Shown: in pieces, positions 1 to 39,814 of the stretch
How positions within the stretch are numbered: the first letter of the stretch is position 1
Layout: each line of letters starts with the position of its first letter
Assembly: GCA_947039395.1 (NCBI GenBank)
Contig: CAMQYS010000017.1
Coordinates: 1 to 39,814 of the forward strand
Origin: an uncultured Deferribacteraceae bacterium
Lineage (GTDB): Bacteria > Chrysiogenota > Deferribacteres > Deferribacterales > Mucispirillaceae
DNA: 39,814 nucleotides
Reading direction: 5' to 3'
Notes under the pieces: model-generated
What the model was told of the DNA's origin: nothing
Database searches by the model: none
What the model saw: only the letters and a program-made list of their open reading frames with translations
Program-made: the position numbers and the translations under genes

Positions 1-508
1 AAGGTGTTCTGTCGGAATTATCAGTGATATTTACGTTAGCGTTATTTTGTATAAGTATATTCACAACTTCTGTATGTCCGTTTTTAGTTGCGTGTATCAG
101 TGCAAGATTACCTTTACTTACCTTATTTACATCTGCACCAGTTTGTATAAGTAGCTTTATGATTTTAGGATTTCCAGCTATAGATGTATATATTAAAGGT
201 GTTCCACCCATTCTGATATTTTCAAAATTCACATCAGCACCGTTATCAATTAAAAGTTTTACGATATCAGCATTGCAATCACTCACGGCGAGCATTAACG
301 GAGTAGAACGGAAGCGATCCATAGTATCAACATTAGCACCTTCATCAAGTAGGATTTCAGCTCTCACAAAATCACAATTAGTAACCGCTTTAATCAACTT
401 TTTATTCTCATCAAATAAAGGAGGAATGAAGATGAGACATAAAATAAGTAGAATAGTTACAGCAACAAAACCTGTGATTATGAAAGATATTTTGATAAGC
501 ATGTTCAT
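1..508 (-). CDS. Ankyrin-repeat protein with N-terminal membrane anchor (partial, 3' end beyond window)
   Basis: Reading the minus strand from an ATG at 508 gives an open frame that runs off the left edge (169 codons seen). An AAGGGG ribosome-binding site lies six bases upstream. The first ~30 residues are a hydrophobic segment ending in IPPLF, a membrane anchor or uncleaved signal. From about residue 33 there are four ankyrin repeats and the start of a fifth. They carry the usual TPL...A.......VKLLI..GADVN pattern, for example STPLMLAVSDCNADIVKLL and IQTGADVN. Ankyrin repeats bind other proteins; the partner cannot be told from sequence. The repeats probably face the periplasm or cytoplasm next to the inner membrane. 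The next gene (546-1049) is on the same strand just upstream. Total length is unknown because the gene is cut. Confidence 0.88.
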   Translation of the reverse strand, partial: MNMLIKISFIITGFVAVTILLILCLIFIPPLFDENKKLIKAVTNCDFVRAEILLDEGANVDTMDRFRSTPLMLAVSDCNADIVKLLIDNGADVNFENIRMGGTPLIYTSIAGNPKIIKLLIQTGADVNKVSKGNLALIHATKNGHTEVVNILIQNNANVNITDNSDRTP

Positions 509-545
509 GATTTACCCCTTAAAAATTTTTCTTCATAATAGTTGT

Positions 546-1049
546 TTAATCAGATGGTTCAGTCAATTTTTTCTTAATAAAATTTACATTTAAATGTTTC
601 AATCTATAACCATATTCATCATTATCGTGGCTATATGAAGTGTCAACATAGACTATATTTTTGTGTCGTATTATCATGGGTAAATCATAATTAAATACAA
701 TTACATCCCCAGATACACCACCCATAAATTCTCCTATAAATTTAACAACTCTATCTAGATATGGATCTGCATTTCTATGTATACTAAAGTATACTACCAC
801 CAAATGAAATTTCTCATCGACTTGTTCAATGGAAAATTCATTTACGTTTTGCTTAAAGTAGTCATTAAAAAGATCAATATATTCATTCTCAGAGTAGATA
901 GAAACTGTAAAGTCGATATTGTTATAAAGAAATTCTTCATTGTTTTTGACTATTAATTCACCGTAATCATTTTTAAAATCCAAGCAAAGATCACGTAATT
1001 CGCTTATGGTTTTATCACAATATATTTCTAAAGAAAGAAAAAAACTCAT
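546..1049 (-). CDS. Hypothetical protein, possibly SitI3-type immunity protein
   Basis: A 167-residue soluble acidic protein with no signal peptide or membrane segment. The ATG at 1049 is preceded by GGAAGG at the right distance. A TTG fifteen bases further upstream also keeps the frame open but would overlap that ribosome site, so I reject it. The second half (about residues 105-140) has an alternating pattern around FMGGVSGDVIVFNYDLP followed by MIIRHKNIVYVD. This recalls the C-terminal part of SitI3/SitI6-like immunity proteins (a GDavLl-n-e-p-llR pattern). I hold that resemblance only weakly. No toxin gene is visible next to it, though the ankyrin gene is 37 bases downstream on the same strand. 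Function otherwise unknown. Confidence 0.7.
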   Translation of the reverse strand: MSFFLSLEIYCDKTISELRDLCLDFKNDYGELIVKNNEEFLYNNIDFTVSIYSENEYIDLFNDYFKQNVNEFSIEQVDEKFHLVVVYFSIHRNADPYLDRVVKFIGEFMGGVSGDVIVFNYDLPMIIRHKNIVYVDTSYSHDNDEYGYRLKHLNVNFIKKKLTEPSD

Positions 1050-1478
1050 ATTTTTACCTTCCAATTATTATATAAAATCAACGTCTTTCACCACATTTTT
1101 CTTTCCAGATGATTAACAATATAATTTCTGTATAAAATTATACCACATATCTCCATTTGAGGTAAATAGATAAAGAATAAACAATTCTTATTTTAGGTGA
1201 TACGATAACCACATCGTGGATATTTACCTATGATTTCACGCTCCGATATAAGTATAGTGTCAGCACCTTTATCAAGGTAGGAGTTGAGCTTTAGTGATAT
1301 CTATATGACGAAATTTAATATACATTTTAGGGATTGGTAGTCAAGAGTAGGGACAGAAATATGATACAAAAAATGGTATACAGTATACCTTGCATTATAC
1401 AAAATTAATTTATATAAATTAAGGTATAAAATATACCGCTTCTACTTGTGATTGTTTGAGATCGCTTGAGGTATCTAA
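1050..1478. other. Intergenic region with inverted repeats and a short decayed ORF
   Basis: No intact gene is visible. On the minus strand 1193-1300 stays open for 35 codons without a convincing start and includes YLDKGADTILISE, which loosely resembles an ankyrin repeat end. It may be a relic of a second ankyrin gene, but this is weak. Two related inverted repeats (separate entry) lie just beyond the stop of the asparaginase gene. Confidence 0.5.
1375..1437. repeat. Pair of GGTATA...TATACC inverted repeats
   Basis: Positions 1375-1389 read GGTATAC-A-GTATACC, a perfect 7-bp-arm palindrome. Positions 1423-1437 read GGTATA-AAA-TATACC. The two share their outer arms and lie 48 bases apart (start to start). 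They sit between the 3' end of the asparaginase gene and the next minus-strand gene. They could be operator half-sites or a small structured tail of the asparaginase transcript. Neither is followed by a T-run good enough to be called a terminator. Confidence 0.45.
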
Positions 1479-2534
1479 TTATCTTCCTATATAGTCAAAA
1501 TATTTTTCAATTTCTTTTTTAGTTTTAGTTTTTCCTAAAGCAAGCATAAGTTTAATTCTAGCTTTTTGTCCACTAATTTCTCCAGCTAAAATTGCACCCA
1601 TCTCTTTAAGAGGTCTACCAGCACCAGGTGCAGAGTAAGTATCAAGAACTCTACCTGTTGGGACTCTTGTTGTCAAAATTACAACAACTCCAGCATCAAG
1701 CATTTTTTTAACGCCAGCTGCAGCTGTATCAGGGAGATTACCTCTACCGAACCCTTCAATAACAACACCTTTAACTTTTTTTGTTGCAAGGTAATCGAAT
1801 ATATCAGAGTTCATTCCAGTGAATGCTTTAATAAGATAAACATCTTCAACAATTTCTTTAGGCTTGATATTTTGTCTATTGATAGGTTGACGTCTAAACA
1901 TAACACGATCAGGCTCAACGTATCCTATAGCACCCCAGTAAGGTGATGCGAAAGTTGCAACATTAGCAGTATGTATCTTAGTTACTTCTCTTGCTGCATG
2001 AATTTCTTCATTGATAACAACCATAACACCTTTATCGTAAGAGTTAGGTGATGCAACGGTTCTAATAGCATCATAAATATTTTTAGGACCATCAGGACTA
2101 AGATCACCAGCGCCTCTCATAGATGCAGTAAACACTACAGGTTTTTTAGATTTTATAAATAGATCAAGAAAGTAAGAACTTTCTTCAACAGTATCAGTAC
2201 CATGAGTAATAACAACTCCAGTGACATCTTTTTTAGCAAGTAGACCTTCGACAGTATCTCCAAGTTTTTTCATAAGTAGAGGTGTCATACTTGAGCTATC
2301 TATTTGAGAGAATTTTTGAATTGTAATTTTACAATCAAGATCTTTTAATTGTGGTACAGCTTCAAGTAGTTGCTCTCCAGTATCAGCAGGTAGTAACCCT
2401 TTAGTTACGGGATCGTATCTTGAAGCGATCGTTCCTCCAGTTGTAACAACAACGATATTGCAAGCGTTTTTTGCTTCAGCTAAAGAGAAATATGAGAGGA
2501 ATATAACTAGTACAGTAGATAATACTTTAAACAT
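1479..2534 (-). CDS. ansB: Type II L-asparaginase, exported
   Basis: Hydrolyses L-asparagine (often also glutamine) to aspartate and ammonia in the periplasm. The 351-residue product begins with a signal peptide (hydrophobic core VLVIFLSYFSL, likely cut after AEA near residue 21). Both threonine active-site signatures are present: VVVTTGGTIAS (catalytic Thr35) and VVITHGTDTVEES (Thr113-Asp114). ASMRGAGDLSPDGPKN, which carries the conserved lysine, follows. Length is normal for the family. GGAGA lies about nine bases before the ATG. The gene stands alone on the minus strand, with a strong inverted repeat in its leader (2563-2590). In gut and mucosal bacteria this enzyme lets the cell use host asparagine as a nitrogen source and aspartate/fumarate precursor; that role is inference here. 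Confidence 0.95.
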   Translation of the reverse strand: MFKVLSTVLVIFLSYFSLAEAKNACNIVVVTTGGTIASRYDPVTKGLLPADTGEQLLEAVPQLKDLDCKITIQKFSQIDSSSMTPLLMKKLGDTVEGLLAKKDVTGVVITHGTDTVEESSYFLDLFIKSKKPVVFTASMRGAGDLSPDGPKNIYDAIRTVASPNSYDKGVMVVINEEIHAAREVTKIHTANVATFASPYWGAIGYVEPDRVMFRRQPINRQNIKPKEIVEDVYLIKAFTGMNSDIFDYLATKKVKGVVIEGFGRGNLPDTAAAGVKKMLDAGVVVILTTRVPTGRVLDTYSAPGAGRPLKEMGAILAGEISGQKARIKLMLALGKTKTKKEIEKYFDYIGR

Positions 2535-2562
2535 AATATTAGATTCTCCTATGACATTTATT

Positions 2563-2590
2563 TTAAACTAACAGAAATTGGTTAGTTTAA
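2563..2590. promoter_or_regulatory. 10-bp inverted repeat in the asparaginase leader
   Basis: TTAAACTAAC (2563-2572) and GTTAGTTTAA (2581-2590) are perfect inverted repeats separated by eight bases, about 30 bases upstream of the ansB start. This could be an operator for a dimeric regulator or a hairpin in the 5' leader. No T-run follows on the minus strand, so it is not an obvious terminator. Confidence 0.5.
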
Positions 2591-2966
2591 TTGACTATAA
2601 TGAAGAATAGTTAACTACTTTATTCTATTTTATTGGGTGTTACTTATACTTTGTTGGTGTTTAATTATGAGGGTTATAATTAAGTGAAATTTAATTATTT
2701 GTATGGAGTTATTATATACTATTGAGGTGTTAAGTCAAGACGGTTATGAGCTAATTATTTTATAACATAGATATCTGATTATAAAACAATTTAAATGTTT
2801 AGGTTATTATTTTTTAGTTGAATTGTATGTATAGATTATAAATTTTATTTTATTTATTATGATAAGAACTATCAATTTAATTCTTGTAACTCATTGTTGA
2901 GGTTATCCTAACTATCTATATAATTGAGTTTTATGTTGTTCATATAAACTTCACTAGGAGGCACAG

Positions 2967-3125
2967 ATGAACTAAAGGTTAAAGTATTCTATTGGATTGG
3001 ATATTGGTACGAATTATATAGGTTGGGTATTACTGTTATTAAATTCAGATGATAGTTCAGAGCTTAGATCAATTATCAAGATGGGTGTTAGGCTTTTTTC
3101 AAATGGTAGAGATAGTAAGAGTTAA
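2967..3125 (+). pseudogene. cas9: Remnant of the 5' end of cas9 (RuvC-I segment)
   Basis: An AGGAGG ribosome site (2956-2961) five bases before ATG 2967 starts a frame that reads M-N-stop and then continues as KYSIGLDIGTNYIGW, a short linker and KMGVRLFSNGRDSKS before a second stop at 3123-3125. The first block is the RuvC-I motif of Cas9 including the catalytic Asp (codon 12; SpCas9 has the same YSIGLDIGTN with D10). The second block matches the GVRIFSDGRDPK element that follows it in type II-C Cas9 proteins. Two in-frame stops within 53 codons and no recognisable continuation (no arginine-rich bridge helix, HNH or later RuvC motifs) show the gene is dead and mostly deleted. The intact ribosome site marks the old start. 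No array or cas1/cas2 was found. Confidence 0.8.
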
Positions 3126-3382
3126 GTTGATTATGAGGATTAAAGTTGATTTTATTTATACAGAATTGGAATTTGGAGTCAAGTCGGAACAACACTTTTA
3201 TTTCTCAAGCTTGGGGTTTTAAATATATTTATACACTCATCTCATACATTTTTATCTTATATAGTAATGGTATTTTATATTACTGGATAATAGATTAGGA
3301 GTATCTAATAAAAACCCACTGATAATTTTTTATTACATCAACCCTATCCATTAATGAAAATCTAAAATATTCTATTTTTGTT

Positions 3383-3535
3383 TTAGTTGCTCATTAGATA
3401 GGTCTTAATACAATGACATATGAAAAAATCTTTCCAAGTAATCCCTGCATATATCATAGTATCACTATTCATATCTAATGAAGGTTTACTTAATGCGATA
3501 ATCTTTTGCCATCTTTTAATACTATCCCCCTCTAC
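3383..3535 (-). pseudogene. Unidentified decayed coding fragment
   Basis: On the minus strand, codons from 3535 down to a TAA at 3383-3385 stay open and have protein-like composition (VEGDSIKRWQ..., then MIYAGITWKDFF). Upstream to about 3700 the same strand shows short open pieces broken by many stops. There is no start and no recognised family, so I do not assign a function. It may belong to the same lost locus as the cas9 remnant or to an unrelated insertion. Confidence 0.3.
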
Positions 3536-4083
3536 CTATGTTTCTTAATAGAATGGTACTTGCTACTATTCAGTTCTCAATATAGAGATACTATTACCAC
3601 TAATCATTAAGTCTGCATAACTATTAGCTTATTTGATCTATCTTACATTACATGCTGTAACTCTAGTTATATCTGTAACTTTATCCATATTACAGCTTCG
3701 ACTCTTATTCGTATAATTATAATATTAAGCTCGTCAATTAAATAGTATTTTCAATATAAAAATGGATATATAGATATACTATTATCAAAACTCTACTTTT
3801 GCTAAAATTAATCTACAAAAATAAGAGATTGTAATTGATCTCTTACATTATATTTTTTATTGAAGTATAATGATCTCGTTATGAACCACTAAATGTTATT
3901 ATCATTATAGTAACGATCAATTATGAATTATAAGTCTTATAATCTGTCGTAAGTAAGTGATATCTAAAAGAAGTTAAGAGTAAAATGTATACCGTATCAA
4001 CAGAGATAATAGTTCTAGAATTATACTAGAAAAGTATTAGTATCATAAAAATTATGTTCCACTTTTATATCGGAGGTATCAAA

Positions 4084-6927
4084 GTGTTTAAAATATTAGC
4101 AATAAATATATTGATTATGTTAGGGTTTGGTTTAGCCTTTAATAATAAATACAGTTTTGCAAAAAACAACAAATTAAATTTAAATAAGATTAATGGGAAA
4201 GATAAACTACCTTTTAGTGATAAAGTAGTAGTAGGCGAATTAGAGAACGGATTGACATATTATATTCGTCATAACGATCTGCCTATTGATAAGCTTGAAC
4301 TACGTTTAAATGTTCGTAGTGGTTCATTAGATGAAACAGATGAGGAGAGAGGTATAGCTCATTTTGTTGAACATATGGCGTTTAATGGTACGAAGAATTT
4401 TAAAGGTAACGATGTTATCAAGTTTATGGAGCAAGCAGGTTTAACATTTGGACAACACAGTAACGCATCTACATCAACTGATTATACAAACTATCAATTA
4501 ACTATACCAACAGAGAACTCTAAACTAGTTGATGATGCTTTTAAAATATTACGAGACTGGGCTGATGGTATAACATTTGATGAGAAAGAAGTTCAGAAAG
4601 AGAAAGATATTATAATTGAAGAGTGGAGAAGTAGAAATACAGCATTCAATAGAATAAGAGTTAAAACAAGAGAGATGCTGTTTGAGGGTTCGAAATATAG
4701 AGATAGAGATCCAATAGGTTTAGTAGAGATAATTTCTAATGCAGATAGCGATCTACTAAGAGGGTATTATGATAAATGGTATGTACCATCAAATATGTCT
4801 ATTATAGTTGTTGGAGATATTGATATTGATGAAGCTGAAAAATTAATCAAAAAATATTTTTCATCACTTAAAAGTAAAGAGATTGCAAAAAAAGCAGATA
4901 AAACTATAGATATAAAAAATGGGTTAAGGTTTAAGATTATATCAGATAAAGAAGCAGTATCTACATCGGTATCGTTGATGTATCTAACAGATAATGAAAG
5001 GGTTAGAACCTACGATGATCTTGAAAGGAAAACTTTAAATCAAGCAGCAATAAATATGCTTAATAGACGAGTATCGTCTAAGATATTAGAGGATAAAACG
5101 GATATTATTAATTTTGGTTCAACAACGAATAATATTACTAACAACTTGTATATAACGACTTTTTATATAGTAACAGAACCAGAGCGTATAAGAGATGATG
5201 TAAAAGCTATGCTTTTAGAGATAGAGAGTATCAAACGTGACGGGTTTAATCAAAATGAAGTAGATGAGTTTGTGTTAAGACAAAAATTAACTTTATCAAG
5301 ACTTGCTGACAAATGTTATAAGAGTAATTCATCGGAGATTGTATCATTAATAACTACATACGATACTAATAGGGATTATTTAACAGAGTATCATCAAGAT
5401 GAAATATTACTTAATAAAATCTTTAACAAAAATACTATTAAAGATTATAATAAAGCGTTCAATAATCTTTTAGAGAGTGATAACAAGATTTTAATCGTTA
5501 CTACTCTAGAGAGTGATCTTGATAAAATAAAACTTGATAAAAAAGAGTTTAATATAATAGAGAAAGAGGTAGCAGATACAAAACTTATAAAATATAAAGG
5601 AGCAGGGGTTGTAACATCTCTTATAAACAATAAAATAATTGATGGAAAAATAGCGAAAGAAGAAAGCTTTAAAAATATTAATGCAGAATTAATCACATTT
5701 GAGAATGGCGTAAGATTACTATTAAAACCTAACAATGCTGAAAAAAATAAGTTTGTTATGATAGGAAAAAAGGAAGGAGGCTCATCTTCGTTAAATGATA
5801 AAGATGTGCTAGTAGCAAACCTTGTATTATCGGTTGTAGGCAATAGTGGGTTTGATGATATTTCAATAAGTCAACTACGAACATATATGGCAGATAAGAG
5901 GATATCAATAACTCCATCTATAAATAAGAATAGTTTTGATTTTGAAGCAGAGGGAGATTTTCAAGATATTGAGACGATGTTTCAACTTTTATATAAATAT
6001 GTAATTTCTGCGAATATTGATGAGAAGGTATTAGAATCAATATTAGATTCATACACAGTAGCATTAGCAGGTGATGAGAAAAATAAATATAAAAACTTTA
6101 TGCGGATAGCCTCAAAGGAGATGTATAATGATAAATATAGAAGAGAATATTTAGAGGTAGCTGATCTAAAAGGTTTAGATAAGAGTGAGTTGTTAGAGAT
6201 ATATAATAATAACTTTAACGATATTAGTAATTTTATATTTGTCTTAGTGGGCGATTTTGATAGAGATAAAGTTATAGGTTATGCGAAGCGATATTTAGGT
6301 TCAATCCCTAACTCAAATAAAGTTCACACTAAGGCTGTTGATAGAGGTGTTAAATTAACTAAAAGTTATGGAAAGAAAGATGGATATGGCGATGTTGAAG
6401 ATAGATCTACTGTATCTATCAAGTTTGATAAAGATGCAGAGTATCTTGAAAACGGTGGGTATATATCTGCCTTAGCTGGTAGCATTATATCTATTAGATT
6501 ACGTGAGAGAATAAGGGAGGATAAGAGTGGGGTATACTCATCAAATGTGATGATATCTTACTCTGATTTTCCAGAGGATAGATTTGTTGGTGGTATATCA
6601 TTTACAACAGATCCTAAAAAAAGAGATGATATAATACAAGAGTCTTTAATGGTTATAGAGAATATCGTTAAAGATGGTATAACAGAGAGTGAACTAAAGA
6701 CCTCTAAAATGCAATATAATTTACAAATGGGTACAGCAAGTCAAAGCAATAATTTTTGGGCAGGCAATTTAGCGAATACTATTATTAGTGATGATGATAT
6801 TTTATCAGAAGATGAGTTAATGGAGATTATTAACTCTATAACTGTATCAGATATAAATAAGTTTTTAAAAGAATATATGGATGACATCAATACGTTTATA
6901 ACAGTTTATAATCCAGAGAAGAAGTGA
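4084..6927 (+). CDS. Exported M16 (insulinase/PqqL-type) zinc protease
   Basis: A 947-residue two-half M16 peptidase. Start chosen at GTG 4084 because GGAGG (4072-4076) lies seven bases before it; an ATG at 4054 would place that site inside the gene. The new N-terminus MFKILAINILIMLGFG is a signal peptide. The catalytic inverted zinc motif is HFVEH (His93, Glu96, His97 from this start) followed by MAFNGTKNF. KEKDIIIEEWRS supplies the third zinc ligand glutamate about 80 residues on. The second half lacks the zinc motif, as usual for the family. PqqL-like enzymes degrade peptides in the periplasm. It stands alone between the decayed region and a terminator shared with the convergent dapL. Confidence 0.92.
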   Translation: MFKILAINILIMLGFGLAFNNKYSFAKNNKLNLNKINGKDKLPFSDKVVVGELENGLTYYIRHNDLPIDKLELRLNVRSGSLDETDEERGIAHFVEHMAFNGTKNFKGNDVIKFMEQAGLTFGQHSNASTSTDYTNYQLTIPTENSKLVDDAFKILRDWADGITFDEKEVQKEKDIIIEEWRSRNTAFNRIRVKTREMLFEGSKYRDRDPIGLVEIISNADSDLLRGYYDKWYVPSNMSIIVVGDIDIDEAEKLIKKYFSSLKSKEIAKKADKTIDIKNGLRFKIISDKEAVSTSVSLMYLTDNERVRTYDDLERKTLNQAAINMLNRRVSSKILEDKTDIINFGSTTNNITNNLYITTFYIVTEPERIRDDVKAMLLEIESIKRDGFNQNEVDEFVLRQKLTLSRLADKCYKSNSSEIVSLITTYDTNRDYLTEYHQDEILLNKIFNKNTIKDYNKAFNNLLESDNKILIVTTLESDLDKIKLDKKEFNIIEKEVADTKLIKYKGAGVVTSLINNKIIDGKIAKEESFKNINAELITFENGVRLLLKPNNAEKNKFVMIGKKEGGSSSLNDKDVLVANLVLSVVGNSGFDDISISQLRTYMADKRISITPSINKNSFDFEAEGDFQDIETMFQLLYKYVISANIDEKVLESILDSYTVALAGDEKNKYKNFMRIASKEMYNDKYRREYLEVADLKGLDKSELLEIYNNNFNDISNFIFVLVGDFDRDKVIGYAKRYLGSIPNSNKVHTKAVDRGVKLTKSYGKKDGYGDVEDRSTVSIKFDKDAEYLENGGYISALAGSIISIRLRERIREDKSGVYSSNVMISYSDFPEDRFVGGISFTTDPKKRDDIIQESLMVIENIVKDGITESELKTSKMQYNLQMGTASQSNNFWAGNLANTIISDDDILSEDELMEIINSITVSDINKFLKEYMDDINTFITVYNPEKK

Positions 6928-6961
6928 TTTAAAATAATTAAATATGTCAAGTTAGATAGAT

Positions 6962-7001
6962 AAAAAAGGTACTTTACATATTATTGCAGAGTACCTTTTT
7001 T
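6962..7001. terminator. Bidirectional terminator between the M16 protease and dapL
   Basis: AAAAAAGGTACT (6962-6973) pairs perfectly with AGTACCTTTTTT (6990-7001) around a 16-base loop. The A-run on one side and T-run on the other make it a Rho-independent terminator for both strands, which suits two genes that converge here. Confidence 0.9.
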
Positions 7002-7044
7002 ATATAAGATTACATATTATATTTACAACTGTAATTTATATTTT

Positions 7045-8280
7045 TTATACGAATTTAGTTGAAGTTATTCTTTTAACAGCTTCGATAGTTCTATCTCTAT
7101 CGCCGAATGCTGTTAGACGAAAATATCCTTCTCCTTCTGGTCCAAATCCAGATCCTGGAGTTCCAACAACGTGACACTTTTCAAGTAAGATATCTAGGAA
7201 ATCTATAGACTTAATTCCTTCTGGTAATCTCCACCAAATATATGGAGCATTAACTCCACCGTATACTTCATAGCCTGCATTTGTCAAACCGTCAGTAATA
7301 ATTTTAGCGTTTGTCATATAGTATTCAATTAACTCTTTAGTTTCTTTTTTACCTTGTGGCGAGTATACAGCTTCGGCTGCTTTTTGAACGATATAAGGTA
7401 CACCGTTAAATTTTGTAGTTTGTCTTCTGTTCCATAATTTATTAACAGAGTATAGTTCGCCTTTATCTGTGTATGCTTCAAGTTCTTTAGGAACAACAGT
7501 ATATGCACAACGTACACCAGTAAAGCCAGCTGTTTTAGAGAATGAGTTGAACTCTATTGCAACGTTTTTTGCTCCTTCAACTTCATAGATTGATTTAGGA
7601 AGAGCTTCATCAGTGATATACTCTCTGTAAGCAGCGTCGTATAATATGATAGCTTTATTTTTAGTAGCATAGTCTATCCATTTTTTTAACTCTTCTTTAG
7701 TTAATGCAGTACCAGTTGGATTGTTTGGAGAACATAGATATATTAAGTTTACATTGGTATCAGGTATAAGTGGAGAGAAACCGTTCTCTTTATTTGATGG
7801 AAGGTATACGATTTTATCAAAATAACCGTTATCTTTAATTTCACCAGTTCTTCCAGCCATAACATTACTATCAAGATATACAGGATATACAGGATCACAA
7901 ATAGCTATAATTGAGTCAGTTGAAAATAATTCTTGTATATTTCCAACATCACATTTAGCACCATCACTTACAAATACTTCCTCTTTAGAGAACTGTATGC
8001 CACGAGGAGTGTAATCATTTTCGATAATAGTATTAATTAAAAAATCGTATCCTTGTTCAGGACCATACCCTCTAAAACTTTCTTTTTTACCCATCTCATC
8101 AACTGCACTATGCATAGCATCTAAGACAGTTTTAGTTATAGGTAGAGTAACATCGCCTATACCTAAACGTATTATATCTGCGTCAGGGTTTTTTGCTAGA
8201 AAAGCATTTATCTGTTTAGCGATATGTGCAAAAAGATAGCTACCTTGTAATTTTAAATAGTTACTGTTAATTTTTGTCAT
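7045..8280 (-). CDS. dapL: LL-diaminopimelate aminotransferase
   Basis: A 411-residue fold-type I PLP aminotransferase that converts tetrahydrodipicolinate directly to LL-diaminopimelate with glutamate as donor, in lysine and peptidoglycan synthesis. The N-terminus ([17 protein letters not shown], then [12 protein letters not shown]) and [13 protein letters not shown] are typical of Dap[12 protein letters not shown] and [12 protein letters not shown] (the PLP-binding lysine) follow. Length matches the family. AAGGAG lies 12 bases before the ATG. This is the one-step variant known from plants, Chlamydia, spirochaetes and several other phyla, so its presence narrows the likely host lineage. It is monocistronic, ending at the shared terminator 6962-7001. 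Confidence 0.95.
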
Positions 8281-8676
8281 TATTAAATTGAACTCCTTTT
8301 TAGTTAGTTATATCATTATTTTAACATATCAATAGATTACAATATATTATATAATATTGTATATTATAATATTATTAAAAATAGGACGATCATTATAACA
8401 TAGAGATCTTATCAATCAATAGATAATTTATACTTAGGTTATTCTGTTACTGTTTTAGTAAGAAAATACTCTCTTTTGAGCTATAATATTGTGAGTGTAG
8501 TTATACCAACTATCATTACTTATATATTATATTTATATGTAGTAGTAATTACTAATAGCTATTGCATATAATTCTAAATTGTTTATGTTGTAATGGATAG
8601 ATATTATATAGCTATGTAATAATGATAGAGTATGTTTGTATTTAGATATCTATATTAAGTTGTTAAAGGAAGTTTT
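8281..8676. other. Divergent intergenic region
   Basis: 396 AT-rich bases between the divergent starts of dapL and the M66 peptidase. It must hold both promoters, but I could not pick out convincing -35/-10 pairs among the many TATAAT-like words. An AAAGGAAG ribosome site at the right end serves the peptidase. No ORF, RNA gene or clear inverted repeat with a loop was seen. Confidence 0.6.
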
Positions 8677-11421
8677 ATGAAACTAAAATCGTTATTATTA
8701 TTTTTAGTTTTTGGTGTATTTGTTTCTTGTCAGAGTGATGAGATAGGTTCAAATAGTTATCCAGCTAAGATTGGATTTTATGATTACGATATGAGTGGTA
8801 ATCATCGTGATACAGGTAATAACTTATCATCGGGTGATTTAACTGGTAGAGTACAATTTGGACAAACTCATACGGTTGAGCCTAAAGGTAACGCAGAGTT
8901 ATTTTTGCCAGATATAATATCTGAACGAGAAGCACTTCTTATATTTATGCCAACAGATGATATAGCATCATCAATAAATGATATAAGTGTTGAGATTATT
9001 TTAGATGGAACAGTTAAGACTACATTGCAATTAAGCTCACCGATAGATATTCCTAAGTCAGATAATTTTGTTAAAACAGATCATGAGATTGTATACTCTA
9101 CAAAAGCGTGGACAACGGAGATTTCATGGCAGTATATGAAGAAGGGTTTAGAGTTAAGGTTTATATCTAATAAAGATGATGTATTAGAGAAAGAGGGTAC
9201 GCTTTCAGCAAACGATATAGAGTTTGCTGCACCATCGTTAGGTGTATTTACATTTATAAGACTCGGAATGTTATCAGAATATAGATCAAGTGGTAGCGGG
9301 TATATGTTGGATAGTCCCGGTAAAGCTATGGCAGATTACTTTCAAACTGCACCGTTTGCACAGATCGTGAATGCAAAATATGATAATATAAGTTTAAGTA
9401 AAGTAATGTTGGCTAATGGAACGATATATGATTTAGCCTCTTCACAGATGAGAGATAGATTTAGTAGAAGTATAGGTAGTGTTTATGCAGGAGATATGAG
9501 AGGAAATGTTGCAAAATCTCAAATTAGTGTTGGAATAAATCTTGCTAATTTTGGATATCCAAGTTGGGATATGTCGCAATCTTATCCGAAACATCATTAT
9601 TATATGACTACTCATTTAGCACAAGGTAGGTATCAACATACAGCTAATGGAAAATTAGTTGATTTACCTGCTGATAATGATTGGAATTCTGAGGATTATT
9701 CATCAGTTATTGCACACGGATTAAGTGGTGGTAACGGTATCGGTACATTATTGAGTACAACAGGTAATGAGTTTAGTCATGAAGTTGGACACGCTTACGG
9801 TTTAGGACATTTTGTAAAACCAAATAATAAACCAGCTTTTTGGACACATCACCATGCAGATAGCGGTTGGGGATACGATGTTTACAATAAGATGTTTAAA
9901 GGTAATCTATTATGGAATACTAAAGCAGATCAAGTTAAAGCTGATAACAATTTTATCGGCAAATATAACTATACTCCAGATACTATGTCGGGAGGATACG
10001 GTTCAAGTAAAATTTCTGTATACACTCGTTTAACAGGTTATACATTGATGAAAGCACAACAGTATGTTACAGCGCTTAGTCCGACTATAGTACCTAAATT
10101 ATACGGTGGAGTTGATGAGAATAAATCAAGTACAGGATTTTTAAAATGGGATAAAGAGAAGAGAGAGATGATAGAGTATCCTGCTCCAAAATGGCCAGAG
10201 ATATATAATGTAGTTCATGATACACCTTTTAATCCTTATAGGATCGGTGTTCCAGTTATAACATTGCTAGGTGCTTATATACCTGATGATCTTACTAACC
10301 CTGAAAGTAAAGCTGTTTTATATCCAGCCTTTAGAGGTAACTACGGAAATGTATATAATTTTCCTGCACCAGATAAAAGAGAGAAAGCATGTTGGGTAGA
10401 GGTTAAGTATGAAGATGGCACTAAAAAAGAGATAGTTATCGCACCAACTATGCATAAGGCAAATGTGATTGCAAATCAGTTACATATTAATATTGAAATG
10501 GCTCTAAAGCCTAACAAAGCAACTATATATTGTAAAGAAGCAGGGGGAGGAGCAGTTAAATTAGGTAATCATATAGATATAGCTACAAATCTTCCAGCTA
10601 TGGATCCTGCTGTAATTATAGGAAAAGAAGCTGGCTATGAGGCTGCGTATAAAGAAGATATTAAGTGGCTTAATCAAGTACTACCAAAGTACGATGACAC
10701 AAAACTATTTATACCGTTATTAACAGATGCAGAGTCTACTGCTTTATTAAGAGTTAAGGATAGGCTTAGTAATTTAAACTCATCTGCTAAAAAGGTTGCT
10801 GATCAACATATAAAACTTTTAAATGAACGTGATACTGTTATAGATTTTATAGATTTAAATAGTTTAAAATTATCGTCAAACGATACTGATAGTAAGAACG
10901 CACTGTTAAAACTTTTAGTTGATAAGGGGTTTATTACAAACGGTTCTACTCCTTCTATTGATAGAAATTATATTACTAAATTAAAAGAGGGAGGTAATAG
11001 GTGTATAGATTCAGAGTTTCCAACCACCACACCTATGTGTGTTGATAATAAAAGTAGTCAAGAGTGGATAATAGATGGTGTTGGTAAGATACACTCTGCA
11101 ACATCTCCAAATTTATGTTTATACGATGGTAGATCGTATCTTTCTGTAGTTAATTGTGATGATATGATACAATCTTCTACACAACATTGGGTTCTTGATA
11201 ATCAAGCAGAGAATAAATATCGTATTAAGGGTAGTTTAGAATATTGGAGATGTATTGACTACGCTTCTAGTTTAGGAAAATTTATAACTTATAACTGCCA
11301 TACAGGTGGAAATCAGCGGTTTGAAATTATAACTAAAGCTGAAACAACTGGCTGGAATAATAAGTTACTAACTATTATCCCTAGTAAAGAGTTGAAAATT
11401 ATATATGATCTTTTTAAGTAA
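8677..11421 (+). CDS. StcE-like M66 mucin metallopeptidase lipoprotein with C-terminal ricin-type lectin
   Basis: A 914-residue secreted protease predicted to cut mucin-type O-glycoproteins. The N-terminus MKLKSLLLFLVFGVFVSC is a lipoprotein signal (Cys18), so the enzyme is probably tethered to a membrane. Residues ~50-330 match the StcE/TagA region (VQFGQTHTVEP, EALLIFMP). The metzincin zinc site NEFSHEVGHAYGLGH has His368, Glu369, His372 and His378; YTPDTMSGG (Met437) is a plausible Met-turn. Residues ~760-900 form a ricin B-type beta-trefoil with CIDSEF, NLCLYDG, QEW, QHW and RCIDYA blocks, likely binding sugars. The HExxHxxGxxH motif separates it from M60 enhancin-like mucinases. It is a single gene with an AAAGGAAG ribosome site and its own terminator. 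Substrate is inferred from family. Confidence 0.9.
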   Translation: MKLKSLLLFLVFGVFVSCQSDEIGSNSYPAKIGFYDYDMSGNHRDTGNNLSSGDLTGRVQFGQTHTVEPKGNAELFLPDIISEREALLIFMPTDDIASSINDISVEIILDGTVKTTLQLSSPIDIPKSDNFVKTDHEIVYSTKAWTTEISWQYMKKGLELRFISNKDDVLEKEGTLSANDIEFAAPSLGVFTFIRLGMLSEYRSSGSGYMLDSPGKAMADYFQTAPFAQIVNAKYDNISLSKVMLANGTIYDLASSQMRDRFSRSIGSVYAGDMRGNVAKSQISVGINLANFGYPSWDMSQSYPKHHYYMTTHLAQGRYQHTANGKLVDLPADNDWNSEDYSSVIAHGLSGGNGIGTLLSTTGNEFSHEVGHAYGLGHFVKPNNKPAFWTHHHADSGWGYDVYNKMFKGNLLWNTKADQVKADNNFIGKYNYTPDTMSGGYGSSKISVYTRLTGYTLMKAQQYVTALSPTIVPKLYGGVDENKSSTGFLKWDKEKREMIEYPAPKWPEIYNVVHDTPFNPYRIGVPVITLLGAYIPDDLTNPESKAVLYPAFRGNYGNVYNFPAPDKREKACWVEVKYEDGTKKEIVIAPTMHKANVIANQLHINIEMALKPNKATIYCKEAGGGAVKLGNHIDIATNLPAMDPAVIIGKEAGYEAAYKEDIKWLNQVLPKYDDTKLFIPLLTDAESTALLRVKDRLSNLNSSAKKVADQHIKLLNERDTVIDFIDLNSLKLSSNDTDSKNALLKLLVDKGFITNGSTPSIDRNYITKLKEGGNRCIDSEFPTTTPMCVDNKSSQEWIIDGVGKIHSATSPNLCLYDGRSYLSVVNCDDMIQSSTQHWVLDNQAENKYRIKGSLEYWRCIDYASSLGKFITYNCHTGGNQRFEIITKAETTGWNNKLLTIIPSKELKIIYDLFK

Positions 11422-11450
11422 AGATTATGCTTAATTAATTATAATAAAAA

Positions 11451-11484
11451 AAAGGAGCAAGGGTTGTTAGACTATTGCTCCTTT
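11451..11484 (+). terminator. Terminator after the M66 peptidase
   Basis: AAAGGAGCAA (11451-11460) pairs with TTGCTCCTTT (11475-11484) around a 14-base loop. It is preceded by an A-run and followed by TTTAATTA. It closes the peptidase transcript and could also act, more weakly, on the opposing strand. Confidence 0.8.
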
Positions 11485-11610
11485 AATTATATTATTTTAG
11501 TGATTGATTGCGAGTAAGTTATAAACTATTAAGTGCAGTACATATTATAGAACATTTAAGATATTATATCGTATCACACAGTATCATACATCACAGATAT
11601 TATAGATTAT

Positions 11611-12390
11611 TTATTTAAAAATATTATTTCTATTAATAGCGTTAATACTTCTCTGTTGCGTTGGAGTAACCATTATATGTTGTACATTAACTCTTTCAGG
11701 CAGGCTTGCAACATAGAAAATTATATCAGCTATATCATCAGCTGTAAGGGTATCTATTCCGTTATATACAGAGTTGGCTCTATCTTTATCTCCACCAAAA
11801 CGTACTGTAGAGAACTCTGTATCTACCATTCCAGGATGAACAGCTGTAACACGAATTTTAGTATCAACTAAATCTAAATTAATAGCATCGCTGATAGCTC
11901 TTACAGCAAACTTAGTAGCATTATAAACTGATCCACCAGTGTATGGTTGATAAGCTGCTATGCTACCTAGATTTATAATATGCCCTTTATCAACTTTAAC
12001 CATCATTTCAACGACTAATCTTGTTATATATAGAAGCCCTTTAATGTTTGTATCTATCATCTCTTCCCAGTCATCAATAGAGGCATCTTGTATTTTATCT
12101 AATCCTCTTGATAATCCAGCGTTATTGACTAGCAGATCAGGAGTTATATTTTTAGATTTTATTTCATCAACAAATTTAAGAACTTCACTTTTAAGTTTAA
12201 TATCAAACGCGTAGTAGATAACTTCTACGTTATAATCTTTTTGAAGTTTATCTGCTAACTCCTTTAATTTATCCTCACGTCTTCCAGTAATAATTATATT
12301 ATCACCATTTTTTGCAAACATTTCAGCCGTTGAATAACCGATACCAGCTGTTGCACCTGTTACTAATATCCATCTTTTAGTAGAACTCAT
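11611..12390 (-). CDS. Short-chain dehydrogenase, YdfG-like NADP-dependent 3-hydroxy acid/serine dehydrogenase
   Basis: A classical SDR of 259 residues in the cytoplasm. The Rossmann glycine motif is TGATAGIG (residues 11-18) with GRR at about 36-38, which favours NADP. NNAG is at 89-92 and the catalytic Ser143-Tyr156-Lys160 lies in LGSIAAYQPYTGGSVYNATK. The tail EDxxNVQHIMVTPTQQ resembles YdfG, which oxidises L-serine, L-allo-threonine and 3-hydroxy acids. Exact substrate is uncertain. An AAGGAG site precedes the ATG. It lies 91 bases downstream of glgA on the same strand and may be cotranscribed, with no clear functional link. Confidence 0.88.
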   Translation of the reverse strand: MSSTKRWILVTGATAGIGYSTAEMFAKNGDNIIITGRREDKLKELADKLQKDYNVEVIYYAFDIKLKSEVLKFVDEIKSKNITPDLLVNNAGLSRGLDKIQDASIDDWEEMIDTNIKGLLYITRLVVEMMVKVDKGHIINLGSIAAYQPYTGGSVYNATKFAVRAISDAINLDLVDTKIRVTAVHPGMVDTEFSTVRFGGDKDRANSVYNGIDTLTADDIADIIFYVASLPERVNVQHIMVTPTQQRSINAINRNNIFK

Positions 12391-12481
12391 ACTAACTCCT
12401 TTTATACGATATTTTATAAACTAAACAAATTAAATTTTAAATTTAAATCAAGTTACCTATCAAATAATTGCAATTTATATT

Positions 12482-13945
12482 TTATTTGAATATCGATTTA
12501 TATAACTCTAAATACTCTTCTATCGGTTTCTCCCATGAGAAATCCTTAGACATAGCTGCTTTAATCATTTTATCTATATGCTTAGGACGATCAAAATATG
12601 TTGATATCGCCCAACCGATCGTGTTATATAAAGCCTGTGCTGATATATCATAAAACTTGAATCCAGTACCAGTACCAGTGACTTCATCGTATTGATCAAC
12701 TGTATCTTCTAATCCACCAGTTGCACGAACGATCGGAAGAGTACCGTAGGCTTGACTATACATCTGATTTAAGCCACAAGGTTCATATAATGAAGGCATC
12801 AGAAAGAAATCAGACCCAGCTTCAATAAGATGTGCTTTCTCTTCATTGTATCCGATGAACGCTCCTATCTTTCCAGAGTATCTAGCAGGTAGACCTCCAA
12901 AATACCATTGAGCATCTTCATCACCTGAACCTAAAATTATAAACTGTGCTTCCATAGTATTTACAGCGTGTTCAACTGCTCCTGCTAATAATCCTAAACC
13001 TTTCTGTTCTGCAAACCTACCTATAAATGAGAGTAGTGGAATGTTCGGATTTACCTCTAAATCAAACATAAGTTGCAACTGTTTCTTTAAGGCTTTTTTA
13101 CCTACCTTATATGTTTTTATATCGAAATTTTTAGATATTAATTTATCTTTAGTAGGGTTCCAAATATCTGTATCAATACCGTTTATAATACCTACAAGAT
13201 CACCTTTTCTATCATCTAGTTTACCGTGTAAACCGTTAGAGCCTATAGGTCCTAAAATTTCATGAGCGTAGGTTGGAGATACAGTTGTGATTTTATCAGC
13301 GTACGATATCCCACCCTTTAAAAAGTTTATTCCACCAAAGGATTCAAATGTTCCTGCGTGGAAGTCATGATCTTTTATCCCAGCATAACCTACAGCATCT
13401 GATGAGAACGATCCTTGATAACCGATATTATGGATAGTTAAAACGGATTTAGTTTTTGCAAAAAATGGATCGTTATCAGTTTTAAGATAGTAAGGTATAA
13501 GTGATGTTTGCCAATCATTTACATGAATAATATCTGGTTTAAATTTCAAGTCTTTTGCGATCTGTAATGTTGCTCTTGATAGCAATGCAAAACGAAATGG
13601 GTTATCTATAAACTCACCTATATGATCGTTGTATATCCCATCTCTATTAAAATATTTGTCAAACTCGATAAAATATGTATCAACTCCGTACGGTTCTTTA
13701 GTTGTGTATACAGAGTAAAACTCTTCACAAGTCCCCATGTGAGCACACGATAGATCAAACACTTTTTTAATCTTATATTTAGTACGATCAATTGATGAGT
13801 ATAGAGGCATAACAGATATAACTTGTACACCTAACTCTTTTAGATATTTTGCAAGAGCTGATGTAACATCTGCTAATCCACCTGTTTTTGCAAACGGTTC
13901 TATCTCACTTGCAACCATAATAACTTTCATCTTAGATGTATTCAT
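12482..13945 (-). CDS. glgA: Glycogen synthase (ADP-glucose type)
   Basis: A 487-residue GT5 glycosyltransferase that extends alpha-1,4-glucan from ADP-glucose. The N-terminal KTGGLADV motif (Lys20) binds ADP-glucose. The catalytic domain N-half ends near residue 255 at IINGIDTDIWNP, and the C-half holds FIGRFAEQKG and the signature PSLYEPCGLNQMYSQAYGT with downstream TGGLEDTV. Length is normal. The ATG has AGGAG nine bases upstream. No glgC, glgB or glgP is in the window, so the rest of glycogen metabolism must be elsewhere. Storage polysaccharide synthesis fits a host-associated bacterium with a fluctuating carbon supply; that is inference. Confidence 0.95.
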   Translation of the reverse strand: MNTSKMKVIMVASEIEPFAKTGGLADVTSALAKYLKELGVQVISVMPLYSSIDRTKYKIKKVFDLSCAHMGTCEEFYSVYTTKEPYGVDTYFIEFDKYFNRDGIYNDHIGEFIDNPFRFALLSRATLQIAKDLKFKPDIIHVNDWQTSLIPYYLKTDNDPFFAKTKSVLTIHNIGYQGSFSSDAVGYAGIKDHDFHAGTFESFGGINFLKGGISYADKITTVSPTYAHEILGPIGSNGLHGKLDDRKGDLVGIINGIDTDIWNPTKDKLISKNFDIKTYKVGKKALKKQLQLMFDLEVNPNIPLLSFIGRFAEQKGLGLLAGAVEHAVNTMEAQFIILGSGDEDAQWYFGGLPARYSGKIGAFIGYNEEKAHLIEAGSDFFLMPSLYEPCGLNQMYSQAYGTLPIVRATGGLEDTVDQYDEVTGTGTGFKFYDISAQALYNTIGWAISTYFDRPKHIDKMIKAAMSKDFSWEKPIEEYLELYKSIFK

Positions 13946-14073
13946 ATTAATCTCCTAGTATCGTTATTATAACTAAATTCAAACCTCAAAATAGTATTAT
14001 AATTAAGAGTATCATAATTAACTATCTACTGCAATAAACAGAATATTAAATAGGAATATATAAGTTTGAAAAC

Positions 14074-14144
14074 AGTTGACTATTATACAAAAGAGATATA
14101 GACTGAAATATCACTTTAATCAACAGGTTATAATAAGAATCAAT
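14074..14144 (+). promoter_or_regulatory. Conserved leader/promoter of the first tandem MATE gene
   Basis: TTGACT (14076-14081) is followed after 15 bases by TATAGA (14097-14102). The same TTGAtT-N15-TATAGA spacing recurs before the second MATE gene. About 70 bases ending in ATCAAT-ATG align with the other leader at most positions. A 15-base spacer is short for a sigma-70 promoter, so this is only a candidate. Neither leader has a clear Shine-Dalgarno sequence. Confidence 0.4.
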
Positions 14145-15515
14145 ATGAATAGTTCAAATTTAGAAGTTGTTTCAGGCAATACACTCACAATATTTATCAA
14201 ATATGTATCTCTCAATGTTTTAAGTTTAATTGCTATGACATCATCAGGTTTTGTTGATGCTTATTTTGTGGCAAACTATATCGGCAACGGAGAAAATGAA
14301 GGTCAATTAGCACTTGCTAGTATAAATATATTTCTACCAGTTTTCTCATTAAGTTTTGCTTTTTCAATAATGCTTACCATTGGTTCAGCTGTAAGAGCTG
14401 GTAAATATATCGGTGAGAATAAAAGTTATGAAGCTAACCAAACATTTACTTCATCAATTATTCTTATAGCTGTATTAATGATTATTTTCTCAACACTCTG
14501 TATCATATTTAATGAGCCTGTTGCAAGATTTTTAGGTAGTAGTGATACACTTCTTCCATACGTTACAACTTATTTAAAAACGTTTATGCCGTTTGTCATC
14601 TTTCCAACACTTAATTATGCTTTTACTGTGTATGCACGAGTTGATGGTAAACCGTTTCTTGCAGTATCCACTATTGTTGCATCTTTTATGCTTAATATTA
14701 TTTTAAACTATCTGTTTATTATTGTGTTTGATATGGGGTTAAGAGGAGCAGCCCTTGCAACAGGATTATCATCTGTTCCTTCTACAATTTTTTTATTGAT
14801 CTATTTTCTGTCAAAGTATAGTACGATAAGTTTTGTGTTAAAGTTTGAATCATTTAAAAAAGTTGCTCTATCAACATATAATGGATTGTCAGAGTTTATA
14901 TCTGAATCATCATTAGGGCTTGTAACTTTTATCTTTAACATAATAATGATGAAGTTCGCAAAAGAAGCAGGTGTATCTGCCTTTACAACAATAAACTATT
15001 TAACGTGGGCAGCAGGAATGATAGCTTACGGAATAGGGGATGCACTTGTGCCACTTATATCAATCAACTTAGGTAGTAAGAAGATGAAAAGAATTAAAAA
15101 GTTTTTAATATATGCGATGGTATCATCATTAACAGTTGGCTTAATTATATTTACATCAACGATATTTTTCGGTGAAGATATGGTAGCAGTTTTCTTAAAG
15201 GATAGATCATCAGAAGCGTTTCTTGTATCAATGGAGTTTATGAAATATGTTAAATGGTCGTTCTTGTTTATAGCACCAGCTATTATTTTATCCGCCTATT
15301 TTACAGCTATGCAGAAACCATCATTATCACTTGTGATCGCTCTTTCAAGAGGGGCAGTGTTACCGATATTTTTCGTACTTGTGCTACCACTATTTTTAGG
15401 TAATACAGGGATATATATATCATTAACGGTATCAAATGTTTTAGGAACGATGTTTGCAATATATCTATTTATGCTTAATAAGAGACACTCTTCTAAGATT
15501 AAATGTAGTGAGTAA
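14145..15515 (+). CDS. MATE-family efflux transporter, copy 1
   Basis: A 456-residue inner-membrane antiporter with twelve predicted helices in two six-helix halves, of the NorM/DinF-like MATE superfamily. It exports cationic or aromatic compounds using H+ or Na+. Start set at ATG 14145 (MNSSNLEVVSGNTL) rather than the upstream TTG at 14076, because the neighbouring paralogue begins with the same MDSSNLEVVSGNTL and homology in the upstream DNA is leader-like. Motifs include SSGFVDAYFVANYIG, RVDGKPFLAV in loop 4-5 and YGIGDALVPLISINLG in the second half. It is followed 151 bases later by copy 2, and the two proteins are alike along the whole length, indicating a tandem duplication. Substrate unknown. 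Confidence 0.9.
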   Translation: MNSSNLEVVSGNTLTIFIKYVSLNVLSLIAMTSSGFVDAYFVANYIGNGENEGQLALASINIFLPVFSLSFAFSIMLTIGSAVRAGKYIGENKSYEANQTFTSSIILIAVLMIIFSTLCIIFNEPVARFLGSSDTLLPYVTTYLKTFMPFVIFPTLNYAFTVYARVDGKPFLAVSTIVASFMLNIILNYLFIIVFDMGLRGAALATGLSSVPSTIFLLIYFLSKYSTISFVLKFESFKKVALSTYNGLSEFISESSLGLVTFIFNIIMMKFAKEAGVSAFTTINYLTWAAGMIAYGIGDALVPLISINLGSKKMKRIKKFLIYAMVSSLTVGLIIFTSTIFFGEDMVAVFLKDRSSEAFLVSMEFMKYVKWSFLFIAPAIILSAYFTAMQKPSLSLVIALSRGAVLPIFFVLVLPLFLGNTGIYISLTVSNVLGTMFAIYLFMLNKRHSSKIKCSE

Positions 15516-15597
15516 TTACAAGTTCTTTAATAACAACATTTATAATTAGTGACTTCCTTGATAAGTAAAAATATAACAATAAATATAATGTCATAGT

Positions 15598-15666
15598 GGT
15601 TGATTATTGCATGAAAGCAATATAGACTCAAAAATCTTTTAACTCATAGGTTGTAAAATAATCAAT
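15598..15666 (+). promoter_or_regulatory. Conserved leader/promoter of the second tandem MATE gene
   Basis: This segment repeats the arrangement before copy 1: TTGATT (15600-15605), 15 bases, TATAGA, then an AGGTTGTAAAATAATCAAT run into the ATG. Retention of the leader while spacing to the preceding stop differs suggests that it was duplicated with the gene and may be functional. Confidence 0.4.
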
Positions 15667-17037
15667 ATGGATAGTTCAAATTTAGAGGTTGTATCAGGCA
15701 ACACACTCAAAGTTTTTATCAAATATGTATCGTTAAATGTTTTTAGTTTATTGGCTGTAACATCATCAGGTTTTATTGATGCATATTTTGTATCTAACTA
15801 TATAGATAACGGTGGTAATGAGGGTCAGTTAGCACTTGCATCTATTAATATTTTTATGCCAGTTTTCGCAATAATTCACGCATTTTCAATTATGCTTACG
15901 ATAGGATCGGCTGTAAGGGCTGGTAAGTATATCGGTGAGAATAGAAATTATGAAGCTAATCAGACATTTACTTCGTCTGTTGTTTTGATATCTGTATTGA
16001 TGATTATTTTTTCGATATTTTCAGTTGTGTTTGATGAAGAGGTTGCGAGATTTTTAGGTAGTAGCGATAAACTTCTACCGTACGTTACAACATATTTAAA
16101 TACATTTATGCCTTTTATAATATCTCCAGCACTCAATTTTGCTTTTACAGCGTATGCAAGGGTTGATGGTAGACCATTTCTTGCAGTGTATACTATGGTT
16201 GTATCATTCTTTATTAATATAGCATTGAACTATATATTTATCATCACACTTGATATGGGTATAAAAGGTGCAGCTCTTGCAACAGGGTTATCAACTGTTC
16301 CATCGACTGTTTTTCTCCTATTTTATTTTATATCAAAATATAGCAGTATAAGTTTTGTTGCTAAGTTTGAGTCAGCTAGAAGATTAGGCAGATCAACATA
16401 TAACGGATTTTCAGAGTTTATATCAGGAGCATCGGTTGGACTTGTAGTATTTATATTTAATTTAATAATGATGAAATATGCAAAAGAGGCTGGAGTTTCA
16501 GCGTTCACAATAATACATTATCTTCTGTGGGGCACAAGTATGATTGCTTACGGAATAGGTGATGCACTTGTTCCACTTGTATCAATTAATTTAGGTGCAA
16601 GAAGATTTAAAAGAATTAAAAAGTTTTTAACTTATGCAGTTATATTGTCAATCGCTGTGAGCGTGTTGACATTTTTATCGACGATATTTTTCGGCGATGA
16701 TATGATAATAATTTTCTTAAAAGATAGATCATCAGAAGCGTTTATTGTATCTATGGAGTTTATGAAATATGTAAGATGGTCGTTCTTATTTATAGCTCCA
16801 GCGATTATTTTATCGGCATACTTTACAGCTATGCAGAAACCAACATTGTCGTTAATTGTGGCACTATCACGAGGTGTAGTTTTGCCGATATTTTTTGTAT
16901 TGGTGCTACCGTTATTTATGGGAGAGATAGGGGTTTATATATCTTTAACAGTATCTAATATTTTAGCAACGATAATTGCTGTATACCTATTTTATTTGAA
17001 TAAGAAATACTCATCAAATGTTAAATCTAACGATTGA
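15667..17037 (+). CDS. MATE-family efflux transporter, copy 2
   Basis: A 456-residue twelve-helix MATE transporter, closely similar to the gene immediately upstream over its full length (same MxSSNLEVVSGNTL start, RVDGRPFLAV, YGIGDALVPLVSINLGA, MKYVRWSFLFIAPAIILSAYF). Differences are concentrated in helices, which may alter the compounds carried. It has its own copy of the conserved leader, so it may be transcribed separately as well as by read-through. No Shine-Dalgarno sequence is visible before the ATG. A weak hairpin (ATGAGA 17069-17074 / TCTCAT 17091-17096) after the stop may end transcription. Substrate unknown. Confidence 0.92.
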   Translation: MDSSNLEVVSGNTLKVFIKYVSLNVFSLLAVTSSGFIDAYFVSNYIDNGGNEGQLALASINIFMPVFAIIHAFSIMLTIGSAVRAGKYIGENRNYEANQTFTSSVVLISVLMIIFSIFSVVFDEEVARFLGSSDKLLPYVTTYLNTFMPFIISPALNFAFTAYARVDGRPFLAVYTMVVSFFINIALNYIFIITLDMGIKGAALATGLSTVPSTVFLLFYFISKYSSISFVAKFESARRLGRSTYNGFSEFISGASVGLVVFIFNLIMMKYAKEAGVSAFTIIHYLLWGTSMIAYGIGDALVPLVSINLGARRFKRIKKFLTYAVILSIAVSVLTFLSTIFFGDDMIIIFLKDRSSEAFIVSMEFMKYVRWSFLFIAPAIILSAYFTAMQKPTLSLIVALSRGVVLPIFFVLVLPLFMGEIGVYISLTVSNILATIIAVYLFYLNKKYSSNVKSND

Positions 17038-17101
17038 CTGTGATTGATTATATAGCTTAGCTTGATTTATGAGATTGCGTGATTTAGTTGTCTCATGAAT
17101 G

Positions 17102-17209
17102 CTATTTTTTACATTGATAATTAGAGATTTTTTCTGCAACTTCTTGCACTTTTAGAGGGTTATTTAAGTTGTTATATATAGCGTGAAGTATATTAATATA
17201 TTTTTGCAT
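17102..17209 (-). CDS. Small ORF, 35 residues, function unknown
   Basis: An ATG at 17209 is preceded by a strong AAGGAG at eight bases, better than many larger genes in the window. It opens a 35-codon frame starting MQKYINILHAIYNNLNNPLK and ending EVAEKISNYQCKK. It is basic, helical in character and without a membrane segment. The YxxLNxPLKVQEVAEK stretch resembles the first helices of a winged-helix DNA-binding domain, so it may be the stump of a regulator or a real small protein. It lies between the MATE pair (opposite strand) and a methyltransferase (same strand, upstream). Confidence 0.5.
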   Translation of the reverse strand: MQKYINILHAIYNNLNNPLKVQEVAEKISNYQCKK

Positions 17210-17329
17210 GTAAACCACTCCTTTTTATAAAATATATAATCTAAAATCTACCTAGTTGATATAAAATGTTAATGTGATTTATTAGGTTGTGTGATTTTGA
17301 TAATTACTTAACTAAAATATAATATTAAA

Positions 17330-17956
17330 TTAGTCACGTGGTTTTCTTCCAACGATCATACATTCAAAAAGCAATCCATCTTTTATTATTGATTGTTCAA
17401 CTATATCAAACTTATTTTCTTTTATAAAATTAGTGAATGTACTTGAAGTCCATTTATTATAAGTACGATACCCCAATCTATTCATAATGAACAACGCTAC
17501 TCTAGGTACTTTCATATTTTTTTCATATATAAATGTTGGTGCAAAAATTAAACCGTTCGGTTTTAATACTCTATATATTTCAGCAAGAGCTAGATCAGGG
17601 TTTGGCATAATATGTAAAGCGTTTGCTATAAGTACAGCGTCAAATGAATTTTCATTGTATGATAAATTTGTGGCATCTTCTACTGAGAATGAGATGTTTG
17701 TTATAGTGGATTGTTCTTTAGATTTTGATATCATTTTTTCAGAAAAATCTGTCGCATTCCATGATGCAACTTTATCTGCTAGCAAAGAACTTAGATATCC
17801 TGTACCACATGCAAGCTCTAAAACTGACATATTTTTATCTAAATATTTAGAAGTGATTGTACTAATTTCATTATACGCTAGAGTATTATTTCTCATAAAA
17901 AGTGTATATATTGAGGCAACTCTATCCCAGAATTTTTTATTTGCTTTATCTTTCAT
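17330..17956 (-). CDS. Class I SAM-dependent methyltransferase
   Basis: A 208-residue cytosolic methyltransferase of the UbiE/methyltransf_11 type. Motif I is VLELACGTGYLSSLL (about residues 45-59), motif II is SFDAVLIANALHIMPNP, and motif III is EIYRVLKPNGLIFAPT. The N-terminus KFWDRVASIYTLFM is typical of small-molecule methyltransferases. Only a weak AAGAGAT precedes the ATG. The acceptor cannot be told. It is separated by over 200 bases from the pseudaminic-acid operon and is probably not part of it. Confidence 0.85.
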   Translation of the reverse strand: MKDKANKKFWDRVASIYTLFMRNNTLAYNEISTITSKYLDKNMSVLELACGTGYLSSLLADKVASWNATDFSEKMISKSKEQSTITNISFSVEDATNLSYNENSFDAVLIANALHIMPNPDLALAEIYRVLKPNGLIFAPTFIYEKNMKVPRVALFIMNRLGYRTYNKWTSSTFTNFIKENKFDIVEQSIIKDGLLFECMIVGRKPRD

Positions 17957-18174
17957 AATTGTTTATCTCTTTTAAAAGTTAATTTGTCTAGTGAAACAGT
18001 TTTTCAGAAGTGTAAAATATCTGATCATAGTAGATGACTTTCAGTTAACTTTATTAAATGTACCGTAGCGAACCAATGATGTCAATGAAACATTACACAG
18101 TAATTTTATAATTTTAATTGATAGTGAGTTTTTAGTTTTAAGGATATGATCGCTATCTAATTTTATAAATAATA

Positions 18175-19212
18175 TTAATCTATCATATCGAGTGATAACG
18201 GCGTTGCAAACTTAATATCAGTTTTAGCTTTCTTACCTAAAATATCAGTATAATGTTTTGTGTTAAGTCCATGTGCTGGACGGATAGATTTAATATTATC
18301 TTTAGTAAAGATATCACCTTTTTTAATATCAGTTGATGAAAAGAGTGAACGTCTTTCAATCAGTTTAGATTTCATATTAGGCGATAAAGTGTAATCAGTA
18401 ATGCCCAGTGTTCGCTCAACCATTCGTATTTTATCTACCATTATTTTAAACTCTAAAGGACGCATTGAGAATGCAGAGTCAACTGTATCCTCATCATCTA
18501 ATGTTAAATGTTTCTCTATAACTTTAACGCCAAGCGGGATAGATGATGTTGCAACCAGATCTCCTAATGTGTGATCTGATAACCCTATATGTAGATTAAA
18601 TCTCTCTCTCATATCTGTTATAAGATTAAGGTTTACTTCATCAATCGGAGTTGGATACTCTGATGTACATTTAAGTAGAATAATATTTTCATTGCCTTCC
18701 ATTTTACAAATATTTACAGCCTCTTCAATATCTTGAAGCGTTGCAAGTCCAGTTGATATAAGCATAGGTTTCTGCTTACTTGCAGTGTATCTTATTAGGT
18801 GGATATCGTTTATTTCAAATGATGCAATCTTATAACACGGCATATCTAACTCTTCTAAAAAATCAACTGCATCTGTATCAAATGGAGATGAGAAAAGAAT
18901 TAAGCCTAATGATTCAGCGTAATCTTTCAACTCTTTATGCCACTCATAAGGAGTTGATGCAATCTTATATAATGAGTATAAAGTATGTCCTTTCCATAGA
19001 CTATTATCATCAAGTTTAAATAGTTTGTCGTTAGAGTTAAGTGTCATAGAGTCAGGTGTGTATGTTTGAAGTTTGCAAGCATCAGCACCAGCATCTTTAG
19101 CAGCTTTAATAATTTCAAACGCTCTTTTAATTGATCCTTTATGATTACCTGATAGTTCTGCTATTATAAAAGTTTTTGAATTTTGATCTATTGTGAAATT
19201 AGAAATTTTCAT
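18175..19212 (-). CDS. pseI: Pseudaminic acid synthase (NeuB family)
   Basis: Condenses phosphoenolpyruvate with 2,4-diacetamido-2,4,6-trideoxy-L-altrose to form pseudaminic acid, a nonulosonic acid used on flagellin or surface polysaccharide. The 345-residue protein has an N-terminal TIM barrel with FIIAELSGNHKGS, CKLQTYTPDSMTLNS, LYSLYKIASTPYEWH, LKCTSEYPTP and VIEKHLTL, then a C-terminal SAF (antifreeze-like) domain from about residue 288 (RRSLFSSTDIKKGD...IRPAHGL). QTYTPDSMTL and TPYEWH are closer to Campylobacter PseI or Bacillus SpsE than to sialic acid NeuB. It is the last gene of a minus-strand operon, 30 bases after spsF. A legionaminic-type product is the alternative. Confidence 0.88.
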   Translation of the reverse strand: MKISNFTIDQNSKTFIIAELSGNHKGSIKRAFEIIKAAKDAGADACKLQTYTPDSMTLNSNDKLFKLDDNSLWKGHTLYSLYKIASTPYEWHKELKDYAESLGLILFSSPFDTDAVDFLEELDMPCYKIASFEINDIHLIRYTASKQKPMLISTGLATLQDIEEAVNICKMEGNENIILLKCTSEYPTPIDEVNLNLITDMRERFNLHIGLSDHTLGDLVATSSIPLGVKVIEKHLTLDDEDTVDSAFSMRPLEFKIMVDKIRMVERTLGITDYTLSPNMKSKLIERRSLFSSTDIKKGDIFTKDNIKSIRPAHGLNTKHYTDILGKKAKTDIKFATPLSLDMID

Positions 19213-19242
19213 ATATACGTATGTCCTAATAATTTTACTGTT

Positions 19243-19971
19243 TTATGTTTTTTTCTGCTCAACATGTTTATTTATATTTGCGAGATCTCTATTATTATCT
19301 AGAAGATTAACAACATCTTTAATATCTATAATTTCGCCTGTTTTATATAATCTTTTATAGATCTCTGTGATTAATCTGAAATCATCTTTTTCATCGACTG
19401 TTAATCTATATTTGCGTATATAGTATTCCTCTATTTTAGGAGATAGGATTTTGTATATAGTAGGGTTATGGAGGATATGTAGAGTCACATGTTCTCTCTC
19501 AGAAATATCTGTAACTGTACTATTTAATTTTTCTAGTAACTGAAATGATAAGACTTCATTATCTAGCCCTCTAATTAACTTATCAGAGGATAGAGGCGAC
19601 ACAAGATCGTAATCGCCATTGATATATAGATCGATATCATAATCTACAAGTTTAGGACATATTAATGGACAGTCAGCAGTAATTCTTACGATAACATCAG
19701 CGTTATAATGTTTAGCAGTTTCATAATATCTATTTAGTACATCAGCCGATGAGCCTCTGAAATATTTATAACTATTTTTTTGAGCAAACTCTTCAACTAT
19801 ATCATCGTTTGTTTCAGTAGTAGTAGCTATGATAATATCATCAAGATTTTTACATTTTGTTAGTCGAGTATATATATGTTCTAGCATGAGTTTATCTTCA
19901 AGTTTAGATAATATTTTACCAGCTAATCTAGTTGATCCCATTCGTGCTTGAATAATCACTACTTTTTTCAT
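19243..19971 (-). CDS. spsF: SpsF-like cytidylyltransferase
   Basis: A 242-residue nucleotidyltransferase fold protein starting MKKVVIIQARMGSTRLAGKI, the CMP-KDO synthetase/SpsF signature. DDIIIATTTETNDD, FRGSSADVLNRYY and VIVRITADCPLICP, which includes the metal-binding acidic position, follow. By family it should activate the nonulosonic acid made by the neighbouring PseI as its CMP-sugar, taking the place of PseF, as spsE-spsF do in Bacillus. The activity is inferred from this pairing. It sits between the methyltransferase (33 bases upstream) and pseI (30 bases downstream), so the genes are one transcript. Confidence 0.85.
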   Translation of the reverse strand: MKKVVIIQARMGSTRLAGKILSKLEDKLMLEHIYTRLTKCKNLDDIIIATTTETNDDIVEEFAQKNSYKYFRGSSADVLNRYYETAKHYNADVIVRITADCPLICPKLVDYDIDLYINGDYDLVSPLSSDKLIRGLDNEVLSFQLLEKLNSTVTDISEREHVTLHILHNPTIYKILSPKIEEYYIRKYRLTVDEKDDFRLITEIYKRLYKTGEIIDIKDVVNLLDNNRDLANINKHVEQKKT

Positions 19972-20004
19972 ATCTTAATATCTTCTTTTAATTATAAATT
20001 TTAA

Positions 20005-20670
20005 CTATTTTTTTACAGCAGATACAATATACCATGAGTTGTGAGAAGATAAATTATCTTTCCAGTAATCTTCACGCTCAATATAATCTATATTAAAACC
20101 TGTATCATCTAATAGTTGCTCAATCTCTTCTTTATTATAAAATGTATACATAGCATTTTTATAAGGTTTTTTATCTAGTAGATAACTATTTTTAGATACT
20201 TGTTTGCCTTGTTTATATAAATAATCATCTTTACTTCTAAAAGTAATAATCATTTTACCATCTTTATTAGTTATATTATATAATTTATTTAAACCACTAT
20301 ATACCTTGTCTTCTGTTGTCAAAAATATAGTGCCACAGAATATAATAAGATCAAATTTTATATCACCAAAATCGTAATTATTATAATCTCCAACATAAAG
20401 ATTTTTTAAGCTGTTTGTATCATTAAAAGTTTTTTCAGCTACTATTTTACACTCTTCAAAATAATCTATACCGTATGTATCAAATCCGTAATCAAGAGCA
20501 ATTTTAAGATGTCTACCAGATCCAAAACCGATATCTAACGCTTTTTTATTAGAGTTGTCAGAGTTTGAAAATTTTCTACCCATAAATTGTGCTATTCGCT
20601 CATTAGGATATAACATCACATTTTTCTTTATTGTATCTTTCCAAAAGTTAATTAAAACTTCGTTCCCCAT
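20005..20670 (-). CDS. SAM-dependent methyltransferase of the nonulosonic acid operon
   Basis: A 221-residue class I methyltransferase. Motif I is ALDIGFGSGRHLKIAL (about residues 44-59), followed by YGIDYFEECKIV with the acidic residue that binds the SAM ribose, DLIIFCGTIFLTT and NKDGKMIITFRS. Its ATG begins one base beyond the stop of the upstream ATP-grasp frame (20672-20674), so translation is probably coupled. By context it would methylate the nonulosonic acid or an intermediate, as in flagellar glycan clusters that pair ATP-grasp, methyltransferase, SpsF and PseI genes. Its expression may depend on whether the upstream phase-variable gene is read through. Confidence 0.85.
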   Translation of the reverse strand: MGNEVLINFWKDTIKKNVMLYPNERIAQFMGRKFSNSDNSNKKALDIGFGSGRHLKIALDYGFDTYGIDYFEECKIVAEKTFNDTNSLKNLYVGDYNNYDFGDIKFDLIIFCGTIFLTTEDKVYSGLNKLYNITNKDGKMIITFRSKDDYLYKQGKQVSKNSYLLDKKPYKNAMYTFYNKEEIEQLLDDTGFNIDYIEREDYWKDNLSSHNSWYIVSAVKK

Positions 20671-20671
20671 A

Positions 20672-21902
20672 TTAAAGCACCTCTATCTTGATATAATTTA
20701 AAATATCTATATTTTTTTCTATTAATTTTTCGTAACTATCATCTGATATGATATAGTAACCTCTTGATAATAGTTCTCGTCCACTAACTATTATATCAAG
20801 GTAATCACCTTTTTTCATCACAATATTTATTTCATCTATATCAAAAGTATACTTTAATTTCTCTATATCTAGATCGTTACTGATATATTTATTTTCTATA
20901 TCTATGTATCTAAGTAATGAAGGTTTTTTATGTCTTTATGTATAAAATTATAGTTATTGCCTAGCTGATATCTTATAAATTCATACAGCCCCCCCCCCCC
21001 TTAGTTTGTAAGGCTGTTAATTTATTTATTATATTTAAACCAGCAGGTCTAGGAGATATTTCTATCACATAAGGGGTATTATTAACTAACATCATATCTG
21101 CATTTATCATACAATCTTTTAATAAAAGTTTATCTGTTATTTTATTAAGATATTGCTTTACTTTTTCTTTTACTATCTTGCTTATATTTGATGGAGATAT
21201 ATACTGTATTTCTTGTCTGTAAGGAAGAGAGGTTAGAAGTTTATCTCTTACGTTAAAAAAAACTACTTCACTATTAACAACTATAGCATCAACACCTATC
21301 TCTTTAATATTTTCATCAATGTTTGGATCTCCTAAAAACTCTTCAATAATTAGTTCACCGTAGTTACTTGTTTTATAATTTTTAATATACGATAGAGCAT
21401 CTTCACAAGAGTTCACAACAAGTACATCGTTAGATCCAGAGCCGTATCGTGGTTTGATTATTACTGGAAAATTGAAAGATTTTTCGAGTTCATATTTTAA
21501 GTTAGAAGAGTTACTATTAATTTGTTTTGCAAGATTATAAGAGTTTTTATCATCTGTTAAAATAGAGTTTAGAAGTTGTTTATCTGCACAAATAGTGGTT
21601 GCGTACGCTTTAGGTCCTATTAGATTTAATTTTTCGTTTATATATCCAATAGTAGTGATATATCTACCAACAGGAGCAGGAAGAATAGCTTTAATATTAT
21701 GTTTTTTTGCGATATCTAATACTTTATCAGCATCTTTGATATCTATTGCATACTGTTTAACATCTGATGGTATATCTTGATTTATATCCTTACCTACAGC
21801 TATCACTTTACAGCCCATAGATTTAGCGATATTAATTGAATAGATCTGTTCTTGCCCGTTACCAACGGATAGTACACTGATATGATTGTAGTTACTTAGC
21901 AT
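20672..21902 (-). pseudogene. ATP-grasp protein, frame interrupted at a poly-G tract (phase-off or decayed)
   Basis: The frame from ATG 21902 gives 309 residues. There is an N-terminal pre-ATP-grasp fold (ISVLSVGNGQEQIYSI) and ATP-grasp core (FPVIIKPRYGSGSNDVLVV, ELIIEEFLGDP, MINADMMLVNNTPYVIEISPRP). It then enters 12 G (20989-21000) and stops six residues later. With 13 G the frame would continue LYEFIRYQLGNNYNFIHKDI. One more A in the A6 run at about 20924-20929 would then join it to KKPSLLRYIDIENKYI and onward to a TAA at 20672-20674, for 410 residues. The distal part, with KKGDYLDIIVSGRELLSRGYY, looks like the normal C-terminal domain. ATP-grasp enzymes ligate carboxylates to amines or thiols; here the sugar is the likely substrate. 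Alternatives are sequencing error or a dead gene. Confidence 0.75.
20989..21000. repeat. Homopolymer tract of 12 C (+) / 12 G (coding strand)
   Basis: Twelve consecutive C on the plus strand in an AT-rich genome, inside the ATP-grasp coding region exactly where the frame breaks. Tracts of this length are known slipped-strand hotspots for phase variation in surface glycan genes of Campylobacter and Helicobacter. Confidence 0.95.
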
Positions 21903-22003
21903 GACTTAAATTTTACTAGATTTAAATATCTATGTCAAGTTGTGCATACTGTAAAAGCTTTATCGCAATACCATTATAAGCTTAATAATTTATTTATATA
22001 TCT

Positions 22004-22873
22004 TTACTTCTTCAAACTAACTCTATATTTAACTTTCATTATATCGGGATAGTATGTTGATTTAGCTTGTCTTAAAGTATCTTTACCAAGATCTTGTTCG
22101 AAGTTTATATACTCATATTTATCGAGTAGAATTTTCGCAAGTGAGTTATATAGATGTTGATAGATCCCTTTATATTCTTTTGATCCTTTTGCAAAATGTA
22201 GAGCGTATGTGTTATCTTTCAACTCTTCTCCGAGCACAAAACCGATCGGTTTATTATTAACGTAAGTTATGTATCCTATTAGGTGTAGTTCATCAAATTT
22301 TTCAACAGCTTCTTTCGTTTCATTGTAATCGGCGGTTGAACCATCAAGTACACTTTCTTTCAGCCAAATATCTAATACTTTTATCGCATCTTTACAATTA
22401 TCTTTACTGATTAACTGAACTCTATGATCTGGATAGTTTGTATTAAACTGTTTTAATAGGTTACGTTTTTTAGATAATTTTCTTCCGGGAAATAAAGCAA
22501 GTCTTTCTGTTTTATAGATATAATCAGAGTCGCCGTCAACATATGTATAGTTAAAAAACTCTTCTGGAAAATATTTAAGCCAATCCTCTTCAATAGGAAA
22601 GAAACAATCGACATTTTCAGCGAGATATTTTAGAGTATCGAGTGGTATTTTGCTTAATGCACAAACAGGTGTTAAGTAGCTAGCATTATCGTATGTAACC
22701 CCTTTAAGCATAGTGCAGTTATCGCAGATTGCGATTTCATATTTATGAGGTTTCCTAAAAAGGTAAGCGTTAGTAAAACTATATTCAGATAAGTAAGAGT
22801 TTTTAGCACGGAGTCTTTCTGCAACTAACTCACGATCGCTATACTCTAACTCTTTAAAAATCATTCGTGTCAT
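22004..22873 (-). CDS. DUF2156 (phosphatidylglycerol lysyltransferase C-terminal-like) protein
   Basis: A 289-residue cytosolic protein with the tandem GNAT fold of the DUF2156/LPG-synthetase C-terminal family. It begins with the typical SDRELVAERLRAKNSYLSEY and YLFRKPHKYEI, has KTERLALFPGRKLSKKRNLL near the middle, and GFVLGEELKDNTYALHFAKG, YKGIYQHLYN and NFEQDLGKDTLRQAK in the C-terminal half. LPG synthases use this domain to transfer aminoacyl groups from tRNA to lipid. Stand-alone soluble members like this one have no established substrate. Its start overlaps the stop of the upstream MATE gene by four bases, so the two are translationally coupled and probably act together. Confidence 0.85.
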   Translation of the reverse strand: MTRMIFKELEYSDRELVAERLRAKNSYLSEYSFTNAYLFRKPHKYEIAICDNCTMLKGVTYDNASYLTPVCALSKIPLDTLKYLAENVDCFFPIEEDWLKYFPEEFFNYTYVDGDSDYIYKTERLALFPGRKLSKKRNLLKQFNTNYPDHRVQLISKDNCKDAIKVLDIWLKESVLDGSTADYNETKEAVEKFDELHLIGYITYVNNKPIGFVLGEELKDNTYALHFAKGSKEYKGIYQHLYNSLAKILLDKYEYINFEQDLGKDTLRQAKSTYYPDIMKVKYRVSLKK

Positions 22874-24360
22874 AAAATTTCCTTAATCCATTTTCTAGAT
22901 CTTAATCTTCTAAATGTTAAAATTGCTTGTACAAAGAATCCGATAGTTAAACCGAACCATATACCAACAGATCCGTATTGTAATACGATACCGAAAAAAT
23001 ATGCAATAGGAATTCTAAATATCCACACAGTTATAACGGAATATAACATCGTAGCTCTAGTATCTCCAGCTCCAGTTAGCCCACCAGCAACAGCTAAGTT
23101 TAATGCTATGAAAGGTTCGGCTATCATACTTATATAAAGGTAGATGATAATTTCATCAACAACTGCTTCTTCTTTAGAGAGCATTGATGCAAGTGTTTCT
23201 GCGTTTAGTAGTACGATTACGGCTAAAATTATATTTATAACAACAGATATAAAAGCTGTTGTTAATACACTTTTATACGCTTCATCGTACATTTTTCTGC
23301 CCATAAGGTTTCCCATTATCGTAACATTTGCCATATTGAAGGCGAACGCTGGGAGATATATTGCAGACTCAATCCTTAAACCTGTAGCGTATGCAGCAGC
23401 AGCTATTGTTGCAGTGTTATTAGATATTGTAGTACCAACTGATGTTGCATTATCAGATAAGATCGTTGTTATAGTTGATGTATTATCAGAGAGTGCAGTA
23501 ACTACTGATGATGTAGCAGCTATTACTTCTGTACTATCAGGCAGTGATCCTATGATAAAATATATTAATATAGATGCTAATTGCCAACTGCTTGCGATGA
23601 TTGCAGAAGGCCAGCCGACTTTTAATATACTTTTTAATAAACTAAGCGAGAAACTATATGTTTTTTCTAACAGATTATAAACTTTTTTTGATGATATAAT
23701 AAACGATAGCATAATAGATACTGTTGTAGATAATGCTAAACCTCTAAACCCAAGAGGGGTATAAAATACGAATAAGATATTTAATCCGATATTTAATATA
23801 GCAGATAGAAACACTATTTTCATAACAAGTTTCATCATTCTACAAGATCTAAGGATTCCGTTTAGTGTAACGTAGATAAGATGACAAAATAACCCTACTG
23901 CATAAATTTCTAATAAAGGTTCCGCGTATACAGCTATTTCAGGTGGTGCATTCATAAACTCTAATAGAGATTTAGAGAATAAGACTCCACCAACTGATGC
24001 AACAATTCCAAGTACACAAGCTGATACAACAGCTGTAAATATAGCTTGTTTAAACTTTAATGGTTCATTAGCAGAGAATAACCTTGATACGATAGATACC
24101 GTTCCAGTCGTTATAGCATACCCTATCATTATAAAAAAGAAGTATACCTGTGTTGCAATTCCAACAGCTGCTTGTATCTCTTTATTCAATCTACCAGCAA
24201 TATAAATATCTGTCATACTTATTGCAAATTCGAAGAACATAATTGCAAGCATAGGCCAACTAAGTTGCCAACTTTCTTTTAAGTATGAATATATGTTACC
24301 ATCGCTAATCATTTTTTTAATTTTTTGCTTAACATTGAGGATTTTTTCATGTAACATCAT
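22870..24360 (-). CDS. MATE-family transporter with an internal repeat insertion
   Basis: A 496-residue twelve-helix MATE transporter, only distantly related to the tandem pair at 14145-17037. The first half starts WPMLAIMFFEFAISMTDIYIAGRL; the second half has YATGLRIESAIYLPAFAFN and GAGDTRATMLYS, typical of NorM-like members. Between helix 6-7 boundaries (about residues 275-325) it carries an unusual Ser/Thr/Asn-rich stretch built of 11-residue repeats (TSSVVTALSDN, TSTITTILSDN, ATSVGTTISNN), see the repeat entry. This explains the length above the usual ~450. It overlaps the DUF2156 gene by four bases. The divergent heme operon starts 74 bases away. Substrate unknown. Confidence 0.9.
   Translation of the reverse strand: MMLHEKILNVKQKIKKMISDGNIYSYLKESWQLSWPMLAIMFFEFAISMTDIYIAGRLNKEIQAAVGIATQVYFFFIMIGYAITTGTVSIVSRLFSANEPLKFKQAIFTAVVSACVLGIVASVGGVLFSKSLLEFMNAPPEIAVYAEPLLEIYAVGLFCHLIYVTLNGILRSCRMMKLVMKIVFLSAILNIGLNILFVFYTPLGFRGLALSTTVSIMLSFIISSKKVYNLLEKTYSFSLSLLKSILKVGWPSAIIASSWQLASILIYFIIGSLPDSTEVIAATSSVVTALSDNTSTITTILSDNATSVGTTISNNTATIAAAAYATGLRIESAIYLPAFAFNMANVTIMGNLMGRKMYDEAYKSVLTTAFISVVINIILAVIVLLNAETLASMLSKEEAVVDEIIIYLYISMIAEPFIALNLAVAGGLTGAGDTRATMLYSVITVWIFRIPIAYFFGIVLQYGSVGIWFGLTIGFFVQAILTFRRLRSRKWIKEIL
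23383..23514 (-). repeat. 33-bp in-frame tandem repeat inside the MATE gene
   Basis: Three clear 33-bp units (23482-23514, 23449-23481, 23416-23448) and a diverged fourth (23383-23415). Each encodes eleven residues ending in SDN or SNN in the first three. The units have drifted from one another, so the expansion is not recent. The unit length is a multiple of three and keeps the frame. Confidence 0.85.
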
Positions 24361-24433
24361 GTTATATGAGATAGCATATATCTTTGGTATTGAAAAGAGA
24401 TATATTGCTGTGATTTTAAGAAAGGGATTATAA

Positions 24434-25261
24434 ATGTTTATATCGTACGCTTTAATGGTTTATATCTTAGCTTTTCTGAACATATTGTTAAGAGTTTTTA
24501 TCAGCTCAAAAATAGCTGTAATTTTAGCTATAGTTTTTTCATTAATAGGTTTAGGGCTAAATATTCATGAAATAGCAATAAGATATGTATTAGTTGGTGG
24601 TTTTCAAACATCTACATTATTTGATTTCTCTATTTTTTTATCTATTGCGTTTAATTTAACTTTTTTGTTTCTATTTTATAGATATAAAAAGGTAGTTATC
24701 GGTTTGTTTTTGATACCATTTTCTATTATGTTTACAGCTTTATCAATGTTTACACAAGTATCAGAGCTTCCAAGTACAGTATATTCTTTATGGAGATTTG
24801 GACATCTTCCATTTGTTATAATGGGTTCAACTTTTTTCATAGCATCGTTTATTTCATCTATTATGTATCTTATACAAGACAATAATTTAAGACTTAAAAG
24901 GTTTGGTAAGTTATATAAAGTTTTTCCATCTCTTGATACACTGAATAATATAAATAATATTAGTATGAGAGTAGGGTTCTATTTTTTCACAATAGGATCT
25001 ATATTAGGATTTTTATGGATAGTACAGATAGCAGAAGTTAATGATATTAGTTGGTTTAAAGCTTTACAATTTATTTTATCCGCATATCCGTCCTTTTTTA
25101 TATTTAAGATAACATTTTCAACGATAACATGGATATATTTTGCGATATTAATATTAATAAAGGTAAAGTATGGATTGCCTCCAAAGAAGTTGGCGATGTT
25201 TACAGTAATAGGTTTTTTCTCCGTGATATTAACATACATTGGTGTTGGGGTATCGTTATAA
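24434..25261 (+). CDS. HemX/CcsA-like cytochrome c assembly membrane protein
   Basis: A 275-residue inner-membrane protein with about eight hydrophobic helices. The central LWRFGHLPFVIMGSTFFIASFISS and the cytosolic loop LKRFGKLYKVFPSLDTLNNI, followed by MRVGFYFFTIGSILGFLW, match the HemX/CcsA family. Members next to hemA (HemX) affect glutamyl-tRNA reductase levels; CcsA members handle heme for cytochrome c. The tryptophan-rich heme motif (WGxxWxWD) is not obvious, only ISWFKALQF in its place, which favours a HemX-type role. AAAGGGAT lies five bases before the ATG. It heads the tetrapyrrole operon, 16 bases before hemA. Confidence 0.82.
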   Translation: MFISYALMVYILAFLNILLRVFISSKIAVILAIVFSLIGLGLNIHEIAIRYVLVGGFQTSTLFDFSIFLSIAFNLTFLFLFYRYKKVVIGLFLIPFSIMFTALSMFTQVSELPSTVYSLWRFGHLPFVIMGSTFFIASFISSIMYLIQDNNLRLKRFGKLYKVFPSLDTLNNINNISMRVGFYFFTIGSILGFLWIVQIAEVNDISWFKALQFILSAYPSFFIFKITFSTITWIYFAILILIKVKYGLPPKKLAMFTVIGFFSVILTYIGVGVSL

Positions 25262-25277
25262 TGTTTAGGGTATTAAG

Positions 25278-26555
25278 ATGTATTTAACTCTATTAGGTTT
25301 GAACCATAATTCAGCGTCTATTGATATAAGAGAACAGTTTGCTATACAGGAAGATCAGTATAATAAGTTATACAAGACTATCCTATCTAAAAATGTATCA
25401 GAGTGTTGTATCTTATCTACTTGTAACAGGGTAGAGTTTTATATTTTTACAGATGAAGATATAAGCAAAGATATCTTTTTAGAGATTATAGAAGATGCGA
25501 TGAATGTTGATAGAAGTAAATTAGATGAACACTCATATCATAAAAGTGGTAGAGAGGCGATACAACATATCTTTTTTGTCGCATCAGGGATAGATAGTTT
25601 AGTTGTAGGTGAGCCGCAAGTACTAGGACAAGTTAAAGATGCTTTTCAAAGAGCTAAAGATAATTTTGCGATATCTAATTTTATGCTACATCTTCAAGAT
25701 TACACATTAAAGATCGCTAAAAAAGTTAGAACAGATACAGGTATATGTAATAATCCAGTATCAGTTAGTTATGCAGCGGTTGAGCTTGCTAAGAAGATAT
25801 TTGATAATCTAAGTTCTGCATCAGCACTTGTTATAGGTGCAGGAGAGATGTGTGAGCTTGCAATAAAACATTTTGTTACATCTAAGATAGGTTCAATCAT
25901 CGTCACTAACAGAACTTATGAAAAAGCGTGTACTCTTGCTAAAGAGTTTAATGCTACAGCTATTGAGTTTGATAAATTTTCATCAGCATTAGAAGAGGTT
26001 GATATAGTTATAAGCTCAACTGGTGCAGATTATTTTATTATTAATCACGATAGAATGGCATCAATTATGAGTAGTCGTAAACATAAGCCTCTATTTATTA
26101 TTGATATTGCAGTACCAAGAGATATAGATCCTGAAATTTCTAAGATAGATAATGTATATCTATACGATATTGATGACCTTAGGCAAATAGTTGAATTGAA
26201 TAAAAAAAGTAGAGATAAAGAGGCTAAAAAAGCTGCAGAAATAATAGATGTGGCTATAAGTAAATTTTATAAAAGTGTTGAAGTAATGAAAATTAATCCT
26301 GTCTTGAAAGATGTGAAAGATTTCTTTATAAGTACGAAGGATAGTGAATTAATAAAATATCTTGAAAAGAATAAAATTGATAATAAAGATGAAATAGCTA
26401 AATTAGATACTTTTTTATCATCTGTTATAAATAAACAGTTACATAACCTTTTCACAAATATTAAAACAAATGTAGATTCCAAAAAGATACATACATTAGC
26501 AGATGCAGCAAAGATAATATTTAATCAAGAAGAAATAGATAACAGTGAGAAATAA
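25278..26555 (+). CDS. hemA: Glutamyl-tRNA reductase
   Basis: First committed step of C5-pathway heme synthesis: reduces glutamyl-tRNA(Glu) to glutamate-1-semialdehyde with NADPH. The 425-residue protein starts LTLLGLNHNSASIDIREQF and has the catalytic cysteine in ILSTCNRVEFY (Cys49). GIDSLVVGEPQVLGQVK and the NADPH-binding ALVIGAGEMCELA follow, then DIAVPRDIDPEI and a C-terminal dimerisation helix region. Length is normal. It follows HemX by 16 bases and hemC begins three bases after its stop. hemL, the next step, is not in the window. Confidence 0.97.
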   Translation: MYLTLLGLNHNSASIDIREQFAIQEDQYNKLYKTILSKNVSECCILSTCNRVEFYIFTDEDISKDIFLEIIEDAMNVDRSKLDEHSYHKSGREAIQHIFFVASGIDSLVVGEPQVLGQVKDAFQRAKDNFAISNFMLHLQDYTLKIAKKVRTDTGICNNPVSVSYAAVELAKKIFDNLSSASALVIGAGEMCELAIKHFVTSKIGSIIVTNRTYEKACTLAKEFNATAIEFDKFSSALEEVDIVISSTGADYFIINHDRMASIMSSRKHKPLFIIDIAVPRDIDPEISKIDNVYLYDIDDLRQIVELNKKSRDKEAKKAAEIIDVAISKFYKSVEVMKINPVLKDVKDFFISTKDSELIKYLEKNKIDNKDEIAKLDTFLSSVINKQLHNLFTNIKTNVDSKKIHTLADAAKIIFNQEEIDNSEK

Positions 26556-26558
26556 TTA

Positions 26559-27488
26559 ATGAGAAAGAATATAGTTATAGCAACAAGAGGATCAGAGCTT
26601 GCATTATGGCAAGCTAATTTTATTAAATCTGCTATTGAAGATAGATATAGCGATATAAATTGTGAACTTAATGTTATTAAAACAATGGGAGATAAGATAT
26701 TAGATGTTCCTTTAGCAAAGATCGGTGGTAAAGGGTTATTTGTTAAAGAGATTGAAACAGCATTATTAGAGAATAAAGCAGATATAGCTGTGCATTCTAT
26801 GAAAGATGTTCCTATGGAACTGCCAGAGGGATTGAAACTGGTATCATCTCCAAAAGCAGGTTCATCAAATGATGCACTTGTTTCTACTAGATTTAACTCT
26901 ATTGAAGAGTTACCTATTAATGCAAAAGTCGGTACATCATCGCTTAGAAGAAGATTACAACTATTAGAGTTACGTCCAGATCTTGAGGTATTAGATTTAA
27001 GAGGTAATCTTCAAACACGTTTAAGAAAGCTTGATGAGGCTATGTATGATGCTATTATATTAGCAGAAGCAGGGCTTGTAAGGTTAGGTTTAAACGATAG
27101 AGTTAAAGAGAGTATAGATGTTGAAAACATGCTTCCCCCGTCATGTCAAGGGATTTTAGGGCTTGAGGCTAGGAGTGATGATACAGAGATTATAGAACTT
27201 TTAAAATTTATTAATGATGAAGATACAGATATAAGAGTTAGAGCTGAACGTAGATTTCTTTTTGAGTTAAAGGGAGGGTGTCAAGTACCGATTGCTTGTT
27301 ACTCTACACTTGATAAGGAGAATGGAACGATCGCTATTAGAGGAAAATTATATACGCTTGATGGACGAGTAAAAATAGATAAAAACTTAGTAGGAAGTAT
27401 TGATAACCCTGAAGAGATAGGCAAGAAATTAGCTGATGCGATATTAAATGATGGTGGAGATAAGATTTTAAAAGAGATCTATGTGTAA
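26559..27488 (+). CDS. hemC: Porphobilinogen deaminase (hydroxymethylbilane synthase)
   Basis: Polymerises four porphobilinogens to hydroxymethylbilane. The 309-residue protein shows IATRGSELALWQANF, KTMGDKILDVPLAKIGGKGL, the catalytic aspartate in ADIAVHSMKDVPM, GTSSLRRRLQLL, LRGNLQTRLRKLD and the dipyrromethane cofactor cysteine in LKGGCQVPIACYS (Cys241). Length is normal. It overlaps the start of hemD by eight bases (27481-27488), consistent with coupled translation in the operon. Confidence 0.97.
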   Translation: MRKNIVIATRGSELALWQANFIKSAIEDRYSDINCELNVIKTMGDKILDVPLAKIGGKGLFVKEIETALLENKADIAVHSMKDVPMELPEGLKLVSSPKAGSSNDALVSTRFNSIEELPINAKVGTSSLRRRLQLLELRPDLEVLDLRGNLQTRLRKLDEAMYDAIILAEAGLVRLGLNDRVKESIDVENMLPPSCQGILGLEARSDDTEIIELLKFINDEDTDIRVRAERRFLFELKGGCQVPIACYSTLDKENGTIAIRGKLYTLDGRVKIDKNLVGSIDNPEEIGKKLADAILNDGGDKILKEIYV

Positions 27489-28272
27489 AGATGATAGCTC
27501 AAAAATAGAAACAACTAAACAGAGTGAACAAGCTACCAAGTTAGATGTTGATGTAGTGCAAAAAGCTGAACGATCTACTAACTCTAAAGTTCTTATAACT
27601 AGACAAACTGAACAATCTACCGATATGATAAAAGATCTATTAGATTACGGACATCTACCGTTTCTACTTCCGATGATAGAAACAGTTGAGTTATCGCCAA
27701 TTATTGATTGTAATCGCTACGATATAATTATTTTCACATCTACTAATGCGTGCAGATATTTTTCAAAATATAAAGAGATAGTAAAGGCAGATAGATATAT
27801 AGCAGTAGGATCTAAAACAGCTGAAGCTTGTAAAAGTTATTTATCAGTTGATATAGATTTCTATCCAGAAACTTTTTCAATGGAATTTTTAAAAGATAGA
27901 CTTATAAATGAAAGGCTGAAGAGTTGTACGAAAATACTTCTTGCAGGTGCAAAAGAGCGTGCTAATAGAGATGATAGTAAGTTGTTAGAGATAGGAATAG
28001 AATTAAATTATCTACCGATATATGAAACAATTTCTGTTAAGTATGAAAGATATTTTATTGATAATTTTTTATCTAGCAATAAGATTAATACGTTAACTTT
28101 CTGTTCGCCGTCCTCTGTAAAATCTTTTATCAAACAGATAGATAATATAAATTATAAAGATTATAAAGTGGTGTCGATCGGCAAGACAACGAGTGATTTT
28201 TTGAACTCACATAATATCGAGAATGTATATCCAGAAATATATACAACCCATGAGATGATAAAATTAATTTAA
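27481..28272 (+). CDS. hemD: Uroporphyrinogen-III synthase with repeated N-terminal extension
   Basis: Closes hydroxymethylbilane into uroporphyrinogen III. The fold is poorly conserved in sequence, but KVLITRQTEQSTDMIKDLL at residue 36 onward is the normal HemD start. DIIIFTSTNACRYF, YIAVGSKTAEAC, ILLAGAKERANRD, TFCSPSSVKSFI and VSIGKTTSDFL are the usual blocks. The 263-residue product has about 35 extra residues at the N-terminus consisting of two diverged copies of the true start segment (repeat entry). The ATG at 27481 overlaps hemC by eight bases; no other good start precedes residue 36, so the extension is probably made. hemB follows after 74 bases. Confidence 0.88.
   Translation: MCKDDSSKIETTKQSEQATKLDVDVVQKAERSTNSKVLITRQTEQSTDMIKDLLDYGHLPFLLPMIETVELSPIIDCNRYDIIIFTSTNACRYFSKYKEIVKADRYIAVGSKTAEACKSYLSVDIDFYPETFSMEFLKDRLINERLKSCTKILLAGAKERANRDDSKLLEIGIELNYLPIYETISVKYERYFIDNFLSSNKINTLTFCSPSSVKSFIKQIDNINYKDYKVVSIGKTTSDFLNSHNIENVYPEIYTTHEMIKLI
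27502..27627 (+). repeat. 42-bp tandem repeat at the 5' end of hemD
   Basis: Three 14-codon units align: KIETTKQSEQATKL, DVDVVQKAERSTNS and KVLITRQTEQSTDM. The last is the authentic first strand and helix of HemD. The first two look like decayed copies placed in front of it. The period is exactly 42 bases and the frame is kept. Confidence 0.75.
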
Positions 28273-28310
28273 GTTGATTTGATTGAGATGATAAAATATT
28301 AATAATATAG
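28251..28310 (+). repeat. Duplicated 3' end of hemD
   Basis: The last 22 bases of hemD, TGAGATGATAAAATTAATTT then AA (28251-28272), recur at 28284-28310 as TGAGATGATAAAATattaat followed by AATATAG. The second copy is outside the gene, in the hemD-hemB spacer. Both copies end in a stop codon. Confidence 0.55.
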
Positions 28311-28346
28311 AAAATATAAAATAGTAGTTTTACAAAGGGAGAGGAT

Positions 28347-29318
28347 ATGGAATTTCCTATAGTTAGAGGTAGACGTTTACGTAAGAATAATATTATACGC
28401 AGAATGGTGAAAGAGAGTAGAGTGCATCTTGATGATCTTGTATATCCACTTTTTGTAGCAGAAGGTGAAGGGATAAAGAAAGAGATTTCATCAATGCCTG
28501 GTATATATAATATGAGTATAGAACATATCGTAACAGAGTGTATCGAGCTTGAAAAGTTAGGTTTATCTGCTGTAATACTTTTCGGTGTTCCACATGAAAA
28601 AGATGAAGAGGGTAGCGGTGCTTATAGCGATGATGGAATTATTCAACAAGCTATAAGAGCTATTAAAGAGAGTACAGATCTGTATGTTATAACTGATGTG
28701 TGTTTATGTGAGTATACATCTCACGGACATTGTGGACTTATAATTGATGGTGATGTAGATAATGATTCTACATTAGAGTTGTTGCAGAAAGAAGCTGTAT
28801 CACATGCTAAAGCTGGAGCAGATATGATTGCTCCAAGCGATATGATGGATGGCAGAGTAATGGCTATTAGAGATGCATTAGATGGTAATGGATTTTCAGA
28901 TATACCTATCATGAGTTACGCTGTTAAATATGCTTCATCGTATTATGGACCGTTTAGAGATGCAGCAAACTCTACTCCTTCATTTGGAGATAGAAGATCG
29001 TATCAGATGGATTATTCAAATAGAAATGAAGCTGTACGTGAGGCTAATCAAGATATTCATGAAGGTGCAGATATAATAATGGTGAAACCTGCTTTAGCAT
29101 ATATGGATATTATTCGTGATATGCGTAATAAGTTTGATGTGCCTATTGCCTGTTATAATGTATCAGGTGAGTACTCTATGATTAAGGTTGCAGCAGAAAA
29201 AGGTTTTATAGATGAGAAGAAAGTAGTATTAGAAACTTTAACAGGTTTTAAAAGAGCAGGTGCAGATATTATAATAACTTATTTTGCAAAACAGTTTGCA
29301 AAAGATTTTGCTGAATAG
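28347..29318 (+). CDS. hemB: Delta-aminolevulinic acid dehydratase (porphobilinogen synthase)
   Basis: Joins two 5-aminolevulinates into porphobilinogen. The 323-residue TIM barrel has the zinc cysteines in DVCLCEYTSHGHCG (Cys119, Cys121, Cys129), so it is the zinc-type enzyme. The Schiff-base lysines are Lys194 (SYAVKYASSYYGPFRDA) and Lys247 (IIMVKPALAYMDII). Length is typical. AAGGGAGAGG precedes the ATG. It is the last gene of the HemX-hemA-hemC-hemD-hemB operon. Its last ~59 bases are repeated twice immediately downstream. Confidence 0.97.
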   Translation: MEFPIVRGRRLRKNNIIRRMVKESRVHLDDLVYPLFVAEGEGIKKEISSMPGIYNMSIEHIVTECIELEKLGLSAVILFGVPHEKDEEGSGAYSDDGIIQQAIRAIKESTDLYVITDVCLCEYTSHGHCGLIIDGDVDNDSTLELLQKEAVSHAKAGADMIAPSDMMDGRVMAIRDALDGNGFSDIPIMSYAVKYASSYYGPFRDAANSTPSFGDRRSYQMDYSNRNEAVREANQDIHEGADIIMVKPALAYMDIIRDMRNKFDVPIACYNVSGEYSMIKVAAEKGFIDEKKVVLETLTGFKRAGADIIITYFAKQFAKDFAE

Positions 29319-29436
29319 ATTTTACTGATGTCATAACTTATTTCGTTAAATTGTTTATAAAGTATTTTACTGAATAGAGAGTAATTATATTACAACTTAT
29401 TTTGCAAAACAGTTTGTAAAGTTTGTTTCTAAGTAG
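29260..29436 (+). repeat. 59-bp tandem repeat of the hemB 3' end
   Basis: Three units of 59 bases: the end of hemB itself (29260-29318) and two downstream copies (29319-29377, 29378-29436). The core AACTTATTTTGCAAAACAGT is shared exactly by units 1 and 3 and with changes by unit 2, and every unit ends in TAG. Unit 3 is closer to the gene than unit 2. A weaker fourth copy may follow up to about 29474. Confidence 0.8.
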
Positions 29437-29762
29437 GTTATAACTATATTGTTGTTTGTTTGACTAATTGATAGTTTATGACTTATGATTGTATTGTAAT
29501 TTATTTATCTGATTGATATGTAAAAATCAATGATTGTATTAAAATTTATTTCGGTTAATTGTAGAGATGTTCATCATGTTTACAAGAGTTGATTTAGCAC
29601 TTTAATAACTTTTTTCAGCGATCAGAATTAGATTGTAGTTTGTTTAGATGAATTAGATTATATCAAAACTTACTTATATAACGGATAATTGACTATAAAG
29701 ATAAATCAGTGTAAGAGTAGAGCCTTCTAAAAGTAAGTATAGAAATTATAACAATACTCTCT

Positions 29763-30035
29763 TTACCAGAAAAACTCTTCTGTAGACACGGTTACGATAA
29801 TTATGAAACCGATGATAGTTGCTTTTAGTATCAATATGCTTGCCGTAGACTGTATATAATACCATAAATCTTTACCATTAAATTTAAGATGAAAAGTTAT
29901 AAGTATAAAAAAATAGACCTCCAAACGCTTTATGGATATTTATTATTATCAATTTTCTAATCCTTAAAATTGCATAGTTTACATCTTTAAATTCATCATG
30001 TACAATCAACAGTATAGCTGTAATAGTTATCCGTT
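29763..30035 (-). pseudogene. Frameshifted small membrane protein
   Basis: Minus-strand frame starting near 30035 reads ITITAILLIVHDEFKDVNYA, then IRKLIIINIHKAFGGLFF. At a T7 run (29907-29913) it shifts to ILITFHLKFNGKDLWYYIQ and STASILILKATIIGF to a TAA at 29763. Two or three hydrophobic helices with a His between them recall small cytochrome b561/DUF-type membrane proteins, but I cannot name the family. There is no start codon in frame. The first ~10 codons resemble the end of the small ORF at 30080-30178, as if that ORF's 3' part had been duplicated and the longer gene broken. Confidence 0.4.
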
Positions 30036-30079
30036 ATTATAGAGATATATATATTGTGATAGCGACTAATTTTTGTCTA

Positions 30080-30178
30080 CTACTCATCATCAGGTTTAAT
30101 CAATAAAATAGCTGTAATTATCGCTACAATAATAGATAACACCATTGCGACTAAAGCTACTTTCTTTTTATCATTCAT
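30080..30178 (-). CDS. Small single-pass membrane protein, 32 residues
   Basis: ATG at 30178 opens MNDKKKVALVAMVLSIIVAI followed by ITAILLIKPDDE and TAG. Three lysines precede one hydrophobic helix of about 21 residues, and an acidic tail follows: the layout of a small inner-membrane protein. AGGTAG upstream is a weak ribosome site. It may be a real small protein or the stump of the broken membrane protein gene just downstream, whose start it resembles. Confidence 0.4.
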   Translation of the reverse strand: MNDKKKVALVAMVLSIIVAIITAILLIKPDDE

Positions 30179-30313
30179 TATAACTACCTACAATTAACTA
30201 ATTAAATATCTATAAGACTGTACAACAACTAGTAGAGGTTCTAGTAATTTAATATAATTTATATGCTTTTCAAAAACTTTAAATTGATAATATGATTAAC
30301 ATAGAATTAGCAA

Positions 30314-30351
30314 TAAAAAAGGTAAATATTTAACTAAAAATACTTACCTTT
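30314..30351 (-). terminator. Terminator downstream of the sugar aminotransferase gene
   Basis: On the minus strand AAAGGTAAGTATT (30351-30339) pairs with AATATTTACCTTT (30330-30318), one G-T wobble, eight-base loop, followed by a T-run to 30314. It lies about 60 bases beyond the stop of the aminotransferase gene. Confidence 0.85.
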
Positions 30352-30413
30352 ATATTGTTATTTTTTTAAACGTTATCTGTTGCTAGTAATTTAGTTAATT
30401 TAATATAATATTA

Positions 30414-31538
30414 CTAACCCTTAATCGCAAGATTTAATTTCTCGACTATGTAATCTTGATCAGCTTCACTCAAAAAAGGGCTCATAGGTAGAGAGATGAT
30501 TTCATTAGCTACTTGTTCTGATACAGGAAAATCTCCTCTTTTATATCCAAGATAATCAAACACTTTCTGTTCATGCAGAGGTTTAGGATAATGTATTGCA
30601 GTTGGTACTCCGTGTTCTGTTAGAGTAGCTATAACATTCTCTCTATCTTTAATTCTTATAGAATATTGAGCATAAACAGAGTTTCTATCATCTTTTATAG
30701 TAGGAGTTATAATATCTTTACCTAGTGCGTTTATCAATTTTGTATATCTGCTACCGACTTTTTCTCTTGTTTTTAATTCATCATCAAAATACTTTAATTT
30801 AACATTTAATACAGCAGCTTGAATAGTATCTAGTCTACCGTTGATACCTAGATATTCATGTATATATCTTTCTGTTTGTCCATGATTACGCATCGCTAAT
30901 ATTTTAGTGGCTATTTTATCATCGTTAGTAAATAAAGCTCCACCATCTCCGTAGCAACCAAGTGGTTTAGATGGGAAGAATGAGGTTGTGCCGATGGTAG
31001 ATAGATTACAACTTTTTCTACCATCATATACAGCTCCAAAACTTTGACAAGCATCTTCTATTACAGGTATATTATGTTTTGCAGCAATCTCATTAATAAT
31101 ATTCATATCAGCCGTTTGCCCGTAAAGAGATATAGGCATTATAGCTTTAGTTTTACTATTTATTTTTGATTCTATAAGATTATAGTTCATATTATAAGTA
31201 TCTTCAAAAATATCAATAAACACAGGTTTTGCACCAAGAAACGCAATAACTTCAGATGAAGCATAGAATGTGAAAGGTGTAGTAATAACTTCATCGCCTG
31301 CTTTAATATCAAGTGCCATAAGTGCAAGTAGTAGTGCATCTGTACCAGATGATAGGGAGATTGAATGCTTACTATTAGTAAAGTTAGATAAGTTCTCTTC
31401 TAATACAGTAACCTCTTTACCTAATATAAATTGTGCTGATGAACATACACTTAATATAGCAGAGTCTATTTCATCTTTATACTTTCCATACTGTGCTTTT
31501 AGATCAATAAACTCAATATTTTTTCTATCACTATTCAT
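30414..31538 (-). CDS. DegT/DnrJ/EryC1-family sugar aminotransferase, WbpE-like
   Basis: A 374-residue fold-type I PLP enzyme that transaminates a nucleotide-linked keto sugar. The N-terminus IEFIDLKAQYGKYKDEIDSA with FILGKEV is characteristic of WbpE/WlbC, which makes the 3-amino group of UDP-GlcNAc3NAcA for surface polysaccharide. SLSSGTDALLLALMAL, EDACQSFGA and the PLP lysine in SFFPSKPLGCYGDGGAL follow. A PseC role in pseudaminic acid synthesis is less likely from these motifs. It stands alone, 10 kb from the pseI operon, with a terminator downstream. Its sugar partners (dehydrogenase, acetyltransferase) are not in the window. Confidence 0.87.
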   Translation of the reverse strand: MNSDRKNIEFIDLKAQYGKYKDEIDSAILSVCSSAQFILGKEVTVLEENLSNFTNSKHSISLSSGTDALLLALMALDIKAGDEVITTPFTFYASSEVIAFLGAKPVFIDIFEDTYNMNYNLIESKINSKTKAIMPISLYGQTADMNIINEIAAKHNIPVIEDACQSFGAVYDGRKSCNLSTIGTTSFFPSKPLGCYGDGGALFTNDDKIATKILAMRNHGQTERYIHEYLGINGRLDTIQAAVLNVKLKYFDDELKTREKVGSRYTKLINALGKDIITPTIKDDRNSVYAQYSIRIKDRENVIATLTEHGVPTAIHYPKPLHEQKVFDYLGYKRGDFPVSEQVANEIISLPMSPFLSEADQDYIVEKLNLAIKG

Positions 31539-31870
31539 TACTATACCTACCTAATTATACATATAAAATATGTTTAATTTTAATACATGATAAATTTTTA
31601 GAACGAACTTAATTATATGTAACATGTTTTAATGCTGTATACATCTATCAACCTATTGAACATAAATTAATACATTTAATGTTAATATGAATAACACCAA
31701 GCTTTTTTATACGATTACCATATAGCTAATATTAGCATAGTTTAAATATATTTAAATTATTTAATACTATGAACCCTTATCATAAACTAAATATCTTTAA
31801 TGGTTTACTACCTAGTAAAAACAGCTAGTTTATGTTAAATATAGCTTAATATATTTCAAGTATTAAAATT
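31539..31870. other. Intergenic region upstream of the aminotransferase gene
   Basis: 332 AT-rich bases on the downstream side of ybaB and upstream of the aminotransferase start, all on the minus strand. CATAAACTA (31781-31789) and TAGTTTATG (31826-31834) form a 9-bp inverted repeat with a long loop, of doubtful meaning. No ORF or RNA gene seen. Confidence 0.5.
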
Positions 31871-32182
31871 CTACATTCCAGGAAATTTCAGTCCAAGTCC
31901 ACCAGTAAGTTCGCCCATTTTTTCTTGAAGTGCAGCAGAAGACTTTTTCATTCCTTCATTTACGGCTGCTTTAATTAGATCTTGTAACATCTCTACATCG
32001 TCAGAATCAACAACTTCTTTCTCTATCACAATATCAAGTAGTTCTTGTTTACCATTAACTTTAACAGTTACCATACCGCCACCAGATGATGCTTCAACTA
32101 TTTGTGTAGCAGCCTCAGCTTGAGCTTCTTCCATCTTCTTTTGCATCTTCTGAGCTTGACGCATTAAATTTTGCATATTCAT
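31871..32182 (-). CDS. ybaB: YbaB/EbfC nucleoid-associated protein
   Basis: A 103-residue DNA-binding protein. It starts MNMQNLMRQAQKMQKKMEEA, the coiled N-terminal helix, then SGGGMVTVKVNGKQELLDI, the beta sheet, and MQDLIKAAVNEG-type C-terminal helix. YbaB dimers bind DNA and shape the nucleoid. GAGGAAAA precedes the ATG. It lies 71 bases downstream of dnaX on the same strand, the conserved dnaX-ybaB pairing seen across bacteria (often followed by recR, which is not here). Confidence 0.95.
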   Translation of the reverse strand: MNMQNLMRQAQKMQKKMEEAQAEAATQIVEASSGGGMVTVKVNGKQELLDIVIEKEVVDSDDVEMLQDLIKAAVNEGMKKSSAALQEKMGELTGGLGLKFPGM

Positions 32183-32253
32183 AATTTTTCCTCTATATTG
32201 CTTGATAACTTTAGTAGTATAAAGTTTTTATACAGACTTATTATCATAAGCAA

Positions 32254-33914
32254 TTAAATATCTTTTTTATCATCGAAATTAGTTATATCTTCTACAATAG
32301 CGTTCATATCTTTTATAATAGAGTTAATAAATGGATTTTCAACAACGGTTTTCTTAGCCATTCTATTATGATATTCTAGTTCAGTATTTATCTTATCTAT
32401 CAACGCTATATTGTTACTATCTTTTTCAATTATGAACTCTAAAACAGGTGCAGGAGTTACAAGTTCAGTTAATACAGATACTATTTTATCTTTGTTTTCA
32501 ATTTTTGACAAGTGATCAAAATAAAACTTTCTATCTTTAGTGAAACCTACAACGATTTTTTCAGTAGATACAGAGATAAGATGACTGTATTTAATATTTT
32601 CAGCAACAGCCCCTTCAAATCGTTTAACAACTTCTAAGCAGACTTTTCTCCATATATCAGGAGAGTTATCTTTAAAGTAATGTGTTTCTTTTACTTTATT
32701 TTCTTCAACTATCTTTTTTTTTTATCTTCTATATCTTCATTGGTTGTAGGAATAATCGGAACTTCAATTTTTTTATTATTTATATTTGGATTAATATCAT
32801 AGTTTGCAACGTGATCAATAGGTATGATTTGAGATATAGTTGTTGCTTTAAATATAGCAAACTCAAAAATATATTTATGAAAATCAAAATATTTTAGATC
32901 TTGAGAAAGTTTTACTAATATTTGAAATATCGCATATAGTCTTTGATGTGATAAAAATTTCTTTAAATTATCGTAGAACTCTTTTTCAGCAGATGTAAGA
33001 TTTTCAATCGGCAATGTATTTGATAGCACAAGGAAAAGAGAGTTTCTTGTGTGTTCAATTAAAGATTCGTTTAATGTTTTATACTCTAAACCTTGTTCAG
33101 TTACTTTATTCATTAATGCAACAACGTTATCAACATTTTCAGATATAATACTTTCAAACAGTTCTTGAGAAATAAATGTATCAAGTGATCCAAGTAAAAA
33201 TGAAGTGTCTTGGATATTTACAGTACCGCTTGTGAAAGCGATTACTTGATCAAGTAGTGATAGAGCATCTCTCATACATCCATCAGATCTTCTAACGATA
33301 ATGTTTAATGCATCATCTTCAAAACTTATATTTTCTTTATTAAGTATATCTACAAGATTTTCTTTCATCACAGATGCTTGTATCTTTTTAAAATCATATC
33401 TTTGGCAACGAGAAAGAATAGTTGGTGCAACTTTATTGCTTTCAGTTGTAGCAAAAATAAAGATTACAAATTTAGGAGGTTCTTCTAATGTTTTTAAGAG
33501 AGCGTTAAATGCCTCTTTAGTCAACATATGCACTTCATCTATTATATATACTTTAAATTTACTTCTAATCGGTATAAATTGTACAGCTTCACGTAACGAT
33601 CTAATTTCATCAACGCCTCTATTAGATGCACCATCTATTTCGATAACATCAAGAGATGTACCGCTTACAATATCTTTACAGTTATCACATTCATTACAAG
33701 GATTAATTCCATCAGGGTTTAAACAGTTGATAGCTTTAGCAAATATTCTTGCTGCAGAAGTTTTGCCAACACCACGTGGACCAGTGAATAAATAGGCATG
33801 AGATACTCTATCCATTTTCAATGCATTCTCTAATGTTTTTGTAACGAACTCTTGTGATAGAAGTTCATCAAACCTTTGAGGTCTATACTTTCTTGCTAAA
33901 GCGATGTAAGACAA
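32254..33914 (-). CDS. dnaX: DNA polymerase III subunits gamma and tau (programmed frameshift)
   Basis: Clamp-loader ATPase. Start is TTG at 33914 with AAAGGGGA six bases upstream. Zero-frame product: Walker A GPRGVGKTS (Lys51), zinc cysteines 64, 73, 76 and 79, DEVHML, SRCQRYDFKK with the arginine finger, ending after 401 residues (gamma, TAG at 32709). Just before that stop is a run of ten A (minus strand). Moving back one base there continues KIVEENKVKETHYFKDN, NSPDIWRKVCLEVVKRFEG and on to 32254, giving a tau of about 553 residues with the domain IV-V tail. The 85-residue frame at the 3' end is this tail, not a separate gene. Confidence 0.92.
32714..32723 (-). promoter_or_regulatory. A10 frameshift/slippage site in dnaX
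   Basis: Ten consecutive A on the coding strand followed by G (AAAAAAAAAAGATAG) give both an A-AAA-AAG heptamer for -1 ribosomal frameshifting, as in E. coli dnaX, and a run long enough for polymerase slippage, as in Thermus dnaX. The zero frame hits TAG at once. I saw no strong hairpin or upstream Shine-Dalgarno stimulator, only a weak AAAGTA/TACTTT pairing, which leans towards slippage. Confidence 0.8.
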
Positions 33915-33991
33915 TTTATTCCCCTTTACTTTTTACTCAAAACAAACCACTACTTTCTGCTTGTATGGTTTATACTTTATTAATAATTAAA

Positions 33992-35050
33992 CTAGCTATT
34001 ACCCTTATCTTGAACCATATAAAGTGTTCTTGTAGGAAAAGCAAACCCAACATTTAGTTTGGTAAGTTCAGCCATTATTCTCATATTTATCTCTTCAATT
34101 TTTTCAGCATACTCTAAAATACTTGATGACACAACATAATATATTAATTCGAAGTTTAATGATGAGTCTCCAAATTCCCTAAAATATACTCTATCAAACT
34201 CAACTATTTCTGTAGTATTTATAATTTCTTTAACTATATTTGAAATTTGTTGAAGTTTATCATAAGGGGTACTGTATTCTACACCGAAAGATATTTCTGC
34301 TCTTCTTTTTTCAAGATCGTTATAGTTTTGTATAACAGCACTAAGCGCTTTAGTATTAGATATATATATTAATTCTCCAGTTAACGATCTTAATTGAATA
34401 GCTTTTAACCCTATCTCTACAACTGTTCCACTAAGATTTTCAAGCTTAATGAAATCACCTTTAACGAACGGCTTATCAAATAATATTATGAAGTAATTAA
34501 ACGCATCTCCCAATATTGATTGAGATGCTAAAGCTATTGCAACTCCACCAACCCCTAAACCTGTAACGAATGATGTTACATTATATCCTATATTTGCAAG
34601 AATAAATAATATTCCTAATATCCATATAAGTACTTGCATTATTGTAACTATACTTCTAGGAATATTATGTACAGCTACAGAGTATTGATTAAATATATTT
34701 CTAACAAGTTTATTAAAAAATATGATTATTAATACTGATAATACGACTGTTGCTATCTTTGAAGATAACTCTTTAGTACCAAGTTCAATTTCTAATGGTT
34801 CTAACGCTAAACTAAATGATATTGCTATAGCTACTGGAATAATAGAGCTACGAACGGTATTGTTTATAACTATTAATGCAGAATTTTTTGTTTTTTGTAT
34901 TTTTTGATTTAAAACTTTTGATATAAGTAATTCTATATATTTTATCAGTAAGAAAGATACAACAAATATTACTACTGCTATTGCGTATTCATGTAGACTA
35001 TTACCTAAAAAAGTAATGCTATTTATTTTTTCAATTAATTTATTATTCAT
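33992..35050 (-). CDS. Small-conductance mechanosensitive channel (MscS family)
   Basis: A 352-residue inner-membrane channel that opens under membrane tension to release solutes after osmotic downshock. Four to five N-terminal helices come before the pore helix, which reads GLGVGGVAIALASQSILGDA (about residues 170-190), the Gly/Ala-rich MscS TM3. It is followed by KPFVKGDFIKLENLSGTVVEIG of the beta domain and the alpha/beta C-terminal domain with TRTLYMVQ at the end. It is slightly longer than E. coli MscS because of an extra N-terminal helix pair. No good ribosome site lies close to the ATG (AAGGAG is 19 bases away). It is upstream of dnaX on the same strand, 77 bases apart. Confidence 0.92.
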   Translation of the reverse strand: MNNKLIEKINSITFLGNSLHEYAIAVVIFVVSFLLIKYIELLISKVLNQKIQKTKNSALIVINNTVRSSIIPVAIAISFSLALEPLEIELGTKELSSKIATVVLSVLIIIFFNKLVRNIFNQYSVAVHNIPRSIVTIMQVLIWILGILFILANIGYNVTSFVTGLGVGGVAIALASQSILGDAFNYFIILFDKPFVKGDFIKLENLSGTVVEIGLKAIQLRSLTGELIYISNTKALSAVIQNYNDLEKRRAEISFGVEYSTPYDKLQQISNIVKEIINTTEIVEFDRVYFREFGDSSLNFELIYYVVSSSILEYAEKIEEINMRIMAELTKLNVGFAFPTRTLYMVQDKGNS

Positions 35051-35202
35051 TATATAATTATTACATTTACTCCTTGAAACTTCAATTTGATCGTATCATT
35101 ATTTGAAGAAATTCTCAACTATTTTGAATAAGGTTTATGATAAAGGTGGGGAATTAGATAAAACTATTTATTTATTAAAGTATAGATGTTATATTAAAAG
35201 TT

Positions 35203-36252
35203 ATGAGAGTAAGTAAAGAGATAAAAGTGGGTTCAGTTAAGTTAGGTAACGGTAACCCTATATTAATTCAGTCTATGTGTAATACAAACACTTCTGATAT
35301 AGAGTCAACAGTTAAGCAGATTAAATCCTTAGAGGACGCAGGTTGCGAGCTTATTCGTGTTGCTGTACCAGATGAGATAGCAGCTAAATCAATCAAGAGT
35401 ATTAAAGATAGTATAAACATTCCGCTTATTGCAGATATACATTTTGATTATCGTCTTGCGTTATTGGCAGTAGAAAACGGAGCTGACTGCATACGTATTA
35501 ATCCGGGTAATCTTGGTGGAAAAGAGAATACTAAAATTGTTACTGATGCATGTAAATTAAATAATACGTCTATGCGTATAGGTGTTAATTCTGGTTCATT
35601 AGAGAAAGATATATTAAGATCAGATGGTATAAATGCGGAGTCTCTTTGTAAATCAGCGTTGTACAATAGTAGAATGGTAGAGTCATTTGGTTTTGATAAC
35701 TTTAAAGTGTCTATGAAATCGAGTTCAGTTTTGATGACTATACAGTCGTATAGATTATTTGCAGCAGAAACAGATTATCCTTTACATGTTGGTGTAACGG
35801 AGGCTGGTACATTATTTGCGGGTACAATAAAATCTGCAATAGGTATAGGTTCTCTACTTGCAGATTCAATAGGAGATACATTTAGAGTATCAATAACAGG
35901 CGATCCATTAGAAGAGGTTCGTATAGCGTATCAGATATTAGCATCGCTTGATATTAGACGTAAGGGAGTAGAGATAATTTCATGTCCTACATGTGGTAGA
36001 ACAGATATTGATCTAATAGGTCTTGCAGAAACGGTAGAGAAACTTGTATCAAAATCAACATCAGTTGTTACAATAGCAGTGATGGGTTGTGTTGTAAACG
36101 GTCCTGGAGAAGCTAGAGAGGCTGATTATGGTATAGCTGGTGGATCAGGCGTTGGTATAATCTTCCGTAAAGGTAAAGTTATTAAGAAAGTAAAAGAGGA
36201 AGAGCTTTTAGCTTATTTTATAGAGATATTAAAAGAAGACTTAATTATATAG
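35203..36252 (+). CDS. ispG: 4-hydroxy-3-methylbut-2-enyl diphosphate synthase (MEP pathway)
   Basis: Penultimate step of non-mevalonate isoprenoid synthesis, a [4Fe-4S] enzyme converting MEcPP to HMBPP. The 349-residue two-domain bacterial form has PILIQSMCNTNTSDIE at the start, ADIHFDYRLALLAV and CIRINPGNLGG in the TIM barrel. The cluster ligands are SCPTCGR (Cys261, Cys264) and GCVVNGPGEA (Cys296, Glu303). No Shine-Dalgarno sequence is evident before the ATG. It lies divergent from mscS. Its final 30 bases recur four more times in the following spacer (repeat entry). Confidence 0.96.
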   Translation: MRVSKEIKVGSVKLGNGNPILIQSMCNTNTSDIESTVKQIKSLEDAGCELIRVAVPDEIAAKSIKSIKDSINIPLIADIHFDYRLALLAVENGADCIRINPGNLGGKENTKIVTDACKLNNTSMRIGVNSGSLEKDILRSDGINAESLCKSALYNSRMVESFGFDNFKVSMKSSSVLMTIQSYRLFAAETDYPLHVGVTEAGTLFAGTIKSAIGIGSLLADSIGDTFRVSITGDPLEEVRIAYQILASLDIRRKGVEIISCPTCGRTDIDLIGLAETVEKLVSKSTSVVTIAVMGCVVNGPGEAREADYGIAGGSGVGIIFRKGKVIKKVKEEELLAYFIEILKEDLII

Positions 36253-36489
36253 TTATAAGTTGATTAATTAGTAAAGTTTTAACATATTCTATTAGATATA
36301 TTAAAAAGTTTGGATTATATAGTTATTGATTGAAAAAGTAAGATTTTTATCTTATTAACTGGGATATTATGGCATATTAAAAGAGGGTTTAATTATATGA
36401 TTATATTAAAAGAAGATTTAATTATATAGTTACAAGTAGAGTAGTTAGTTTATTTTATTAATATATTAAAATATAATTTTATTATATGA
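36223..36489 (+). repeat. Degenerate repeats of the ispG 3' end
   Basis: The last 30 bases of ispG (GATATTAAAAGAAGACTTAA then TTATATAG) recur at 36294-36322, 36371-36400, 36401-36429 and 36461-36489, ending TATATAG, TATATGA, TATATAG and TATATGA. The copy at 36401-36429 is almost identical to the gene end. Spacing is irregular (70, 78, 29 and 60 bases). These repeats fill most of the 312-base gap before purF, which otherwise shows only a TTATACTT-like promoter element near 36521. Confidence 0.75.
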
Positions 36490-36564
36490 TTATTTAGTAA
36501 TGACAGTGTTTATTCATTATGTTATACTTCTTTCTCTAATTTGTTTATTTGGTGGTGTATTTTT

Positions 36565-37950
36565 ATGGCATTTGATAAGTTTAGTGATAAGTGTGCCGTA
36601 GCAGGTGTTTATGGTAATCATGAGGCTGCTAATTTAGTTTATTTGTGTCTTTATGCTTTACAACATAGAGGACAGCAAGGGACTGGTATGGCTGTTTATG
36701 ACGGTAAAAAGATAAACTCATATAAAAGTTTCGGCTTAGTTGCAGATGTTTATAATAAGAAGAGATTGAAAAAACTTCCTGGTAAGTTAGCTATAGGTCA
36801 TAATAGATATCCAACAGATGGCAATTACTCTCCGGGTAATATACAGCCTATAGTGGCAGAGTTGCCTATCGGACAGATAGCTGTTGCGTATAATGGTAAT
36901 TTCATGAACACTTATAAAATACGCGAAGAACTTATGAAAGATGGAGCTATCTTTTCAACAGAAACAGATTTAGAGCCATTTCTTCATCTTATATCAAGAA
37001 GATTGAAGTCAACAGATATTAATACTGCTATTATAGAGTCCGTTAAAGAATTAAGTGGGGCTTTTGCAATAGTTGTTGTTGTTGAGGACTCTCTAATAGG
37101 TATCCGTGATCCGAACGGTGTTAAGCCACTTGCTTTAGGTAAGATGAAAGATGCGTATGTGTTAGTAAGCGAGACTGTCGCATTAGATCTAATAGGTGCA
37201 AAGTTTGTAAGAGAGATTGAACCAGGTGAGATGATAATTATAGATGCAACAGGGATAAGATCGGTATATCCGTTTGATAAAGGTTTTAAACCAGCTCCTT
37301 GTGTATTTGAACATGTGTATTTTGCAAGACCAGATTCATTTCTATATGGGCAAGATGTGTATGATGTAAGAAAATCATTTGGTAAAATTTTAGCAAGAGA
37401 GGCTCCCGTTGATGCAGATATAGTTATTCCTGTACCTGATTCTGGTATAACAGCTACAATCGGTTACGCTGAAGAAAGTGGTATACAGTTTCAGATGGGG
37501 CTTATACGTAATCACTATGTTGGAAGAACATTTATTGAGCCTAGTCAATCGATAAGAGATTTTGGTGTTAAGGTAAAGCTTAATCCTGTTAAATCTATAA
37601 TTAATGGTAAGAGAGTTATTGTTGTAGATGATTCAATCGTTAGAGGTACTACAAGTAAGAAAATAGTTCATATGTTGCGTGATGCAGGAGCAACGGAGGT
37701 TCATGTACGCGTATCGTCACCTCCTACAAAAAATCCTTGTTACTATGGTATTGATACTCCTAGTAGAAAGGAGTTAATTTCTAATACTCATACAGATGAA
37801 GAGATTAGAAAATTTATCGGTGCTGATTCTCTATCTTTTCTATCGCTTGAGGGAATGATATCTGTGCTTGCAAGTGATGATTATTGTACGGCATGTTTTA
37901 CTGGTAAATATCCTATAGATCCAACTTTATTAAAAAGAGATGATATATAA
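36565..37950 (+). CDS. purF: Amidophosphoribosyltransferase
   Basis: First step of purine synthesis: PRPP plus glutamine gives phosphoribosylamine. Start placed at ATG 36565 (MAFDKFSDKCAVAGVYG), with GGTGGTG seven bases upstream, rather than the TTG at 36541. The N-terminal nucleophile glutaminase domain needs removal of a nine-residue propeptide to expose Cys10; LQHRGQQGTG and AIGHNRYPT follow. The C-terminal PRTase domain has the PRPP loop RVIVVDDSIVRGTT and a tail with ADSLSFLSLEGM and DYCTACFTGKYP. 461 residues, as expected for the propeptide-bearing, B. subtilis-like type. The next gene starts at or just before its stop. Confidence 0.96.
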   Translation: MAFDKFSDKCAVAGVYGNHEAANLVYLCLYALQHRGQQGTGMAVYDGKKINSYKSFGLVADVYNKKRLKKLPGKLAIGHNRYPTDGNYSPGNIQPIVAELPIGQIAVAYNGNFMNTYKIREELMKDGAIFSTETDLEPFLHLISRRLKSTDINTAIIESVKELSGAFAIVVVVEDSLIGIRDPNGVKPLALGKMKDAYVLVSETVALDLIGAKFVREIEPGEMIIIDATGIRSVYPFDKGFKPAPCVFEHVYFARPDSFLYGQDVYDVRKSFGKILAREAPVDADIVIPVPDSGITATIGYAEESGIQFQMGLIRNHYVGRTFIEPSQSIRDFGVKVKLNPVKSIINGKRVIVVDDSIVRGTTSKKIVHMLRDAGATEVHVRVSSPPTKNPCYYGIDTPSRKELISNTHTDEEIRKFIGADSLSFLSLEGMISVLASDDYCTACFTGKYPIDPTLLKRDDI

Positions 37951-37951
37951 G

Positions 37952-38620
37952 ATGAGATTATTACTTTTATTTTGTATGTTAGTAAGCACAAGTAGTTATG
38001 TTTTTGCGAATGAAGACGGTACTTATATAAATAACGATGGATATTTTAAATCACGAGGATTTGTAGGAATATATGGTACATATACCGATTATTCTAAGGA
38101 TTATTTTGGAGATGATAAAATATCTGGTGGTGGATTTGCCTACGTTAATGTTGTTAATACTATTTATGGCAATGCGATGATAGGTATCGGTTCGGTTTAT
38201 GAGTATACTACATTAAAAAATTCAACTTATAATGCATTGGTTGATAACGCAGCTATCCAGCTTAATTTAGCGTATAAAACATCATCTAAGATGATTAATG
38301 CTTGGGGTGGGATAGGTTTCACTTTAAATTTTTATGATGTACTACTTAAAAGTTATAAGAATGGTGCTGTGAATTTAGATATCAGTAAGCATCAATATGC
38401 TATGTTAGGTGGTATAGATCTATTTTTAGGTGCAGAGTATCTTTTAACAAAAAACGGTTTAGTAGGTCTTTTTATGGAAGCTAGGTATAGTTTTAATGAG
38501 AATTTCGTTATTAATACTACGCTTGATGAAACAAATGCTGATGGAACAAGTATTATTATAAAAGAGTCTGTATCTCCATTTAATCTAAAGATTGCTATTG
38601 GTGTATCGCTTAATTTCTAA
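37952..38620 (+). CDS. Outer-membrane beta-barrel-type protein of unknown function
   Basis: A 222-residue exported protein. MRLLLLFCMLVSTSSYVFA is a signal peptide cut before NEDG. The mature part is rich in alternating aromatic/hydrophobic strands (GFVGIYGTYTDY, GGFAYVNVVNTIYGN, AWGGIGFTLNFYDV, LVGLFMEARYSF) and ends in the phenylalanine of VSLNF, the outer-membrane C-terminal signature. An eight-strand barrel like OmpW/OmpA-type porins is plausible. I chose ATG 37952; ATG 37940 in the same frame would overlap purF by 11 bases. It probably shares the purF transcript, without a clear functional link. Confidence 0.8.
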   Translation: MRLLLLFCMLVSTSSYVFANEDGTYINNDGYFKSRGFVGIYGTYTDYSKDYFGDDKISGGGFAYVNVVNTIYGNAMIGIGSVYEYTTLKNSTYNALVDNAAIQLNLAYKTSSKMINAWGGIGFTLNFYDVLLKSYKNGAVNLDISKHQYAMLGGIDLFLGAEYLLTKNGLVGLFMEARYSFNENFVINTTLDETNADGTSIIIKESVSPFNLKIAIGVSLNF

Positions 38621-38624
38621 GTGT

Positions 38625-38966
38625 TCAATACCCTGTAATCTGCCTCATTACTATTAATGATAAAATTCCTCCTATAACTGTGATATAGAAGTTTTTGGTA
38701 GTGTATCCGATAATAAAAGTTATCACTGATGCGATTATTCTATCATTTTCAAATGATATATATAGACTTTTTTTACCATCAATATTTTTGAATAATATAT
38801 CGTAAACAAGTAACGATGTTAAGATACTTACAGGTATGAATGATAATATTTTTATCGTTCTTTTTCCCAATTTATTCTTTCTAATTATTAGAAGAGGGAT
38901 AACTCTTGTAGCGTAAGTGAATACAGCCATTAAAACTATAGTTAGATATATATTGAAATCACTCAT
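38625..38966 (-). CDS. azlD: AzlD-type branched-chain amino acid transport subunit
   Basis: A 113-residue membrane protein with four helices, beginning DFNIYLTIVLMAVFTYATRV and IPLLIIRKNKLGKRTIKIL, the AzlD pattern (TYxxRxIPL). AzlD is the small partner of AzlC in an exporter of branched-chain amino acids and analogues. Its ATG overlaps the azlC stop by four bases. Its stop is four bases from the convergent outer-membrane gene, leaving no room for a separate terminator. Confidence 0.9.
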   Translation of the reverse strand: MSDFNIYLTIVLMAVFTYATRVIPLLIIRKNKLGKRTIKILSFIPVSILTSLLVYDILFKNIDGKKSLYISFENDRIIASVITFIIGYTTKNFYITVIGGILSLIVMRQITGY

Positions 38967-39652
38967 CTTTTACTCTCAAAAATTATATATGATAAGATTG
39001 ATGTTAATATTGCAGTTAAAATTACTCCCCAATAAGACATACCTAAAGAGGTAAATATAATAGTTAATATAGTCGCAATAATAGCTGCAATAAATTGCGG
39101 TCTATATACAAGTCTAGGTATGATCAACGCAATAAATAATGCTGGAAGAGCAAAGTCTATTGCGAATACTTTTTCATTTGGAATAATAGACCCTAATACT
39201 GCTCCAAGAATAGTACCTACCACCCATGCAGAGTGAGACACTATATTTATACCCATAGCTGTACTGTAATTTAGATCTTCATTATCTTTTAGCATAGATG
39301 AATGTAATGCAAATGTTTCATCAGTTATTTCTGATGCAAAAAGATACTTTCTAATATTTGACCAACTTCCTATATATGGTATAAGTGAAGATGTATAGAG
39401 TATATGTCTTAGGTTAATTATAAAGATCGTTATTCCTATTGTTAAGGGAGATGATGCAACTATCATTCCTGCAGCTATATACTGTCCTGCTCCTGCAAAA
39501 ACAATTAATGACATCATAGCCGTTTGAAATATAGATAACCCTGCATTTTGTAGAACAACTCCACAAGCAAACCCTAGTGGTATGTATCCGATAATCACAG
39601 GGAACGCAGTTTTAACACCCTTTAGAAAATCGATACGTGTATTTTTATTCAC
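38963..39652 (-). CDS. azlC: AzlC-type branched-chain amino acid exporter
   Basis: A 229-residue inner-membrane protein with about six to seven helices. The AzlC signatures are GVKTAFPVIIGYIPLGFACG at the start, MSLIVFAGAGQYIAAGM, INLRHILYTSSLIPYI and FASEITDETFAL. With AzlD it exports valine, leucine, isoleucine and toxic analogues. It overlaps azlD by four bases (translational coupling). No strong ribosome site is visible before the ATG. About 100 bases upstream the spacer becomes an 8-bp tandem repeat, whose copy number could affect this promoter. Confidence 0.92.
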   Translation of the reverse strand: MNKNTRIDFLKGVKTAFPVIIGYIPLGFACGVVLQNAGLSIFQTAMMSLIVFAGAGQYIAAGMIVASSPLTIGITIFIINLRHILYTSSLIPYIGSWSNIRKYLFASEITDETFALHSSMLKDNEDLNYSTAMGINIVSHSAWVVGTILGAVLGSIIPNEKVFAIDFALPALFIALIIPRLVYRPQFIAAIIATILTIIFTSLGMSYWGVILTAILTSILSYIIFESKR

Positions 39653-39751
39653 AAGTATGATCCTTTTGTAAAGTTTTATTTTATGAGTATTAAACTCAAC
39701 TCTGTATTTTATTATAAAATTTATATTGACATTGATATAAATAAAAATAAG

Positions 39752-39814
39752 CTGGTCAACTGGTCAACTGGTCAACTGGTCAACTGGTCAACTGGTCAAC
39801 TGGTCAACTGGTCA
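39752..39814. repeat. 8-bp microsatellite (CTGGTCAA) at the right edge
   Basis: Just under eight perfect copies of CTGGTCAA run to the last base of the window, so the true length is unknown. It is noncoding here, upstream of azlC (minus strand). Eight is not a multiple of three, so copy-number change would shift any reading frame beyond the edge and change promoter spacing. Confidence 0.97.

Follow-up and report, generated by a model that had tools for sequence, protein, structure and literature searches.

The window, a stretch of 39,814 nucleotides from a Mucispirillaceae genome, carries on its minus strand a series of genes in the order MATE transporter, LPG_synthase_C-domain protein, ATP-grasp protein, methyltransferase, cytidylyltransferase, PseI and a second methyltransferase. 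The reading frame of the ATP-grasp gene closes at a homopolymer of twelve G residues, and the remainder of the gene is distributed over two further frames. The features concerned, in the direction of transcription, are the following:

21910..21938, minus strand: promoter-like TTGACA-17-TAAAAT immediately before the ATP-grasp start (weakly supported)
20973..21902, minus strand: ATP-grasp open reading frame of the window allele, cut short at 309 aa and covering the N-terminal and catalytic part (PF13535)
20989..21000, minus strand: 12-G homopolymer (C12 on the plus strand) at codon 301 of the ATP-grasp frame, a candidate tract for slipped-strand mispairing
20930..20988, minus strand: middle piece LYEFIRYQLGNNYNFIHKDI in a third frame, at the orthologue position IYDYYINQLLN
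20924..20929, minus strand: A6 run at which the frame breaks a second time (A7 in the sister genome G001)
20672..20923, minus strand: C-terminal ATP-grasp piece in another frame, 83 codons plus TAA, no internal stop (by BLASTP to the orthologue in genome G005)
20005..20670, minus strand: SAM-dependent methyltransferase (PF13489), its ATG one base after the ATP-grasp stop
19243..19971, minus strand: PseF-like cytidylyltransferase, CTP_transf_3 (PF02348, 104.6 bits)
18175..19212, minus strand: PseI-type pseudaminic acid synthase (TIGR03586, 464.9 bits; equivalog cut-off 340.25)

The ATP-grasp frame starts at 21902, reaches the tract at codon 301 and meets a stop 9 codons after entering it; the C run on the plus strand is exactly 12 residues long. 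An earlier note on this DNA had placed a 12-G tract at the very point where the frame collapses, which these coordinates confirm. The frame passes the Pfam gathering scores of two ATP-grasp families, PF13535 (40.9 bits, cut-off 27) and PF02655 (31.9, cut-off 23.2). The gene is thus an ATP-grasp gene by descent, and the product of the window allele is truncated, with the complete C-terminal part missing. A promoter scan at the threshold that yielded the TTGACA-17-TAAAAT element found 4 sites against 3.9 expected; if this weakly supported element were used, its closeness to the start would make the mRNA nearly leaderless or place the true start further in.

According to pattern searches, from which all genome run counts were taken, the tract is the only G/C run of at least 11 residues in the 2.11-Mb window genome, the remaining long runs being four G7, two G8 and two G9. 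A first-order Markov estimate based on the composition of the window predicts about 0.0003 runs of at least 12 and about 0.1 runs of at least 9 residues per genome, ruling out a chance origin of the tract. The tract also exceeds the poly-G length shown to switch in Campylobacter jejuni (at least 8 G; PMC6321876). When the gene was read virtually with G runs of 7 to 17, product length followed run length modulo 3, amounting to 305-310 or 331-334 aa.

The C-terminal piece bears out the proposal that the missing domain is encoded downstream in another frame. In a single BLASTP comparison it matched residues 302-375 of the intact, 385-aa orthologue in G005 with 35% identity (E=4e-10), and none of 2000 shuffles scored as high; homology of this frame to ATP-grasp proteins, on which the earlier note had made its reading depend, is therefore present. 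In two genomes this frame stays open for its 83 codons, whereas the two alternative frames contain 9-16 stops. As the note had also stated, the piece ends one base from the next gene (TAA-T-ATG before the methyltransferase). The frame collapse at the G tract proved more complicated than described: the tract and the frame change are there, but the frame is broken twice, at the tract and again at the A6 run. The middle piece between the two breaks lies at the expected place of the orthologue, and its alignment on its own did not score above shuffles. None of the virtual products, the longest of which had 334 aa, reached the C-terminal piece. Because of the second break at the A6 run, a change in the tract would not by itself give an open full-length gene in the window assembly, and the simple claim that it switches the window gene by itself is ruled out for this assembly over G runs of 7 to 17. 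The A6 break may be an error of assembly, or else the window allele may have begun to decay.

An intact counterpart is available from G005, a Mucispirillum-type genome assembled as a single contig of 2,347,083 bp, in which the same four genes (ATP-grasp, methyltransferase, cytidylyltransferase and PseI) follow each other in the same order. The window ATP-grasp protein is 36% identical to the G005 orthologue over 287 columns, its N-terminal part matching orthologue residues 4-270 (E=3e-52), and the neighbouring methyltransferases share 44% identity. The G005 gene has an independent in-frame G10 at codon 184, a site at which the window gene lacks a G run. Moreover, in G004, a member of a third genus, a different ATP-grasp glycan gene (contig 32, L201:10766-11725), flanked by aminotransferase and glycosyltransferase genes, loses its frame at a G9 and continues in another one for the C-terminal part; read as one, the pieces before and after the break match 4dim_A over query residues 2-395 (E=9e-69). 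Poly-G runs thus occur in three genera, at three sites and in two ATP-grasp glycan genes, a recurrence that makes decay hard to accept as their cause. The solved structures closest in sequence to the window and G005 proteins are 4dim_A, 3vot_A and 4wd3_A, deposited as a phosphoribosylglycinamide synthetase and L-amino acid ligases; the relationship is remote (E about 1e-9 to 1e-14), and their substrates are not transferable. AlphaFold, run on the single sequence of the G005 orthologue, gave a model with a pLDDT of 38 that was not used.

The PseI gene of the window is the only one above the cut-off in its genome. Contig 5 carries together PseB (over its cut-off), PseC (475.5, cut-off 423.5) and a Maf/PseD-like gene; the last, of the Maf type (MptE-like), passes the PF01973 cut-off and matches the PseD model below that model's own cut-off. 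The window cassette thus complements a pseudaminic acid and flagellin-glycosylation locus elsewhere in the genome, with the ATP-grasp and methyltransferase genes as putative extra tailoring genes. In the main pseudaminic acid locus of relatives, a formyltransferase/acetyltransferase-like gene carries a G9 (L211:6069-6251 in G005; L164 in G009); the G005 copy is only a short remnant in front of an acetyltransferase.

Long G runs are abundant in the family at large. Outside the window's genus, seven of the family's eight near-complete genomes contain 29-64 runs of at least 9 G, where about 0.5 would be expected, and they have few G7 or G8 runs. In G005, five exact G7 and six exact G8 runs stand beside 43 runs of at least 9 residues, against a Markov expectation of 16 runs of at least 7 and 0.5 runs of at least 9. 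Among ten further genomes of other genera (G004 and G006-G014), eight have 20-64 runs of at least 9; the exceptions are G010 with 13 and G014, a 57%-complete genome, with 2. Within the window's genus the number is 0-4 per genome, G002 having none. The 101 runs of G005, G009 and G011 comprise 78 G9, 19 G10 and 4 G11, a peak at 9 and 10 residues like that of the Campylobacter phasome, in which 53% of runs are G9 and 26% G10 (PMC6321876). Of these 101 runs, 44 lie inside an open frame of at least 150 aa, and the genes concerned include MBOAT acyltransferases, glycosyltransferases, lipoproteins, a HAMP-domain protein and DNA methylases. The idea that the runs are sequencing artefacts only was rejected for G005, given its single 2.35-Mb contig, the clean flanks of the runs and their orthologous places in other species; some contig-end runs (C87 and C121 of G001) may be such artefacts. 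The suggestion that other surface genes of the genome might carry poly-G tracts holds weakly for the window genome itself (two G9 and two G8, mostly at Shine-Dalgarno positions) and strongly for the sister genera.

About a fifth of the 101 runs lie in a promoter-like setting. An exact TTGACA precedes the C run by 0-8 nt in 20 of the 101 runs, compared with 0.22 expected, and in 1 of 536 C4-6 runs. Nearly all of these 20 also have a -10-like hexamer 14-19 nt downstream. As the C run lies between the two hexamers, its length sets the spacer, which mostly measures 15 with C9, 16 with C10 and 17 with C11. Promoters of this design, often upstream of lipoprotein genes, were seen at L079, L088, L090, L145, L148 and L149 (G005), at L120, L160-L162, L165, L166 and L171 (G009) and at L181, L186 and L199 (G011).

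We consider it quite likely that the Mucispirillaceae (Deferribacterota) possess a genome-wide poly-G phasome whose number of runs, run lengths and classes of genes match those of Campylobacter. It would include a dedicated class of promoters made switchable by the order TTGACA, 1-5 nt, C9-11 and -10 hexamer, as well as DNA methylase genes with poly-G runs as candidate phasevarions, and the window gene would be an outlying member. The G12 run in the window gene is probably a random on/off switch. More specifically, we suggest with moderate confidence that it is a hypermutable contingency tract that toggles the first gene of the ATP-grasp, methyltransferase, cytidylyltransferase and PseI cassette, and that the sampled allele is OFF. 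Slipped-strand mispairing would alter the length of the run, and the ATP-grasp enzyme would alternate between a full-length form of about 390 aa and a truncated form without the C-terminal part. By sequence the enzyme belongs to the ATP-grasp ligase superfamily, which has amino-acid-ligase and carbamoyl-phosphate-synthase-like members. Most likely it adds an acyl or aminoacyl group of small size to a sugar of the pseudaminic-acid type that is bound for the cell surface, and the target of the decorated sugar is probably flagellin. In the OFF state, translation of the methyltransferase might be partially lost, as the 1-base spacing between the two genes suggests. The tailoring toggle envisaged by the earlier note is thus upheld as regards the cassette, with PseI above its cut-off and PseB, PseC and PseD/Maf-like genes elsewhere, and falls short in that the tract alone does not restore the protein. 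Recurrence of the runs, the cassette, the conserved and homologous C-terminal frame, the long G run of the sister genome at the same place and a length far above chance favour a contingency switch; the A6 break, the OFF state of both alleles and the small number of poly-G runs in the window's genus speak against it.

The second allele comes from the sister species G001, whose assembly shows a run of 16 G and then 64 bases that form a degraded copy of the window's 65, a pattern we would expect when reads lose phase in a long homopolymer or one of mixed length. The tract thus measures 12 and 16 residues in two species as assembled, the G001 figure being unreliable. The N-terminal ATP-grasp frame is closed in G001 as well; its A7 at the A6 site stands in the degraded sequence behind the tract. 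As assembled, the two alleles known from the genus are therefore both OFF, at the very place where the assemblies deserve least trust. Conceivably, these are homopolymer errors in draft or metagenome-assembled genomes, and the living gene is intact with a shorter or different fixed run. The two assemblies of the genus that carry the gene consist of 64 and about 160 contigs, with G001 labelled a metagenome-assembled genome, and both the degraded sequence after its run and the discrepancy between A6 and A7, typical of homopolymers, fit such errors. Yet the window's G12 has clean sequence on both sides that is homologous to the orthologue, assembly as 12 and 16 with degraded sequence thereafter would hardly be expected of a truly short run, and the single-contig G005 has many such runs, one of them in this very gene; we consider this explanation improbable. 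Somewhat less improbable, though still unlikely, is a decaying pseudogene that has suffered two independent homopolymer indels, at G12 and A6, and whose G run would be left over and no longer act as a switch. In favour of decay are the doubly broken frame of the window allele, a sister allele that is likewise out of frame and the absence of a close homologue of the gene from G002 and G003. It is harder to reconcile with a C-terminal frame that stays open over 83 codons in two genomes at 35% identity to an intact orthologue, or with dN/dS values between the window and G001 of 0.23 before and 0.36 after the tract (0.31 for the methyltransferase), although changes are few and the C-terminal value, resting on 13 of them, is still compatible with neutrality. 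Decay also leaves unexplained the length of the G run and its recurrence in other ATP-grasp glycan genes.

A further possibility, which we regard as very improbable, retains the G tract as a switch and has the A6 break bridged during expression, with ribosomal or transcriptional slippage supplying the C-terminus whenever the tract is in phase, in a two-level switch. The sequence A AAA AAC forms a -1 slippery heptamer in the frame of the middle piece, the -1 frame is that of the C-terminal piece, and A-rich heptamers are known slippage sites (PMC3711429); however, such heptamers are common in AT-rich genomes, and the A7 of the sister genome would need no slippage. In a comparison of the window (17200-25400) with G001 (L023), the cassette is mostly 92-99% identical and the flanking genes 84-92%, which is consistent with recent exchange of the glycan cassette between the two species.

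The contingency switch that we favour has counterparts in known systems. In C. fetus, the ATP-grasp gene CFT03427_1510 (G 9-10) is a putative phase-variable gene, listed beside the SAM-dependent methyltransferase CFT03427_1512 (G 8-9) (PMC6321876). As in the window, a poly-G run in an ATP-grasp gene near a methyltransferase gene is predicted to turn expression ON or OFF by slippage; unlike the window, C. fetus belongs to a different phylum and has documented between-strain length variation, and the likeness is one of description, not of protein comparison. The proposed switch would work like Cj1295 of C. jejuni, in which a change in the state of a homopolymeric tract alters pseudaminic acid decoration on flagellin (PMC3068675), but Cj1295 is not an ATP-grasp protein, and its switching and the glycan change have been shown experimentally. 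Poly-G contingency genes, the putative phase-variable C. fetus gene and the control of pseudaminic acid decoration by Cj1295 are thus known (PMC6321876, PMC3068675).

Neisseria porA, opc and fetA undergo phase variation through promoter spacers. Mucispirillum-type genomes resemble them in placing the run between TTGACA and the -10 hexamer; the window differs in that its run is intragenic, promoter-spacer runs being a feature of its relatives. In the literature searched, outside which most subscription journals lie, no paper on phase variation in Mucispirillum or Deferribacteres came up, and the Deferribacterota phasome appears to be undescribed in that literature. With no prior report found, the family-wide phasome is a stronger discovery than the window gene. 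Poly-G contingency genes are a hallmark of the mucus-dwelling Campylobacter and Helicobacter, the Mucispirillaceae are a lineage of vertebrate-gut mucus, and Mucispirillum serves widely as a marker and model in studies of inflamed gut. If the phasome is real, an unrelated phylum in the same mucus would have converged on stochastic surface switching as a niche adaptation, and each mouse would harbour Mucispirillum as a mix of surface variants, with consequences for immune and phage studies.

Several further observations were made in passing. No viral contig among those scanned contained the tract flanks or the switchable-promoter pattern. In the window's genus, G8 or G9 runs lie 2-8 nt before the ATG, at the Shine-Dalgarno position, of ankyrin-repeat, Sel1-repeat and lipoprotein genes (L104, L110, L112; L105 in G001). 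Type III-like DNA methylase genes of G009 (L170, PF01555) and G011 (L200), the candidate phasevarions, carry in-frame G9 runs at different codons. G037 and G024, from another family of the order, gave 417 and 53 overlapping G9 matches, which may be contig-end artefacts or another phasome. Paralogous Tat-signal oxidoreductase-like genes of G005 (L081, L083, L155, L052) have in common a G9 just after the signal peptide (IIYGGG), and at least one of them is open and others are closed. Finally, the plus strand of the window encodes at 8677-11421 a 914-aa protein with Peptidase_M66, TagA and ricin-lectin-like domains that resembles secreted mucin-acting metalloproteases.
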